Source of the DNA: Hyphomicrobiales bacterium
GTDB taxonomy: Bacteria; Pseudomonadota; Alphaproteobacteria; Rhizobiales; Rhizobiaceae
Assembly (NCBI GenBank): GCA_900471815.1
Contig: UICE01000007.1
Span: forward strand, 62,001 to 126,000
Direction: 5' to 3'
Length of the DNA stretch: 64,000 bases
Positions 1-64,000 of the stretch are shown here, piece after piece. The notes beneath the pieces were generated by a model. That model worked only from the letters and a program-made list of their open reading frames with translations, had not been told where the DNA came from and searched no databases. How positions within the stretch are numbered: the stretch's first letter is position 1; each line of letters begins with the position of its first letter. The position numbers were made by a program, and so were the translations under genes.

Positions 1-5
1 TGAGA

Positions 6-30
6 AACGCTGCAGCTATATCTTGGTTCC
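6..30 (-). promoter_or_regulatory. EcfG-type promoter reading out of the window
   Basis: On the minus strand GGAAC (30-26) is followed after exactly 16 bases by CGTT (9-6), the full consensus of general-stress sigma factors of the EcfG family. It points left, so its gene lies before position 1. It also sits just past the 3' end of the AI-2E-type transporter gene. The match is exact; activity is inferred from the nearby ecfG locus. Confidence 0.6.
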
Positions 31-71
31 GCTGAAATCCGTCCCGAAAAAGAAATACATAAAACGACGGC

Positions 72-2042
72 TCAGGAACATAGTTCGCCGATCGCATCCT
101 CGATCGAAGAGGCAAAAATGCAGTTCCGTGTGGAGCCGACAATCTTTGCAGCGTCCACATTTTCGGCATCCTCGCCCCAAAAACCGATTATGATTTTTAT
201 TCGTGCGTTCCGCCGCCTGATCCGCCGTATCAAATATCGCGCATGGGCAATGGATGAGGTGTTAAGGTAGCTGATGCAGATAGCGCTCACACCGGCAAGT
301 TCGAGCTTGGCGATATTCGCAGCCTCGAGCTCGTCATGGGTGATGTCGTCAACCTCACAATCATTGCGCTCAAGGATGTCACCCATAATAACAGCGGCAG
401 CGTCGTCCAGATTGCCGCGTCCGCCAGCCGATATAATGGTCTTTGGTTTGGTCGGTTCTACCTTTTTGGTCTTTGCCTTGGCGGTTTTGGCTTGCTCATC
501 TACCTTGATCTCTTCTTCGAGAATTTCATGATAGTCAGACAGGTTTTCAACGAGAAACACCATGCTTTGCGCAACGCGATTGCGTCTGGGAGCATCCAGC
601 ACCCCGCGCCCGCGATCATGTTCGGCTAATAGAAGTGCAGGAACGGCCACAGACGAATAATAATCGACGATGGAGTTTGACTGGAGATATTCCTCCGCTT
701 TCTCTGTTGCCTCATCGGGGTCCCCCGACAGCAATCGTTGATACAATTGCTGTGGTGGCAGAAGCACAGGCTCGTTGCCAAGCAGCACATCTAGAAACTC
801 AAACTTCGGCACATGCCTGCCGAGGACCACAAGACACACGGTCAACGGTGTCGAGAGAATAAGACCGATAGGTCCCCAAATCCATGTCCACACGATTGCC
901 GCCATGAGAATGGCAACGGGCGAAAGGCCCGTCTTCGACCCATAGAGCAATGGCTCCATAATATTATTGCTGATCAGCTCAAGCACGATGAAAAGGGCTG
1001 CGGTCCAGACCAGCAGCATCCATCCCGGATCAACGGCAAGCGATAGCATCAAGGGGAAAAACGCCGCCATAATGGGACCGATATAGGGCACAAACCGCAA
1101 GACAATTGCCAGCATGCCCCACAACATCGGATTGGGAATACCTATCAGCCATAGCCCGATCCCAATCGGCACGCCAAAACTGATATTGATGATAAGCTGC
1201 ATCAGCAAATATTGCCCCACACGTTTGCCGGCATCGTGCAGTGCTGTCGTCGTTCGGTGAATATCACTTGCTCCGACCAACTTTATGAAGCGATCCCGCA
1301 AATCTTCCCGGCGCATGAGCATGAAGATAACCACGACAATGACGATACCGATGGTTGCCAATGGCTGAATCAACGGTCCGGCAAATGTCTGCAAAAGGCT
1401 CAGCGGATCAGGCGGAGGATAACGGATTTCGACGGGCACAGGCTTGTTCGGATCTTGTGCTTTCAGTGGAGTGCCGATTTCCTGATTTTGTACTTCGACA
1501 TTTTCCGGTGGTTTGCGTGCCTGATCCCGACTGTCAGGGCCATTGTCGACGGGAAAACGCTCCACTTCATCCGATCGCCCGATCTCTTCACTGAATTTTT
1601 TGAACATGCGGGCGCCGCGGTCGAAGATGCTGTTACCAGATTGAGCATCCTTGATCGTCCGGATCTTTGTTTCGATATTATACTGATAGCTTGGCAGGTT
1701 CTGCGCCAAAACCGTTAGCTGGCTCACGACAATTCCGACAAATATGGCAATCACCATAAAGGCCGTGACAACCACGCTGATGACAGCCGCGGCTTTTGGT
1801 ATGCCGTTACGATGCAACCGCGTTACCAGCGGCGAAAGAGCAAATGTCAGAAGCAATGCCAATGCCAATGGCACAAAGACATCACTGGCCAGATAAAGCG
1901 CTGCAACAATAGCTATGGCGACGATAATTGGTGGAAACTGCGCTCGGGTATCCACTCCAACAATTGCTGGTGAAGAGACAGACTTTCTCGTCACGCGCTC
2001 CACGGCACGCGGCGACCGCCCGCTGAAATCTTCAGAAGGCAT
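72..2042 (-). CDS. AI-2E family transporter (PerM/TqsA type) with extra C-terminal domain
   Basis: Inner-membrane protein of about 656 residues in the AI-2E/PerM superfamily. The N-terminal part has paired hydrophobic helices (FPPIIVAIAIVAALYLASDVFVPLALALLLTFALSPLV), then a soluble insert and a second membrane block with the family-typical stretch PNPMLWGMLAIVLRFVPYIGP. Family members are about 350 residues, so roughly 300 residues are additional: the soluble insert and a long tail. The tail has a helical part, a Lys-rich linker and a final alpha/beta segment of about 115 residues that looks like a Rossmann/B12-binding-type fold without the cobalamin His motif. I chose the ATG at 2042 because a G-rich ribosome site (TTGGGGG) precedes it; the frame is open upstream to 2237 but that part looks non-coding. 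The substrate is unknown. Confidence 0.85.
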   Translation of the reverse strand: MPSEDFSGRSPRAVERVTRKSVSSPAIVGVDTRAQFPPIIVAIAIVAALYLASDVFVPLALALLLTFALSPLVTRLHRNGIPKAAAVISVVVTAFMVIAIFVGIVVSQLTVLAQNLPSYQYNIETKIRTIKDAQSGNSIFDRGARMFKKFSEEIGRSDEVERFPVDNGPDSRDQARKPPENVEVQNQEIGTPLKAQDPNKPVPVEIRYPPPDPLSLLQTFAGPLIQPLATIGIVIVVVIFMLMRREDLRDRFIKLVGASDIHRTTTALHDAGKRVGQYLLMQLIINISFGVPIGIGLWLIGIPNPMLWGMLAIVLRFVPYIGPIMAAFFPLMLSLAVDPGWMLLVWTAALFIVLELISNNIMEPLLYGSKTGLSPVAILMAAIVWTWIWGPIGLILSTPLTVCLVVLGRHVPKFEFLDVLLGNEPVLLPPQQLYQRLLSGDPDEATEKAEEYLQSNSIVDYYSSVAVPALLLAEHDRGRGVLDAPRRNRVAQSMVFLVENLSDYHEILEEEIKVDEQAKTAKAKTKKVEPTKPKTIISAGGRGNLDDAAAVIMGDILERNDCEVDDITHDELEAANIAKLELAGVSAICISYLNTSSIAHARYLIRRIRRRNARIKIIIGFWGEDAENVDAAKIVGSTRNCIFASSIEDAIGELCS

Positions 2043-2162
2043 GAAATACCCCCAATCCAAAATGCATAGAACGCACCTCTCCATTAAATCCCGCCACTCC
2101 AACGCCGCCTGAGCAAATTGGTTGCATCGGCATCGGCGTTTCATCTTTAACTGCAAAGGTTT

Positions 2163-2188
2163 GGAACGAAATTCGCTGTCGCGGTGTT
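2163..2188 (+). promoter_or_regulatory. EcfG-type promoter for the DUF3309 gene
   Basis: GGAAC at 2163-2167 and TGTT at 2185-2188 are separated by 17 bases. The start codon of the downstream small gene is at 2222, which leaves a leader of about 27 bases. Only the first, least conserved base of the -10 element differs from CGTT. Confidence 0.55.
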
Positions 2189-2221
2189 TATTATCCGAAG
2201 AATAAATCGGAGGGTTTGAAC

Positions 2222-2380
2222 ATGTCGCTAACAACAATTCTTGTCGTCATCCTCATCCTTGCATTGATTGGCGTGTTTCCCACTTGGCCCCATGCACGTA
2301 ATTGGGGTTATGGCCCTTCCGGTCTTCTTGGCATCGTTCTGGTAATATTACTGGTTCTGCTGCTGATGGGCCGTATCTGA
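2222..2380 (+). CDS. DUF3309 family small membrane protein, 52 aa
   Basis: The 52-residue product is MSLTTILVVILILALIGVFP, then TWPHARNWGYGPSGLLGIVL, then VILLVLLLMGRI. The two hydrophobic helices around a conserved TWPxxRxWGYGPSG centre are the signature of the DUF3309 family. These are tiny inner-membrane proteins of unknown function common in Hyphomicrobiales. A GGAGGG ribosome site (2209-2214) lies 7 bases before the ATG. An EcfG-type promoter upstream suggests stress induction. Confidence 0.85.
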   Translation: MSLTTILVVILILALIGVFPTWPHARNWGYGPSGLLGIVLVILLVLLLMGRI

Positions 2381-2405
2381 TATAAACGAAAAGGAGATTA
2401 AACCC

Positions 2406-2489
2406 ATGATGCGTGGCGCTTTACTTTGGCTTATCGGCCTGCCGCTTCCAATAATCATTATTCTTTGGCTGATGGGCTATCTTTCATAA
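2406..2489 (+). CDS. 27-residue hydrophobic peptide gene
   Basis: A single-helix membrane peptide, MMRGALLWLIGLPLPIIIIL followed by WLMGYLS. The ribosome site AAAAGGAGATTAA lies just before the ATG, and the gene starts 25 bases after the DUF3309 gene, so it is probably cotranscribed from the stress promoter. I recall similar very short hydrophobic proteins near stress genes in rhizobia, but no function is known to me. Confidence 0.6.
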   Translation: MMRGALLWLIGLPLPIIIILWLMGYLS

Positions 2490-2514
2490 AACCATTCAAA
2501 TTCAGTCATTTACA

Positions 2515-2550
2515 AAAACACCAGCTCCCCCATGGGCTGGTGTTTTCCCT
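2515..2550 (+). terminator. Rho-independent terminator-like hairpin
   Basis: AAAACACCAGC (2515-2525) pairs with GCTGGTGTTTT (2536-2546), an 11-bp stem with a 10-base loop ending in four Ts. It follows the two small membrane protein genes and ends 24 bases before the PRC-barrel gene, so it probably separates or attenuates the two. Confidence 0.65.
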
Positions 2551-2570
2551 TCCGGTGCAAAGGAACATGA

Positions 2571-3431
2571 ATGTTAAAACGACTTATCTCCAGTTCTGCC
2601 ATAGTGGTGGCTCTCACTATCACGGCAGCAGCACAGGATGGCTCCGACATATTTGGCCAACCAATCGTGGCAGCACCCGCACAAGATCGATATCTTGTAG
2701 CGGCCCCAGGGCAGGTATTGACCGCCGGTCTTATCGGTCAGACGGTCTATAATAGTTCGAATGACGATGCGGCTTCCATTGGCGAGATCAAAGATGTTGT
2801 GCTCAATCCTGAAGGGCGCGCTGAAAGTGCCGTCATTGCTGTGGGCGGATTTCTCGGCGTCGGCCAGAAAGAAGTGGCGGTAAGTCTCGATCAGCTTTCA
2901 TGGGCGGAAAAGCCGGATAATAAACGGTGGTTGGTAATCGCCGCGAGCAAAGAAGAGCTGGAAAAAGCTCCTGCCTATGACCGCTCCGTATTGCTGACAG
3001 ATGGCGCCTCGGATCCCGCCAAGGCGCCTGAACCAGCCATCAACGCGACGGAACAAGACATAAAAAAGTCACCCGCTAAACTTCGCAGCGCCCTGAAAGC
3101 GGTGCCTTCAAGTGCAATGAGCGCCGATAAGCTAATCGGCTCGGCGGTTTATGGACCGGAAGACGAAACACTTGGAAGTGTTGGTGACGCGCTGATGACA
3201 CCGGACGGTCAAATCGAGGCCTTTGTAGTGGATGTGGGAGGATTTCTGGGCCTGGGCAAAAAACCTATCGCCGTCTCCATTGAAAATCTCGATTTGCTTG
3301 CCGATGACAGCGGCAAAATCTCGGTTTTCACGCCCTTCACAAAAAAAGAACTGGAGGCGCAGCCCGCTTACACCCCAGAAGCCTATAAGGCTGACAGCGA
3401 GAAAATTCTGTTACGGGGCACTGCCGAATAA
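2571..3431 (+). CDS. Exported protein with two PRC-barrel domains
   Basis: The 286-residue protein opens with a probable signal peptide (MLKRLISSSAIVVALTITAAA) and carries two homologous PRC-barrel modules. The first is around residues 60-125 (LIGQTVYNSSNDDAASIGEIKD ... VGGFLGVGQKEVAVS). The second is around 185-250 (LIGSAVYGPEDETLGSVGDAL ... VGGFLGLGKKPIAVS). PRC-barrel proteins of this kind are common, poorly understood envelope or stress proteins in rhizobia. An AAAGGA ribosome site precedes the ATG. It lies between EcfG-type promoters, but no matching promoter was seen directly before it, so it may depend on read-through. Confidence 0.85.
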   Translation: MLKRLISSSAIVVALTITAAAQDGSDIFGQPIVAAPAQDRYLVAAPGQVLTAGLIGQTVYNSSNDDAASIGEIKDVVLNPEGRAESAVIAVGGFLGVGQKEVAVSLDQLSWAEKPDNKRWLVIAASKEELEKAPAYDRSVLLTDGASDPAKAPEPAINATEQDIKKSPAKLRSALKAVPSSAMSADKLIGSAVYGPEDETLGSVGDALMTPDGQIEAFVVDVGGFLGLGKKPIAVSIENLDLLADDSGKISVFTPFTKKELEAQPAYTPEAYKADSEKILLRGTAE

Positions 3432-3493
3432 TAAAAGCAGTTGCTTTGCGATAACGGCCCGGTCATCGCCGCTTGCGGTGGCCGGTTTCGCAT

Positions 3494-3518
3494 GGAACAA
3501 ATAGTTTCGAGCAACGTT
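3494..3518 (+). promoter_or_regulatory. EcfG-type promoter for the DUF883 gene
   Basis: GGAAC (3494-3498), exactly 16 bases, then CGTT (3515-3518): a full consensus match. The downstream ATG is at 3557, giving a leader of about 30 bases. It is expected to drive the DUF883 gene and the following holin-like gene. Confidence 0.7.
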
Positions 3519-3556
3519 TCGAAATCATATGCATCTATTTTCCAAGGAGTTATCGT

Positions 3557-3895
3557 ATGGCCACAGTTTCCTCGAAAATTAAAAAAGCAGTCGATGATGC
3601 CACCGAAACCAACCCTGATTTGCAGGCGCAGGTCGCGGCGCTGAAGGAAGATATTGCAAATATTGCTGCAACGCTTGCAAAAATCGGTAAAAATTCGACC
3701 AAGGATGCGCGCGCCAATGCTGCAAATTCCTTTGAAACAGCTAGGGTTCGCGGCGAGGAAGTGTTCGAAGAACTGAAATCGCAAGCTTTGGACATTGAAG
3801 ATCAGTTGGCCGAAACTATCCGCGACAAACCGCTGACATCTATAGCAGTGGCAGCTGGAGTCGGCTTTCTTCTCGCTTTGATGTCACGTCGCTGA
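3557..3895 (+). CDS. DUF883 (ElaB/YqjD-like) membrane-anchored protein
   Basis: A 112-residue protein with a long amphipathic helical region (residues about 5-85, rich in Ala, Lys and Glu) and one C-terminal membrane anchor (PLTSIAVAAGVGFLLALMSRR). That is the layout of the ElaB/YqjD/DUF883 family, stationary-phase inner-membrane proteins of which E. coli YqjD binds ribosomes. The start at 3557 is set by the AAGGAG site at 3544-3549; an upstream in-frame extension to 3473 overlaps the promoter and is unlikely. It is followed after 2 bases by the YqjE-like gene, the same pairing as yqjD-yqjE. Confidence 0.85.
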   Translation: MATVSSKIKKAVDDATETNPDLQAQVAALKEDIANIAATLAKIGKNSTKDARANAANSFETARVRGEEVFEELKSQALDIEDQLAETIRDKPLTSIAVAAGVGFLLALMSRR

Positions 3896-3897
3896 TC

Positions 3898-4371
3898 ATG
3901 TTGAAACTGCTAACTCCTTTTTTGACCAGTCTCGCCGCCGGTGAGATTGGCCTGACCCTCAGTCGCGTCAAGCGAAGCGCAATCTTCCTGAGCATTATCG
4001 GAATATTCGGCGCCATCGGTGCCGTCTTTTTGCTGGTCGCAGCCTATATTGCCTTGTCGGATCGTTTCGGTGAATTGCGGGCTGCCCTTTATATTGGCGG
4101 CGGCGCAATCGCTGTGGCGATCATATTGTATATCGTCATGAAAATATCCGACGCCATCATTCGAAAACGCCAGCGTGACCGGGCAAAAACCGACACAACA
4201 GCCCTATTGACTGTCGCTGCCATCGCTGCTGCACCAATGCTCCTGCGTTCACGTGGCTTGCTGATGCTGGCGCTACCCGTGCTTGCTTTTGGCGGTCTGT
4301 CGATGCTCGGGAAAAAACCCAAAACACGACAACGGCGCCGCAGCAATGTATCAGAGGAACTCAGGGACTGA
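3898..4371 (+). CDS. Phage-holin-like/YqjE-type inner-membrane protein
   Basis: A 157-residue protein with two strong membrane helices near residues 28-52 and 62-82 (IFLSIIGIFGAIGAVFLLVAAY; AALYIGGGAIAVAIILYIV). A third hydrophobic stretch lies near 105-135, followed by a basic tail. The pattern fits the YqjE/putative holin-X superfamily that accompanies DUF883 proteins. It starts 2 bases after the DUF883 stop, so translation is probably coupled. Its 3' end overlaps the convergent histidine kinase gene by 21 bases. No lysis function is implied. Confidence 0.75.
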   Translation: MLKLLTPFLTSLAAGEIGLTLSRVKRSAIFLSIIGIFGAIGAVFLLVAAYIALSDRFGELRAALYIGGGAIAVAIILYIVMKISDAIIRKRQRDRAKTDTTALLTVAAIAAAPMLLRSRGLLMLALPVLAFGGLSMLGKKPKTRQRRRSNVSEELRD

Positions 4372-5865
4372 ATTATCCTTGATGGGCATGGAGATAATCG
4401 CCTCCATGCCACTTTCCGAATAACTTAACCTGACGCTGCTCGATATCACCTTATCAAGGCTCCGCTCAATGAGACGCTCGCCCAGTCCACGTGTCGCAGG
4501 TGTGGCTACGGGCGGCCCGCCCGCTTCCATCCAGTGAATAATCACGCGTGATCCGTCCAGTCCCTGCTCAATCTCCCAAGAGATGCGCACCTGGCCCCCG
4601 GCCACTGAGAACGCACCATGCTTGGCCGCGTTCGTCGCAAGCTCATGCAGGGCAATACCCAGACCCAAGGCGTGATCAGGCGGCAGGATGACATCTTCGC
4701 CAACCAGCACCATTTGACCGGCATCGTAGATCGCATAGGGTTCAACCTGTCTCGTGATCAAATCGACGAGGTTGATTCCACTCCATTCGCGGTCGGACAA
4801 AAGCGTGTGCGCTTCAGAAATGGCGCGTAGCCGACCTGAGAAGGCTTCCATGAATTCGGCCGGGTCAGCTGTCCGATTTAAGGTCTGGCGTGCCAGTGAT
4901 TGCAGCATGGCCAAAGTATTCTTGACGCGATGATTGAGCTCACGAAGCAAGAGCCGTGTTTTCTCGGCAGCATTTTTTGTCGCGGTTATGTTGATGTTTA
5001 CACCGACAGCAACAGTAGGGCGGCCTGATTCATCGCGTTCAAAGATCCGTCCTCGACCCAGTAGCCATTGGCCTGAAGAGGCGGCGCGGAATTCTCCCGC
5101 ATAATCCTGGTCATGTGCCAGAGCGCGGGTGATTGACGACTTCATCATTGGAAAATCATCCGGATGCATTGCCCGGAAAACGTCCTCGCCTGTAACGGGG
5201 CTGTCTTCGCTCAAGCCCAGCATGGAATAAGCCATCTTATTGCCGGTAAAGATTCCGGTTTTCAAATCCCAAACCCAACTGCCGACGTTTCCCACCTCCA
5301 GCGCCATGGCATTGCGATCTTCTTCGAGGTGCAGTTTTTTGACAGCGGTTTCATCCAGGCGGGAGTTGCGCTTCAACTCCATAAGCGATCCCGCCAGACG
5401 GGCCAGTTGTATCAATTTTTGTTGCTGCTCATGGGTAAATTCGGAATGCGGCTTGAGCGACAGAATGCTTAGAGTGCCGACACGCTCATTTGCTACATGA
5501 ATTGGCGCAATAGCCAGAAACCTTATGCGCGGTGCCTGTACGACCGCGCTGGTTTCAGCAAACCGCACATCCCCGGAAGCATCCGGAACAACGAAACATG
5601 GTTCCGATGCAGCAATTGAATGCGCCTCGAGCGTCCATATATCGATATTACCCACGAGCCCGCAAAAAGACAAAACGTGGCTTTGATCGCTGTCCACCAG
5701 AGACAAGCGCGCCCCATCAACATTGAAAATCGATAATGCCAGTTCCGTTAGATTGTCCAGATCGCTATCATCTTTGCCTATAGGCAGGAGCGTAGAAAGA
5801 ACCTCACGACGCGACGATTCCGCCAGGAACAGAAAAATACTCTCGGAAGTGTCGGTCAACTTCAT
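4351..5865 (-). CDS. GAF-PAS-HWE sensor histidine kinase
   Basis: A 504-residue soluble kinase. Residues about 25-160 form a GAF domain and about 185-300 a PAS domain (GSWVWDLKTGIFTGN, MHPDDFPMM). The dimerisation/phospho-acceptor segment LRELNHRVKNTLAMLQSLA places the His near residue 312. The ATP-binding part has HELATNAAKHGA (Asn about 412) and the WxE of HWE kinases in HWMEAGGP. HWE kinases often feed PhyR, and this gene sits beside the phyR-nepR-ecfG locus behind its own full-consensus EcfG-type promoter. A role as a PhyR input kinase is therefore plausible but unproven. There is no membrane segment, so the signal is probably cytoplasmic. Confidence 0.88.
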   Translation of the reverse strand: MKLTDTSESIFLFLAESSRREVLSTLLPIGKDDSDLDNLTELALSIFNVDGARLSLVDSDQSHVLSFCGLVGNIDIWTLEAHSIAASEPCFVVPDASGDVRFAETSAVVQAPRIRFLAIAPIHVANERVGTLSILSLKPHSEFTHEQQQKLIQLARLAGSLMELKRNSRLDETAVKKLHLEEDRNAMALEVGNVGSWVWDLKTGIFTGNKMAYSMLGLSEDSPVTGEDVFRAMHPDDFPMMKSSITRALAHDQDYAGEFRAASSGQWLLGRGRIFERDESGRPTVAVGVNINITATKNAAEKTRLLLRELNHRVKNTLAMLQSLARQTLNRTADPAEFMEAFSGRLRAISEAHTLLSDREWSGINLVDLITRQVEPYAIYDAGQMVLVGEDVILPPDHALGLGIALHELATNAAKHGAFSVAGGQVRISWEIEQGLDGSRVIIHWMEAGGPPVATPATRGLGERLIERSLDKVISSSVRLSYSESGMEAIISMPIKDNSVPEFL

Positions 5866-5929
5866 ATCCCACGTGACAGCCCGTCTGAAAGGCGCCCCTA
5901 CTTCACTAAGTTATATATCCAACGACTTC

Positions 5930-5954
5930 AACGCCGCCACGTTGGCATTGTTCC
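5930..5954 (-). promoter_or_regulatory. EcfG-type promoter for the HWE kinase gene
   Basis: On the minus strand GGAAC (5954-5950) is followed after 16 bases by CGTT (5933-5930), a full match. The kinase ATG is at 5865. It stands back to back with the plus-strand promoter at 5961, with 6 bases between the two -35 elements. Confidence 0.65.
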
Positions 5955-5960
5955 TCGCAC

Positions 5961-5985
5961 GGAACATTTAATCACCCCATTCGTT
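5961..5985 (+). promoter_or_regulatory. EcfG-type promoter for the 73-aa protein gene
   Basis: GGAAC (5961-5965), 16 bases, CGTT (5982-5985). The downstream gene begins at 6014 behind an AAGGAGGAC ribosome site. This is a full consensus match. Confidence 0.7.
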
Positions 5986-6013
5986 TTTAATCTGCCATTA
6001 CAAGGAGGACAAA

Positions 6014-6235
6014 ATGCTCAACGCAAACGACATTCTATCGGACGCGGGCCTTAGCAAAGTCCAAAAAATTGCAAAGTTGGAAGAACTTCTGTCGGAAGCC
6101 CGCGGGCTGCAGAGAGCGGCCACTGAGGGCGGGATGGACCCCGATGACGGAGTCACCAGGAATCTGCGTGATATTGAACTTGCTCTGGATCAATTAAACG
6201 CGGAGAAGCCTGAAACCGGTGCCGCCACCCTCTGA
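6014..6235 (+). CDS. Small acidic helical protein, probable stress-induced
   Basis: A 73-residue acidic protein (MLNANDILSDAGLSKVQKIA at the start) with no membrane segment. It is mostly predicted helix with heptad-like Leu/Ala spacing (KVQKIAKLEELLSEARGL, LRDIELALDQLNAEK). I do not recognise the family. A very strong ribosome site (AAGGAGGAC, 6002-6010) and a consensus EcfG-type promoter mark it as a genuine and probably abundant general-stress gene. It stands alone between divergent and convergent neighbours. Confidence 0.8.
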   Translation: MLNANDILSDAGLSKVQKIAKLEELLSEARGLQRAATEGGMDPDDGVTRNLRDIELALDQLNAEKPETGAATL

Positions 6236-6248
6236 AATGGAGGTGCCC

Positions 6249-7004
6249 TTAGATATAAGGCCGGGGTGCAGGCGGTAACCCCTGCCATTTGGCAATATCC
6301 AGAAGAATTTGATGATCAATGACTTCACAACCCCGATCAAGCCAACGCAATGCGCCTTTGGCTGCAAGTTTCTTCAAGGTCTTATTCGTGTGAACAATTG
6401 ATAGACCCAAAGTATCGGCAACATGCTGCTGGCGAAGCGGCACCATCAGCGTGTTGTTTTTCACCATTCCGACCGATTTGGCGCGCTGATATATGAATGC
6501 GAAAAGATAGGCTGCCCGTTCGAGCGCCGACCGGCGGCCAACGCTTAGCAATATCTCATCAAGCATCTGCTCCTCGCGTGAGGCTAACCAGGTAATGTCG
6601 TAGGCGATTGTTGGATAACTTTGAAACAGGGCTGGCAGTTTGTCTCGCTGAAACATGCACATCACCAAGGGCGATAACGCCTCGACTGAATGTTGCATTT
6701 CTTTCATCAACGAGCCTTGCAGGCCAATCAGGTCGCCCGGCAACACATAATTCAGAATTTGCCGGCGGCCATCTTCGAGAGTTTTATACCGGAACGCCCA
6801 GCCGGAAAGGACGGTGAAGAGATGCGCGCTGCTTCTGCCCTCGCCAAGTACGGTCGTGCCGACATCGGCAACCAGCTCGCCCATCTTGAACCCGGACAGA
6901 AACTCGACTTCGTCTTTTTCGTGCGGCTGGAAATGCGGATAGTTTTGCAAAGGGCACCTTTCGCAAGGATACTGTCTTACCGTCGATGCTCCATTATTTT
7001 TCAT
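6249..7004 (-). CDS. Crp/Fnr family transcription regulator
   Basis: A 251-residue regulator. The N-terminal half is a cyclic-nucleotide-type beta barrel (about residues 35-140, VLGEGRSSAHLFTVLSGWAFRYKTLEDGRR ... LPGDLIGLQGSL). The C-terminal half has a winged helix-turn-helix (VPLRQQHVADTLGLSIVHTNKTLKKLAAKG). The short CERCPL motif near residue 17 recalls FNR/FixK relatives, but the full Fe-S cysteine cluster is missing, so oxygen sensing is not supported. The start is the ATG at 7004; an in-frame TTG at 7031 is less likely. A 20-bp perfect palindrome at 7032-7051 lies just upstream. Confidence 0.88.
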   Translation of the reverse strand: MKNNGASTVRQYPCERCPLQNYPHFQPHEKDEVEFLSGFKMGELVADVGTTVLGEGRSSAHLFTVLSGWAFRYKTLEDGRRQILNYVLPGDLIGLQGSLMKEMQHSVEALSPLVMCMFQRDKLPALFQSYPTIAYDITWLASREEQMLDEILLSVGRRSALERAAYLFAFIYQRAKSVGMVKNNTLMVPLRQQHVADTLGLSIVHTNKTLKKLAAKGALRWLDRGCEVIDHQILLDIAKWQGLPPAPRPYI

Positions 7005-7031
7005 TGTTTGTCCGGTTTTTGTTGGGCGCAA

Positions 7032-7051
7032 GCTAGGGTCCGGACCCTAGC
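7032..7051. promoter_or_regulatory. Perfect 20-bp palindrome, candidate operator
   Basis: GCTAGGGTCC is followed directly by its reverse complement GGACCCTAGC with no spacer. It lies 27 bases upstream of the Crp/Fnr regulator start and about 110 bases upstream of the divergent receiver gene. Symmetry, length and location suit a dimeric regulator, possibly autoregulation, but the half-site does not match the classical Crp/Fnr core (TTGAT or TGTGA). A hairpin in the leader is the alternative. Confidence 0.4.
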
Positions 7052-7159
7052 ATGCCTTCAAAAATTCATATGAGCTTTCTTCGCAATTGATATGTCTTTG
7101 TTAAATGACAGAACTGTCAAGCCAGCCCCATAACCAACTCCAAATTGGAGTATTGGAAT

Positions 7160-7573
7160 ATGGAATTGGCTGGCAAACGCCTTTTGGTGCTCGAAGACGA
7201 ATATTTGATAGGATTGGAACTTGAACGAATCGCAGAAGAGTGCGGCGCCAAATCCGTTCATGTTGTTTCTACGATCGACCAATTGATGAGCTGGATAAAT
7301 AGCGGTCAAATATGCGATCTCGCAATACTTGAAGTAGAAGCCCGTGGTGTGTCCTCCCTTAAAGCCGCCTCATTGCTTCGGACGCGTGACATACCTCTCC
7401 TGTTCACCAGCGCCTATGATGCCGATCTGAGTGGTATTGCCGAATTCGCAGGTACCCCTGTTGTGGGAAAACCCTACGGCAGAAGCCAGATTATACGGGC
7501 AGTCGCTTCGCTCAGTGGCTCTGCAAACGATCAATCGTCGAGCAAAGGCAATTCATCAGGCGAACTTGTTTGA
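7160..7573 (+). CDS. Stand-alone receiver-domain protein lacking the phospho-acceptor Asp
   Basis: A 137-residue single receiver domain with no output domain. The acidic pocket (Glu12-Asp13 in LVLEDEYL), the Thr/Ser switch (LLFTSAY, about 83-84) and the Lys (VVGKPYG, Lys104) are present. The residue at the phosphorylation site is Glu58 (DLAILEVEARG), not Asp. Such receivers cannot be phosphorylated conventionally and may mimic the active state. The start is ATG 7160 with GGAG at 7147-7150. The 3' end overlaps the convergent ecfG by 18 bases. It could modulate the general stress response, by position only. Confidence 0.82.
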   Translation: MELAGKRLLVLEDEYLIGLELERIAEECGAKSVHVVSTIDQLMSWINSGQICDLAILEVEARGVSSLKAASLLRTRDIPLLFTSAYDADLSGIAEFAGTPVVGKPYGRSQIIRAVASLSGSANDQSSSKGNSSGELV

Positions 7574-8107
7574 AGTAACCTGTGTAGCGATCGCGTCCGG
7601 GCCGTAGTCGACCTCCCCCTCAATTTCCAGAAGTTCCTGCAGCCGGGTTCGGGCACGGCTGACGCGGCTTTTGATCGTTCCGACGGCACATCCGCAGATT
7701 TCAGCGGCTTCCTCATAGGAAAACCCAGAGGCTCCAACTAGAATGATTGCTTCGCGTTGATCATCGGGAAGTTTTTCCAAAGCCTTTCGGAAATCCTGCA
7801 GATCCAAGGACCCGTATTGCGCAGGGTGAACCGATAATTGTTCCGTGAAAATCCCGTCTGAATCCTGCACTTCTCGACCGCGTTTGCGCATCTGACTATA
7901 GAACTCATTACGCAGGATTGTGAAAAGCCACGCCTTGATGTTGGTGCCAAGCTCAAACGAATCCTGCTTGGCCCACGCCTTCATAATCGTGTCCTGAACG
8001 AGATCGTCTGCTCTGTCAGGGTTGCCGATCAACGAAACCGCGAAGGCTCGCAATTTAGGCAACGAGGCAATCAGATTTCTTTTGAAGTCCTTCGATTCAT
8101 GTACCAT
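7556..8107 (-). CDS. ecfG: ECF sigma factor EcfG of the general stress response
   Basis: A 183-residue group-4 sigma factor with region 2 at about residues 10-75 (LPKLRAFAVSLIGNPDRADDLVQDTIMKAWAK ... NIKAWLFTILRNEFYSQMRKRGRE). Region 4 is at about 105-165 (LEKLPDDQREAIILVGASGFSYEEAAEICGCAVGTIKSRVSRAR). The sequence type and the upstream NepR gene (12-base gap) identify it as EcfG/RpoE1 (ECF15 group). It directs RNA polymerase to GGAAC-N16/17-CGTT promoters, several of which lie in this window. It is held inactive by NepR until phosphorylated PhyR sequesters NepR. Its 3' end overlaps the receiver gene by 18 bases. Confidence 0.95.
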   Translation of the reverse strand: MVHESKDFKRNLIASLPKLRAFAVSLIGNPDRADDLVQDTIMKAWAKQDSFELGTNIKAWLFTILRNEFYSQMRKRGREVQDSDGIFTEQLSVHPAQYGSLDLQDFRKALEKLPDDQREAIILVGASGFSYEEAAEICGCAVGTIKSRVSRARTRLQELLEIEGEVDYGPDAIATQVTSNKFA

Positions 8108-8119
8108 TCAAGGGCCCGC

Positions 8120-8323
8120 TTACTTCGAGGATCGCGAATGCAGGCGTTCAGCCTCGTCGAGCTTTTCAAGAAGATCGAGAAACCGCGCCGGTATCTCTTC
8201 TTCTTGTACTGACGCATATAGCGCCCTGAGCTTTAAACCAATTTCCGTTTCAGCATTTTTTGCATCGCGGCGAAGAACACGCGCCTTGGCGGGCGCAGGG
8301 GATGTTTTCATTTTTGCGTTCAT
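8120..8323 (-). CDS. nepR: Anti-sigma factor NepR
   Basis: A 67-residue protein whose core IGLKLRALYASVQEEEIPARFLDLLEKLDEAE matches the NepR family: two amphipathic helices that clamp EcfG or, alternatively, the sigma-like domain of PhyR. The N-terminal 25 residues are basic and probably disordered. It is the first gene of the nepR-ecfG operon and is divergent from phyR. Confidence 0.93.
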   Translation of the reverse strand: MNAKMKTSPAPAKARVLRRDAKNAETEIGLKLRALYASVQEEEIPARFLDLLEKLDEAERLHSRSSK

Positions 8324-8378
8324 TGCTAAATCTTTGCTGATATGTCGACGCGATGTCTATAGGCACATTAATGCCGAT

Positions 8379-8403
8379 AATGTCTGAATGCAGAAAAAGT
8401 TCC
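8379..8403 (-). promoter_or_regulatory. Probable EcfG-type promoter for nepR-ecfG
   Basis: On the minus strand GGAAC (8403-8399) is followed after 16 bases by CATT (8382-8379), one mismatch from CGTT. The nepR ATG is at 8323. The site is back to back with the phyR promoter. The two -35 elements and their A/T tracts form a 10-bp inverted repeat at 8394-8403 and 8411-8420. Autoregulation of nepR-ecfG is typical of this system. Confidence 0.5.
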
Positions 8404-8410
8404 GAGCGGG

Positions 8411-8435
8411 GGAACTTTTTTTTTGGATAAGTGTT
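8411..8435 (+). promoter_or_regulatory. EcfG-type promoter for phyR
   Basis: GGAAC (8411-8415), 16 bases beginning with a T tract, then TGTT (8432-8435). The phyR ATG is at 8494. The 10-bp inverted repeat shared with the nepR promoter could be mistaken for a terminator, but no gene reads into it from either side. Confidence 0.55.
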
Positions 8436-8493
8436 GTAGGACGGAACTCTCTTTCTATTCTGATCAATATCGCCTGAACAGGAACGCTCACGA

Positions 8494-9288
8494 ATGTCAT
8501 TATCCACCCGGATAGCCCCCCACCTGCCTTATCTCCGCCGCTTCGCCCGTGCCATCACTGGCTCGCAGTCTTCAGGCGATGCTTACGTAGCAGCGACGCT
8601 CGAAATTTTGATAACCGACGTTTCCCTGTTCCCCGACGCGGGATCGGATCGGGTTGGTCTGTACAAATTGCTGGTCAAGCACTTCAACTCGGTCAATGTC
8701 CGGCCTTTGGAGATGCAGTCGGAATATGGCTGGGAAAAACACGCCGCTGCAAATCTGACCTCGATTGCCCCGAAGGCGCGTCAGGCATTTTTGCTTATAA
8801 GCCTTGAAGGGTTCAGCCAATCCGAAACGATGGAAATTCTCGACGTTTCCGATGATGAACTCTACGCACTTCTTGATGAGGCGTCCGTCGGCATTTCCAG
8901 GCAGATCGCAACAGATATTCTTATCATCGAAGATGAACCTTTGATCGCTATGGATATTGAGCACATGGTGGAAAGCCTGGGCCATAAGGTCGTAGGCATT
9001 GCCCGCACCAAAGATGAAGCGTTGAAGCTATATGCCGAGACGCAACCGAGCATGATATTGGCGGATATTCAGTTGGCAGATGGCAGCTCGGGCATTGATG
9101 CTGTCAACGACATCCTCAGTCAGGACGCTGTTCCCGTAATCTTCATCACTGCGTTTCCAGAACGCCTGCTCACGGGCGAGCGTCCCGAACCAACCTTTCT
9201 TGTTACCAAGCCATTTAATCCGGACATGGTAAAGGCGCTTATCACTCAAGCTTTGTTCTTCAAAGAAAGCAGTAAGGCAAAAGCATAA
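8494..9288 (+). CDS. phyR: General stress response regulator PhyR
   Basis: A 264-residue anti-anti-sigma regulator. Residues about 1-135 form a sigma-factor-like domain resembling ECF regions 2 and 4 (LPYLRRFARAITGS ... FSQSETMEILDVSDDELYALLDEA). Residues about 142-260 form a receiver (DILIIEDEPLIAMD; phospho-acceptor Asp191 in MILADIQLADG; VTKPFNP with Lys239). On phosphorylation the sigma-like domain binds NepR and frees EcfG. It is divergent from nepR-ecfG, as in other Hyphomicrobiales. AGGAA precedes the ATG. Confidence 0.95.
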   Translation: MSLSTRIAPHLPYLRRFARAITGSQSSGDAYVAATLEILITDVSLFPDAGSDRVGLYKLLVKHFNSVNVRPLEMQSEYGWEKHAAANLTSIAPKARQAFLLISLEGFSQSETMEILDVSDDELYALLDEASVGISRQIATDILIIEDEPLIAMDIEHMVESLGHKVVGIARTKDEALKLYAETQPSMILADIQLADGSSGIDAVNDILSQDAVPVIFITAFPERLLTGERPEPTFLVTKPFNPDMVKALITQALFFKESSKAKA

Positions 9289-9317
9289 GAAAGCAAACAA
9301 TCTCCCTGAATATTGCG

Positions 9318-9342
9318 GGAACCAAACGAACTCTGTTTCGTT
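9318..9342 (+). promoter_or_regulatory. EcfG-type promoter for the DUF1328 gene
   Basis: GGAAC (9318-9322), 16 bases, CGTT (9339-9342): a full match, 28 bases before the ATG at 9371. Confidence 0.7.
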
Positions 9343-9370
9343 TCTGATTCAACAATAAAGGGAGATGACA

Positions 9371-9535
9371 ATGCTTTATTATGCAGTAATTTTTCTGATC
9401 ATCGCGCTTGTCGCGGGTGCTTTGGGTTTCGGCGGAATTGCAGGCGCTTCTGCAGGTATTGCGCAGATTATATTCTATGTGTTCTTGGCTCTGCTTGTTG
9501 TGTCGCTGATAGCAAGTATCATACGACGGGCCTGA
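9371..9535 (+). CDS. DUF1328 (YtjA-like) small membrane protein, 54 aa
   Basis: A 54-residue protein with two hydrophobic helices: [20 protein letters not shown], then [20 protein letters not shown], ending [14 protein letters not shown]. It matches the DUF1328 family ([24 protein letters not shown]). Homologues are stress-induced inner-membrane peptides of unknown activity. AAAGGGAGATGACA precedes the ATG. It has its own consensus EcfG-type promoter and terminator, so it forms a monocistronic stress transcript. Confidence 0.88.
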
Positions 9536-9542
9536 ACCGAGT

Positions 9543-9572
9543 AAAGCCGCCAGTAAAACTGGCGGCTTTTTG
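9543..9572 (+). terminator. Rho-independent terminator after the DUF1328 gene
   Basis: AAAGCCGCCAG (9543-9553) pairs with CTGGCGGCTTT (9559-9569), with a 5-base loop and a short T run. It ends the stress-island transcript. Confidence 0.8.
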
Positions 9573-9667
9573 GTAGCCACCTACACTTAAATTCAACTTG
9601 ATCGCGAGGCGGGATTGCACCTGTCCATCTATCGTAGTAGTCCACCCCAATAAGCAAGCGGTGGGGT

Positions 9668-11161
9668 TTGGGAGTGACTTGGCGGAAATTCAACTTGGCC
9701 TCACTTGACGGGCCGGAAATAAATTGGGCGTGGTTTGCGCGCCGCGCGCCTCGCACAATCGCAGTTTACATTATCCTTCTTCTGGCCGTGCGCCTGTTAC
9801 TATCCCGCTTCATGGAAATTGATGAAGCCCAGTTTGTCGGCGCTGTCGATTTTTCATGGATATATGGCAATTCACACCCTCCGCTGTACAATTGGCTGGT
9901 TCGGCTGGCGCTTGAGCTGACAGGTTGGAATTGGGTGCTGTCGCTTGCGCTTGTGCGCCTATCATTGCTCGGTCTTTATCATTGGCTGGTATTTGATTCA
10001 GCAAGACGTCTGGCGGGGGACCGGGCGGGCGTATTGGCACTTATAGCTTCGGCGTTTCTGCCGCAAATCGTATGGATGTCGATACAAACGACGGCGCACA
10101 CCGTTCTTGTTCTCGTTGCCGCGATTGGAATAATTCATTCTCTGGCGCTACTGAGATCCGGTGCAGGCAATGTTGCCTATATGTGGTTCGGGCTTTGGGC
10201 TGCCATAGGTGCACTGGCCAAGTATAATTTCTTTATATTTCTGATCAGCTTCCTGGTCGCCGCGGTCCTGACATCATCTATCCGCCGCCAGCTTTTTAAC
10301 CGGCGAATCTGGATATCAATCCTGATCTTCGTGGCGGCGTTCGCTCCGGTTGCTATCGCCTCACTATATGCCCCGCTCACTGCAACGGCAGGGCGTATGG
10401 TAAAGTTGAATCAACCCGTAGATTATCTCAATGTGATCGACCTGCCACATATAGGTCTGGATGGGTTTCTTAGCCTTATTGTTTCCGCTGCGCTTTGGTC
10501 CGGATGTGCTTTTGCCGTATATGTCATCGGCAGAACCCGGGATCACCCGCGGCCGGCAGCCGACGGCGATGAAGACGTGCGGAAACTGCTCTTGCGCACG
10601 ATATTGATTGGTCTGGGCGCTTTCGCATTGCTGGTATTGCTGGCCGATTATCACTCGGTAGCCCAGCGTTACATGGCACCCATTCTGGCGCCAACGGCGA
10701 TCTTGCTTGCTTTGCGTTTCCCGCAAGTTCTTGGAGCACGCAACCTCTTGATTCTGGCGGCCTGCATGTTCGTGCTCGCCCCGCTAGGCTTTGTCGGCGT
10801 AGCGCTTTTCGGGACGCCGCGATTCACATTTCCTTTTGATGCGATCAGCAGCGCCATTCGCGGTCAAAATCCGGCTCCGGCGACAGTCATCTCAAATCGT
10901 CAGGATGATGCAGCCAATATCTCTGTTCTCCTGCATTGGCCGCCCGAGCGGGGTACAGCCAGCGATGTCGTGCTTGTCTGGCAGGGTAATGATGCCCCGG
11001 CCGAAAATCTTCTCGCTCAATTACCCGCCAATGTTTTACCCGCGAGCCCGGTTACCCGTGTTACCGCACCAGTCAGAAACTTCAGCGGAGAGTTGCGAAC
11101 TTTCAGCTTTCAGCGCTTTTCATCTCCGTCACCTGTACCGGATCAGAATAACGGCGGATAA
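9668..11161 (+). CDS. Polyprenyl-phosphate-sugar glycosyltransferase, GT39/ArnT-like
   Basis: An integral membrane glycosyltransferase of about 497 residues with 10 or more hydrophobic helices. The conserved acidic DEAQF motif lies in the first periplasmic loop and is followed by the NSHPPLYNW motif, typical of the PMT_2/GT39 superfamily (ArnT, RgtA-D). It should transfer a sugar from a polyprenyl-phosphate carrier to an envelope acceptor such as lipid A or core on the periplasmic side. The start is uncertain: TTG 9668 or GTG 9674, both after G-rich sequence. The convergent GT2 gene overlaps its 3' end by 59 bases and probably makes the lipid-linked donor. Confidence 0.82.
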   Translation: MGVTWRKFNLASLDGPEINWAWFARRAPRTIAVYIILLLAVRLLLSRFMEIDEAQFVGAVDFSWIYGNSHPPLYNWLVRLALELTGWNWVLSLALVRLSLLGLYHWLVFDSARRLAGDRAGVLALIASAFLPQIVWMSIQTTAHTVLVLVAAIGIIHSLALLRSGAGNVAYMWFGLWAAIGALAKYNFFIFLISFLVAAVLTSSIRRQLFNRRIWISILIFVAAFAPVAIASLYAPLTATAGRMVKLNQPVDYLNVIDLPHIGLDGFLSLIVSAALWSGCAFAVYVIGRTRDHPRPAADGDEDVRKLLLRTILIGLGAFALLVLLADYHSVAQRYMAPILAPTAILLALRFPQVLGARNLLILAACMFVLAPLGFVGVALFGTPRFTFPFDAISSAIRGQNPAPATVISNRQDDAANISVLLHWPPERGTASDVVLVWQGNDAPAENLLAQLPANVLPASPVTRVTAPVRNFSGELRTFSFQRFSSPSPVPDQNNGG

Positions 11162-11822
11162 GCCAGAACACGCCAACCGTATCGAGAAAAGCAACAGCGG
11201 CCCGATCAAAGAAACCATATTTCGAAACGCCAGCCAGCCTTGGCCGATCTTCTATATCGACCTCGACAACAGGCATCCCGGCGCGTCGTGACAGCGCCGG
11301 GATAAATCGATGCATATTATCAAAATAAGGAAAATGCCGCGCAGCGGCAGCCGGCAGGATTTTGAAACCGCATCCCGCATCCCGGCAATCATCCTTCAGA
11401 AGACGCTTGCGAACGAAATTGGCAAAGCGAGAAGTGAGAAGTTTGATCAAACCATCGTTCCGACGCTTGCGCACACCTGCAAAAAGCACAGGGGGTGATG
11501 CTTCTATACGGCTCCACAGTTTCTTTATATCGGCAGGATCGTTCTGGCCGTCACCATCCAGCGTGGCAATCCACCGACCATTCGCGGCTTGAAAACCGCT
11601 GAGCAACGCGCGCGATTTGCCAGCACGCTTTTCGTGCCGCAGCACGCGAACCTTGCCGTCCGCGCGCAAGGCTTCGCTCGCTGATTCATCCGTCGAACCG
11701 TCGTCAACGATAATGATTTCATGGGCCGGACCATCGGCCATGACGGCGCTGATCTCTTTGACAAGCAAACCAATATTGCCAGCCTCATTATATACAGGAA
11801 CAATGATTGTGAGTTCGATCAT
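11103..11822 (-). CDS. GT2 polyprenyl-phosphate glycosyltransferase (DPM1/RgtE-like)
   Basis: A 239-residue GT-A enzyme with the nucleotide-sugar motifs IIIVDDGSTDES and TLDGDGQNDP and the ending KYGFFDRAAVAFLDTVGVFWLIRR. It has no long C-terminal membrane domain. It resembles dolichyl-phosphate-mannose synthase-type GT2 enzymes that load a sugar on undecaprenyl- or dodecaprenyl-phosphate. Paired with the neighbouring GT39 enzyme, this suggests a two-step decoration of an envelope lipid, comparable to RgtE and RgtD of rhizobia. The sugar cannot be read from sequence. Confidence 0.85.
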   Translation of the reverse strand: MIELTIIVPVYNEAGNIGLLVKEISAVMADGPAHEIIIVDDGSTDESASEALRADGKVRVLRHEKRAGKSRALLSGFQAANGRWIATLDGDGQNDPADIKKLWSRIEASPPVLFAGVRKRRNDGLIKLLTSRFANFVRKRLLKDDCRDAGCGFKILPAAAARHFPYFDNMHRFIPALSRRAGMPVVEVDIEDRPRLAGVSKYGFFDRAAVAFLDTVGVFWLIRRYSDPVQVTEMKSAES

Positions 11823-12111
11823 ATCGGGAAACCATTAAACAATACCGGCAGAGTACTGGCGGCAGAACCAGTTCACACTCGATACGATAATTTGCTATGT
11901 ATAGATACGTCGAAACGATTTCCATCCCTTCTAATTGGACAAAATCAGGCCTTTCGCCGCGCAACTATGTGGCTCGTTATTTAACGCCGCAATTCCGCCA
12001 TCCCGATTGCTAGTAGATAAAGGGCTATCGATACGAACCTATCATGGTTAATGCTTCATTAGGCGGAGCTTTCTAGAGTGGTTCAAACAACATCTTGATT
12101 CCGGACAGGTA
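11823..12111. other. 289-base gap upstream of envC
   Basis: This is the divergent region between the GT2 gene and envC. No tRNA or credible ORF was seen. TTAA (12048-12051), 7 bases, then TTAG (12059-12062) is one base off the CtrA full site TTAA-N7-TTAA, about 50 bases before envC. No other element was recognised. Confidence 0.4.
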
Positions 12112-13470
12112 ATGAAAGTTGAGCTAACCAGAGCGTTTATCGGTTCGGGGAAAAACATTTCCGGAGCGGTTATTCTTGCCTGCGCCATGGCTTTCAGTCC
12201 AACTACCCGTGCCCAGACGGCGATCACTCCAGCCGAGCAATCTTCAATCGAGGCAAAACGTGCGGAAACCGCAAAAGAGCTTCAGGATCTGACCAGTCAA
12301 ATATCGCTCTCGGCCGACAAGGTCGCTTCGCTCGATAAAGAAATATCGGGTTTGAAAAAAGACCAGACGACAATTACGGCCGCTCTTATTCAGGCAGCGA
12401 AAACGGAAAAAAAACTTAGCGAAGATATAAGTGGCTTTACGGACCGGCTCACCGGTCTGCGTGAGCGCGAGGACGGCGTAAGGCTGGTCTTGCGGCAGCG
12501 CCGGGGCGCCTTGGCCGAAGTTCTCGCCGCCTTGCAAAGAATGGGCCTAAGCCCGCCTCCAGCCCTGCTGGTACGCCCTGATGATGCTCTGGCATCTGTG
12601 CGCAGTGCTGTGCTTTTGGGCGCGGTTGTACCTGAAATGCGCCAACAGACGGAAGTCTTGATCGCTGATCTGAAAGAATTGACCAGGATCAAGACGTCGA
12701 TCTCAGAAGAGCAGGCCCGGTTGACCGCGGCGCTGTCCAGTCAGGCAGAGGAAAAGAAACGGCTCGACCTGCTGCTGGCTGAAAAGCAAAAGCTGCAAAC
12801 AACCTCTGAGGCAACTCTTGCCGCTGAAAAACAGCGGGCAGAGAATTTGGCCAAGCGCGCCACTTCGCTGCAAGGTCTTATCGCCTCTATGGAAAAAGAT
12901 ATGGCGGAGGTGCAAAAAGCCGCCACCGAGGCCAGCAGCGAAGAGCAGCAGAGGCTGGAAGCCAGCCGCAAACGGGCCGAAGAATTTGCAGCAAATCAGA
13001 ACCGCCTGGTTGCGCAGGAAAATTTTGCTTCCTTGCGAGGCCGGCTTGCCATGCCGGCGGCGGGCAAACTCGTTAAGCACTTTGGCGATAATGACGGTCT
13101 TGGCGGCGCTCTTCAGGGAGACACGCTGGAAACCAGCCCCGGAGCGACAATAACAGCTCCGGCGGATGCCGTTGTCCTTTATGCGGGCGCATTCCGATCT
13201 TATGGTCAACTCTTGATACTTGACGCCGGCAATGGCTATCATGTCGTTTTGGCGGGAATGTCCAGAATCAATGTCTCGCAGAACCAGTTTGTTCTGGCAG
13301 GAGAGCCGGTCGGTGTAATGAACGAACAACTTATTGCGAGCAGTGCACCTGTACCGATGGGAAATGGAGCTCCAATGCTTTACATTGAGTTCCGGAAAGA
13401 TACAAAACCTGTTAATCCCGCTCCATGGTGGGCGGATCGACTTGCTGGAAGGACCGCAAATGATACGTAG
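12112..13470 (+). CDS. envC: EnvC-like murein hydrolase activator with degenerate LytM domain
   Basis: A 452-residue exported protein. It has an N-terminal signal region (about residues 12-35, ISGAVILACAMAFSPTTRAQ). Long coiled coils follow at about 40-125 and 185-300 (Lys/Glu/Ala/Gln rich). A C-terminal M23/LytM fold occupies about 315-440 (FASLRGRLAMPAAGKLVKHFGD ... LDAGNGYHVVLAGMSRINVSQNQFVLAGEPVG). The zinc-binding His and Asp residues of active M23 peptidases (HxGxD, HxH) are absent, as in EnvC, which activates periplasmic amidases at the division site. It overlaps ctpA by 11 bases. The AGG ribosome site is unusually close to the ATG. Confidence 0.87.
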   Translation: MKVELTRAFIGSGKNISGAVILACAMAFSPTTRAQTAITPAEQSSIEAKRAETAKELQDLTSQISLSADKVASLDKEISGLKKDQTTITAALIQAAKTEKKLSEDISGFTDRLTGLREREDGVRLVLRQRRGALAEVLAALQRMGLSPPPALLVRPDDALASVRSAVLLGAVVPEMRQQTEVLIADLKELTRIKTSISEEQARLTAALSSQAEEKKRLDLLLAEKQKLQTTSEATLAAEKQRAENLAKRATSLQGLIASMEKDMAEVQKAATEASSEEQQRLEASRKRAEEFAANQNRLVAQENFASLRGRLAMPAAGKLVKHFGDNDGLGGALQGDTLETSPGATITAPADAVVLYAGAFRSYGQLLILDAGNGYHVVLAGMSRINVSQNQFVLAGEPVGVMNEQLIASSAPVPMGNGAPMLYIEFRKDTKPVNPAPWWADRLAGRTANDT

Positions 13471-14785
13471 ACTATCGCTTCTCATGGCTGGAGCACTGAT
13501 GGGCGCTACGGCAATGGTTGTTGTGCAGGGTGCCCTGCCCACTACCGCTGCAGAGGCTGCGGGCAACGACACCTATAAACAGCTATCAATTTTTGGTGAT
13601 ATATTCGAGCGTGTCCGCGCCCAGTACGTCACGCCGCCGGATGACAAGAAGCTGGTCGAGAATGCCATTAACGGCATGCTGACCTCGCTTGATCCGCACT
13701 CATCCTACATGAATGCTGAACAGGCGCAGGATATGCGTGTTCAGACCAAGGGTGAATTTGGCGGTCTTGGCATCGAAGTCACCATGGAAAACGAACTGGT
13801 CAAGGTCATCGCACCGATTGATGACACGCCAGCCGCAAAAGCAGGCGTTCTTGCCGGCGATTACATTTCAAAGATCGATGGCGTTGAAGTTCGTGGACTG
13901 ACGCTCACCGACGCTGTCGACAAGATGCGCGGTGAGATTAAAACCCCGATTGAACTTACGCTTATCCGTCAGGGTGCCGACAAGCCGATCGTGCTGACGA
14001 TCATTCGCGACGTGGTTAAGGTCCAGGCTGTCAAATCTCGCGTTGAGAATGATGTTGGCTATGTTCGGGTGATTTCATTCACCGAGCAGACATTTGACGA
14101 TCTGCAAAAGGCCATCAAAGATATCCAGAGCAAGATCCCCAAGGACAAGCTCAAAGGCTTTGTTCTTGATCTTCGCCTGAATCCAGGCGGTCTTCTCGAT
14201 CAGGCGGTCGCCGTTTCGGATGCTTTCCTCGATAAGGGTGAGGTTGTCTCGACTCGTGGCCGTGATCCCCAGGACATCACCCGGTTTGATGCCCGCGCAG
14301 GGGATTTGACTGATGGCAAGCCGCTGATCGTGCTTATCAATGGCGGCTCCGCCAGTGCATCCGAGATCGTTGCCGGTGCCTTGCAAGATCATCGCCGTGG
14401 TACGATTCTTGGCACGCGCTCGTTCGGCAAGGGCTCGGTCCAGACGATTATCCCGCTTGGCGAGAATGGCGCGCTGCGCCTTACAACAGCGCTCTATTAC
14501 ACGCCTGCCGGCAAGTCCATTCAGGGCAAGGGCATCATACCGGACATTACCGTTGAGCAGCCATTGCCGGAAGAGCTGAAAGGCAAGGTTGAGCCAATGA
14601 GCGAATCAAGCCTGAAGGGCCATATCAAGGGCGCTCAGGAAGATGCCGAAGGTTCCGGTTCCATTCCCTATGTTCCACCGGAAGCAAAGGACGACCTGCA
14701 GCTCATACAGGCAATGAAGTTGTTACGCGGCGAACAGGCCAATGCAGCATTTCCTGCTGACCCCAAAAAGGGTGTTCCCAACTAA
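13460..14785 (+). CDS. ctpA: S41 family C-terminal processing peptidase CtpA
   Basis: A 441-residue periplasmic serine protease. It has a signal peptide (MIRRLSLLMAGALMGATAMV ...), a PDZ domain at about residues 85-170 (GGLGIEVTMENELVKVIAPIDDTPAAKAGVLAGDYISKIDG) and an S41 catalytic domain. The Ser is in NGGSASASEIVAGAL and the Lys in TRSFGKGSVQTI. CtpA enzymes trim exported proteins and regulate peptidoglycan enzymes. I chose ATG 13460 because GGAAGGA precedes it and the signal peptide begins there; the upstream in-frame part lies inside envC. Translation is probably coupled to envC, a combination common in alphaproteobacteria. Confidence 0.95.
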   Translation: MIRRLSLLMAGALMGATAMVVVQGALPTTAAEAAGNDTYKQLSIFGDIFERVRAQYVTPPDDKKLVENAINGMLTSLDPHSSYMNAEQAQDMRVQTKGEFGGLGIEVTMENELVKVIAPIDDTPAAKAGVLAGDYISKIDGVEVRGLTLTDAVDKMRGEIKTPIELTLIRQGADKPIVLTIIRDVVKVQAVKSRVENDVGYVRVISFTEQTFDDLQKAIKDIQSKIPKDKLKGFVLDLRLNPGGLLDQAVAVSDAFLDKGEVVSTRGRDPQDITRFDARAGDLTDGKPLIVLINGGSASASEIVAGALQDHRRGTILGTRSFGKGSVQTIIPLGENGALRLTTALYYTPAGKSIQGKGIIPDITVEQPLPEELKGKVEPMSESSLKGHIKGAQEDAEGSGSIPYVPPEAKDDLQLIQAMKLLRGEQANAAFPADPKKGVPN

Positions 14786-14792
14786 TATGATA

Positions 14793-14829
14793 AAAGCGAC
14801 CGGGCTTCCTTGATTAGCCCGGCCGCTTT
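14793..14829 (+). terminator. Terminator-like hairpin after ctpA
   Basis: AAAGCGACCGGGCT (14793-14806) pairs with AGCCCGGCCGCTTT (14816-14829), 14 bp with one mismatch. The T run after it is short and interrupted, so termination may be partial and the deacetylase gene may still be cotranscribed. Confidence 0.55.
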
Positions 14830-14886
14830 CCTCCCTTATCGCAGCATTTGCTGCCAGCACTTCCTCCCTTTTTCCGGCCAATAAGC

Positions 14887-16032
14887 GTGAATTCAGAATT
14901 GAACAGGCCGCTGGGGCGAACCGGCAAAGGGCCGAACGTCAGAGCGGGCAATAAAACGGCAGGGTCATGGATACTGCCCTCGACTGTTTTTACGCTCATG
15001 CTGGTTGCGTCATCCGTAATTTCCTATACCAGCCATCAAGGCTTTCGGCGGCCTGAAGCAAAACCAGCTATCCCCATTGCCACGCAAGCTCCTGCTCCCG
15101 AGCCGATTTCACCTACCCTGCCGAAAACAACAATCTCCAACCAGTTGCCAGGCAATATAGCCAATGAGGTTGCGGGCGGACCAAAGGTCATTGTCGTTGG
15201 TGACCCGGCAAGACGTGCCCAAGACCCTCGAACTGCGCATCTGCCAGAACCGGATTTGCTCGAGCAGTCCCCGCAAGGGCCGCTCCCGATCATTGCGCCG
15301 GATGGGCGTCGTCCGCTTGATGCCTATGCAAGACCATGGTCCGGGGCGCGGGGCGCGCGGGTGGCGATTATTATTGGCGGTTTGGGCCTGTCTCAGACCG
15401 GCTCTCAGAACGCTATCCGCGTCTTGCCGCCGGAAATAACTTTGGCCTTCTCGCCTGAAGGCAATAGCCTTGGCCGCTGGATGCAGGCGGGCCGTCAGGA
15501 AGGCCACGAAATATTGTTGCAATTGCCTCTGGAGCCTTTCGACTATCCGCGGGTGAACCCCGGCCGCAATACACTCACCGTGGATGCACAACCCGCCGCC
15601 ACGATTGAGAACCTGCACAAGACAATGGGACGCATTACCAACTATACGGGCGTCATGAACTATATGGGCGCGCGTTTCACGTCGGAGGCAGCGGCAATGA
15701 CGCCTGTCATGCAGGAGATTACCCGCCGTGGCTTGCTTTATCTGGATGACGGCACCTCGGCACGCAGCCAAGCAGATGCAATTGCCACACAGCAAGGCAC
15801 GCCCTACGCTGCCGCAGACTTGTTAATTGATGCAACGCAGGAGCGCGGCGGCATCCTGAAGAAACTGGATGAACTGGAACGCATTGCACGCGCCAAAGGC
15901 ACCGCGATTGCGACTGGCTCGGCGTTCGATGTAACTGTTGAAGCAGTCGCCGCATGGGCGAATGAAGCCAAAGCGCGTGGCATAGAAATCGTCCCCATAT
16001 CGGCGCTTGTCCGCGATCCGCAAAAGGGCTAG
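14887..16032 (+). CDS. Divergent polysaccharide deacetylase family protein (YibQ-like)
   Basis: About 381 residues with one N-terminal membrane anchor (about 25-45, [20 protein letters not shown]) and a Pro-rich periplasmic linker. A C-terminal domain from about 150 ([36 protein letters not shown] ... [13 protein letters not shown] ... [10 protein letters not shown] ... [10 protein letters not shown]) fits the divergent polysaccharide deacetylase family (formerly DUF610). In many alphaproteobacteria this gene follows envC-ctpA, as here. Its substrate is not established. The start GTG 14887 is my choice over the TTG at 14848; neither has a strong ribosome site. Confidence 0.85.
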
Positions 16033-16064
16033 CACTCCTCGAACGCGCGCACTGGAGCATCCTC

Positions 16065-16598
16065 ATGAGCAAGAACAAAAAGCCTGTCGACCCACAATCC
16101 CTACCCTACCGCCCCTGTGTCGGCATCATGGTGCTCAACAAGGAAGGACTTGTCTGGGCCGGTCATCGTATCGTCATACCCAATGACGAGATGGATGGGC
16201 AGACCCAGCTTTGGCAAATGCCGCAAGGCGGCATTGATCCAGGTGAAGCTTCGCAACCGGCAGCGCTGCGCGAACTCTACGAAGAAACCGGCATGAAGTC
16301 CGTATCTTTGCTCGCCGAAGCGCCAAACTGGATCAATTATGATCTGCCACCGCATCTGATGGGTGTTGCTCTTAAGGGCAAATATCGCGGCCAGACACAA
16401 AAGTGGTTTGCTTATCGCTTTGAAGGTGACGAAAGCGAGATCGCCATCAACCCGCCGCCCGGCGGACATACCCCCGAATTTGACGAATGGGCATGGAAGC
16501 CAATGGCGCAATTGCCTGATCTGATCGTTCCATTTAAGCGCGCCGTCTATGAAGAGGTTGTCGCCGCGTTCAAGCATTTGGCGGCAAACCCAAGCTAA
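16065..16598 (+). CDS. rppH: RNA pyrophosphohydrolase RppH (IalA-type Nudix)
   Basis: A 177-residue Nudix hydrolase with a complete Nudix box at about residues 55-77 ([20 protein letters not shown] then TGM). It has the RppH/NudH features [15 protein letters not shown] and [10 protein letters not shown]. RppH removes pyrophosphate from 5'-triphosphorylated RNAs and triggers RNase E-dependent decay; homologues also hydrolyse diadenosine polyphosphates. In Bartonella the orthologue is the invasion-associated protein IalA. It starts 32 bases after the deacetylase gene. Confidence 0.94.
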
Positions 16599-16626
16599 AG
16601 ACTTTTCCGGTCTAAATAGGAAACCG

Positions 16627-16836
16627 TTCTTTCTCTCGTATGGCGCGGCAATTCACGCACAAGGTGGCGAAGTCGATGTTTATTCATCGTCAGATGCCGC
16701 CTGACAAAGTGATTGGCTGCGAGCCGGACAGTACACCTATCGCACAACCCAAGGCGAACAGCAGACGCTTCAAGAAACGCAATACGGCACTGTAGATTCG
16801 CGACATCGTGGCTCGCGAAAAAGCATAATAAAAAAG
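16627..16836 (+). pseudogene. Possible decayed coding remnant
   Basis: The stretch between rppH and atpC is open in one frame apart from a single TGA. It reads FFLSYGAAIHAQGGEVDVYS, SSDAA, stop, then QSDWLRAGQYTYRTTQGEQQ, TLQETQYGTVDSR. The composition looks protein-like, but there is no ribosome site and no family I can name. It may be a fragment of a lost gene or chance. Confidence 0.25.
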
Positions 16837-16853
16837 CGGGCCAATGCCCGCTT
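16831..16853 (-). terminator. Terminator of atpC
   Basis: On the minus strand AAGCGGGC (16853-16846), loop ATTG, GCCCGCTT (16842-16835), then a run of Ts (TTTTTTATT). It is a classical Rho-independent signal located 27 bases after the atpC stop. Confidence 0.85.
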
Positions 16854-16879
16854 CATCATCATAGCTCATGCTGAAGTAC

Positions 16880-17287
16880 TCAAGCTGCCTTGATGGCTTC
16901 CTGCAATGTTGTCAACTGACCGAGCAGATCTTCCGCACGCGACTTCTCTTCGCGTGTAGTCGCATCTTCGAAGTCTTCCTTGGCGTCCTTGATGCGGTTT
17001 TGCAGTTCATCAGCCTTTATATCGGTGACGTGTACCGCCGATTCCGCGAGAAGAATGCAGCCATCTGGCGTCACATCAACGAAGCCGCCGAAAACAACAT
17101 AGCTGTCGGGCTTTCCATCAGGTGTCTTTACTGTGACGACGCCTGGCTTGATCGTTGCCATCAATGGAGCATGATGAGCCAGGACGGTCATATAGCCTTC
17201 CGTGCCCGGAACAACGACTTCAATGACCTGCTCCGAAAGAAGCAGGCGTTCTGGCGAGACGAGTTCAAACTGGAAGGCTTCAGCCAT
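16880..17287 (-). CDS. atpC: ATP synthase F1 epsilon subunit
   Basis: A 135-residue subunit with the N-terminal beta sandwich (FQFELVSPERLLLSEQVIEVVVPGTEGYMTVLAHHAPLMATIKPG) and C-terminal helical hairpin of F1 epsilon. It links gamma to the c-ring and can inhibit ATP hydrolysis. The start is ATG 17287; a GTG nine bases upstream is possible. Unlike the other F1 genes it is separated from atpD by 232 bases that hold a hairpin and a repeat, so it may be expressed at a different level. Confidence 0.95.
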   Translation of the reverse strand: MAEAFQFELVSPERLLLSEQVIEVVVPGTEGYMTVLAHHAPLMATIKPGVVTVKTPDGKPDSYVVFGGFVDVTPDGCILLAESAVHVTDIKADELQNRIKDAKEDFEDATTREEKSRAEDLLGQLTTLQEAIKAA

Positions 17288-17311
17288 GATATCCACTCAA
17301 TTCCTGTGATT

Positions 17312-17415
17312 TAGAGCGCTTGACGTCTTGATGGATCAAAACTGCACTCTAAGCCTTTGTTCCTACGCAACTCCGGACGCAAAACCGTTTCACATTTTTG
17401 CTGGTATTGCTTTAG
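17312..17415. repeat. Interspersed repeat of about 104 bases between atpD and atpC
   Basis: The segment begins TAGAGCGCTTGA and ends TGGTATTGCTTTAG, with an internal GACGCAAAACCG...TTTTTGCTGG. Its ends are near-complementary (TAGAGC with GCTTTA). The layout resembles a mosaic intergenic repeat I remember as very common in Hyphomicrobiales. Copy number cannot be tested here. Confidence 0.4.
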
Positions 17416-17485
17416 ACCCGATCAGTTCAAGCAATTGCAAAACGCGGGAATAGGTTTCCCAATAGAAATTGCCAAATTAGATAGA

Positions 17486-17507
17486 AAAGGGCGGGCCGTA
17501 GCCCGCC
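17486..17507 (-). terminator. Hairpin after atpD
   Basis: GGCGGGC (17490-17496) pairs with GCCCGCC (17501-17507), loop CGTA. On the minus strand the stem is followed by CCTTTTC, and it lies 12 bases after the atpD stop. It probably ends or attenuates the atpHAGD transcript before atpC. Confidence 0.6.
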
Positions 17508-17519
17508 ATCATTTCCGAA

Positions 17520-19145
<1,626 letters not shown>

Positions 19146-19157
19146 TTACCTTCGCGA

Positions 19158-20036
19158 TTAGAGCGCTTCCGCGCCCGAAATGATTTCAATCAGTTCTTTG
19201 GTGATCTGGGCCTGACGCTGGCGGTTATACGACATTGTCAGCTTGTTGATCATGTCACCGGCGTTGCGGGTTGCGTTGTCCATGGCGGACATACGCGCAC
19301 CCTGTTCCGATGCCGCGTTTTCAAGGAGAGCGCGGAAAACCTGGACAGAAATATTGCGTGGGATCAGGTCGCCGAGAATGGCAGCCGGATCCGGTTCATA
19401 TTCATAGACTGCATCGCCCGCGGTTTCCGGTTCGGCATCGCCAATGGCGCTGGCCGGAATCAGCTGCTGTGCAGTTGGAATCTGCGAAATCACAGACTTG
19501 AACTCGGAATAGAACAATGTAGCGACATCAAAAGCGCCTTCATTGTAAAGTCCGATGATCTTGTGACCGATCTCGTCAGCATTGGTGAAACCAACCTGCT
19601 TCACTTCACGCAGATTAACGTGATCGATGATAAGCTTGCCAAGATCGCGGCGCAGAATGTCCGCGCCCTTCTTGCCAACGGTGATGATTTTCACCGTCTT
19701 GCCGTCAGCAAGCAAGCGGCGGGTATGGTCACGGGCCAAACGCGCAATCTGCGAGTTGAAACCGCCGCAAAGTCCGCGTTCCGATGTGCAGACAATCAAC
19801 AGGTGCACATCGTCCTTGCCGGTTCCACTCATCAGTACCGGGGCATCATCACCATCCACATTGGAAGCAATATTCGCCAAAACCGCAGCCATACGCTGCG
19901 AGTAAGGGCGCGCGGCTTCTGCAGCTTCCTGCGCACGACGCAGCTTCGCCGCGGCGACCATCTGCATCGCCTTGGTGATTTTCTGCGTCGCCTTGACCGA
20001 GGCGATCCGGTTTCTCAGATCCTTTAACGAAGGCAT
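19158..20036 (-). CDS. atpG: ATP synthase F1 gamma subunit
   Basis: The 292-residue central stalk subunit: N-terminal [20 protein letters not shown] followed by [17 protein letters not shown]-terminal [20 protein letters not shown] then [17 protein letters not shown]. It rotates within the alpha3beta3 ring. It is 19 bases from atpA and 18 from atpD, in one operon. Confidence 0.97.
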
Positions 20037-20055
20037 CCGTTCATCCCGTCAGTGG

Positions 20056-22145
<2,090 letters not shown>

Positions 22146-22389
22146 GAACGACAAGCTCTCTGCGTTTTGGCCAAAAATCGGGCGACCTGAAGGGATTTCG
22201 GGTCAAATCTTTGGCATTATTGATTTTTTTAACCTCAGAACATGACCCGAAGGCCATCCCTGACGAGATTTGATTGCCGTCTAGCATAGGAATACCGGAC
22301 TCGCAACACGGGAATCCGGTAAAATGGCGATCAGAATTGCCTGAACTCTGGATAATCTTGAGTCAACTATTCCACTCTGGCCTTTCTGA
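22146..22389. promoter_or_regulatory. Upstream region of the atp operon
   Basis: This gap of about 240 bases separates atpH from the 3' end of the DUF4345-like gene. It must hold the atpHAGDC promoter. I saw no clear -35/-10 pair, no terminator for the gene to the right and no ORF or RNA gene. Confidence 0.35.
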
Positions 22390-22779
22390 CTATGCGATAA
22401 AGCCGAAAGCAAAGAGCAATGGACCTGCGGCAAGGGCCAGTTCAATAATGACCATTACCCAGTTGTAAATCGTATTGCCACGATCTGACATCATCGAGAT
22501 CAGGCGACCGAAAAGCGTAATTCCCCAGGATACGCCCAAAGCGATCCACAAAAAGGGCTGCGAGAAAATCAGCGCGGAGAGGCCAAGGCCGAGATAAAAA
22601 CCGGCAAGCGGGCCACGAACCGCCGAAAGAGCTTCCGGATGCGCGGGAACAGTTTGGAGGCGCAAAACTTTCAAGGCTATGCGCGGCGCAAAAAACAGGA
22701 TGATACCGAACGCCACAGTGATGGCCGCAGATAACCAGGCCATCCACTCCCCCTGACTTGCCGGCCAGTAAAATTCCAT
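22390..22779 (-). CDS. DUF4345-like four-helix membrane protein
   Basis: A 129-residue protein with four hydrophobic helices at about residues 12-32, 48-72, 75-95 and 103-128 (AAITVAFGIILFFAPRIALKVL; PLAGFYLGLGLSALIF; PFLWIALGVSWGITLFGRL; WVMVIIELALAAGPLLFAFGF). This resembles the DUF4345 family of unknown function. The start is ATG 22779 with AAAGGG upstream. It lies between priA and the atp operon on the same strand. Confidence 0.7.
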   Translation of the reverse strand: MEFYWPASQGEWMAWLSAAITVAFGIILFFAPRIALKVLRLQTVPAHPEALSAVRGPLAGFYLGLGLSALIFSQPFLWIALGVSWGITLFGRLISMMSDRGNTIYNWVMVIIELALAAGPLLFAFGFIA

Positions 22780-22870
22780 TTCTTGCACCCTTTTCTAAAC
22801 AAACAACTCGACCGCTTATAGATCACCGGACGGTCCGATGCTCTAACAGCCCCTCTTATAGCGCCGCGTT

Positions 22871-22990
22871 AAAACTTGTCATGGGGCGGCGAAAATGGTG
22901 ATTTTCGAACCACGGAGCGGAATGTACTTTGGGGTACATGAGCACCGTAGTGCAGAAAAGCGCCATTTGCAGCCCTCCATGACGGGTTTT
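22871..22990. repeat. Long imperfect palindrome, Bru-RS-like, copy A
   Basis: About 120 bases fold on themselves: AAAACTTGTCATGG (22871-22884) faces the complement of CCATGACGGGTTTT (22977-22990). Internal arms GGCGAAAATGG and GCCATTTGC pair in turn, with ATGTAC/GTACAT at the apex (22922-22939). It is clearly homologous to the element at 29230-29374. It ends on the last codons of priA. Size and structure recall the Bru-RS elements reported in Brucella; that identity is inferred. Confidence 0.65.
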
Positions 22991-25172
22991 ATAGGAAACT
23001 CTGCGGATCAATATCAACCTGCACCCTAATCGACCCTCTTTCTTTTGGACCGGCACCCAGCATCGCGCGGATAAAGCCCTGAATGTCCGCTTTGCGTGTG
23101 CCGTGGATAAGCAACCGGAAGCGATGACGGCCCCGCACCAGCGCCAACGGCGCTTCTGCCGGGCCCAAAACATTGATCTGTTGTGATGTGGGCGCGGCGC
23201 GGCGCAGGGCGCGCGCATGCGCCTCTGCCTCCGGCCTTGTGGCTGCGGAGATAATCAATGCTCCAAGCCGTCCGAACGGCGGAAGGCCAGAGCGTTCCCG
23301 CTCTTCTATTTCCCGATCATAGAAAGCCTGGGCATCGCCCGAAACGATCGCGCGCATCACAGGATGATCAGGCTGATAGGTTTGCAACAGGCCGGTACTT
23401 TTCTTACCCGTTCTTCCGGCACGGCCTGTCACCTGATTGAGGAGTTGGAAAGTACGTTCCGCAGCACGCGGGTCGCCATTGGCCAATCCGAGATCGGCAT
23501 CGACCACCCCGACCAGCGTCATATTGGGGAAATTATGCCCCTTGGCGACAAGCTGCGTGCCGATCACAATATCGGCCTCGCCGCGCGCAATGGCATCAAG
23601 CTCCAGTCGCAGGCGCTTCACGCCCATCAAATCTGATGACAGCACGATAATCCGTGCATCCGGAAACGTCTTTTCGGCTTCTTCCGCGATACGCTCGACC
23701 CCTGGCCCGCAGGCGACAAGATGATCGAACGTCCCACAGGACGGGCAGGCATCCGGCTTGGGTTCATGATGTCCGCATTGATGGCAGACTAGTTGCCCGC
23801 GAAACCTGTGTTCGACAAGCCAGCTGGAGCAACAGGGGCATTGGAAACGATGGCCGCAAACCCTGCAAAGGGTTAGAGGTGCGTAACCGCGCCTATTGAG
23901 AAAGAGCAGCGATTGCTCTTTGCGCTGTAATGTTTGATTGACCGCCTCGACCAGTGCGGGCGACAGAAACCCGCCCGGACGCGGCGGCGATTTGCGCATG
24001 TCGATGGCGCGTAGATTAGGCATCGCCGCCTCAGCATAACGCCCGGTCAGGCGTATGCGGGTATATTTGCCCTGTATCGCATTGACCTGACTTTCAATTG
24101 ACGGTGTTGCCGAGGCAAGAATCACGGGAAAATTGCCGATATGCCCACGCACCACGGCCATGTCCCGCGCATTATAGAACACCCTGTCTTCCTGCTTGTA
24201 GGCAGAGTCATGCTCTTCATCGACAATGATCAGGCCAAGATCATTGAATGGCAGAAACAGTGCTGACCGCGCGCCCGCCACAACCCGGACCTGTCCTTCC
24301 ATCACCTGCCGCCAGACACGCTCGCGTGTTTTTGGCGCAAGGTCCGAATGCCACTCCGCAGGCTTGGTTCCGAAACGGTCGTGGAAACGATCGAGGAATT
24401 GCTGCGTCAGCGCGATTTCCGGCAAAAGGATCAACACCTGCTTGCCCTGCTCGATCGCCTTGGCAAGCGCTTCGAAATAGACTTCGGTCTTGCCCGAGCC
24501 GGTCACGCCATCAAGCAGAGTGACCGAAAAGTCCTTGCTCGATACTGCTTCCACGAGCCTGTCGGCAGCTTCGGCCTGATCGCTGGAAAGAACCGCTTTG
24601 GCATAATTGATATCCGGCGCAGCCACGATGGGACGCGGCGGGATCATCACCTGCTCAAACACGCCAGCCGTATGAAGGCCATCGATCACGGTAGCGGAAA
24701 CACCGGCAGCATGGGCAAGGCCCGTGCGGGTCCACGCCATGCCGTCTTCGGCAAGCTCAAGAACGCGGGCGCGTGCCCCCGTCATCCGCTCCGGCTCCCT
24801 GCCCGAAAAGCGCAAGCCCGGCACATGTGGCTCGGGGTCGAATGCAGCGGGAACTCGCAAGACCATGCGCGCCACCATTCCCGGCGGCGAAATCGTATAA
24901 TCGGCGGCCCAGCGCATAAAGCGCATCATGCCATCATCAACAGGAGGGCAATCGAAAAGCTCCGAAATTGGCCGCAATTTCTTGGCAGAAATATCATCGG
25001 TAACATCGCTCGTGACGATGCCCGCCACTTCGCGCGGGCCCAGCGGCACACGTACGATTGATCCCGGCTTTACATCCATTCCCTCCGGCACGGCATAGCT
25101 ATAGGGCCGCTCTGCCGGCATAGGCACGAGCACCGGAACGATTTTTTGCGGGAGGCGCGAATCTTCACTCAT
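22989..25172 (-). CDS. priA: Primosomal replication restart helicase PriA
   Basis: A 727-residue 3'-to-5' DNA helicase that reloads the replisome at stalled forks. It has an N-terminal 3'BD (about residues 10-110), Walker [19 protein letters not shown] box [16 protein letters not shown], helicase motifs and the inserted zinc-binding cysteines ([20 protein letters not shown] ... LVCHQCG ... CPSCG). The start is ATG 25172 ([10 protein letters not shown]); the longer frame to 25235 runs into the fsa promoter region. It is divergent from the transaldolase gene, a common arrangement in rhizobia. Confidence 0.96.
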
Positions 25173-25277
25173 ATGTGCGTGACCTTGACGCGGCTTTGGT
25201 CTAAAGAAAAGCCACTTTCCGGAGATATATCCCATCTCCTCTCCAGACCAGCTGTCATATTAGGAAGGAATGCCCCA

Positions 25278-25931
25278 ATGAAGTTTTTTGTCGATACTGC
25301 CGATGTTAAGGATATCCGCGAGCTTAACGACCTAGGACTGGTCGATGGCGTTACGACGAACCCTTCGCTCATTCTCAAATCCGGCCGCAGCATTCTCGAA
25401 GTCACCAAGGAAATCTGCAGCATCGTCAAGGGACCTGTCTCTGCAGAAGTTGCTGCCGTGGAATATGAGCAGATGATGAAGGAAGCCGCGGTTCTTGCCA
25501 AGATTGCCGACAATATCTGCATCAAGGTTCCGCTGACGCTTGACGGTCTTCGCGCTTGCAAGGCGCTTCGCTCCGACGGTCATCTCGTCAACGTCACCCT
25601 GTGCTTCTCCGCCAATCAGGCGCTTCTTGCTGCCAAGGCCGGTGCAAGCTTCATCTCCCCCTTCATTGGCCGTATTGACGATATTGGCATTGACGGCATG
25701 GAGCTGATCTCCGAAATCCGCACCATCTATGACAATTACGACTATCCGACTGAAATTCTTGCTGCGTCTGTGCGCACCGTCAACCACGTCAAGAGCGCGG
25801 CATTGATCGGCGCTGATGTCGTCACAGCACCGCCTGCCACTTTGAAGGCGTTGGTCAAGCACCCGCTGACAGATAAGGGCCTCGAAACATTCCTGGCCGA
25901 TTGGGCAAAGACAGGCCAATCCATCGCTTAG
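25278..25931 (+). CDS. Transaldolase / fructose-6-phosphate aldolase type (TalC/Fsa)
   Basis: A 217-residue class I aldolase of the short transaldolase subfamily: [29 protein letters not shown], the Schiff-base Lys in NICIKVPLT, and a C-terminal [20 protein letters not shown]. Members are transaldolases of the pentose phosphate pathway or fructose-6-phosphate aldolases, which sequence alone does not separate here. The AGGAAGGA site (25262-25269) fixes the start. Confidence 0.93.
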
Positions 25932-25952
25932 TTTGATCTGATCTATAAATAC

Positions 25953-25990
25953 AAAAACGCCCGCCTTGTTCAATCAAGGCGGGCGTTTTT
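25953..25990. terminator. Bidirectional terminator between fsa and lptE
   Basis: AAAAACGCCCGCCTTG and its complement form a perfect 16-bp stem with a 6-base loop, flanked by A and T runs on both sides. It can therefore serve the transaldolase gene and the convergent leuS-lptE operon. Confidence 0.9.
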
Positions 25991-26011
25991 GTTAGGCAAG
26001 AGATTTTCAAA

Positions 26012-26593
26012 TCAAAATTTGGAAAGGTCCTGTGCGACACTCAGGTTCAGTGCCTCGGCCAGTTCACGTGCGGCACGATTATTTGCGTCGCGCGCTGCAC
26101 GGGTGGCCGCAAAACGCTGCCGTGGCGAATCATAATTCGACGTCACAATTCTCGTTCCCTGACCAACAACCTGCCCGTCTGACGTCCGCTTCAAAACGTA
26201 AGTGCCGGTCATGCGGATCAAGCCCGCCGTCGGCTGGCCTGATTTATCATTGGTCGCGTTCTGGATAAGGGCCAGAGAAAGATCCTTCGAACTCACACCG
26301 AGCTGCAGCGAATATGCGGGACTTGCTGGCTGACCAGCACCACCTGCAAACAGGAAGATCAAATGGTTCCGCACCTCCTGCGTAACGCGGTCGCCAGGCT
26401 GGTTGATGGAAACACTCGCAAGCTTGGAGCGCATGCTGCCATCGACACCGACGCTGCTGCCGACAGCAGGACCGGCATCAGAATAAAGCGGGCGCACCTG
26501 ACAGCCACTGGCAACCAGCGCCAATCCTACAACGCATAGGGATAACAAACGCTTGGAGCTAAAGCCCTGCATCCAACGATCAGACAACGACAT
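26012..26593 (-). CDS. lptE: LPS-assembly lipoprotein LptE
   Basis: A 193-residue outer-membrane lipoprotein. Its signal peptide ends in the lipobox LVASGCQ ([17 protein letters not shown]), followed by VRPLYS, typical of alphaproteobacterial LptE. LptE plugs the LptD barrel that inserts LPS in the outer leaflet. The ATG at 26593 overlaps the leuS end by 14 bases, the usual leuS-lptE coupling. The holA gene that often follows is absent here. Confidence 0.9.
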
Positions 26594-29198
26594 TGATGAT
26601 CCTCTGCGGTACAATAATGACTTTCTTCGGCGAATTGCCATTCAACGCTGTCTGCACGAAATCAAGTGCAAGCACGGCCTTTTCGACCGTCAATTGATCC
26701 GCATCGCGGGCAATTGTCAAATCCCCGCGCTTCTTTCCGTTGATCTGCACGGGCATGGTGACATCGTTCTCGACAATCAATGCCGGATCGAACTGAGGCC
26801 ACGGACGGTGCGCAATCAAATCCTGCCCGTCCAACGCTTTCCAGCATTCTTCGGCCAAGTGCGGCATCATCGGCGCAATCATCGAAAGCAGCATTTCCGT
26901 GGCCTGACGGCAAGCGCCGGTCAACGCAGCATCTGCTTCGCCTGCGGCAATTTTTTGCAAGGGACCAGCCAAAAGATTCACCAGCTCATAGAGACGGGCC
27001 ACGGCTTTGTTGAAGCCCAGTTTCTCCAGGTCTTCGCCAACCAGCTTGACTGTCCGGTGGGCCACCTTGGAAATCTGCAAGGCGTCACCGTCAGTCGCTG
27101 CCACTGGCGCCACACCTTTCAGGCTCTCTGCTGCCTCCGATACCAGCCGCCAAACGCGCTGCACAAAACGGTGCGCGCCTTCTGCTCCCGCTTCTGTCCA
27201 GATGACATCGCGTTCGGGCGGTGAATCGGACAGCATGAACCATCGGGCTGTATCAGCACCGTAGGAAGCAATAATATCATCTGGATCGACAACGTTTTTC
27301 TTCGACTTCGACATTTTCTCGATCGAGCCGACTTCGACTTCCTCGCCCGTGGCAAGCAAGACCGCGCGGCGCTTGCCATCGATTTCTTCCAGTCTGATTT
27401 CAGCCGGGGTAACCCAGCCTTCCTTGCCCTTATAAGTCTCGTGCACGACCATGCCTTGGGTGAACAGACCCTTGAAAGGCTCGCAAATGTCCAGATGACC
27501 GGCAACTTTCATCGCCCGCGTAAAGAAGCGCGAATAAAGCAAGTGCAAAATGGCGTGCTCGATGCCGCCAATATATTGATCGACCGGCAGCCAATGATTG
27601 GCAATTTTCGGATTGGTCGGTTCATTTTCCCATGGCGCCGTAAAGCGTGCGAAATACCAGGATGAGTCGACGAATGTATCCATCGTGTCGGTTTCGCGGC
27701 GCGCAGCCTTGCCGCATTTCGGGCAATTGACATGACGCCATGTTGGATGACGATCCAGCGGATTGCCGGGACGGTCAAATTCCACATCGTCGGGGAGCTT
27801 CACCGGCAAGTCAGCTTTTGGCACAGGCACCACACCGCAATCATCGCAATGGATCATGGGGATCGGGCATCCCCAGTAACGCTGGCGGGAAATACCCCAG
27901 TCGCGCAGACGGAAATTGACCTTGCGTTCGCCTTGCGGGCGATTGCCGATTGTCTGATTCTCCAGCTTTTTTGCAACCTCGTCAAAGGCCTCAGCAGGTG
28001 TCAACCCATCCAGAAAACGTGAATTGATCATCACGCCATCATCCACATAGGCCGTCTCTGTTACCTGGAAGGTCGCAGCATCCGCATCCTTCGGCATGAC
28101 AACCGGCACCACCGGCAAACCATATTTATTGGCAAAATCCAGATCGCGCTGATCGCCGGAAGGACAGCCGAAAATCGCGCCCGTGCCATAGTCCATCAGG
28201 ACGAAATTGGCGACATAGACCGGCAATGTCCAGCTCGCATCCAGCGGATGGACAACGCGCAGGCCCGTATCTAAACCCTTCTTCTCAGCCGTTTCCAGGG
28301 CAGCAACGGAGGTTCCCGCACGGCGGCATTCCTCATTGAATTCCGCCAGAGCAGCATTGTGCTCAGCGGCTTTTTTCGCCAGCGGATGATCCGCAGCAAT
28401 CGCAATGAATGAGGCACCGAACAGCGTATCGGGGCGGGTTGTGTAGACTTCGATCTCGCTAGCTTCGGACGTGGCTGACGTCTCAACCAGCGCCCAGCGG
28501 ATCAGCATGCCTTCCGATTTGCCGATCCAGTTGCGCTGCATCAGGCGCACCTTGTCCGGCCATTGGTCCAGCCCGTCCAGCGCGCTCAGCAATTCTTCGT
28601 TGAAGTCGGTGATCTTGAAAAACCACTGCGTCAGCTCACGTTGCTCAACCAGAGCGCCGGAACGCCAGCCGCGTCCGTCAATGACCTGCTCATTGGCAAG
28701 CACCGTCATATCCTCCGGATCCCAATTGACCTTGGAGGATTTGCGCGTCACGAGCCCCTTCTCAACGAAATCGAGGAAAAGCATCTGCTGGCGGTGATAA
28801 TATTCAACATCGCATGTTGCGAATTCACGCGACCAGTCGAGTGACAGGCCCATGGACTTCAACTGTTTGCGCATCGAATCAATGTTCTGATAGGTCCAGG
28901 TTTTCGGGTGAACCTTGTTCTGCATCGCTGCATTTTCGGCAGGCATGCCAAAAGCATCCCAGCCCATCGGGTGCAGGACATTGAAGCCTTTGGCACGTTT
29001 GTAGCGCGCTACAACATCGCCCATGGCATAGTTGCGCACGTGACCCATGTGGATACGGCCCGATGGATAGGGAAACATTTCCAGCACGTAATAAGGATCA
29101 CGCGGATCATCATTGCTGGTTTCAAAGAGCTTGGCGTCGTCCCAAACTTTCTGCCAGTGCTTTTCTGCCACACGCGGGTTGTAACGTTCGGTTGCCAT
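26580..29198 (-). CDS. leuS: Leucyl-tRNA synthetase
   Basis: An 872-residue class I synthetase: HIGH motif [15 protein letters not shown] (about residue 45), a CP1 editing domain in the middle, KMSKSKKN (about residue 630) and a C-terminal anticodon-binding helical domain. It charges tRNA-Leu in the cytoplasm. It is the first gene of leuS-lptE. Confidence 0.97.
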
Positions 29199-29229
29199 GA
29201 ACGGGATTCTCTTGCAAAGGATACTGGAT

Positions 29230-29374
29230 TAGGGTGCGTCGAAGTTCAGGTCAGGGTGAGCCGAAAATGGTAGTTTTCGAGAACCGGAACGGAGTGAACT
29301 TTTGGTTCATGAGTACCGGAAGCACAGAAAAGTGCCATTTGCAGGCCACCATGGCGTGAATCTCGCACACCCTA
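29230..29374. repeat. Long imperfect palindrome, Bru-RS-like, copy B
   Basis: It spans from TAGGGTGCG (29230) to CGCACACCCTA (29364-29374). The central part runs from GAAAATGG (29263) through GGAACGGAGTGAACTTTTGG and CATGAGTACCG to CAGAAAAGTGCCATTTGCAG. It shares most bases with copy A at 22871-22990. It fills the leader between leuS and yggS. The two copies show a family dispersed in intergenic positions. Confidence 0.65.
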
Positions 29375-29477
29375 GTTGGGCGGACCTTCACCACGTATTA
29401 AGTGAACCGTCAACCACTTGAGACTTTCGGGCGGGCGAAAACCGGCTCGAACCATATAAATAGGAACAGAACCTGCC

Positions 29478-30155
29478 ATGTCGACTGCTGTTGATCAACT
29501 TTTTGCCGTTCGTGCCGCAATAGGAAAAGCTTCCATTGAAGCCGGGCGCAAGATGGATTCGGTACAGCTGGTAGCGGTATCCAAGACTTTCGGCGCGGAC
29601 GAAATACGTCCCGTGCTTGATGCAGGTCAGCGCGTCTTCGGAGAAAACCGCGTTCAGGAAGCACAAGGCAAATGGCCAGCCGTTCGCTCTGAGTTTTCTG
29701 GTCTTGAACTCCATCTCATTGGGCCGCTGCAATCCAACAAGTGCGAAGATGCTGTCGCGCTGTTCGATGTCATCGAGACTGTCGACCGTGAGAAGATCGC
29801 AGCAGCACTGGCGACTGAAATGAAGAAACAAAACCGCTTTCCCAAACTATATGTTCAGGTCAATACCGGCTCTGAGCCGCAAAAGGCTGGTATCGAGCCC
29901 AAGGAAGCGGTGGCTTTTGTGCAGCGGTGCCGCGACGTGCATGGCCTCGCGATTGAGGGACTGATGTGCATTCCTCCCGCCGAAGAAAATCCCGGACCTC
30001 ATTTTGCCCTGCTGCGTAAAATCGCAGGAGAGGCAAAGGTGGAAAAACTATCCATGGGAATGTCGGGAGATTATGAGGTTGCCATTGGTTTCGGCGCGAC
30101 TTCCGTGCGTGTTGGCTCGGCAATCTTTGGGGGCCGTCCTTTGCCCGCAAAATAA
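29478..30155 (+). CDS. yggS: YggS/PLPBP pyridoxal-phosphate homeostasis protein
   Basis: A 225-residue alanine-racemase-fold protein: VQLVAVSKTFGADEIRPVLD holds the PLP Lys (near residue 36), then FGENRVQEAQGKW, LHLIGPLQSNK and LSMGMSGDYEVAIGFGATSVRVGSAIFG. YggS-family proteins bind PLP without a known enzymatic reaction and maintain PLP and amino acid homeostasis. The ATG has only a weak ribosome site. Confidence 0.94.
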   Translation: MSTAVDQLFAVRAAIGKASIEAGRKMDSVQLVAVSKTFGADEIRPVLDAGQRVFGENRVQEAQGKWPAVRSEFSGLELHLIGPLQSNKCEDAVALFDVIETVDREKIAAALATEMKKQNRFPKLYVQVNTGSEPQKAGIEPKEAVAFVQRCRDVHGLAIEGLMCIPPAEENPGPHFALLRKIAGEAKVEKLSMGMSGDYEVAIGFGATSVRVGSAIFGGRPLPAK

Positions 30156-30325
30156 CTGTGCCCACACAAATAATGGCCCGTTGTCGCACATCTGCGACGG
30201 AACGCCTTCGTTAGATATCATTTGCTGTATTTACGCAGCAATTTGCATGGTGATAATGAAATCAAATGCCTTCCCCCGGGAAGGATTCCGGGTGGAGGCC
30301 CGTCAGATCAGTTTGGAGGAAATGA

Positions 30326-32278
30326 ATGTCCGAGAAGGTATATCCCGTGCTGGCCAGCGCGAAGAAGAACGCGCTTATCGACAATGATACCTATCTCAGC
30401 TGGTACAAGCAGAGCATCAAGGATCCGGAGAAATTCTGGGGCAAGCATGGCAAGCGTATCGACTGGTTCAAGCCTTACACGAAAGTCAAGAATACTTCAT
30501 TTTCCGGAAAAGTCTCGATCAAATGGTTTGAGGATGGCGTCACCAACGTTGCCTATAATTGTATTGATCGGCACCTGAAAAAGCGCGGCGATCAGGTTGC
30601 AATCATCTGGGAAGGCGATAATCCCTATCTCGACAAGAAGATCACATATAACGAACTTTACGATCAGGTTTGCCGGCTCGCCAATGTTATGAAAAAGCAC
30701 GGCGTCAAGAAGGGCGACCGGGTTACCATCTACATGCCGATGATCCCCGAGGCCTCCTATGCGATGCTGGCCTGCGCGCGTATCGGCGCTGTTCATTCCG
30801 TGGTCTTTGGCGGCTTCTCACCTGACGCTCTGGCCGGGCGTATCATCGACTGCGAATCGACATTTGTCATCACCGCCGATGAGGGTATGCGGGGCGGCAA
30901 GCCAATCCCGCTCAAAGACAATACGGATAAGGCGATCGACATTGCTGCTAAGCATCACGTTATGGTCAAGAACGTATTGGTGGTCCGCCGCACCGGCGGC
31001 AAGACGACTTGGGCGACCAGCCGCGACCTTTGGTATCACGAGGAAATCGCCTCGGTGAAAGGCGAGTGCAAACCGGAAAAGATGAAGGCGGAAGATCCAC
31101 TTTTCATTCTTTATACGTCAGGCTCGACGGGCAAGCCGAAAGGGGTTCTGCATACCACAGGCGGCTATCTCGTCTATGCGTCCATGACGCATGAATATGT
31201 CTTCGATTATCATGAGGGCGATATTTACTGGTGCACCGCCGACGTTGGCTGGGTTACGGGCCATTCCTATATCGTCTACGGCCCGCTCGCCAATGGCGCG
31301 ACCACCCTCATGTTTGAAGGCGTTCCAAACTACCCTTCCGTATCGCGTTTCTGGGAAGTTATCGACAAGCACAAGGTAAATATCTTCTACACAGCCCCAA
31401 CCGCCTTGCGCGCTTTGATGGGCGCAGGTGATGAGCCGGTCAAGAAGACGTCGCGCAAATCCCTGCGCGTTCTGGGTTCCGTCGGCGAGCCGATCAATCC
31501 GGAAGCATGGGAATGGTATTATCAGGTAGTGGGCGAGAAGCGTTCGCCCATCGTGGATACATGGTGGCAGACAGAAACCGGCGGTATTCTAATCACGCCG
31601 CTCCCCGGTGCAACGGCCCTCAAACCCGGTTCTGCAACACGTCCGTTCTTCGGCGTCCAGCCACAATTGGTCGATAATGAAGGCGATGTCGTTGAGGGCG
31701 CAGCCGATGGCAATCTGTGCATTACCGATTCCTGGCCGGGTCAAATGCGCACCCTTTATGGAGATCACAAACGTTTCATCGAAGCCTATTTCTCCACCTA
31801 TAAGGGCAAGTACTTTACCGGAGACGGCTGTCGCCGCGACAAGGATGGTTATTACTGGATCACAGGCCGTGTTGATGATGTTCTCAACGTGTCCGGCCAC
31901 CGCATGGGCACGGCAGAAGTTGAGTCGGCACTGGTCTCGCATGATACGGTGTCGGAAGCGGCAGTTGTTGGCTATCCGCACGATCTGAAGGGCCAAGGCA
32001 TCTATTGCTATGTGACCTTGATGGCTGGCCTTGAAGGGTCGGATGAATTGCGCAAGGAACTCGTCACCCATGTGCGCAAGGAAATCGGCCCTATCGCTTC
32101 GCCGGACAAAATCCAGTTTGCGCCGGGCCTGCCGAAAACACGTTCCGGCAAGATCATGCGCCGTATTCTGCGCAAGATCGCCGAGGATGATTTCGGCTCA
32201 CTTGGCGATACGTCGACACTCGCCGATCCGGCAGTTGTCGATGATCTGATTGCCAATCGCCAGAACAAGAAGGGCTAG
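30326..32278 (+). CDS. acs: Acetyl-CoA synthetase (AMP-forming)
   Basis: A 650-residue adenylate-forming enzyme converting acetate, ATP and CoA to acetyl-CoA. Motifs: [20 protein letters not shown] (P loop), [31 protein letters not shown] and the C-terminal [18 protein letters not shown]. The Lys of the last motif is the site that Pat-type acetyltransferases acetylate to switch the enzyme off. TTGGAGGAAATGA precedes the ATG. It is monocistronic. Confidence 0.97.
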
Positions 32279-32295
32279 GCCTGCAGGAATTATCG

Positions 32296-32339
32296 TGCGT
32301 GGTTCGCCCTTCGACAAGCTCAGGAGGGCGAACCACGCA
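32296..32339. repeat. REP-like hairpin downstream of acs
   Basis: TGCGTGGTTCGCCCT (32296-32310) pairs perfectly with AGGGCGAACCACGCA (32325-32339). The loop TCGACAAGCTCAGG belongs to the TTCGACAAGCTCAGG-type repeat that I recall from many proteobacterial genomes. It probably also serves as the 3' end of acs and of the convergent excalibur gene. Confidence 0.6.
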
Positions 32340-32382
32340 TTGTGCGTTTTGCAGCAATTCGCATACAAATTCCGTGAACCAA

Positions 32383-32676
32383 TCAGCAGCCGATCTGCCG
32401 CCTGATCTCGTCAACTTGTTCTTTCGAATGACAGATATTCTCACAGGGAATGCCGTCATCATCAGCATCGGCACGGGCATATCCATCGCACCATATCTGC
32501 ACGGCCTCCTCGCAGGAGTTGACCTGTTTGCAAGTTGTTCTGGCAGACAGCATCAACCAGGGGGATTGCTGTGGTTTTGCAGTCGTTTGTGAAATCGGGG
32601 CTGGGAGCGCGCCGGTCGTAGCTACGACTGAACAAGCGACTCCGATGAACACACAGGCAAAACTCGGCAGGCGCAT
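32383..32676 (-). CDS. Exported excalibur-domain protein
   Basis: A 97-residue protein with a signal peptide (MRLPSFACVFIGVACSVVAT ...) and a C-terminal excalibur-like domain: TCKQVNSCEEAVQIWCDGYA followed by RADADDDGIPCENIC. The DxDxDG loop plus cysteines is the calcium-binding signature of extracellular proteins in this family. The function is unknown. GGGG lies upstream of the ATG at 32676. It is 65 bases from cfa and on the same strand. Confidence 0.8.
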   Translation of the reverse strand: MRLPSFACVFIGVACSVVATTGALPAPISQTTAKPQQSPWLMLSARTTCKQVNSCEEAVQIWCDGYARADADDDGIPCENICHSKEQVDEIRRQIGC

Positions 32677-32741
32677 GAATACCCCAAAAAATGGTTCTCA
32701 TGCCACGATACAACCAGAAGTAGATTTGTCTATCCTACCTT

Positions 32742-34022
32742 CTATTGATATAAATCAGCCCGCGTTTGCGGCACGGCTGATATCCCGCGCTTGCGTCTGG
32801 ATGCCAATGTCTGGTTGATCTGTACGGTCCCGCGTTCGAATGCCAGTGCGCAGCCGGTGAGGTAAAGCAGCCAGAGCCGGGCTTTGGGTGCACCTACTTC
32901 GGCAATTGCTTCATCAAAGCGCGCATGCAGCCGGTCAGCCCATATGCGACAGGTTTTGCCATAATGTTCGCGCAGATTTTCCGCATCATGCACTTCGAAA
33001 CCATGACCTTCAAGGTTCTCGACAGTCATGCCAAGATGATCGAGTTCGCCGCCCGGGAAAATATACTTCACCAGCGCCAGATGCTCTGCACTCTTGCGAC
33101 CGAAGGCTTTTTTATTGCGCTTCATGCGACGGGTGATCGCGTGGTGCAAATAAAGCCCGCCCGGCTTCAAAAGCCTGTGCACGCTCGAATAATAAGTATC
33201 GTAATGCGCGATACCAACCGCTTCGAACATGCCGATAGACGAGATTTTGTCAAAGCGCATTTGCGGATCCTTTGCCAATTCCTCATAGGATTTGACATGG
33301 ATCGTAATCTTGTCCTCAAGACCTTCCGCCTTGATCCGTTCCCGCGCCAGCGCCGTCTGCGCCTCCGACAGGGAAACACCTGTGCCGGTTATACCATAAT
33401 GCTTGGCCGCATAGATCAGCATGGCACCCCAGCCGCAACCAATATCCAAAAGCCGCTCTCCGGGCTTCAGGCGCAGCTTGCGGCAGATCAGTTCGAGCTT
33501 ATCCGCTTGCGCCTGATCGATAGTGTTGTTCCAGTCCGTGAAATAGGCACAGGTATAGACCATGCGATCATCAAGGAAGAGCTGATAGAATGCGTTCGAA
33601 ACATCATAGTGATGTGTGATCGCCTCTTTATTCGAGCCACTGACATAGGGATTTTTGCCACCGAGGCCGGATGATCCGCTCTTGCCGCCGCTCAAAAGCA
33701 GTGCAGGAATGTCCTTTAACAATTGCCATTTCGGCAATGCCTTGATCTTCTCTTTCAGCTTGCCCTTTGGCCCGCGCTCGACAAGATCGAACAATGTGCC
33801 ATTCTTTACATCGATCTGACCGGAAACCCACAATTCGACAATGGAACCAATGTTCGGCTTGAGTGCCAGCTGGCGCACGGTCATCGGGTCATTGATCACC
33901 AGCACAGGCCCGTCAGCACTATCGCCAATACGGGTGCCATCCCACAGTTCGACCGAAAATTGCGGTTCGATCAGATCAATCACGGTGCGGATAATTCGCG
34001 CTGCCCGGTGCTCAGCTGCCAT
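32742..34022 (-). CDS. cfa: Cyclopropane-fatty-acyl-phospholipid synthase
   Basis: A 426-residue SAM-dependent enzyme. It has an N-terminal lipid-associated domain (about residues 1-140), the central AITHHYDVSNAFYQLFLDDRMVYTCAYF, the SAM-binding ERLLDIGCGWGAMLIYAAKHYG and a C-terminal domain. It converts unsaturated acyl chains of membrane phospholipids to cyclopropane forms, typically in stationary phase or under acid stress. The start is ATG 34022 with GGAGGC upstream; the frame is open further up to 34208 but lacks such a signal. No EcfG-type promoter was found before it. Confidence 0.94.
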   Translation of the reverse strand: MAAEHRAARIIRTVIDLIEPQFSVELWDGTRIGDSADGPVLVINDPMTVRQLALKPNIGSIVELWVSGQIDVKNGTLFDLVERGPKGKLKEKIKALPKWQLLKDIPALLLSGGKSGSSGLGGKNPYVSGSNKEAITHHYDVSNAFYQLFLDDRMVYTCAYFTDWNNTIDQAQADKLELICRKLRLKPGERLLDIGCGWGAMLIYAAKHYGITGTGVSLSEAQTALARERIKAEGLEDKITIHVKSYEELAKDPQMRFDKISSIGMFEAVGIAHYDTYYSSVHRLLKPGGLYLHHAITRRMKRNKKAFGRKSAEHLALVKYIFPGGELDHLGMTVENLEGHGFEVHDAENLREHYGKTCRIWADRLHARFDEAIAEVGAPKARLWLLYLTGCALAFERGTVQINQTLASRRKRGISAVPQTRADLYQ

Positions 34023-34237
34023 TTCTTGCCTCCAGGCACTGAAACAGTGCTTGCATAAATACGAAACCTGATTTGCTCTAAGCAGGTTTCTGAAAACTGT
34101 CCAACGGTTTTGCGGTAAAATCCTCGACAAAGAAGCTTGCAGAAAGCCCATTTGCAATCGAACCGGCGCACACGGATGATTTTTCTCTTGAAATCCGCCA
34201 AAAGCCACCCCATTCTCTTCGTGTGTTCAACGAACGT

Positions 34238-34251
34238 AAAGGAGGTGATCC
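34238..34251 (+). promoter_or_regulatory. Exceptionally long Shine-Dalgarno sequence
   Basis: AAAGGAGGTGATCC is the exact complement of the 16S rRNA 3' end (GGATCACCTCCTTT) over 14 bases. Its GGAGG core is 7 bases before the ATG at 34253. Ordinary genes in this window match over 4-8 bases. Confidence 0.75.
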
Positions 34252-34252
34252 G

Positions 34253-34321
34253 ATGTCTAGTGATTTCGATATGTGCCACAAGGCGTCTGATGCTACTCTG
34301 CGGAGATCATCTCTCCGTTGA
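34253..34321 (+). CDS. 22-codon mini-ORF in a structured RNA
   Basis: It reads MSSDFDMCHKASDATLRRSS then LR and stop. The product is small, basic at its C-terminus and has no membrane segment. Its reality rests on the 14-base Shine-Dalgarno match and the self-contained downstream hairpins ending in a terminator, not on a known family. The hairpin CGGAGA/TCTCCG (34301-34317) overlaps the last codons. It may be a leader peptide, a dual-function sRNA ORF, or a decoy that binds ribosomes. Confidence 0.5.
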   Translation: MSSDFDMCHKASDATLRRSSLR

Positions 34322-34375
34322 AAACAGCAGCCCGGTCGCGACCGGGTATAGGCCCTTAGGCCAGACGGAATTACG

Positions 34376-34407
34376 GGGCCATCCTTCAAGGGTGGCCCTT
34401 TCCTTTT
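34376..34407 (+). terminator. Terminator of the mini-ORF transcript
   Basis: A 9-bp stem GGGCCATCC/GGGTGGCCC (one G-U pair), loop TTCAA, followed by TTTCCTTTT. It could act on the convergent antitoxin transcript only weakly. Confidence 0.75.
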
Positions 34408-34427
34408 GGGGTTGTTGCGGGCGTTCC

Positions 34428-34724
34428 TTATAGCGCAGATTTGTTGACATGGGCGGTGAGCCCGACATTGAGCGCCTTCAAAACTGCAAGTGTTGTTTCA
34501 AGGGTAGGATTGCCATTTTCGCTCAAGGAACGATAAAGCTGCTCGCGCGCAAGTCCCGTCTCCCTGGATATTCCAGTCATCCCTTTTGCTCGCGCGACGA
34601 CGCCGAGAGCATGCGCGATATAGGCAGCATCATTTGTGTCCAATGCCTCCGTCATAAAAACAGCAACCGCTTGATCGGAAGTAAGATCTTCTGCCGGATC
34701 ATAGTCGTAAAGTTTTTCGGCCAT
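34428..34724 (-). CDS. Antitoxin of a type II toxin-antitoxin pair (HigA/COG3636-like)
   Basis: A 98-residue protein with a helix-turn-helix: GISRETGLAREQLYRSLSENGNPTLETTLAVLKALNVGL. It matches the addiction-module antidote family usually paired with phage Gp49/RelE-like toxins. Its ATG directly follows the toxin stop (TAAATG). The order toxin then antitoxin is typical of higBA-type modules. It is expected to neutralise the toxin and repress the operon. Confidence 0.85.
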   Translation of the reverse strand: MAEKLYDYDPAEDLTSDQAVAVFMTEALDTNDAAYIAHALGVVARAKGMTGISRETGLAREQLYRSLSENGNPTLETTLAVLKALNVGLTAHVNKSAL

Positions 34725-35018
34725 TTATTCGCTCCACTCTTCTGCAAGACGCTTCGCCATTTTGAGGTCTCGTGCCTGAGTACTTTTATCGCCACCACAC
34801 AACAGAATGACAATCACGTCGCCTCTACGCTGGAAATAAATCCGATATCCCGGCACTTCATGGATGCGCAGTTCACTAACACCTTGGCCTACTGGTGCTA
34901 CATCACCAAAATGGCCAAAAGAAAGACGGTCGAGTCGAGAGGATATCAATGAGCGTACTCTTGGATTTTTAAGACCCAATCGCCATTTTCTGAAGGTATT
35001 TGTCTGCTTCAACTTCAT
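34725..35018 (-). CDS. Toxin of a type II toxin-antitoxin pair (RelE/HigB, Gp49-like)
   Basis: A 97-residue basic protein: FRKWRLGLKNPRVRSLISSRLDRLSFGHFGDVAPVGQGVSELRIHEVPGYRIYFQRRGDVIVILLCGGDKSTQARDLKMAKRLAEEW. The GxGxxELRI(H)xxPGYRIYF core and the C-terminal LLxGGDKxxQxxDI-type end fit the RelE-superfamily mRNA interferases of the addiction-module killer family. It is the first gene of the pair, behind an A/T-rich promoter with TTGACA (about 35054-35049) and repeated GTATTG motifs. Confidence 0.87.
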   Translation of the reverse strand: MKLKQTNTFRKWRLGLKNPRVRSLISSRLDRLSFGHFGDVAPVGQGVSELRIHEVPGYRIYFQRRGDVIVILLCGGDKSTQARDLKMAKRLAEEWSE

Positions 35019-35208
35019 GGTATTGAATTTTTTAAATTACGTATTGTCAATATAAGATCACTGTAATCGGATACCTGTTTAAACGACACCAACTCGCGAT
35101 TGCAGAGGAAGTGCTTTGCTTCCGATTTTAATAATGATACCACCTGATTTGCCTGAAAATGGTGCATCTCGCCTTTTAAAAAGGCATTCCCTTTTGAAAG
35201 ACTGAACA
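35019..35208. promoter_or_regulatory. Divergent control region of the toxin-antitoxin pair and the MATE gene
   Basis: The right-to-left TA promoter shows TTGACA with GTATTG repeats (35021-35026 and 35040-35045) that could be the antitoxin operator. On the other side GGAAG/CTTCC (35111-35127) and GCCTTT/AAAGGC (35172-35186) form hairpins in the MATE leader. No ORF or RNA gene was recognised. Confidence 0.4.
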
Positions 35209-36606
35209 ATGTCGGTGGTTACAACTCAAGAAGCCGTGCCGCAGCATGCATGGCGTGATGAAATTGTGGCGATGCTCACCTTGAGTTGGCCCATCATCCT
35301 GACCAATGTCGCGCAGGTCGCGATGACCGCCACCGACGTGATGATGCTAGGCTGGCTGGGTCCGCATGCGCTGGCTGCAGGTGCTCTTGGTACAAATCTC
35401 TATTACGTGCCGATGATTTTCGGTCTGGGCCTCATGACGGCAACAACGCCAATGATCGCACGCGAGCTTGGGCGTAACCGGTTTACGGTGCGGGAAATCC
35501 GTCGCACCGTACGGCAGGGTTTGTGGATCGGCGTCACCATTTCCATACCGATCTGGCTTGTTCTGTGGAACGCAACACCCATTCTTCTGGCAATGGGACA
35601 GGATGCCGATTTGGCTCAGGAAGCCGGCACTTATGTTCGGGCGCTGCAATGGGCCGTGCTGCCATTCTATTTCTATATCGTCTTGCGCTCATTCATGGCC
35701 GCATTGGAGCGTCCCGGCTGGGCGTTGGTCATCGCCTTCCTGGCCGTTGGTTTTAACGCGGTGGCAAACTATGCCCTAATTTTCGGCCATTTCGGATTTC
35801 CCAAGATGGGCATTATCGGTTCAGGAATAGCGACTGCTCTCTCCTCGGTCCTGATGTTTTCCGGCCTTGTGGCCGTTATTTCGCTTGATCGGCGGTTCCG
35901 GCGCTATCGGCTTTTTGGTCGCTTTTGGCGCGCCGACTGGCCGCGTTATGCGCAATTGATGCGATTGGGCCTGCCGATTGCTGCGATCCTGAGCTTTGAA
36001 GTTACAATCTTCAATGCTGCCGCTTTCCTCATGGGCATTATCGGGCCAAGCTCCCTTGCTGCGCATGCCATCGCCATTCAGATCGCATCCATAAGTTTCA
36101 TGGTCCCGCTTGGCTTTGGGCAAGCGGCCACCGTGCGGGTCGGCCGTGCCTATGGCGCGCAGGATTCCGACGGAATTAAAAGAGCCGGCTGGGTCGCCTT
36201 CACTGCCGGTACAGGTTTCATGGCGCTTACCGCCCTGTTGATGATACTGGCACCTTTACAACTCATCCGCGCCTTCATCGATATTCATAATCCGGCCAAT
36301 GCCGAAGTGATTGGTTTGGCCATATCATTTCTGGCTCTGGCCGCCCTGTTCCAGATTTTCGATGGCGCGCAGGCGGTTGCCAGCGGCATGTTGCGCGGTC
36401 TGCATGATACGACTATTCCGATGGTCTATGCCGCGATTGCCTATTGGGGGATTGGCCTGCCCCTATCCGTAGCCTTTGCCTTCTGGCTAGGCATGCAGGG
36501 CGTTGGAATCTGGCTAGGCCTTTTGAGCGGCTTGGCTGCCGCTTCTGTGCTGCTGCTGGGTCGCTGGCTAAGACGAGAGAAGCTCGGGATCGAGATTATC
36601 CGCTAG
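35209..36606 (+). CDS. MATE family efflux transporter
   Basis: A 465-residue transporter with 12 hydrophobic helices in two homologous halves. The NorM-type opening is LTLSWPIILTNVAQVAMTATDVMMLGWLG, with repeated VGRAYGAQD and IFDGAQAVASGMLRGLHDT motifs in the second half. It exchanges Na+ or H+ for cationic drugs or toxins. The ribosome site is weak (GAAAG). Its neighbours give no hint of substrate. Confidence 0.93.
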   Translation: MSVVTTQEAVPQHAWRDEIVAMLTLSWPIILTNVAQVAMTATDVMMLGWLGPHALAAGALGTNLYYVPMIFGLGLMTATTPMIARELGRNRFTVREIRRTVRQGLWIGVTISIPIWLVLWNATPILLAMGQDADLAQEAGTYVRALQWAVLPFYFYIVLRSFMAALERPGWALVIAFLAVGFNAVANYALIFGHFGFPKMGIIGSGIATALSSVLMFSGLVAVISLDRRFRRYRLFGRFWRADWPRYAQLMRLGLPIAAILSFEVTIFNAAAFLMGIIGPSSLAAHAIAIQIASISFMVPLGFGQAATVRVGRAYGAQDSDGIKRAGWVAFTAGTGFMALTALLMILAPLQLIRAFIDIHNPANAEVIGLAISFLALAALFQIFDGAQAVASGMLRGLHDTTIPMVYAAIAYWGIGLPLSVAFAFWLGMQGVGIWLGLLSGLAAASVLLLGRWLRREKLGIEIIR

Positions 36607-36653
36607 CATCGGACCGAAAACTGGAATCCCGGTTTTCGAGTAATCCGATGCTA
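36604..36653. repeat. 50-base nested palindrome after the MATE gene
   Basis: TAGCATCGGA (36604-36613) pairs with TCCGATGCTA (36644-36653). Inside, CCGAAAAC (36614-36621) and GGTTTTCG (36631-36638) pair again. It starts on the MATE stop codon. This GCATCGGA...GAAAAC type recalls intergenic palindromes of Hyphomicrobiales. Confidence 0.6.
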
Positions 36654-36664
36654 AAACAAAAGGA

Positions 36665-36705
36665 TAGATCGCCATCTTGCGCCCGTGAGGGCGCCCGGCG
36701 ATCTA
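36665..36705 (-). terminator. Double hairpin at the end of the SdhAF4-like gene
   Basis: AGATCGCC/GGCGATCT enclose GCGCCC/GGGCGC. The structure includes the stop codon of the convergent minus-strand gene (36705-36703). There is no long T run, so it may be a 3'-end stabiliser rather than a strict terminator. Confidence 0.4.
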
Positions 36706-36948
36706 AAAATCGATTGTCCGGCCTTTGATCTCCCAATCGCCAAATCGGGCGGGGTCCTTACCACCTCGTCCGCCGATTTCGCGGGGCTGATCAGATGCAG
36801 CTTTTTCCGCCGCATGCCGCGCTTCAGCTTCCTTTAATGCCCGTTGCGCTGCCGGTGGCAATTGGTCAAAACTTGGACGCGGGCGCTGGTCGTCATTATC
36901 GGCCTGCGGCGGCGTGGATGACTGTTCACCAAAATTGGACGGGGTCAT
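36703..36948 (-). CDS. DUF1674 protein, succinate dehydrogenase assembly factor 4-like
   Basis: An 81-residue protein ending GGRGGKDPARFGDWEIKGRTIDF, the hallmark of the DUF1674/SDHAF4 family (D-P-T/A-R-x-G-D-W-E-x-x-G-R-x-x-D-F). The N-terminus is Pro/Gln-rich and disordered. SDHAF4 binds flavinylated SdhA before it joins SdhB. The start at ATG 36948 is inferred from length. It is divergent from htpX. Confidence 0.88.
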   Translation of the reverse strand: MTPSNFGEQSSTPPQADNDDQRPRPSFDQLPPAAQRALKEAEARHAAEKAASDQPREIGGRGGKDPARFGDWEIKGRTIDF

Positions 36949-37076
36949 GTTATACTCATTCCGAATATACTGATCATTGAAGCTTGCGATGCGAAACCCC
37001 ATCATATAGGCGGAATAAACGCAATAAAAGGAATAACCTTGACTATCCTGCTGTTACTGGAAGAGAGACTTCTATC

Positions 37077-38045
37077 ATGAACGTAATGCGCACAGGCATG
37101 CTCCTCGCCTTCATGACAGCGCTCTTCATGGGCGTAGGGTTTCTCATCGGAGGAACCGGCGGCATGATGATCGCCTTTGTTGTAGCTGCGGTCATGAACC
37201 TTTTCAGCTATTGGAATTCCGACAAGATGGTGTTGCGGATGCACCATGCTGTCGAGGTCGATGAGGCGAATGCGCCCGAATATTACGGGATCGTGCGCGA
37301 TCTTGCAGCCAACGCCAATCTACCCATGCCAAAGGTTTACCTGATCCAGAATGCGCAGCCCAACGCATTCGCGACCGGGCGCAATCCTGAAAATGCCGCT
37401 GTTGCGGCCAGTACCGGTCTTCTGCAAGCCCTGTCCCCGCAGGAAGTCGCAGCGGTCATGGCACATGAACTGGCCCATGTAGAACATCGCGACACACTGA
37501 TAATGACCATCACGGCTACGCTGGCTGGTGCCATTTCCATGCTTGGCAATTTCGCCATGTTCTTTGGCGGCAACCGCCAGAACAATAATCCTGTCGGGTT
37601 TATCGGTATTATTATCGCCATGATTGTTGCGCCCTTTGCTGCAATGATTGTTCAGATGGCCATTAGCCGGACCCGCGAATATGCGGCCGACCGGCGCGGA
37701 GCGCAGATTTGCGGCAATCCTCTGTGGCTTGCTTCTGCGCTGAACAAGATCGCGCGTGGCGCAAAACAAATCGTCAATGAGGATGCCGAGCGCAATCCTG
37801 CCTCCGCGCCCTTATTCATCATCAATCCCTTGAGTGGTCGCGGCGCGGATAGTCTGTTTTCAACCCATCCGGCCACGGAAAATCGTATTGCAGCGCTGGA
37901 AGCCATGGTGCAGGAATTTCGCCAGGCTCAACCGGCGCCGCAGCAGGGACGTCCCGTTCAAGCTCCCGCAGAAGACGAAGTGGAGGACGACCGCCCTTCG
38001 CCCTGGGGCCGCAATGGCGGTGGGCGTAAAGGCCCATGGGCATGA
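37077..38045 (+). CDS. htpX: Membrane zinc protease HtpX
   Basis: A 322-residue M48 metalloprotease with two N-terminal helices ([37 protein letters not shown]), the zinc motif [13 protein letters not shown], two more helices and the distal Glu in [13 protein letters not shown]. It degrades misfolded inner-membrane proteins together with FtsH. I took ATG 37077 (GGAAGAGAG upstream). The last ~45 residues are Pro/Gln-rich. The stop overlaps the rsmB start (ATGA). Confidence 0.94.
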
Positions 38046-39415
38046 GTGTGGAGCACGGTACGAAACGGCCATTCGGTAAAAAGCCAAAAGATTATATCGA
38101 CGCTGAAGACCGTCCGGGTCTTGCTGCCCGGCAATGCGCGACGCGGCTTCTAGGGGCTGTGATTGAAAAACATACGTCGCTCGACGGGCTGACCGATAAT
38201 CATAATGGCCATCCGCAATATATGGAGCTTGAAGACCGGGACCGTTCGCTTGTGCGGGCGATTCTCGGTGCTGCCTTGCGTAACCGCGGTACGATCGAGA
38301 CAGCGATCGGCCAGATGATCGACCGGCCATTGCCTGAAAATGCCGTGGCCTTGAAACATCTGCTCCACGTTGCAGCAGCCCAGATTCTTTATCTGGATAT
38401 TCCCGATCGCGCTGCCGTCGATCTTGCGGTGACCGCTGCGAATAATGATCCGCGCAATCGCCGTTTTGCCTCAATGGTCAATGCCGTTTTGCGCCGCCTG
38501 TCCCGTGAGAAAGATACATTCAAAGCGGGCGCCAGCAATGTGCCAGAATGGTTCGAAGAGACACTTATTTCGGCCTATGGCAAGGATAAGGCGAAAGCCA
38601 TTCTCGACATCCAGGCGAAGGAGCCCCCCATCGATCTGACGGTCAAGGGTGACCCCGCAGAGTGGGCGGAAAAGCTAGGCGGCATTGCTCTGCCCACAGG
38701 CTCGGTGCGGCTTGGTACCGTTGAGGGCTCACTGACTGAACTTCCCGGTTTTACGGATGGCGATTGGTGGGTGCAGGACACCGCAGCCAGCCTTCCCGCC
38801 AAGCTCTTTGGCGATATTAAAGGCCAACGCGTTGCTGACCTTTGTGCAGCGCCCGGCGGCAAGACAGCACAATTGGCCCATGCAGGCGCTAATGTTACCG
38901 CGCTTGATCTTTCCGCCAACCGGCTGAAGCGTCTGCGCGGCAATCTTGAGCGTTTGGGCCTTGCGGCTGAAACTGTTGAGGCCAATCTTTCTGCTTATAA
39001 TCCCGCAGAACCATTCGACGCCATTCTTCTTGATGCCCCGTGCTCTTCGACAGGCACAGTTCGCAGGCATCCGGATGTGCCTTGGACGAAAACACCGGAG
39101 GATGTGCGCAAGCTAGCCAATCTTCAGGCGAGACTGCTTGATCATGCGGTGACCATTGTTCGTCCGGGCGGGATTGTCGTGTTTTCCAATTGCTCGCTCG
39201 ACCCGCTTGAGGGTGAAACTGTTTCCCGTGATCTTCTTGCAAAGAACCCCGCCATTGAACTCGTGCCCGTAACGAAAGATGAGGTCGGCGGCCTTGCGGA
39301 ATTGATCACGGCGGAGGGATTCGTCCGCTCGACGCCAGCGGACCTGCCCAACGAAAATCCCGCCCTTTCCGGCATGGACGGCTTCTTTGCAGCACGTTTT
39401 CGCCGAAAATACTAA
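38042..39415 (+). CDS. rsmB: 16S rRNA m5C967 methyltransferase RsmB (Sun)
   Basis: 457 residues: an N-terminal NusB-like helical domain (about 20-150, [20 protein letters not shown] ... [16 protein letters not shown]) and a C-terminal RNA-C5-cytosine methyltransferase. That part shows the SAM motif [37 protein letters not shown] and the catalytic-Cys motif [11 protein letters not shown]. It methylates C967 of 16S rRNA using SAM. The start at 38042 gives the ATGA overlap with htpX, so translation is coupled. Confidence 0.95.
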
Positions 39416-39475
39416 AATTTTAACTCTTCTGGCCGCATAATTGCTGACTGTCGGCAAATTCGAAGCAATAACAAT

Positions 39476-41185
39476 ATGGTCGCGTTGAGCGAAACACCGC
39501 AACTATGGGGACTTGCAACAGCGCAGCTTTGGCGCCGTTTCCGCAGACGTGTGCGTATGGGCCCGCTTTACCGCTGGCGTTTTACCGGCTTTACGCCCGA
39601 GCGTGTGCTCATAGCACCGCAAGATTTACGCCCTGCCGATCCGCAGCTCGCCGAAGAGTTTTACCATGGCCGCTTCGCGCTTGCTGGCCGCGTGGTCGAA
39701 ACCGGCGGACGCTCGCCCTTCCTTGTCGAGCCGCCTAATGCCGCCTGGCAAGCTGCGCTGCATAATTTCGGCTGGCTCCGCAATCTGCGTGCAGCAGGTA
39801 CGGAACTTGCAACCGCAAATGCCCGCGCGCTTCTCAGTGACTGGATCACCACCCATGGCCGCTCGATCAGCGGACCTGCCTGGGCACCCGAGGTCACGGC
39901 CCAGCGAATCATAGCCTGGCTGCAGCACTCCAACCTTATTCTGGCCGGTGCAGAACTTCGCACCTATCGCCAATTTATGCGCTCACTTGCCATGCAGGTG
40001 CGTTATCTGCGCACCATGGCCGCCGTTATGGATGATGGCGAAGAAAAGCTGCGTGCGCGCATCGCCTTGGCTCTTGCCGCTCTGGCCCTGCCCGTCTCTT
40101 CAAGCACCAGCCGCTCGGCTCGCCGCAATCTGGAATTGGAACTTGTCCGGCAGATATTACCCGATGGCGGCCATATCTCGCGCAATCCGCTGGCGATTCT
40201 GGAATTGCTGGCCGATCTGCTGCCCCTGCGCCAAACCTATGCCAGCGGGCAGGAAGCGCCGCCTAAAGCGCTCATCGAAGCAATCGAGCGCATGCTGCCT
40301 GCATTGCGCTTCTTCCGTCATCATGATGGTAGCCTGGCGCTCTTCAATGGCGTTGGCGCGACCATGCCGGAACGGGTAATCGCCGTGTTACGGCACGACG
40401 ATATTGGCGGCCTCCCGCTTATACATGCCGCTCATTCCGGTTACGAACGCCTTTCCATGGATTCGACAACCATCATTGCCGATACTGGCCTTGCACCGCC
40501 CGTTACGGCATCACGTGACGCACATGCGGGTTGCCTTTCCTTTGAAATGTCCTCCGGGCGCAGTCGCTATATCGTAAATGCCGGTGTAGACCGTTACGGA
40601 CCGGCGGAGTTCCGGCCCTTGGCACGCTCCACCGCAGCGCATTCGACAGCAACGATTAACGACACATCGTCCTGCCGCTTCAGCAACACATCCGGCCTTT
40701 CGACGATGATCGGCACGCCCATCATTGCGGGCCCGAGCAAGGTCAATATTGAGCGGATTGAAAAACCGGGCGTGATTGGCTTTGTTGCAAATCACAATGG
40801 CTACGTCCGCCCCTTTGGCATTTACCACGAGCGCCAGATTGTTCTGTCGCACAATGGCAGCGTGATCGAAGGTATCGACAGTTTCTTTGCTGCCGGACGC
40901 AATCCCTTGCGCCACACCGGAGCAGAAGAAATCGTCATCCGTTTTCACCTGCATCCATCCGTGAATGTCAGCGTGGATGATCACGGCCTGATTGTGCTGC
41001 AAGCCGATAATGACGACATCTGGATGTTCTCATCGACGATCCAGCCCTTCGTCGAAGATTCGCTGTTCTTTGCCGGTTTTCGCGGACCCGTGAAAACCCG
41101 GCAGATCACGCTTTCAGTCAACGCTGCCAATCGCCCGGAAGTTGAATGGCAATTTACCCGCACGACCCTCGGTGTCTACGGCTGA
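39476..41185 (+). CDS. Heparinase II/III-like protein
   Basis: A 569-residue protein with an alpha/alpha toroid-like N-terminal half and a C-terminal beta-rich heparinase II/III domain (about 340-560: DAHAGCLSFEMSSGRSRYIVNAGVDRYGPAEFRPLARSTAAHSTAT ... NGYVRPFGIYHERQIVLSHNG). No signal peptide is evident. In this clade rsmB, a heparinase-like gene and purH often lie together. Cytoplasmic heparinase-like proteins are of unknown substrate, and true heparin lyase activity is not implied. Confidence 0.85.
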   Translation: MVALSETPQLWGLATAQLWRRFRRRVRMGPLYRWRFTGFTPERVLIAPQDLRPADPQLAEEFYHGRFALAGRVVETGGRSPFLVEPPNAAWQAALHNFGWLRNLRAAGTELATANARALLSDWITTHGRSISGPAWAPEVTAQRIIAWLQHSNLILAGAELRTYRQFMRSLAMQVRYLRTMAAVMDDGEEKLRARIALALAALALPVSSSTSRSARRNLELELVRQILPDGGHISRNPLAILELLADLLPLRQTYASGQEAPPKALIEAIERMLPALRFFRHHDGSLALFNGVGATMPERVIAVLRHDDIGGLPLIHAAHSGYERLSMDSTTIIADTGLAPPVTASRDAHAGCLSFEMSSGRSRYIVNAGVDRYGPAEFRPLARSTAAHSTATINDTSSCRFSNTSGLSTMIGTPIIAGPSKVNIERIEKPGVIGFVANHNGYVRPFGIYHERQIVLSHNGSVIEGIDSFFAAGRNPLRHTGAEEIVIRFHLHPSVNVSVDDHGLIVLQADNDDIWMFSSTIQPFVEDSLFFAGFRGPVKTRQITLSVNAANRPEVEWQFTRTTLGVYG

Positions 41186-41313
41186 TCCGAATTCACCGAA
41201 TCTTGTATGAGCAAGAGGCGACAAATGCCCGCTGATCGGCTATACGGAACTTAACGCCATCGCCGCATTTTCCGGCACAATCCCATTCTCAGATATATTA
41301 TCAGGAGCCGATC

Positions 41314-42369
41314 ATGGAGTATCGTCAGCTTGGCCGTTCCGGTCTTAAAGTATCCTCGCTCAGCCTCGGAACCATGACTTTTGGCGGCAAAGGCAATTTT
41401 GCCAAAACCGGCGACACGGATATTGAGGGTGCAAGGCGACAGGTCGATATGGCCCTTGATGCAGGCATCAATCTGTTCGATACCGCTGATATCTATTCGA
41501 ACGGCGCATCCGAGGAAATCCTTGGCCAAGCTTTAAAGGGCAAGCGCGATAGGGTTCTTGTTGCGACCAAGGCGCGTTTCCGCATGGGCGAGGAAATCAA
41601 CGATGCGGGCCTGTCGCGCTATCATCTTATCCGTGCTGCCGAAGTGAGCCTGAAGCGTCTCGGCACAGATCACATTGATCTTTACCAACTCCACCAGTGG
41701 GACGGTATGACACCGCTCGACGAGACCCTCGAAGCACTGGACACACTCGTTCGTTCGGGCAAGGTTCGTTATGTTGGTGTCTCAAACTTCTCTGCGTGGC
41801 ATCTGATGAAGGCGATGGGCGTTGCCGCACTGGAAAAATTCATCGCGCCGGTTAGTCAGCAAATTCACTACAGTCTCGAATCGCGAGACGCAGAATATGA
41901 ACTGATCCCAGCCACACTCGATCAGCAGCTTGGTGTACTCGTTTGGAGCCCGCTCGCCGGAGGATTGCTTTCGGGCAAGTATCGCCGCGGCACTCCTACG
42001 CCGGAAGGTACGCGTCAGCTTGCCAATTGGGGGGAACCACCTATCCGCGACGAGGAACGCCTTTATGATATTATTGAAGTGCTGATTGGCATTGCTGAAG
42101 CCCATAAGGTTTCGGCGGCGCAGGTAGCACTCGCATGGCTTCTTGGTCGCAAGGGGGTGACATCTCTCATTATCGGCGCAAGAACGGACGCGCAGCTCGC
42201 AGATAATCTTAAAGCTGCCGACCTGGTGTTGACTGCCGATGAGCGCGCAAACCTCGACAGAGTAAGCCAGCCACCATTGATCTATCCTTATTGGCATCAG
42301 GCACGCACTGCATCTGATCGCCTTTCTGCGGCAGATCTATCCCTCATCGAACCTTACCTCAGCAAGTAA
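41314..42369 (+). CDS. Aldo/keto reductase
   Basis: A 351-residue NADPH-dependent (alpha/beta)8 reductase: MEYRQLGRSGLKVSSLSLGT, FDTADIYSNGASEEILGQAL (Asp and Tyr), VLVATKARF (Lys) and LYQLHQWDG (His) complete the catalytic tetrad. It is similar to the YajO/Tas/AKR12-type clade. AGGAG (41303-41307) precedes the ATG. It stands upstream of an MFS transporter gene, possibly cotranscribed (40-base gap). The substrate is unknown. Confidence 0.92.
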   Translation: MEYRQLGRSGLKVSSLSLGTMTFGGKGNFAKTGDTDIEGARRQVDMALDAGINLFDTADIYSNGASEEILGQALKGKRDRVLVATKARFRMGEEINDAGLSRYHLIRAAEVSLKRLGTDHIDLYQLHQWDGMTPLDETLEALDTLVRSGKVRYVGVSNFSAWHLMKAMGVAALEKFIAPVSQQIHYSLESRDAEYELIPATLDQQLGVLVWSPLAGGLLSGKYRRGTPTPEGTRQLANWGEPPIRDEERLYDIIEVLIGIAEAHKVSAAQVALAWLLGRKGVTSLIIGARTDAQLADNLKAADLVLTADERANLDRVSQPPLIYPYWHQARTASDRLSAADLSLIEPYLSK

Positions 42370-42409
42370 AAAGGTCCGGCGGAGGGAGGCCACCGGCAGA
42401 GAGAACATA

Positions 42410-43642
42410 ATGGCCTATTCAAACAAGCCCGCCGATCAATCTGATAAATCGGAAGTGGCAGCGGCAGAGCCCAACGGCTTGTCGCCTGCTCTAACCTTCC
42501 TGTTTGCCTTCGCCTGCGGGGCGATGGTTGGAAACATCTACTATGCTCAAGCACTGATCGGACTGATCAGCGACGATCTCAATCTGCACGGCGGGATGGC
42601 GGGCTTCATCGTTACGGTAACCCAGCTCGGTTATGGCGCGGGGCTTCTGCTGCTTGTCTCCCTTGCGGATCTGTTCGAAAACCGGCGCCTTGTGCTGCTC
42701 ACTCTCGGTGGCACGGCGCTGGGTCTTGCAGGCGCTGCAGTGTCCGGCTCTGCAACCACCTTTCTTATTTCATCCTTCGCCATCGGCTTTTTCGCCTGTG
42801 GCGCGCAGGTGCTTGTGCCCTTTGCCTCCCATCTTGTTCCTGCTGCCTCGCGCGGCAGGACTATCGGCAACGTGATGGCGGGCCTTTTGACCGGCATCAT
42901 GTTGGCGCGGCCACTGGCCAATCTGGTAGCGTCGGAATTTGGCTGGCGCGCCATCTTCTGGATATCGGCAGCCGCAATGCTGGCAGTACTTGTGCTCCTG
43001 CGTATTGCCCTGCCGCAACGCCAGCCGCAGGGTGGAATGCGCTATGGTGCGATCATCAAATCCATGTGGCATCTTTTGATCACGACACCTGCCTTGCAGC
43101 GGCGCGCCTTTTACCAAGGGATCATTTTCGCCAGCTTCAACTTGTTCTGGACTGGCATTCCGCTGCTTCTGAGCGAACAGTTCGGGTATAGTCAGCGCCA
43201 GATTGCTTTGTTTGCATTGGCAGGCGCAGCCGGTGCTCTTGCCGCGCCCATTGCTGGTAGGCTGGCAGATCGTGGCTATACCCGCCAAGGTACAGCTATC
43301 GCGATGGTAACGCTGACCCTGTGGGTTTTGATTGCCGGCTGGGCAGGCACTGCCATCTCAATTGCCGCATTGGTACTTTGCGCGATTTTCATCGACAGTG
43401 CAGTTCAGACCAACCAGATTCTTAGCCAGCGCATTATCTTTTCATTGAATGACGCAGCACGCGGACGGCTCAATGCGGTCTACATGACCATCGTCTTTCT
43501 GCTTGGCTCTAGCGGATCAGCGATTGCCGCCGCCAGCTATTTTTATGGCGGCTGGTGGGCAACCTGCCTGACCGGTGCAATCATGGGGCTTATCGTTCTC
43601 GGCGCCTTCGCTACAGAAAAAGCCTCCAAATCACCCGTGTGA
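42410..43642 (+). CDS. MFS transporter, drug:H+ antiporter-like
   Basis: 410 residues with about 12 helices: ALTFLFAFACGAMVGNIYYAQALIGLISDDL, motif A-like SLADLFENRRLVLL, and LAAPIAGRLADRGYTRQGTA at the start of the second half. Its closest overall look is YnfM/DHA-type exporters. The first 25 residues are hydrophilic. The preceding aldo/keto reductase is on the same strand. Confidence 0.88.
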   Translation: MAYSNKPADQSDKSEVAAAEPNGLSPALTFLFAFACGAMVGNIYYAQALIGLISDDLNLHGGMAGFIVTVTQLGYGAGLLLLVSLADLFENRRLVLLTLGGTALGLAGAAVSGSATTFLISSFAIGFFACGAQVLVPFASHLVPAASRGRTIGNVMAGLLTGIMLARPLANLVASEFGWRAIFWISAAAMLAVLVLLRIALPQRQPQGGMRYGAIIKSMWHLLITTPALQRRAFYQGIIFASFNLFWTGIPLLLSEQFGYSQRQIALFALAGAAGALAAPIAGRLADRGYTRQGTAIAMVTLTLWVLIAGWAGTAISIAALVLCAIFIDSAVQTNQILSQRIIFSLNDAARGRLNAVYMTIVFLLGSSGSAIAAASYFYGGWWATCLTGAIMGLIVLGAFATEKASKSPV

Positions 43643-43728
43643 ACTTGTGCAAAAAGGTAGGATTCCGGCTCGGCCTGTGCTAACGGCCAAGCCAATCCAT
43701 TGACCCTACGAAATTTAAGGACGAATCC

Positions 43729-45345
43729 ATGGCCGTCGCCGCGAAATCTTTTCCCGCTCCCAATCTCCATCCGGTCAAGCGGGCGCTTATTTCCGTTTCC
43801 GACAAGACAGGCCTGACTGCGCTTGCTCATGCGCTGCATCGTCATGGCGTCGAGATCCTCTCGACTGGCGGCACATCCAAGGCGATTGCCGCCGAGGGCA
43901 TTCCGGTACGTGATGTTTCCGACATTACTGATTTTCCCGAAATCATGGATGGCCGCGTCAAGACATTGCATCCTAAGGTGCATGGCGGCCTGCTTGCGGT
44001 GCGCGATGATCCCGAGCATGTCGAGGCGATGAAGGCCCACGGCATTGGCGAAATCGATCTCGTGATTATCAATCTTTACCCATTCGAAGAAGTCCGTCAC
44101 TCCGGTGCCGACTATGCCAATATCGTGGAAAATATCGACATTGGCGGCCCCGCGATGATCCGCGCCGCCGCCAAGAACCATGCCTATGTCGGCGTTGTTA
44201 CCGAAACCGGCGATTATGACATGGTCATTGCAATGCTGGACAAGCATGAAGGGTCTCTGCCCTATTCTTTCCGCCAGAGCCTTGCTGCCAAGGCCTATGC
44301 GCGCACAGCCACCTATGATGCAGCCATTTCCGGCTGGTTTGCCGAAGCGCTGATGACGGAAACACCATCACGCCGCGCGATCGGCGGGCATCTCCATTCG
44401 GTCATGCGTTACGGCGAAAACCCACATCAATCGGCTGGTTTTTATCTCACCGGCGAAAAGCGCCCGGGCGTCGCCACGGCAACTCAGCTACAGGGCAAGC
44501 AGCTCTCCTATAACAATATCAATGATACCGACGCGGCGTTTGAACTGGTTGCCGAGTTTGATCCCGCCCGTACATCCGCCGTTGCCATCATCAAACATGC
44601 AAATCCATGCGGCGTGGCTGAAGGCGCGACCTTGAAGGAGGCCTATCTGAAGGCCCTCGCCTGCGATCCGGTTTCCGCATTTGGCGGCATTGTCGCGCTC
44701 AACAAGACGCTGGATGCGGATGCCGCTGAAGAGATCGTCAAGACATTCACCGAGGTCATTATCGCCCCTGATGCGACGCCCGAAGCGCAGGGCATTGTTG
44801 CGGCCAAGAAAAACCTGCGGCTGCTTGTGACAGGCGGCCTGCCTGATCCGCGCGCTGGCGGTATCAGTGCAAAGACGGTTGCAGGCGGCCTTCTGGTTCA
44901 GTCCCGCGACAGTGGCGTTGTTGATGATCTTGATTTGAAGGTCGTCACCAAACGCGCGCCGACCGAGGCTGAAATGTCTGATCTCAAGCTCGCCTTCCGT
45001 ATCGCCAAACATGTAAAGTCCAACGCAATTGTTTATGTCAAGGATGGTGCAGCGGTCGGTATCGGTGCCGGTCAGATGAGCCGCGTTGATAGCGCTCGAA
45101 TTGCAGCCCGCAAGGCTGAAGATGCTGCTGAAGCCGCCGGCCAGACAACCCCTTTGACCAAAGGTTCCGTCGTCGCCTCTGACGCTTTCTTCCCCTTTGC
45201 CGATGGTTTGCTTTCCGCTGTCGCGGCTGGTGCAACGGCTGTGATCCAGCCAGGCGGTTCAATGCGCGATGATGAGGTGATCGCCGCTGCAGATGAACAT
45301 GGCATCGCCATGGTCTTTACCGGCATGCGCCATTTCAGGCACTGA
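43729..45345 (+). CDS. purH: Bifunctional AICAR transformylase / IMP cyclohydrolase
   Basis: A 538-residue bifunctional enzyme of the last two purine steps. The IMP cyclohydrolase domain is at about 1-190 ([36 protein letters not shown] ... [16 protein letters not shown]). The AICAR transformylase domain follows ([34 protein letters not shown]). AAGGA lies before the ATG. Its 3' end overlaps the convergent UMF1 gene by 11 bases. Confidence 0.97.
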
Positions 45346-46693
45346 TCTTTGCGGCTGGATATGGCGTTCTTGCAAGGATCGCCAGACCGATGAGCAAAAA
45401 GATCATGATCATCGCCATGCCAAGGCGTGGCGATCCGCTGAGAACCGTTACGGTCGCTACCATGAAGGGCGCTAGAAAGCTTGTCGCCCTTCCTGACAAT
45501 GCATAAAGGCCGAAATACCGTCCCGCTTCGTCAGCGGAAATACTGCGCGCCATATAGGAGCGCGATGAAGCCTGCACCGGCCCGAATGCGATGCCTATCA
45601 GCAACCCAAAACCGATATAGGCTTTTTCCGCTGGCGTACCGAACAGGCCACCAGTGTCAACACCAGGCAATTGCAGCAAGCCAAGCGTATAGCCGGGTCC
45701 GGTCGAAACAATCCCAAGCGTCGCGATGGTAAGCGAGATCAGCGATGCGATGACCACGGTTTTTGACCCGAACACTGTGTCAAACTTGCTGGCGACAAGG
45801 CAGCCGAAAATAGCCACGACATTCAGGATAATCCCGAAAATCCCGATCTCCGCTGTTACCCAGCCAAACATCGTTGCAGCGAAGGCCCCGCCAAGGGCAA
45901 TCAGCGCATTAACGCCGTCCTGATAGATCATGCGCCCGACGAGAAAGCGCACGATACCCGGCCTCTGCCTTGCTTCCTTCAAGGTGGATTTCAGTTCGCT
46001 CAGGCCAGCGCGCACGGCCCTGCCCGCTGGCAAGCCCTTCAGGGAATCCGGCGTAAAGAAAAACATGGGCAGGATAAAAATCAGATACCAGAGCGCCGCC
46101 AAGGGGCCGGTGGCCCGATCCCCTTCGGAAAGACTTGGATCAAGCCCGAAAATAGGGCTCGCCCCGAGAAGGGTCTTTCCCGTTTCCGGGGAGGCAGCCA
46201 TGAAAGCCACGACAAAGATCAGCACAATCATCCCGCCAAGATAGCCAAGACCCCAGGCAATATTGGAAATACGGCCAATGTCTTTTTGCGCCACCAGGCG
46301 CGGCATCATGGAATCGTTGAACACGATGGAAAATTCGGCGGCAATGGAGGCCAGCGAAAAGAAAAACAGCGGTGCTATCAGTCCTGAACCCGGCTCGGCA
46401 AACCATAGCATGCATAGTGACAGGATTTTGACAGCAGCGAAAAAGCCGATCCAGGGTTTGCGCCGTCCGGTCTGATCCGCAATTGAACCGAGGACCGGCG
46501 ATAATATGGCGATGAACAGGCCGGAAATAGCGATGCCATAACCCCATGCTGCCTGCCCCATTGCAGGATCGGCAGCCATGCGCGAAACGAAATAAGGCCC
46601 GAAGATAAAGGTCGTTACAACTGTGAAAAAAGGCTGCGCCGCCCAGTCGAAAAACATCCAACCCCAGATACCGCGTTTTGGTGCTTGTTCCAT
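45335..46693 (-). CDS. UMF1/Atg22-type MFS transporter
   Basis: 452 residues with about 12 helices. The N-terminus [32 protein letters not shown], the [19 protein letters not shown] loop and the late [18 protein letters not shown] motif fit the UMF1 (Atg22-like) branch of the MFS. Atg22 exports amino acids from the yeast vacuole; bacterial substrates are unknown. Its 3' end overlaps purH. Confidence 0.87.
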
Positions 46694-46742
46694 GCAGACT
46701 CCAGTGATCGGAAGATCAACTTCGCAAATCTATGGCACTGGT

Positions 46743-46915
46743 TATCTCTCCCCTTGCGGGAGAGATAGGATTTTCCTGGATTTAGCCTCTTTGTTAAATC
46801 CTTGGAAAATCCAAGTGAGGGGATAGTTCGATGAACAAAATCCCCTCTCTTGTGATTCCTAGCACTTAGCAAGAGCTAAGATGCTGAAATCACATTCTCC
46901 CCCACAAAGGGGGAG
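46743..46915. repeat. Cluster of four hairpin repeats between the UMF1 and gdh genes
   Basis: Successive inverted repeats: TATCTCTCCC/GGGAGAGATA (46743-46767), GGATTTTCC/GGAAAATCC (46768-46812), GAGGGGAT/ATCCCCTC (46817-46847) and CTCCCCC/GGGGGAG (46897-46915). The CTCCCC...GGGAGAG and GTGAGGGG words recall a REP-like intergenic element frequent in Hyphomicrobiales. The last hairpin lies just after the gdh stop and probably ends that transcript. Confidence 0.6.
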
Positions 46916-46930
46916 ATAGCCACCTCCAAA

Positions 46931-49900
46931 TCACGACAAATCAGACAGCAGCCCCGCTGCGACAGCCAGACGTGACACGGTAAGATCACCGGTTTCGACG
47001 ATATTTGCCATGCGCTGGCGCACTTCATCCAAACGCGAACCCCGGCTTGCCAGCCATTCCTTGGCTGGGTCGGCCTTCTTGCCATGCTGGGTCAGTGCTG
47101 ACACCGCAATGCCCCGCCGCGCCTGACTGATCAGATCTGTGGCCCGGGCAAGCGCCAGACCATCATAATAATCAGCAACAGATACGCTGCGTGCAGCATC
47201 CTCGATGCGGCCAATACGGAACGCTTCCGAAATATCGAAATAGGCTTTGGCCGCGGCGGCAATATCGACATTGGCCGCCTGCGCCACCGCTGCGATATCC
47301 GGGATGATCGGCGCAATTTCCAGACGCGCCATCTGTTCCGCAAGCGCCTGCGGCGCACCAAGCGCAACATTATTGGCCGTATCTTCGCGAATGAGTGCCA
47401 TCATCGTTACTGGCAGAAGCTTGTCGAGCCGCGGCAGCAGCGCATTGCGACCAGCCTTGATCTCGGCAATAGCGCCTCCAAGGTCGGCACTCTTGCGATT
47501 GCGCAAAACCCAGGCTGTCGTCCAGTTCAACATCTGCGCAACCTTGGCGTAAAGCCCGTTCTGCACATCGCCCGGCATGAGATTATCCAGGCGATCAATC
47601 GCGTCGAACAGGCCGTCCACTTCAAAACCATCGCGAACGATGACATAGGCACGAACGATTTCCGGCCCCGATTGGCCGGTCAGGTCCGAAAGCCGGCTGA
47701 CAAAGGTCGGTCCGCCCCGATTGATCACATCATTGGCGAGCTGCGTTGCAATGATTTCCCGGCGCAGGCGATGCGTACGTATTTCGTCGGCAAAACCTTC
47801 CTTCATCTGGATGGGGAAATACTCCATCAGCTCGCGCTCAAAATAGGGATCATCCGGAAGATCGCTGGCCAGAAGCTGGTCCGAAAGCACGATCTTGGCA
47901 TAAGCCAACAGCACGCCAAGCTCGGCGCGGGTTAGCGGAATGCCTTCGATCTGGCGTTCCTGCAATGCCTTGTCTTCCGGCAAGGTTTCCACCTTGCGGT
48001 TGAGCAGCTTTTGCGCTTCCAGATCGGTGATAAAACGGGCCTGATAGGCAAGATCCACAATACCACGCCGCTGTGCCAGCGAAAGCGCGAGTGTTTGCAG
48101 GTAATTATTACGCAGAACCAGAGAACCGACCTCATTGGTCATGGATTCCAGCACCTTATCGCGTTTCTCACGCTTCAGCTTGCCGCTGCGCATGGCCTGC
48201 GCCAATGCAATCTTGATATTGACCTCAACGTCCGACGTATTGACGCCGGCAGAATTATCGATGGCGTCTGAATTGCAGCGGCCGCCCAAAAGGCCAAATT
48301 CGATACGTGCTTTCTGGGTAACGCCGAGATTGGCACCTTCGCCGATAACCTTGGCCCGAACATCGCTGCCGGTAATGCGGATGGCATCATTGGAACGATC
48401 GCCAGCTTCCGCATCGGTTTCGAGCGAGGAGCGGATATAGGTGCCGATACCGCCAAACCAGAGCAAATCAACCGGCGCTTTAAGGATAGCCGTCATGATT
48501 TCAAATGGTGTCGCTGTGGTCTTGCCAAGTCCAATGGCTTTTGCCGCTTCCTTGGAAAGCGTAATGGACTTTTGCGAACGCGAGAATACACCGCCGCCAG
48601 CGGAAATCTTCGACTTGTCGAAATCCTGCCAGCTGGAACGCGGCAGATCAAACAGGCGCTGCCGCTCCTTCAGCGTTGCTTTTACATTCGGTTCCGGATC
48701 GATGAAGATATCACGGTGATCGAAGGCGGCAATCAGCTTTGTCTGTGGCGACAGCAGCATGCCATTGCCAAACACATCGCCCGACATATCGCCGACACCC
48801 ACAACCGTGAATGGCGTGGTCTGGATATCAGTGCCGATTTCACGGAAATGGCGCTTGACCGCTTCCCAGGCACCGCGCGCGGTAATACCCATTTTCTTAT
48901 GATCGTAGCCGACAGAGCCGCCAGAGGCGAAAGCATCGTCCAGCCAGAAATCATGGGCTTGACTGATTGCATTTGCCGTATCGGAGAAAGTTGCCGTGCC
49001 CTTATCGGCAGCAACGACGAAATAGGGATCATCGCCATCAAGCCGGATGACATTTTCCGGCGGCACGACAGTTTCGCCCTGCAGATTATCGGTCACGGAA
49101 AGCAATGTCGAAATGAAGGTAATATAGGCCGCGCGCCCTGCTTCGAAGATCGCATTGCGGTCGCTTCCTGTCGGCAGACGCTTCGGATAAAAACCGCCCT
49201 TGGCACCAACCGGCACGATGACGGCATTCTTGACCTGCTGCGCCTTGACCAGTCCGAGAACCTCGGTGCGATAATCCTGAGCGCGATCCGACCAGCGCAG
49301 ACCGCCACGAGCAACCGGGCCAAAGCGCAGGTGCACACCCTCGACCTCGGGGCCGTAAACGAAAATCTCGCGATAAGGCCGCGGCGCAGGCAATTCATCC
49401 AGAGCCCGTGGATCAAGCTTGAAGGCCAGGGTGACGCGTTCGCTGCCATTTTCTTCCGGCGCAAAGGCATTGGTGCGCAATGTCGATTCAATCAGGTTGA
49501 GGAATCGCCGCAAAATGCGATCATCGTCAAGGCTCGGCACCCCCTGCAAGCCTTCCTCGATAGCAGCACGAAGCTTTTGCTGCGCCGATTGGGATTTTGC
49601 TGCTCCGGTCTTGTTTTTCGCAGGATTGAAGCGTTGGTCGAACAAACCAAAAATCTGCTTGGCAATAGCCGGATAACGGTTCAGCGTTGCTGCAATGAAA
49701 TCCTGGGAATAGGGAATGCCGGCCTGCTGCAAATAGCGACCATAGGCGCGCAGGATGATGATCTGGCGCGATGAAAGCTGTCCCGTGAGTGCCAGCGCGT
49801 TATAGCCGTCATTGTCCGAGGCACCATCCCAGATACTGCGGAAAACCTCCTCAAACAGATCCCCATCATCAGCAAGATCGATTGGGATTTCAGATGTGCT

Positions 49901-51724
49901 GGTCAGTTCCATATCATGGACAAAGAGCGGGCTGCCATCGGCTGCGGGCAGAGCGAAAGTCTGCTCGCTGATGACGCGAAAGCCCATATTCTCAAGAAGA
50001 GGCACGCGCTGCGAAAGCGCAACCGCCGAACCATAATGATAGATCTTCAAGGAAGCGGCGCCCGGACCATCGGTGCGATGGCGATAAAAATCCACGAACA
50101 GCGGATTGTTGCGCGTCAGCCCGGCAATACGCCCGGCATCGACAAGCGCTTCTTCCGGTGAAAAGTTTTCACGGTAGCTGTCAGGGAAGGCCGCAGCCAG
50201 AGTGGTAAATTCCGCCGCGCCAGTGCGGTCGCCAACCTCGGCAACAGCATCCTCCCAGGTGCGGACGATAGCGCGGACATTTTCTTCCAGCACCTCGCGT
50301 TTGACCTTGGGGAAGTCATTTTCCGCATGACCTATGATAAAGTGGACGCGGGCCAGATTGCCTTCCGGAAAAGCCGGATAATAAGCCGACACATGCCCAT
50401 CATAGACCGCGGCAAAATAGGACCCCATCTTTTCGCGGACAACAGAATCGTAGCGTTCACGGGGGACATAGACAATGATCGAGGCGAATCGGCCAAACGG
50501 ATCAATGCGTGGCAGAACACGCACGCGCGGCCGCTCTCCCAGAGCAAGAATGATCTCGGCATTTCGGGTCAGGGTCTTGACGTCGATCTGGAAAAGATCG
50601 TCGCGTGGATAGCCCTCAAGAACCTTGATCAGCTGCTTGCCGGAATGATCTTCCCGGTTGAAACCAAGGCGGCTGATAACGCTTTCGGTCTTCGAGCGCA
50701 GATAGGGGATTTTCAGCACGGAGCGCGTATAGGCGCCTGACGTAAACAGGCCGACAAAACGCAGTTCGCCGCTGACCTTGCCTTCCGCATCATAGGTTTT
50801 GACGCCGATATAATCCATATAACCACGGCGATGCACCAGCGACTTCGTATTCGCCTTGGTGACAATCAGCGGCTCAGGGCCGGTGAGAAAGGCAATGATC
50901 TGCGGCGTGGTGGTTACGCCCTGATTGCCACGCTTGAGCACGCGAACATCCGGATCGCGCAAAATGCCAAGGCCAGGCTTGCCCGAACGTTCCAGCTCGC
51001 CCTGGCTGCCATCGCCCTGATAATCATATTCGCGGACACCCAGAAAGGTGAAATTATTGTCGCGTAACCATTCGAGAAATTCGACCGCCTCATCGCAGGC
51101 GGCTTTCTTCATCGGTGTTTTGCCGGTCTTGTAAGCCTCGATTGCATCGTCAAGACGAGCCGCCATCGCGCCGCGATCATTGACCGCTTCCCGGACCTGC
51201 TTGAGCACAAGATTAAGTGCAGCCAGCATGATCTCACGCGTTGGAGCGTCCAGCGCAGGCACATGGATCTGCATCACTGAGACGCGAGCTTCGTCCTTGC
51301 CGGGCTTATCGGGACCAGCGGCACCGATAACGGCACCGCTCTTCTTGTCCACATCCATCACCGGATGCAGCACCAGATAGACAGAGCTGACCCTCTCGCT
51401 GATCTCGCCAAGGACAGAGTCGAGCAGGAAGGGCATATTGTCATTGATCAGTGTGATGACGGTGATCGGGCGGCCATCACGGGAAACAGCACTTCCATCG
51501 GAAATATCTATGAGGGGTTTGCCCGACTTGAAGCGCCTCAGCGCATCTTCTGCCAGCTTTGCAGAAGCTGTCAGAGCACCCGCATCATAGACCGCCAGAT
51601 CCTCTTCCGGAGCGCGCACAAACAGCAGTTCCTCGAAGAGCCGGACCTTGTTTTTGGCGTTTGCAGACTTTGCAGTTTTCGACGTCGGTGCGGCTTTCTT
51701 CGCGGAATTTTCGCTGGAAACCAT
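46931..51724 (-). CDS. gdhB: NAD-specific glutamate dehydrogenase, GDH180/large type
   Basis: A 1597-residue enzyme that oxidises glutamate to 2-oxoglutarate and ammonia with NAD+. It has long N-terminal regulatory regions with ACT-like segments. The catalytic core lies at about 780-1250 ([111 protein letters not shown]). A C-terminal helical region follows. The length matches the L_GDH180 class. An Ala/Lys-rich first 25 residues precede the conserved part. The gene symbol is conventional for this class, not proven. Confidence 0.95.
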   Translation of the reverse strand: [1597 protein letters not shown]

Positions 51725-51830
51725 AAAATACCCCCCTGAATTCTCAAAACTGGCTAATCATAGCTATTAAATAAGGCTTTTCGACCTCAAATTGCATGCA
51801 AACGTGAAAATAGCGTGACACGCAAGAATA

Positions 51831-52463
51831 TTACAATTCGACGAGATGATCATCGAGTTCATTGACATCTTCATGACCAATCGGGAAATGTTCCTCCAGC
51901 AGCAAACCGGCTCTCTCAATTGCCTGAAGAAATCCTGATGCAACTTCACCTTTTTTTGCGTGATCCGTAAGCAGGCTGACAATCCCGTTCCACTCTTCCT
52001 GGCCAACCTTGGCATTGATTCCGGCATCGGCAATCACTTCCGCATAGCGCTCGGCCTGTGAAACAAACAGCAATATGCCGGTTCGCTCCGTTGTCAGGTG
52101 AACATTGCGCGCAAGAAACTGCTGAACGGCATTTTGATGCGCGCGGCGATATCGGACCTGCCGCGGCACGAGCAGCATCGTTATGCCGGGCACAAGCCAA
52201 AGCACCAGCACTGCGGTCAGGAATGCGGCAAGAATGGCAAGGCCAAATGTCGGTAGCGGTATGATGAACCAGTACCAATGTGCGGCAAGCGCGACGATCA
52301 CGGCGGCGAGTAAAATACCGCATGCGGCAGTAAAACCGGCAACGAAGAAGTAGCTGTCGCTCCGCCGTGCAACCACGGCATAGATCTCGCCGCTCGTGCG
52401 ACTTTCAGCAGACCGGATCGCCTCGGCAATACGTTTGTGATCAATGTCTGTGATTAAGGCCAA
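51831..52463 (-). CDS. TPM-domain membrane protein (second TPM gene)
   Basis: About 210 residues. A TPM (PF04536-like) fold starts after residue 5 (ITDIDHKRIAEAIRSAESRTSGEIYAVVARRSDSY), is interrupted by two or three hydrophobic helices (VAGFTAACGILLAAVIVALAAHWYWFIIPLPTFGLAILAAFLTAVLVLWLVPG), and resumes (RNVHLTTERTGILLFVSQAERYAEVIADAGI). The start is most likely the TTG at 52463, one base after the stop of the preceding TPM gene, with GGGGAGC as ribosome site; there is no ATG in a suitable place. It is the third gene of lemA-tpm-tpm. Confidence 0.78.
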   Translation of the reverse strand: MALITDIDHKRIAEAIRSAESRTSGEIYAVVARRSDSYFFVAGFTAACGILLAAVIVALAAHWYWFIIPLPTFGLAILAAFLTAVLVLWLVPGITMLLVPRQVRYRRAHQNAVQQFLARNVHLTTERTGILLFVSQAERYAEVIADAGINAKVGQEEWNGIVSLLTDHAKKGEVASGFLQAIERAGLLLEEHFPIGHEDVNELDDHLVEL

Positions 52464-52464
52464 T

Positions 52465-53301
52465 CTACCAGCTCCCCGATGCGCCGCCGCCGCCGGAAGA
52501 ACCGCCGCCGCCCGAAAATCCACCACCACCGCCACCGCCGCCGGACGACCAGCCACCACCACCGGAAGACCAACCCCCGCTGCCGCCACCGCCATTGCGC
52601 CTTGATGGCCTTGTATCGATATTCATTCCGAGCCAGCGATATTGGCCGGGTCCGATCTTTTGTCCGAAAACCGGGGCCAATACCGCCATGCCGAAACCGC
52701 CGAAGAAAATGATGACCCATACCGTGATGAAGATCACCATGAACCAGTCGATATCGGTATTGGGCTCTTTGATATTGCGCTTGGCGCGAGCCTCAAGCTC
52801 GGCTGAATCACCGGAAAGAACCTGGACTATATCATTGACACCGCGCGCTATTCCCCCGGAATAATCACCGGACCGAAAACCGGGAATAATGCTGTTCTCA
52901 ATTATGAGCTTTGACAACAGGTCGGTCAGCGTGCCTTCAAGACCATAGCCGACCTCTATCCTGACCTTGCGGTCATTCGGGGCAACGACGAGCAAGACGC
53001 CGTTATTTTCCTGCTTCTGTCCGAGTGCCCAATGGCGATAAAGCCGGTTGGAGTAGGATTCAATATCTTGACCATCGAGATCAGGCACTGTCACGACGAC
53101 GACCTGATCTGAGGATTTCGTTTCAAACGCTTCGAGCTGACGTGTTATCGCTTCGCGAGTTTCAGGCTCGATGACATTTGCACCGTCAACAACACGGCCG
53201 GTCAGCGCTGGCAGCTCCGCTGCAAAGGCATGAACGGAAAAGACAGCCAGCAGAACAAGAGCCAGCCAAAGGCGGCTGGCACCGGCAGCTATCGGACGCA
53301 T
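52465..53301 (-). CDS. TPM-domain protein with Gly-rich tail (YgcG-like)
   Basis: 278 residues: a signal peptide (LWLALVLLAVFSVHAFAAEL), a TPM domain at about 30-175 (LTGRVVDGANVIEPETREAITRQLEAFETKSSDQVVVVTVPDLDGQDIESYSNRLYRHWALGQKQENNGVLLVVAPNDRKVRIEVGYGLEGTLTD), one membrane helix and an extreme C-terminal tail of Gly and Ser (GGGGSGGWSSGGGGWSSGGG ...). TPM proteins of this type act in the envelope; some homologues have acid phosphatase activity. ATG 53301 is preferred over GTG 53310. The gene lies between lemA (18-base gap) and a second TPM gene. Confidence 0.88.
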   Translation of the reverse strand: MRPIAAGASRLWLALVLLAVFSVHAFAAELPALTGRVVDGANVIEPETREAITRQLEAFETKSSDQVVVVTVPDLDGQDIESYSNRLYRHWALGQKQENNGVLLVVAPNDRKVRIEVGYGLEGTLTDLLSKLIIENSIIPGFRSGDYSGGIARGVNDIVQVLSGDSAELEARAKRNIKEPNTDIDWFMVIFITVWVIIFFGGFGMAVLAPVFGQKIGPGQYRWLGMNIDTRPSRRNGGGGSGGWSSGGGGWSSGGGGGGGGFSGGGGSSGGGGASGSW

Positions 53302-53319
53302 TGCTCTCACATCAAATGC

Positions 53320-53946
53320 CTAGAATTTCACCTGAGGCGTCTGCTTCGCCGAATCTTCGATGTTGAAAGTCTGATAAGGCTCATTGCCGGTAAACCATAT
53401 CCACGCCCAGATCATTGTCGGCATGGTTTTCAGCGCCGTATTATAGACCCGCACCGCTTCGATATAATCGCGCCGTGCAACGGCAATGCGGTTTTCCGTA
53501 CCCTCAAGCTGCGATTGCAGGGCCAGGAAGTTCTGGTTGGATTTCAGGTCAGGATAGTTCTCGACCACCGCCAATAGGCGCGACAGCGCGCCAGTCAGCT
53601 GAGCCTGATTCTCCTGGAATACTTTCATCGCATTGGGATCGGTCAATGTCTCCGGCGACACCTGGACCGAAGTCGCTTTGGCGCGCGCCTCCACCACGGA
53701 GGTCAGCACGTCCTTTTCCTGAGCGGCATAACCTTTGACGGTTTCCACGAGATTGGGGATCAGATCGGCTCGGCGTTGATATTGGTTCAGGACATCGCTC
53801 CATGCTGCCTTGGCGCGTTCTTCATTGGTCGGGATCGTATTGAATCCGCAGGCCGATAGCAGCGGGACAAGCAAGGCCAGTGCCAAGACGGAAAGAACCC
53901 GTCCCATTTTGCGACGGGGTGCCAGCGATGAGCTCATATACAGCAT
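53320..53946 (-). CDS. lemA: LemA family lipoprotein
   Basis: 208 residues with an N-terminal lipobox (LSVLALALLVPLLSACGFN) and the LemA core NTIPTNEERAKAAWSDVLNQYQRRADLIPNLVETVKGYAAQEKDVL ... AVVENYPDLKSNQNFLALQSQLEGTENRIAVARRDYIEAVRVYN. LemA proteins form long helical bundles with unknown activity, and lemA plus TPM genes are a recurrent operon. The first start ATG 53946 has GAGAG nearby; ATG 53937 is an alternative. Confidence 0.92.
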   Translation of the reverse strand: MLYMSSSLAPRRKMGRVLSVLALALLVPLLSACGFNTIPTNEERAKAAWSDVLNQYQRRADLIPNLVETVKGYAAQEKDVLTSVVEARAKATSVQVSPETLTDPNAMKVFQENQAQLTGALSRLLAVVENYPDLKSNQNFLALQSQLEGTENRIAVARRDYIEAVRVYNTALKTMPTMIWAWIWFTGNEPYQTFNIEDSAKQTPQVKF

Positions 53947-54070
53947 AGTCCACTCTCCAATTTCTACTCGTCCCCAAGCGGCCATGACCGCATATGTGCG
54001 AGCCTAGCCATTTTTTATTCCAAAAGGAACTGGCAAAGCGCTATGCTGAGTGTGAAGCAACGGGGCCACC

Positions 54071-54313
54071 ATGACAGGCAGCAAAAAAGACAATCAGCAG
54101 GGCAAGGAAGCGCAGCGTATCCTGCAACGTGTAGGAGATGAAACCGTTTCAAGCGGCCTTTCATTTACTGATCGCACCAAAGGCCATTTTTCGGCCAAGG
54201 ACGCCGATGCTTCCGACCCTATCGAGGTTCTCGGCACACGCATTGGCAGGGCTTTGGGATTGCTTGTCGTCATTGCCATGTTTATCTGGTTTTTGATCTC
54301 GTTCTTCGGCTAG
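54071..54313 (+). CDS. Small protein with one C-terminal membrane helix
   Basis: 80 residues: a hydrophilic N-terminal part (MTGSKKDNQQGKEAQRILQR ...) followed by one helix (RALGLLVVIAMFIWFLISFFG). I do not recognise a named family, though similar tail-anchored proteins are conserved in Hyphomicrobiales as hypothetical. The ribosome site is weak. The gene lies 50 bases before pdxY. Confidence 0.7.
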   Translation: MTGSKKDNQQGKEAQRILQRVGDETVSSGLSFTDRTKGHFSAKDADASDPIEVLGTRIGRALGLLVVIAMFIWFLISFFG

Positions 54314-54363
54314 TAAAATGGACCGCCTAGGCCGCCTTTTCCTAACTCGCGCATGAGTACCCA

Positions 54364-55245
54364 ATGAATAATCCCGCTATATCTTCCAATGCCGTCATCG
54401 TCATTTCCAGTCATGTGGTGCGCGGCTCGGTGGGCAATCGCGCTGCTGTTTTTGCGCTGGAAACACTGGGGCATCCCGTCTGGGCCGTCCCGACCGTCAT
54501 CCTGCCATGGCATCCGGGACATGGCCCGGCCAAGCGGATTGTGCCGCCTGCCGAACAGTTCGACGACCTGATTGCGGATCTTGAACGCGCGCCTTGGCTC
54601 GGCGAAATAACCGGCATCATGAGTGGTTATCTTGGCAATGCTGCGCAGGCCTCTTCCGTGGCCCGTCTTGTCAAAACCATCAAGGAAAAAAACAAGAAAG
54701 TACTTTACCTTTGTGATCCCGTGATCGGTGATGAAAAGGGCCTCTATGTTCCCGAGGCGACAGCGATCGCTATTAGAGACGAACTTATGCCGCTGGCCGA
54801 TATCTCGACGCCCAATCGGTTTGAGCTTGCGTGGCTGGCCGGAGCCGATCTGCCTGATAACAAGGCTGTCATGCAGGCAGCGCTTCACGCGGGTCCCGCC
54901 ACAATGCTTGTCACGTCAGCCCATCCCATGCTGGCGGGCGGAACAGGTAATCTTCTGATCAATCACACGCTCGCGCTTCTTGCCGAGCATCGCCTCGTCA
55001 CCGGGCCGACCAATGGCCTGGGTGATCTGACTTCTGCCTTGTTCCTTGCCCGTATGCTTTCAGGTATCGAATTGGAACAGGTGCTGCAACGAACCACCGC
55101 CTCTGTTTTTGAGATCATGGCGCGATCTGCCAAGCGCGGCGCGGACGAACTCATGCTCGAAGCCGATGCCTCGAGCCTCTCTACACCAATGGCAATGGTG
55201 CAAATGCGCCGTCTGACTCATCCTACCAAGGGCATCAGGGCCTGA
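54364..55245 (+). CDS. pdxY: Pyridoxal kinase
   Basis: A 293-residue ribokinase-fold enzyme that phosphorylates pyridoxal to PLP: VIVISSHVVRGSVGNRAAVFALETLGHPVWAVPTVILPWHPGHG, VLYLCDPVIGD and the anion-hole/catalytic TGPTNGLGDLTSALFLA. The last is NGLGDL where many enzymes have GTGD, which is within PdxY variation. The ATG lies 50 bases after the small membrane gene, with a poor ribosome site. The GNAT gene starts 4 bases after its stop. Confidence 0.93.
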   Translation: MNNPAISSNAVIVISSHVVRGSVGNRAAVFALETLGHPVWAVPTVILPWHPGHGPAKRIVPPAEQFDDLIADLERAPWLGEITGIMSGYLGNAAQASSVARLVKTIKEKNKKVLYLCDPVIGDEKGLYVPEATAIAIRDELMPLADISTPNRFELAWLAGADLPDNKAVMQAALHAGPATMLVTSAHPMLAGGTGNLLINHTLALLAEHRLVTGPTNGLGDLTSALFLARMLSGIELEQVLQRTTASVFEIMARSAKRGADELMLEADASSLSTPMAMVQMRRLTHPTKGIRA

Positions 55246-55249
55246 AGTC

Positions 55250-55786
55250 ATGACAATCGTGCTGAAGAAACTCACAGCAGCACACGCTGATGATGTGGAG
55301 GCAATTGACGGGTCATTTCATATTAAGTCCCGCCTATCGCTTTCATCGAGTCAAAACATCGTTGATTTTACGGTTGTTCCTGCAGAGCCGCGCGTAAAAC
55401 GCTACGAGCATGACAACCCTGACGATCTCGCCAGCTATATTGGAGCCGAAACCAAGCTTGCCATCATTGCCTATAACAATCAGCGGCCGGCGGGCCTGCT
55501 TCTCGTCAGCGAGAATTGGAACGGCTATGCGATTGTTGACAGTATCAAGGTGGATATAAGCCACCGCAAGGCTGGTATAGGGCGAATGCTGCTTGACGCG
55601 GCAATGGAATGGGCAAGGTCACGCAACCTTTCCGGAATTATGCTCGAAACCCAGGATAACAATGTTGATGCCTGCCTTTTCTACCAGCGTTACGGCTTTA
55701 TCCTGCGTGGTTTCGACACAGGCATTTACTCCGCTATTCCTGCTACCCACGATGAAACAGCATTATTCTGGTATCTGTTGTTCTAG
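55250..55786 (+). CDS. GNAT acetyltransferase resembling streptothricin acetyltransferase
   Basis: A 178-residue GNAT. The acetyl-CoA loop is VDISHRKAGIGRMLLDAAMEW and the C-terminal half is GIMLETQDNNVDACLFYQRYGFILRGFDTGIYSAI ... ETALFWYLLF. The LMLETQDxNVxAC-FYxxxGF and xxxALFWY ends are characteristic of the SatA/Sat streptothricin acetyltransferase group. A role in streptothricin resistance is possible but the family also contains other N-acetyltransferases. It follows pdxY by 4 bases. Confidence 0.82.
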   Translation: MTIVLKKLTAAHADDVEAIDGSFHIKSRLSLSSSQNIVDFTVVPAEPRVKRYEHDNPDDLASYIGAETKLAIIAYNNQRPAGLLLVSENWNGYAIVDSIKVDISHRKAGIGRMLLDAAMEWARSRNLSGIMLETQDNNVDACLFYQRYGFILRGFDTGIYSAIPATHDETALFWYLLF

Positions 55787-55840
55787 CACCCAGCCGCTGG
55801 TGCCAGCCCAATTGAATTTTTGAGCAATCAGGATTAGAGC

Positions 55841-56524
55841 ATGCCCATGACCCTGCTTCCCGAGAGACTCCTCACCGGTTATCGCAACTTCATGGCTCAT
55901 CGCTTCTCCAACGAGACGATGCGCTACAAGCAATTGGCAGAACAAGGCCAGACGCCCGAAACCCTGGTCATCGCCTGTTGCGATTCGAGATCAGCCCCGG
56001 AAATCATCTTTGATACGGCACCAGGCGAAATCTTCGTTGTTCGCAATGTGGCAAATCTCGTGCCGCCTTATTCGCCCGACGGCGAATATCACTCCACCTC
56101 GGCCGCACTCGAATTTGCGGTGCAGAGCCTGAAGGTCAAGCATATTGTCGTCATGGGCCATGGCCGTTGCGGGGGTATCAAAGCTGCGCTCAATCCGGAT
56201 AGCCAGCCATTGTCGCCGGGCGATTTTATCGGCAAATGGATGAGCCTTGTGGCTCCTGCTGCAGAAGCTGTTGCTGCCAATGAGCTGATGACGCCTTTCG
56301 AACGCCAGACCGCACTGGAACGCATCTCTATCCGCTACTCCCTGAAAAACCTTCGCAGTTTTCCCTGCGTGGATATTCTGGAGAAAAAGGGCCGGCTCAC
56401 GCTCCATGGTGCCTGGTTCGATATTTCCACCGGTGAACTGTGGATCATGAATCCTGAAACAGGCGATTTTCTAAGACCGGACCCGGAAGAGAATGGTGTC
56501 GCCGAGATTTCAGAGCAGAGTTAA
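55841..56524 (+). CDS. Beta-class carbonic anhydrase
   Basis: A 227-residue enzyme interconverting CO2 and bicarbonate. Zinc ligands are the Cys of IACCDSRSAP, the His and the Cys of MGHGRCGGIKAAL; the Asp-Arg dyad (CDSR) is intact. AGGA lies upstream of the ATG at 55841 (a second ATG at 55847 is possible). It has its own terminator. Confidence 0.95.
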   Translation: MPMTLLPERLLTGYRNFMAHRFSNETMRYKQLAEQGQTPETLVIACCDSRSAPEIIFDTAPGEIFVVRNVANLVPPYSPDGEYHSTSAALEFAVQSLKVKHIVVMGHGRCGGIKAALNPDSQPLSPGDFIGKWMSLVAPAAEAVAANELMTPFERQTALERISIRYSLKNLRSFPCVDILEKKGRLTLHGAWFDISTGELWIMNPETGDFLRPDPEENGVAEISEQS

Positions 56525-56552
56525 AAAAAGCGGCCTTCGAGGCCGCTCTTTA
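56523..56552 (+). terminator. Terminator after the carbonic anhydrase gene
   Basis: AGCGGCC (56529-56535), loop TTCGA, GGCCGCT (56541-56547), then CTTT; a run of As precedes it, so it may also act on the minus strand for the gene at 56581. Confidence 0.8.
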
Positions 56553-56580
56553 GTAACAATCTTTAGTTTTTATCCAGCTA

Positions 56581-56922
56581 TCAATAGGCGCGGATAATGA
56601 AGGCCGCGCGCGGATACCACCAGCCATCATGACCGCGGCGATAGCCATGGCGCTTTTCGCGGTAACCACGGTGACCATTCCAGCGGCGCTCGCGCCTGTT
56701 GTCATAATGTGAGCGACGCTCGTAGCGATCATATCGATCACGGCGATCATGGCGTCTCTCGGCACGGTGCTTGCGATTTTCGCGATACTGCGCCTTTTCG
56801 ACGAGAGAGGTGACCTGAACCTGTGATGGCGCAACAGGTGCTGCGTAAGATGACACCACCGAAGTAAAACCGATAATGACGGCTACAACACCGGCACCAA
56901 TCGCTGAGATTATTCGTTTCAT
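56581..56922 (-). CDS. Exported Arg/Tyr/His-rich small protein
   Basis: 113 residues: a signal peptide (MKRIISAIGAGVVAVIIGFT then SVVSSYA), then a strongly basic Arg/His/Tyr region (HRAERRHDRRDRYDRYERRS ...) ending DGWWYPRAAFIIRAY. The GWWYP-AAF ending recalls the BA14k-type lectin-like proteins of Brucella, but the conserved cysteine-bearing C-terminus is absent, so it is at most a short relative. CAAGGAG precedes the ATG at 56922. Confidence 0.75.
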   Translation of the reverse strand: MKRIISAIGAGVVAVIIGFTSVVSSYAAPVAPSQVQVTSLVEKAQYRENRKHRAERRHDRRDRYDRYERRSHYDNRRERRWNGHRGYREKRHGYRRGHDGWWYPRAAFIIRAY

Positions 56923-57008
56923 GAATGCTCCTTGAATTCCACAACCTATGAGTGCGCCTTCACTCATGAACAGAGTGTGAACGATCGGTTATTATTCAAG
57001 GATGCGGC

Positions 57009-57191
57009 TTAGCGTTTCTTTTTACGCTTGGAGGTTTCGGCCTTGGTTTCGAAAAGATCCGTGCCGTCTTCACTCTTATTTACTTCAATAGCCGTGATTT
57101 CGGCGTTTTCCGCCAGCTTTGCCTTTAGCGTCGCCTTGCTTTCCGGCGGAGTTTTCGTGTCGGTTGTCTTTTGTGCGAATTTTATCGCCAT
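57009..57191 (-). CDS. Small Lys/Glu-rich soluble protein
   Basis: A 60-residue protein, MAIKFAQKTTDTKTPPESKA ..., ending in KAETSKRKKKR. It is highly charged, with no membrane segment and no recognised domain. The start ATG 57191 is fixed by AAGGAG 10 bases upstream. It may be a nucleic-acid-binding small protein, judging only from the basic tail. Confidence 0.7.
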   Translation of the reverse strand: MAIKFAQKTTDTKTPPESKATLKAKLAENAEITAIEVNKSEDGTDLFETKAETSKRKKKR

Positions 57192-57443
57192 TTGCCTGAT
57201 CTCCTTGCCGGTATGTGAGGACATAACGTGACATCCGTCGCATGCCTATCACGCAACAGCCGGATGATCGCGTTAATTCGCAATCTTTCAGCGTCTTTGT
57301 TGAGGAATACCGTTGCCAGGCCGGGTATTCTATTGGGTAATTATGCTGCACCTGCTCAGAAATGCACCTTCAATGATTATAATTTCACCGCAATGCATAG
57401 CAGCTATGCATTTATAGCGATTGTTGCGCTGCAAAAAGAGGCT
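57192..57443. other. Non-coding stretch before the sRNA candidate
   Basis: About 250 bases without a supported gene. It contains the perfect palindrome ATGCATAGCAGCTATGCAT-type arms (ATGCATA/TATGCAT, 57393-57411). The open frame here lacks a ribosome site and resembles no protein. Confidence 0.35.
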
Positions 57444-57449
57444 TATGTA
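57421..57449 (+). promoter_or_regulatory. Promoter of the AbcR-like sRNA
   Basis: TTGTTG (57421-57426), 17 bases, TATGTA (57444-57449). This housekeeping-type pair places transcription start near 57456, just at the base of the first sRNA stem. Confidence 0.5.
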
Positions 57450-57455
57450 GCAATC

Positions 57456-57558
57456 AGTCATCGCGGTACTCCTCCCATTTTGCCGCGATGGCTGTTCCCC
57501 TCTGGAGGTTTTTAACCTTCACAATTCAGGCCGGGCTTTTTAGTCCGGCTCTTTTTTT
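57456..57558 (+). ncRNA. Candidate AbcR/alpha-r15-like trans-acting sRNA
   Basis: About 103 bases. Stem GTCATCGCGG (57457-57466) pairs over 10 bp with CCGCGATGGC (57483-57492). The 16-base loop holds CTCCTCCC (57469-57476), an anti-Shine-Dalgarno word. A second C/U-rich segment CCCCTCT (57497-57503) is single-stranded, and a terminator ends the RNA. This matches the architecture of AbcR sRNAs of Hyphomicrobiales, Hfq-dependent regulators of ABC transporter mRNAs. Identification is by structure and motif only. Confidence 0.62.
57529..57558 (+). terminator. Terminator of the sRNA candidate
   Basis: GGCCGGGCT pairs with AGTCCGGCT (9 bp, two G-U pairs), loop TTTT, followed by seven Ts. It has the strong hairpin-plus-U-tract form expected of an Hfq-bound sRNA. 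Confidence 0.8.
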
Positions 57559-57670
57559 GCCCGTAATTCAAGATCGCATACAAAATTTATACAATAATTG
57601 TTCACCTTGTTTCGGAAAGGTTTTTTCATGGCTAAAGCCTATGCTTGCCCATGAATGCTGAAAGGTGGAA

Positions 57671-58423
57671 ATGCGTTTTTATAATCTCTGGTCGACACGA
57701 TTTGCAGGTCTGTCGCCGGTAATGCAAGTTTTGATCATGGTAGTGATTGGCACTGTGCTGGCAGATGCCATGGCTGCAGCGTTCTTTTTGCTTGGCGGTT
57801 ACAACCGGCTCGATAAGACAATTTATCTCACAACCCTCATTGTCCTCACTGTAGGCGGGCCTCTTTGCGCGTTTCTCGTCAGTTGGAATCACCGGTTGAA
57901 ACAAATGACCGGTGAGTTGGATACAGCCTTTCGCAAGGACGGGATGACAGGGCTCTTCACCCGGCATGAGTTTTACCTGCGCGTGGACCATTTCATTCAG
58001 TCCGGCAATCCCGTTTTGAGTGCAGGCGCTATTCTCTACGTCGATGTCGATCACTTTAAACAGGTCAATGACCGATACGGACATGCGCTGGGAGACGACA
58101 TCCTTTTGGATATCGGCATATTAATTCGTGGAATGATGGGACGCCGCGACGTTGGCGCACGCTTTGGCGGCGAGGAGTTTGCCGTTTTTCTCGCCGATGC
58201 GGATTATGGCCAGGCGGCCTGGGTTGCCAACAGGATACTTGCCGGCTGCCGGGCTGTTACGCGGCGCGCAGGCGAGCGCGATGTATCGGTCACCGTCAGT
58301 ATTGGCGTCGCATTTCACGCGTCCGGCCAAACTCTCGAGCAGCTTGTTGATAGTGCTGACCAATGTCTTTTTCAGGCAAAGGAACAGGGGCGCGACCGTA
58401 TTGTCTATGGCCCTTCCAGTTGA
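57671..58423 (+). CDS. Membrane diguanylate cyclase (GGDEF)
   Basis: 250 residues: two N-terminal helices (VMQVLIMVVIGTVLADAMAAAFFLL, TLIVLTVGGPLCAFLV), then a GGDEF domain (about 75-245) with the active-site RFGGEEFAVFL and DVDHFKQVNDRYGH. It should make cyclic di-GMP. The RxxD inhibitory site is not intact (GRRD at that position), so product inhibition may be lost. ATG 57671 follows AAAGG; GTG 57665 is an alternative. Confidence 0.9.
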   Translation: MRFYNLWSTRFAGLSPVMQVLIMVVIGTVLADAMAAAFFLLGGYNRLDKTIYLTTLIVLTVGGPLCAFLVSWNHRLKQMTGELDTAFRKDGMTGLFTRHEFYLRVDHFIQSGNPVLSAGAILYVDVDHFKQVNDRYGHALGDDILLDIGILIRGMMGRRDVGARFGGEEFAVFLADADYGQAAWVANRILAGCRAVTRRAGERDVSVTVSIGVAFHASGQTLEQLVDSADQCLFQAKEQGRDRIVYGPSS

Positions 58424-58513
58424 GAGCCGCCTTGAGTGACTTGAATTAACCGCAGACTCCCATCATCTTGCAGGGCAGCTATCTCCTTCCGAAAAATCTC
58501 CCGAGGTACGATC

Positions 58514-59617
58514 ATGAGCCATTTGTTCCAGCCATTGCGTTTGGGTACGCTAGACCTTTCAAACCGCATTATTATTGCTCCCATGTGCCAATATTCATCC
58601 GAAGGCGGCAACGCAGCGGATTGGCATATGATGCATCTGGGCAATCTCGCTTTGTCAGGCGCGGGCTTGTTGATCACCGAAGCAACCGCCGTGACACCGG
58701 AAGGGCGCATATCCTACAAGGACCTTGGACTTTATAACGACAACAACGAAGCGGCTCTCGCCCGAGTATTGCTGGCGATAAGGGAACATTCGCCCATGCC
58801 AGTCGCGATACAACTGGCCCATGCGGGACGCAAGGCATCGGTTGATCTGCCCTGGAAGGGCGGCAAACAAATAGCACCCGATCATGCGGATGGCTGGAAA
58901 ACCGAAGCACCATCAGCAATTCCTTATCTGGATGAATATGATGCACCCGTCGCATTGGACAAGGCTGGGCTTGCGCGCATTCGTGATGCCTTCGCAACTG
59001 CTGCCGAGCGTTCCGCCCGGCTGGGAATAGATGGCATTGAGGTGCACGGCGCCCATGGCTATCTACTGCACGAATTCCTTTCACCGCTTTCTAACAAGCG
59101 TGAGGATGAGTATGGCGGCAGCCTGGAAAATCGCATGCGCTTTCCGCTTGAAGTATTTGAAGCGGTTCGTTCGGCCTTCCCTGCCGATAGGCCCGTATGG
59201 ATCCGTGTTTCAGCAACCGATTGGGTTGAAGGAGGATGGGATGCCGATATGACCGTAACTTTTGCCAAGGCGCTGGAGAAACTTGGTTGTGCGGCAATCC
59301 ATGTGTCGAGTGGTGGTCTCTCACCCTTGCAGCAAATGATGCTGAGCCCCGGCTATCAGGTCAATCTTGCTCGAAAGATCAAGGCGGAAACCGGGATGAC
59401 AACTATTGCTGTGGGTCTGATCAACGAAGCGGAACATGCCGAGGCGATTGTCGCCAATGGAGATGCGGATGCGATCGGACTTGCCCGCGCAATTCTCTAT
59501 AACCCGCGCTGGCCATGGCACGCAGCAGCCAAACTCGGTGCCCAGACATTTGCACCACCGCAATATCTGCGCTGCCAGCCCCGTGCTTACCCGAAACTGT
59601 TCGCCCACACAGATTGA
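58514..59617 (+). CDS. Old-yellow-enzyme family NADH:flavin oxidoreductase (YqjM-like)
   Basis: A 367-residue FMN (beta/alpha)8 ene-reductase. The YqjM/NamA-type redox Cys is in IIIAPMCQYSSEGGNAADWH, and the substrate His pair is in GIEVHGAHGYLLHEFLSPLSNKREDEYGGSLENR. It reduces activated C=C bonds, e.g. in xenobiotics. It lies between two GGDEF genes, probably by chance. Confidence 0.93.
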   Translation: MSHLFQPLRLGTLDLSNRIIIAPMCQYSSEGGNAADWHMMHLGNLALSGAGLLITEATAVTPEGRISYKDLGLYNDNNEAALARVLLAIREHSPMPVAIQLAHAGRKASVDLPWKGGKQIAPDHADGWKTEAPSAIPYLDEYDAPVALDKAGLARIRDAFATAAERSARLGIDGIEVHGAHGYLLHEFLSPLSNKREDEYGGSLENRMRFPLEVFEAVRSAFPADRPVWIRVSATDWVEGGWDADMTVTFAKALEKLGCAAIHVSSGGLSPLQQMMLSPGYQVNLARKIKAETGMTTIAVGLINEAEHAEAIVANGDADAIGLARAILYNPRWPWHAAAKLGAQTFAPPQYLRCQPRAYPKLFAHTD

Positions 59618-59629
59618 AGCCTTTCTTGT

Positions 59630-61111
59630 TCAAATAGAATCGTTCTGCGGGGATCGGCTTGGAAGGCTGTCCCCGGCTTTCGTATAGTGCTGGTGCTTGT
59701 CCTCATACATCAGCAGATCAGCCCTTTTGGCAACGGCTTCTAGCTTTTCTCCCATTGCGCTCGTCGCCCATCCAATTGAGACCTTCAACACAATGTTCGA
59801 ATAATACTGGTTGTTAATCTCGATCAGGCTGCGTATTTCATCGACCATGCTGGCTACACCGAGCTCATCGATTGATGGCAGGAGCACCGCAAATTCGTCA
59901 CCGCCTATGCGTGCCGCATAGGAAGGAGACTTTACTGCTTCGCCGAGCACCTCGCCCATGCGCCGCAACAGGCCATCGCCAACCCCATGGCCCCACTGAT
60001 CATTAACGGCTTTCAGACCGTTGAGGTCCAGGATGATGATGGAAACCGGGAAAAATTCGCGTCGCTCAAGCCGGTTCAACTCGTCGACATAGAATGCACG
60101 ATTGTGCAACTTCGTCAGCACGTCATGCTTGCCCAGATATTCCAGATAAGCTTCCGCTTTCTTGCGCGCGGTAATATCCGTCAGTGAAATCTGAACCAGC
60201 GACCAATCCTGTTCATGTCCCGGCAGGACTGAAAACTGCAGAAGAACATGGCGCTCCGTACCATCGAGCGCGTAGTTCACTGTCTCGCGAGTGTGAAACA
60301 GATTGCCGTTCCATAATTCTATGAGTTGCTCGCGAAAATGGGTGTTCATGACGTCGCGAAAAACGTCCGGCAGACGGCGCAGCAATGTCATTTTGTCCGG
60401 AGCCAAAAAAAGCTTCAGCGTTTCGCGATTAACATCAATGACGCGGATTTCACTGGCACACTGCCCGACAAACTCCGGATGAACGTCTGTAAATATCCGA
60501 AAATCCGTTATGCCCCGGTCGCGCACTTCATCCAGCAGCTTCTTTATGCGGCTGAAATCCTCGACCCATAATGAAACGGGAGAATGTTCGAACAGCCCTT
60601 CTGCATATTGCTTGCTGGCAACCTGCTGACGGCGCGCATCTTCCCGGTCCGTAACATCCTCGATGGAAAGCAGAACACGTTCCCAGGTCTGTTCGTAGCC
60701 AGGCAGTATCGCACCTCGCAACTGAATATCCAGCCGCCCTCCCGACAAAGTATAGTTGACCGTATTACTGGAAAACTCTGTCTCTCCATTCCACAGCGCT
60801 GCCAGTTCCTGAACATGGGACTGAAGCATGTCATCGCGGAAGATGGAGCCAAGATTGGCTGTCAGGCTTTCGAAACTTTCTGCCTGAAAAAGCGAAAGCG
60901 TCTTCCTGTTGACCTTGAGAACACGGATCCGACGCGAACATTCGCGAATACGCGCAACATCTTCCAGCAGGTAGGCTTTGACGTCCGTAATACCGGCCTT
61001 GCGCCACGTTTCGAAAAGAGTCCGGACATCGCTGAAATCTTCCAGCCACAATGAAATAGGCGCGAGATCGAATGTATCGCTCTCGGTACTTTGATCAATA
61101 TGGTCGTTCAT
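59630..61111 (-). CDS. PAS-PAS-GGDEF diguanylate cyclase
   Basis: A 493-residue soluble protein with two homologous PAS-like modules of about 150 residues each: APISLWLEDFSDVRTLFETWRKAGITDVKAYL and SPVSLWVEDFSRIKKLLDEVRDRGITDFRIFT begin them. A GGDEF domain follows at about 325-485 with intact ARIGGDEFAVLL. It has no transmembrane helix. The repeated modules reflect internal duplication; the ligand is unknown. It is convergent with the OYE gene (12-base gap). Confidence 0.92.
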   Translation of the reverse strand: MNDHIDQSTESDTFDLAPISLWLEDFSDVRTLFETWRKAGITDVKAYLLEDVARIRECSRRIRVLKVNRKTLSLFQAESFESLTANLGSIFRDDMLQSHVQELAALWNGETEFSSNTVNYTLSGGRLDIQLRGAILPGYEQTWERVLLSIEDVTDREDARRQQVASKQYAEGLFEHSPVSLWVEDFSRIKKLLDEVRDRGITDFRIFTDVHPEFVGQCASEIRVIDVNRETLKLFLAPDKMTLLRRLPDVFRDVMNTHFREQLIELWNGNLFHTRETVNYALDGTERHVLLQFSVLPGHEQDWSLVQISLTDITARKKAEAYLEYLGKHDVLTKLHNRAFYVDELNRLERREFFPVSIIILDLNGLKAVNDQWGHGVGDGLLRRMGEVLGEAVKSPSYAARIGGDEFAVLLPSIDELGVASMVDEIRSLIEINNQYYSNIVLKVSIGWATSAMGEKLEAVAKRADLLMYEDKHQHYTKAGDSLPSRSPQNDSI

Positions 61112-61153
61112 TGCAGTTTGGACTCTTGGGCTTTGAGGAGCGTTCTGCTTGGG

Positions 61154-61182
61154 TAGACCCGGCGCTTTGCACCGGGTCTACA
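61154..61182. terminator. Hairpin between the MltB and PAS-GGDEF genes
   Basis: GTAGACCCGG (61154-61163) pairs perfectly with CCGGGTCTAC (61173-61182), loop CGCTTTGCA. It lies 14 bases after the transglycosylase stop. No T run follows on the minus strand, so it may be a terminator without a tract or a 3' protecting hairpin. Confidence 0.45.
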
Positions 61183-61196
61183 GGGTCCGACGATGG

Positions 61197-62018
61197 TTAT
61201 TGGCCGTCGATCTGTGCACCCATGATGGCGATTGCCTGCTGATAGACGCTCGCGGCATTCCATCCTTGAATAGCCGAATAATTAGGCTGTCCGGGCTGAT
61301 ATCCAGCACCCTTTTGCCATCCATGACCGCGCAGGAAGTTTGCCGTGGAAGCCAGTGCATCGGCCTTGGAACGCACCATGTCGATGCGGCCATTGCCGTC
61401 ACCATCGGCTCCATACTTCAACACGTTGAGCGGCAGGAACTGGGTCTGGCCGATTTCGCCATGCATTGCGCCCTTTGCATCGGGAGAAAGGGTACCATTG
61501 TCGACGAGTTGCAGCGCTGCATTCAGATGCGGGCGGAAATAGTCAGGACGGCGGCAGTCATAGGCAAGTGTAGCGACTGCGGAAAGCGTATTCTGACTGC
61601 CAAGATAAGCGCCGAAGCCTGTTTCCATGCCCCATATGGCCAAAAGAGGACCTGCAGGCACGCCATAGCGCTGTTCAATTCGATCAAACAATGCCGCGTT
61701 CTGGGCTTTCTGCTTCTTGCCACGGGAGACAATTGTCTGCGCGCCACGGACCTGCATGAATTTGTCGAGCGAATATTTAAAGCTCTTCATATTCCGGTCG
61801 GCATTGATCGTCTTGCTGGCATAAGTAACATTGTCCAGCGCCCGGATGCCACGGCTGCCAATACCCTGCGCCTGTGCTTCCTGCTTGTACTGCTGAATCC
61901 ATTCGGGGAAACCAGACGAATTGTTGCCACATTGAGCGGCCGCATGCGCTGTACCGGCCAAGCCGAGAAGAGCGGTCGCTACGCCCGCAAAAAATCTGCT
62001 TTTGGCAACAAATGCCAT
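61197..62018 (-). CDS. MltB-type lytic murein transglycosylase
   Basis: 273 residues: a signal peptide (MAFVAKSRFFAGVATALLGL then AGTAHA), then an SLT_2/MltB domain (about 30-265). It has the catalytic Glu in LAIWGMETGFGAYLG and TLAYDCRRPDYFRPHLNAAL, GAMHGEIGQTQFLP and GDGNGRIDMVRSKADALAST. It cleaves peptidoglycan to anhydro-muropeptides in the periplasm. No C-terminal peptidoglycan-binding domain is present, unlike several longer relatives. Confidence 0.92.
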   Translation of the reverse strand: MAFVAKSRFFAGVATALLGLAGTAHAAAQCGNNSSGFPEWIQQYKQEAQAQGIGSRGIRALDNVTYASKTINADRNMKSFKYSLDKFMQVRGAQTIVSRGKKQKAQNAALFDRIEQRYGVPAGPLLAIWGMETGFGAYLGSQNTLSAVATLAYDCRRPDYFRPHLNAALQLVDNGTLSPDAKGAMHGEIGQTQFLPLNVLKYGADGDGNGRIDMVRSKADALASTANFLRGHGWQKGAGYQPGQPNYSAIQGWNAASVYQQAIAIMGAQIDGQ

Positions 62019-62352
62019 GGATATCTCCTTAAAAGTTGAATCGTCTCATGCCTATCTGCCACTTTTCACGTGTCCTGTCATCTGGGTGAATTGCACCATA
62101 GCCCCGGAAATGACGCTTGTTTCGGCGGTTTTCAGGCAGTTTTGGCTAAAAGCACACACTTTTGGTCCAAGCACAGACTGTTTCTTGGGCCGCACAAAGT
62201 ACAATCCTTGGTTGTGCTTGCGGGTGTTTCATCTCTGAACCTTGGACTAATTGATAAGAGCCTGACTGCTTTTCAGTGTAATAATCTATTCTGATAACCG
62301 CGAACTCAGCATATTTTTGTATATACAATAATTATTGACCAAAGCGATTTTT
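62019..62352. promoter_or_regulatory. Divergent control region mltB/brnT with palindromic operator
   Basis: A 334-base gap. TTGTATATACAA (62317-62328), a perfect 12-base palindrome in an A/T-rich tract 25 bases before brnT, is a likely BrnA operator. No ORF or RNA gene was seen in the rest. Confidence 0.45.
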
Positions 62353-62628
62353 ATGAGTAGGCTGGAATGGGACGAAGAAAAGAACCGAAGCAACCAGCGA
62401 AAGCATGGTGTGGCCTTCGCCAAAGCTTACGACTTTGAGTTTAGCACGTGCCTGGAGCATGTAGATGACAGGGAGTTTTATGGTGAAGAGCGCATTGTCG
62501 CGCTGGGATTTATTGGCGGTACACTTTTTACCCTGACCTACACGGAGCGTGGGGAGAAAATTAGGGTTATTTCGCTTCGAAAATCAACAAAAACGGAAAT
62601 GGTGAAATATGCACAAAATTATGACTGA
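62353..62628 (+). CDS. brnT: BrnT-type toxin (RelE-fold ribonuclease)
   Basis: 91 residues: SRLEWDEEKNRSNQRKHGVAFAKAYDFEF followed by VDDREFYGEERIVALGFIGGTLFTLTYTERGEKIRVISLRKSTKTE. These are the BrnT hallmarks W-D-x-x-K-x-x-x-N-x-x-K-H-G-V and R-x-I-S-x-R-x-A/S. BrnT inhibits translation as a ribonuclease toxin; the system was described in Brucella abortus. ATG 62353 is preferred to TTG 62335. It overlaps brnA by 20 bases. Confidence 0.92.
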   Translation: MSRLEWDEEKNRSNQRKHGVAFAKAYDFEFSTCLEHVDDREFYGEERIVALGFIGGTLFTLTYTERGEKIRVISLRKSTKTEMVKYAQNYD

Positions 62629-62917
62629 GGAAGAGCGCAAGGTTCACCGTGCCCGTATACAACGCGCTATGGATAGCATTACGCGTGAAGAAGATGCCGC
62701 TCTGACAAAGGCTGCTCTTGATGATCCTGATACCGTATTGATCACGTCTTTGACCAAACGCCGCCCCGGCCGTCCCATTGCCGCTGCGCCCAAGATGCCG
62801 GTTTCCATCCGCCTCAGCCCCGACGTGCTCGACTATTACCGCTCAACCGGTCCCGGCTGGCAAAGCCGTATTGATGAAACCTTGCGCAAAGCAGCCGGGT
62901 TGAAAAAGAACGCCTGA
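62609..62917 (+). CDS. brnA: BrnA-type antitoxin
   Basis: 102 residues ending in a BrnA/CopG-like ribbon-helix-helix: KMPVSIRLSPDVLDYYRSTGPGWQSRIDETLRKAAG. The SIRLSPDVLDYYRSTGPGWQ segment is the BrnA signature. It binds BrnT and represses the operon. Starts ATG 62609 and ATG 62621 are both possible; both overlap brnT, as usual for the module. Confidence 0.93.
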   Translation: MHKIMTEEERKVHRARIQRAMDSITREEDAALTKAALDDPDTVLITSLTKRRPGRPIAAAPKMPVSIRLSPDVLDYYRSTGPGWQSRIDETLRKAAGLKKNA

Positions 62918-63164
62918 GCGCCAGTTGGAGCCAAACATCTTGACTCCGCTTCCTATTTCCTGTTTAAGCCGCGCATCAATCCGCGACGAGCAATAAACTC
63001 CGAGCAGCCAACCGGGACCCCGCAAGGGTTCAAACGATCCCGGAGGTCAACACCCGACAGCGCGATGCGCCCTCGGGTGTCATTTTGCTTTGAGCTCTTT
63101 GCCATGGCGCGGTTGGTACTTATCTTTCGGGGAACGGTCTTCGAAGGGATAAAGGAAAGTTTGA
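62918..63164 (+). promoter_or_regulatory. Structured leader of ffh
   Basis: A 247-base gap. Two stems stand 50-115 bases before the ATG. The first is CCGGGA (63012-63017) with TCCCGG (63038-63043), enclosing CCC/GGG with a GCAA tetraloop. The second is ACACCCGA (63050-63057) with TCGGGTGT (63073-63080). They resemble the conserved ffh RNA motif reported in alphaproteobacteria, an assignment I cannot confirm. The ribosome site AAAGGAAAG precedes the start. Confidence 0.45.
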
Positions 63165-64000
63165 ATGTTCGAGAGCTTACAGGAACGCTTAGGTTCTATT
63201 TTGAACGGCCTTACAGGCCGTGGCGCGCTATCGGATGCCGATGTTTCGGCAGCCCTGCGCGAAGTGCGCCGTGCGCTGCTCGAAGCTGACGTTGCGCTCG
63301 ATGTCGTCCGCTCTTTTACTGACAAGGTTCGTGCCAAGGCTGTCGGCGCAGATATTCTGAAAAGCATCAAGCCCGGCCAGATGGTCGTCAAGATCGTCCA
63401 TGACGAACTGGTGGACATGCTGGGCGCCGAAGGCGTCACCATTGATCTGAACGCCCCGGCTCCGGTTGTCATCATGATGGTCGGTCTGCAAGGCTCGGGT
63501 AAGACCACTACCACCGGCAAGATCGGTAAGCGCCTTACAGAACGTTCCAAGAAGAAAGTTCTGCTTGCTTCGCTCGATACGCGTCGTCCTGCCGCCCAGG
63601 AACAGCTGCGCCAGCTTGGTGTTCAGACTGGCGTCGATACGTTGCCGATCATCGCTGGTCAGACACCCGTAGAGATCGCCGCGCGCGCCGTACAGGCTGC
63701 CAAGCTCGGCGGCCATGATGTCGTCATTCTCGATACTGCTGGCCGAACCCATATTGACGAGCCGCTTATGCTCGAAATGGCCGACATCAAAAAGAAGGCC
63801 AATCCGCACGAAATCCTGCTGGTGGCCGATGCGCTGACCGGTCAGGATGCTGTTAATCTTGCCCGCTCCTTCGATGAGCGCGTTGGTATTACCGGTCTTG
63901 TTCTTACCCGTATGGATGGCGATGGACGCGGCGGTGCTGCTCTTTCCATGCGTGCTGTCACCGGCAAGCCCATCAAGCTGATCGCCACCGGCGAAAAGAT
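63165..64000 (+). CDS. ffh: Signal recognition particle protein Ffh (5' part)
   Basis: 278 codons are present before the window ends. The N domain (MFESLQERLGSILNGLTGRG ... ALREVRRALLEADVALDVVR) and most of the G domain are seen: VGLQGSGKTTTTGKIGKRL (P loop), DTRRPAAQEQL, LDTAGRTHIDEPLMLEM and LTRMDGDGRGG. The C-terminal M domain lies outside. Ffh with 4.5S RNA targets membrane proteins co-translationally to FtsY and SecYEG. Confidence 0.97.
   Translation, partial: MFESLQERLGSILNGLTGRGALSDADVSAALREVRRALLEADVALDVVRSFTDKVRAKAVGADILKSIKPGQMVVKIVHDELVDMLGAEGVTIDLNAPAPVVIMMVGLQGSGKTTTTGKIGKRLTERSKKKVLLASLDTRRPAAQEQLRQLGVQTGVDTLPIIAGQTPVEIAARAVQAAKLGGHDVVILDTAGRTHIDEPLMLEMADIKKKANPHEILLVADALTGQDAVNLARSFDERVGITGLVLTRMDGDGRGGAALSMRAVTGKPIKLIATGEK

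Follow-up and report, generated by a model that had tools for sequence, protein, structure and literature searches.

In ROSE-type thermometers, the Shine-Dalgarno (SD) sequence is sequestered by a complementary stretch. Among Rfam families, the only convincing known relative of the RNA examined here is CC2171 of Caulobacter (RF01867), which presumably stems from Landt 2008. The accessible parts of other papers cite Landt 2008 as the source of Caulobacter sRNAs, and CC2171 itself surfaces at a single relevant place in the accessible parts of the literature searched, a table row in the Rfam 15 paper. The accessible text of PMC3927594 does not mention an RNA of this type, and CcnA, given as CCNA_R0094 in the portions seen of PMC8959179, is taken to be a different RNA. 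Caulobacter ncRNA regions are described as generally untranslated, two earlier ncRNAs excepted, in the accessible portions of Schrader 2014 (PMC4117421), and sORFs on annotated sRNAs of S. meliloti are reported in those of Hadjeras 2023 (PMC10117765). The literature searched, mainly open-access main texts, yielded no account of the 16S complementarity, the sequence-indifferent open reading frame (ORF) or the mimic of the 16S tail described below.

In this study, we examine an intergenic unit found in a window of 64,000 nucleotides (the whole stretch of DNA that was analysed), together with its relatives in alphaproteobacteria. Our main reading, a tentative one with a probability of about 0.4, is that the unit specifies a regulatory RNA of about 190 nt that stands alone, is gated by ribosomes and is distantly akin to the Caulobacter CC2171 sRNA. 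The analysis widens one Rfam entry, for which the sources found give no function, to a class-wide family with a testable mechanism.

Layout and distribution of the unit

The window unit is probably a self-contained intergenic RNA of about 190 nt. To its left lies a cyclopropane-fatty-acid synthase-like gene that is transcribed away from it (profile search), and to its right, convergent to it, an antidote/Gp49-like toxin pair at 34428-35018 on the minus strand (PF21716, PF05973 just under cut-off). Beyond these two convergent genes, the next plus-strand gene is MatE, with its start at 35209. The parts of the unit are as follows.

34187-34216, plus strand: promoter-like site seen by eye, with CTTGAA at 34187-34192 and CATTCT at 34211-34216
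34226-34237, plus strand: 5' leader with a CAAC/AACAA motif conserved among relatives (alignment A1)
34238-34251, plus strand: full-length SD, complementary over all its 14 nt to the canonical 16S 3' end
34253-34321, plus strand: 22-codon ORF MSSDFDMCHKASDATLRRSSLR, open in relatives, with peptide-level selection undetected
34303-34314, plus strand: internal 16S-tail mimic, predicted to form 11 pairs with 34241-34251
34300-34318, plus strand: at the 3' end of the ORF, a predicted hairpin of 7 pairs with the loop UCAUC at 34307-34311
34330-34347, plus strand: second hairpin, predicted, 7 pairs
34351-34362, plus strand: third small hairpin, GGCC/GGCC, present in the centroid only and absent from the minimum-energy fold
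34375-34407, plus strand: intrinsic terminator, an 11-pair stem (34375-34399) followed by TTCCTTTT

A sequence-only reading of this DNA had already reported a perfect 14-base SD, and 34238-34251, AAAGGAGGTGATCC, indeed complements the canonical 16S 3' end of alphaproteobacteria over 14 nt with 0 mismatches. The four other matches in the window all carry 3 mismatches, where about five with 3 or fewer are expected by chance; a chance SD is rejected by the 0-mismatch match and by the class-wide pattern counts given below. That reading had also joined a 22-codon ORF, hairpins and a terminator into one intergenic unit, and the ORF, three predicted hairpins and the terminator stem bear this out. It had placed the end of the ORF inside a hairpin, which needs correction, as the TGA stop codon (34319-34321) abuts the first hairpin instead; the internal 16S-tail mimic was absent from its description. 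The folding energy of the stretch lies below that of shuffled sequences (z -3.8, reached by 0 of 200 shuffles). The CTTGAA/CATTCT pair was not listed by a sigma-70 scan of the window. With a single copy in its own genome, the element is rejected as a repeat. By eye, a TCA(C/T)GGAA-like motif directly 5' of the terminator recurs in several lineages (window 34364-34376, L278 and L149); GGAAGG in this motif is SD-like and could compete for the mimic. Elsewhere in the window, at 57456-57556 on the plus strand, lies an Rfam ar15 family sRNA (72.5 bits).

Conservation, proposed for checking by a covariance search, proved extensive. DNA similarity found the element in 88 of 151 family genomes, and a covariance model, R1, built from the 77 sequences of alignment A1, matched 115 of the 151, once each, and 125 of 387 class genomes (both at E<=0.001), twice in G162, G533 and G540 and once elsewhere; the E-values of R1 are rough, and the weakest class matches may be chance. 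This conservation across genomes excludes a chance origin of the SD and the unit. A pattern scan gave at least 117 stretches, including ones from Mesorhizobium, Aminobacter, Chelativorans, Aurantimonas, Aureimonas, Jiella and Acuticoccus, in which leader, SD and start are present by construction of the pattern. The pattern AAAGGAGGTGATCNNRTGTC, with at most one mismatch, occurs in 106 of 387 class genomes, and its reversed control in 0 among the matches listed. Outside the class, a 1-mismatch SD-start pattern was found in 6 of 136 sampled genomes (G580, G588, G596, G606, G639 and G644) against 2 for the reversed control, and a search of plasmids for the element gave no match.

The flanking features recur as well. 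Of 148 nonredundant elements, 80 have CTTG 62 to 46 nt upstream of the SD, with a peak at -53 to -56, as compared to 5 of 148 in a control window and 0 of 148 for the reversed word. AAC is present at -18 to -6 in 136 of the 148, many of which were collected by a pattern containing AAC, and a terminator-like stem in 124 relatives versus 2 after letter shuffling. All 77 sequences of A1 share an invariant SD core, AAGGAGGTG; for the most part they were gathered with patterns that include this core, and L254-L256, whose leader differs, are left out of A1. Some relatives carry the SD variant GGAAGG. Judged by these comparisons, the element is a class-wide, nearly always single-copy unit that combines a promoter-like box and a CAAC leader with a full-length SD, a short open ORF, a hairpin and a terminator. 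Two family members with different ORFs, L158 and L249 (MSHCHALN.. and MSHGSAKG..), occur together in G162. In L184, L187, L264, L265 and L319 the same full-length SD precedes an ORF of 55-58 codons with a signal-peptide-like start, possibly a different gene that uses the same start module.

A conserved SD of this kind could also serve as bait, so that the RNA would be a sponge for anti-SD-type CCUCC sRNAs (the alphaR8/Sis family). Such sRNAs exist in the class, SisA-D carrying UUUCCUCCCU according to the accessible part of the source, and an ar15-family RNA lies in the window; the conservation reaches over GAUC, however, past CCUCC-type cores, and we regard the sponge as improbable.

The sequence-only reading had found the unit to fit no feature type known by name. 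A distant relative does have a name, RF01867, although the window element stays under the cut-off of that family, with 31.3 bits against a gathering cut-off of 75. The alignment is full-length (model positions 1-159 of 159), with a nearly identical 5' core, the terminator included and the middle poorly aligned, and further relatives of the element reach 29-50 bits. In the class, 45 of 190 genomes match RF01867 at E<=0.01, the scores descending from 90 bits, and 7 of 190 exceed the cut-off. The 14 controls yield 2 matches, in Caulobacter vibrioides and in Deinobacterium chartae, which is unrelated; one of the two exceeds the cut-off, and the weak end of the score range therefore holds some noise. 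A match of the window RNA to the suhB/mmgR (alphaR8) family was at chance level (17.1 bits, E 0.36).

No gene is consistently placed downstream. Among the 66 elements for which a long ORF was found downstream, the nearest one shares the strand of the element in 28 cases and is opposite to it in 38 (7 of 73 are without a call), and a cis leader or attenuator is rejected on this mixture. A mechanically called ORF of at least 110 codons overlaps the unit in 17 of 73 elements. Among 30 loci with 1.5 kb flanks, relatives of the toxin pair stand beside the RNA in L002 and L003 only; cfa is near the element in 10 of 30 loci, and acs and a quinone oxidoreductase lie beside others, by eye from sequence and translations.

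The reading frame and the RNA around it

Behind the SD, 146 of 147 loci carry an ORF of 21-28 codons (L027 is left out, and some loci are the same place seen twice). In-frame stops within the first 42 nt occur in 0 of 73 nonredundant elements, as opposed to 35 and 39 in the other two frames, and the start codon is ATG in 50, GTG in 21 and TTG in 2. The encoded peptide behaves differently. From codon 4 onwards, pN/pS is 0.90 over 50 independent close pairs (changes 76/92/76 by codon position), 0.96, 1.20, 0.91 and 0.96 in four subgroups, and 0.89 overall for 64 independent pairs, with 98, 132 and 105 changes at the three codon positions. RNA constraint could lower pS in these ratios, and the uniform codon positions argue against peptide selection. 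The reading frame thus appears to be kept and the peptide not, as far as substitution patterns tell.

These values bear on two other explanations. If the unit were a small-protein gene, the peptide of 18-26 residues would be the product, for which the open frame, the retained start codon and a common MS(S/H/N) N-terminus would speak. A pN/pS of 0.89-1.20 in every group, with codon periodicity absent, makes this highly improbable, as does the reading of the hairpin motif described below in different frames. The tiny basic protein offered by the sequence-only reading therefore finds no backing, its peptide being freely variable, and the functional peptide that marks a dual-function sRNA did not emerge either, as no peptide selection was detected (pN/pS 0.89). 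At the other extreme, the unit would be a non-coding sRNA whose ORF is incidental and whose long SD is an RNA pairing site only. CC2171 is listed by Rfam as an sRNA, and Caulobacter ncRNAs are reported as mostly untranslated (PMC4117421, accessible portions), but the absence of frame-0 stops in all 73 elements and the interchange of ATG, GTG and TTG at the start render a purely non-coding RNA distinctly unlikely. An open frame seemingly selected without its peptide also means that a conserved small ORF alone is no proof of a small protein.

Many relatives form an AG-CARY-CY-core hairpin 52-58 nt after the start (76 distinct sequence windows, 258 records), which is the motif read in different frames. 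The hairpin at the ORF 3' end, with its CARY loop in many relatives, competes with pairing of mimic and SD. Among 23 nonredundant examples, 81 of the 92 cells of its four outer pairs hold a standard pair, as compared to a mean of 58.6 and a maximum of 70 in 2000 shuffles; the example from the window is spurious, the motif having matched there behind the ORF. In the A1 helix, 71.8% of cells are paired versus 58.1% in shuffles, 80 cells are doubly changed versus 41, and the covariation score is 0.346 versus 0.196, each value reached by 0 of 500 shuffles and each above all slid versions of the helix. The number of pairs with double changes was unremarkable (402 of 500 shuffles), as was that of further pair types (42 of 500 shuffles; 23 versus up to 27 when slid). 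On this comparative evidence, RNA-level features, namely the covarying hairpin and the 16S-tail mimic, are under selection.

The data suggest that the RNA acts by engaging ribosomes and not by a protein product. In this respect the earlier idea of an RNA unit that engages ribosomes and is untied to one cis gene gains from the class-wide recurrence with promoter-like box and terminator and from the mixed downstream strand, whereas its tiny-protein part falls away.

The 16S-tail mimic and its predicted pairing with the SD

Within or behind the ORF, the RNA carries a stretch resembling the 16S tail. The form of this mimic differs among lineages: it is CTGGATCGTCGCCTC in CC2171-type loci, GGATTGCCTTT in some Mesorhizobium-type loci, GATCATCTCTCC in the window and CCACCTTCCTTT, behind the stop, in putatively Rhizobium- or Sinorhizobium-like loci. 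In the group with 18-residue peptides it lies about 45 nt behind the stop and forms a 14-pair helix in L273. When the SD of each element was matched to the sequence downstream of it in that element, 28 of 73 nonredundant elements reached p<=0.05 (mean z -1.47), and 42 did so against letter-permuted SDs; 45 of the 73 are without a significant mimic. The mean z was -1.64 in 49 diverse elements, and 19 of 59 further loci, related ones included, reached p<=0.05. None of 28 nonredundant long ORFs behind AGGAGG at the same loci did so (mean z +0.38), a control unmatched to the elements in composition. These sets leave out L125 (146 of 147 loci), with an ORF filter of 12-45 for loci up to L147 and none for the others; the test of 73 elements also leaves out L184, L187, L264 and L265, with their ORF of 55-58 residues (262 to 258 records), and L319 is left out of the 59-locus set, the co-adaptation permutation and the energy comparison. 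For the window itself, the duplex of mimic and SD has -14.7 kcal/mol and is borderline when taken alone (p 0.045 and 0.086).

SD and mimic also change together. The 24 Rhizobium-like loci, selected through their peptide pattern, include 21 with the SD GGAAGG; in the 22 nt that follow the stop, CTTCC occurs in 20 of the 21 and CCTCC in none. The two loci with GGAGG have CCTCC and not CTTCC, and the single GGATGG locus has CTTCC as its mimic. In the 21 GGAAGG loci the mean duplex energy is -15.3 kcal/mol with the cognate SD as compared to -11.8 with the canonical one. A permutation of SDs and mimics gave p 0.00075 (n=102) and, without GGAAGG, p 0.019 (n=99), with one row in the set, L330 (the same place as L160), having a misread start. 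A swap test in the group with 18-residue peptides was of no help, as only 2 of 8 loci pair best with their own SD, which in L318 is the worst partner. The switch to GGAAGG may have happened just once, and relatedness in the mimic tests is only partly controlled, by removal of similar sequences. When the canonical 16S 3' end was sought in 12 genomes, it was exact in G047 only, the window's own genome had a place with 2 mismatches and the other 10 had nothing, the rRNA ends seeming mostly absent from the sequence of these 12. As G047 is of the GGAAGG kind and has the canonical 16S end, its SD fits its own mimic better than the ribosome tail predicts. Complementarity of SD and mimic is thus well supported, and the aligned loci indicate that the mimic has changed along with the SD.

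How firmly this pairing holds the RNA closed was examined by folding. In window RNAs ending at 34331 or 34346, the SD core is paired with the mimic at a probability of 0.83, by 10 pairs, and this partial fold is extended by a helix of leader and stop region (34226-34232 with 34316-34322). The segments concerned, TTCAACG and CGTTGAA at the stop codon, can thus lengthen the SD:mimic helix in the partial RNA. In the full-length window RNA the probability falls to 0.13, the SD pairs with the terminator tail at 0.43 and the local hairpin forms. When the RNAs of 73 elements were ended 10 nt past the stop, downstream pairing of the SD showed a modest excess, 0.60 versus 0.45 in shuffles, with 11 of the 73 at p<=0.05. 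Freeing the SD costs a median of 3.5 kcal/mol (n=101; 2.9 in the window), whereas the duplex of SD and 16S has about -30 kcal/mol (-26 in the window; -11.6 for AGGAGG alone). The SD being cheap to free in comparison with that hybrid, at equilibrium the lock cannot exclude the 30S subunit. Folding models therefore leave the pairing of SD and mimic as at most a co-transcriptional or competitive device with no firm off-state, and the preference of the full-length window RNA for the local hairpin lowers our confidence in the ribosome-gated and 30S-sensing readings.

A weak lock is compatible with another explanation, a decoy for ribosomes or the anti-SD, in which the RNA would hold 30S subunits by the 16S 3' tail and so lower SD-led initiation, the ORF and mimic serving for ribosome exit only. 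The strength of the SD:16S duplex relative to AGGAGG alone fits such a decoy, as does a complementarity far beyond the needs of initiation in 106 of 387 class genomes. Against it, a single copy per genome would require very high expression, neither an open ORF nor a co-changing mimic is required, and the GGAAGG lineages have lost the perfect 16S match and retained the match to their own mimic. We consider the decoy unlikely.

Proposed function and comparison with known systems

In the reading that we prefer, a ribosome-gated regulatory RNA, the SD of the nascent transcript would be paired with the 16S-tail mimic until a 30S subunit invades by way of the 14-17 nt complementarity and translates a throw-away ORF. 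Translation would melt the mimic and the hairpin near the stop codon, and the fold would thereby report free 30S subunits. The opened RNA, with its CCUCC-like mimic and its 3' half, could then act in trans, in the simplest case through pairing with other RNAs. We infer the action in trans: no fixed gene accompanies the element in cis, so the output should be in trans. Mere occupation of 30S subunits would be an alternative output, and peeling the 16S tail off an over-strong SD an alternative role for the mimic. A bolder proposal, which we judge rather unlikely, is that the RNA senses free 30S subunits throughout the class: the real 16S tail would compete with an internal copy, translation of the mini-ORF would serve only to keep the switch open, and productless translation would be the signal. 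If competition of this kind involving the 16S tail were true, the RNA would amount to a natural gauge for the availability of ribosomes, an old question in growth control.

Several known systems share single traits with this RNA. Like the ROSE-type thermometers, it has an SD that can pair; unlike in them, the partner of the SD is located inside the ORF or past its end, there is no fixed gene downstream, and a heat-shock gene is absent among the window's neighbours. Alphaproteobacteria also have translated leader and dual-function sRNAs, rnTrpL/peTrpL among them, which are likewise small and have a very short ORF, but rnTrpL, according to the accessible part of its source, is a leaderless attenuator RNA before trpE, whereas the window RNA has a strong SD, no fixed downstream gene and undetected peptide selection. 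The alphaR8/SisA-D and other CCUCC sRNAs have, in the accessible text on them, an anti-SD-like core, as does the mimic of the window RNA.

The alignment with CC2171 spans the full length of that model. Although the ORF, mimic and hairpin differ, CC2171 and the window RNA have in common CAACaAucG-AAAGGAGGUGAUCC-(A)GUG-UCU at the start and a terminator, and from its letters the CC2171 consensus can be read as a short GTG ORF. We take the loci as one broad family with CC2171, part of whose common core is dictated by the 16S sequence.
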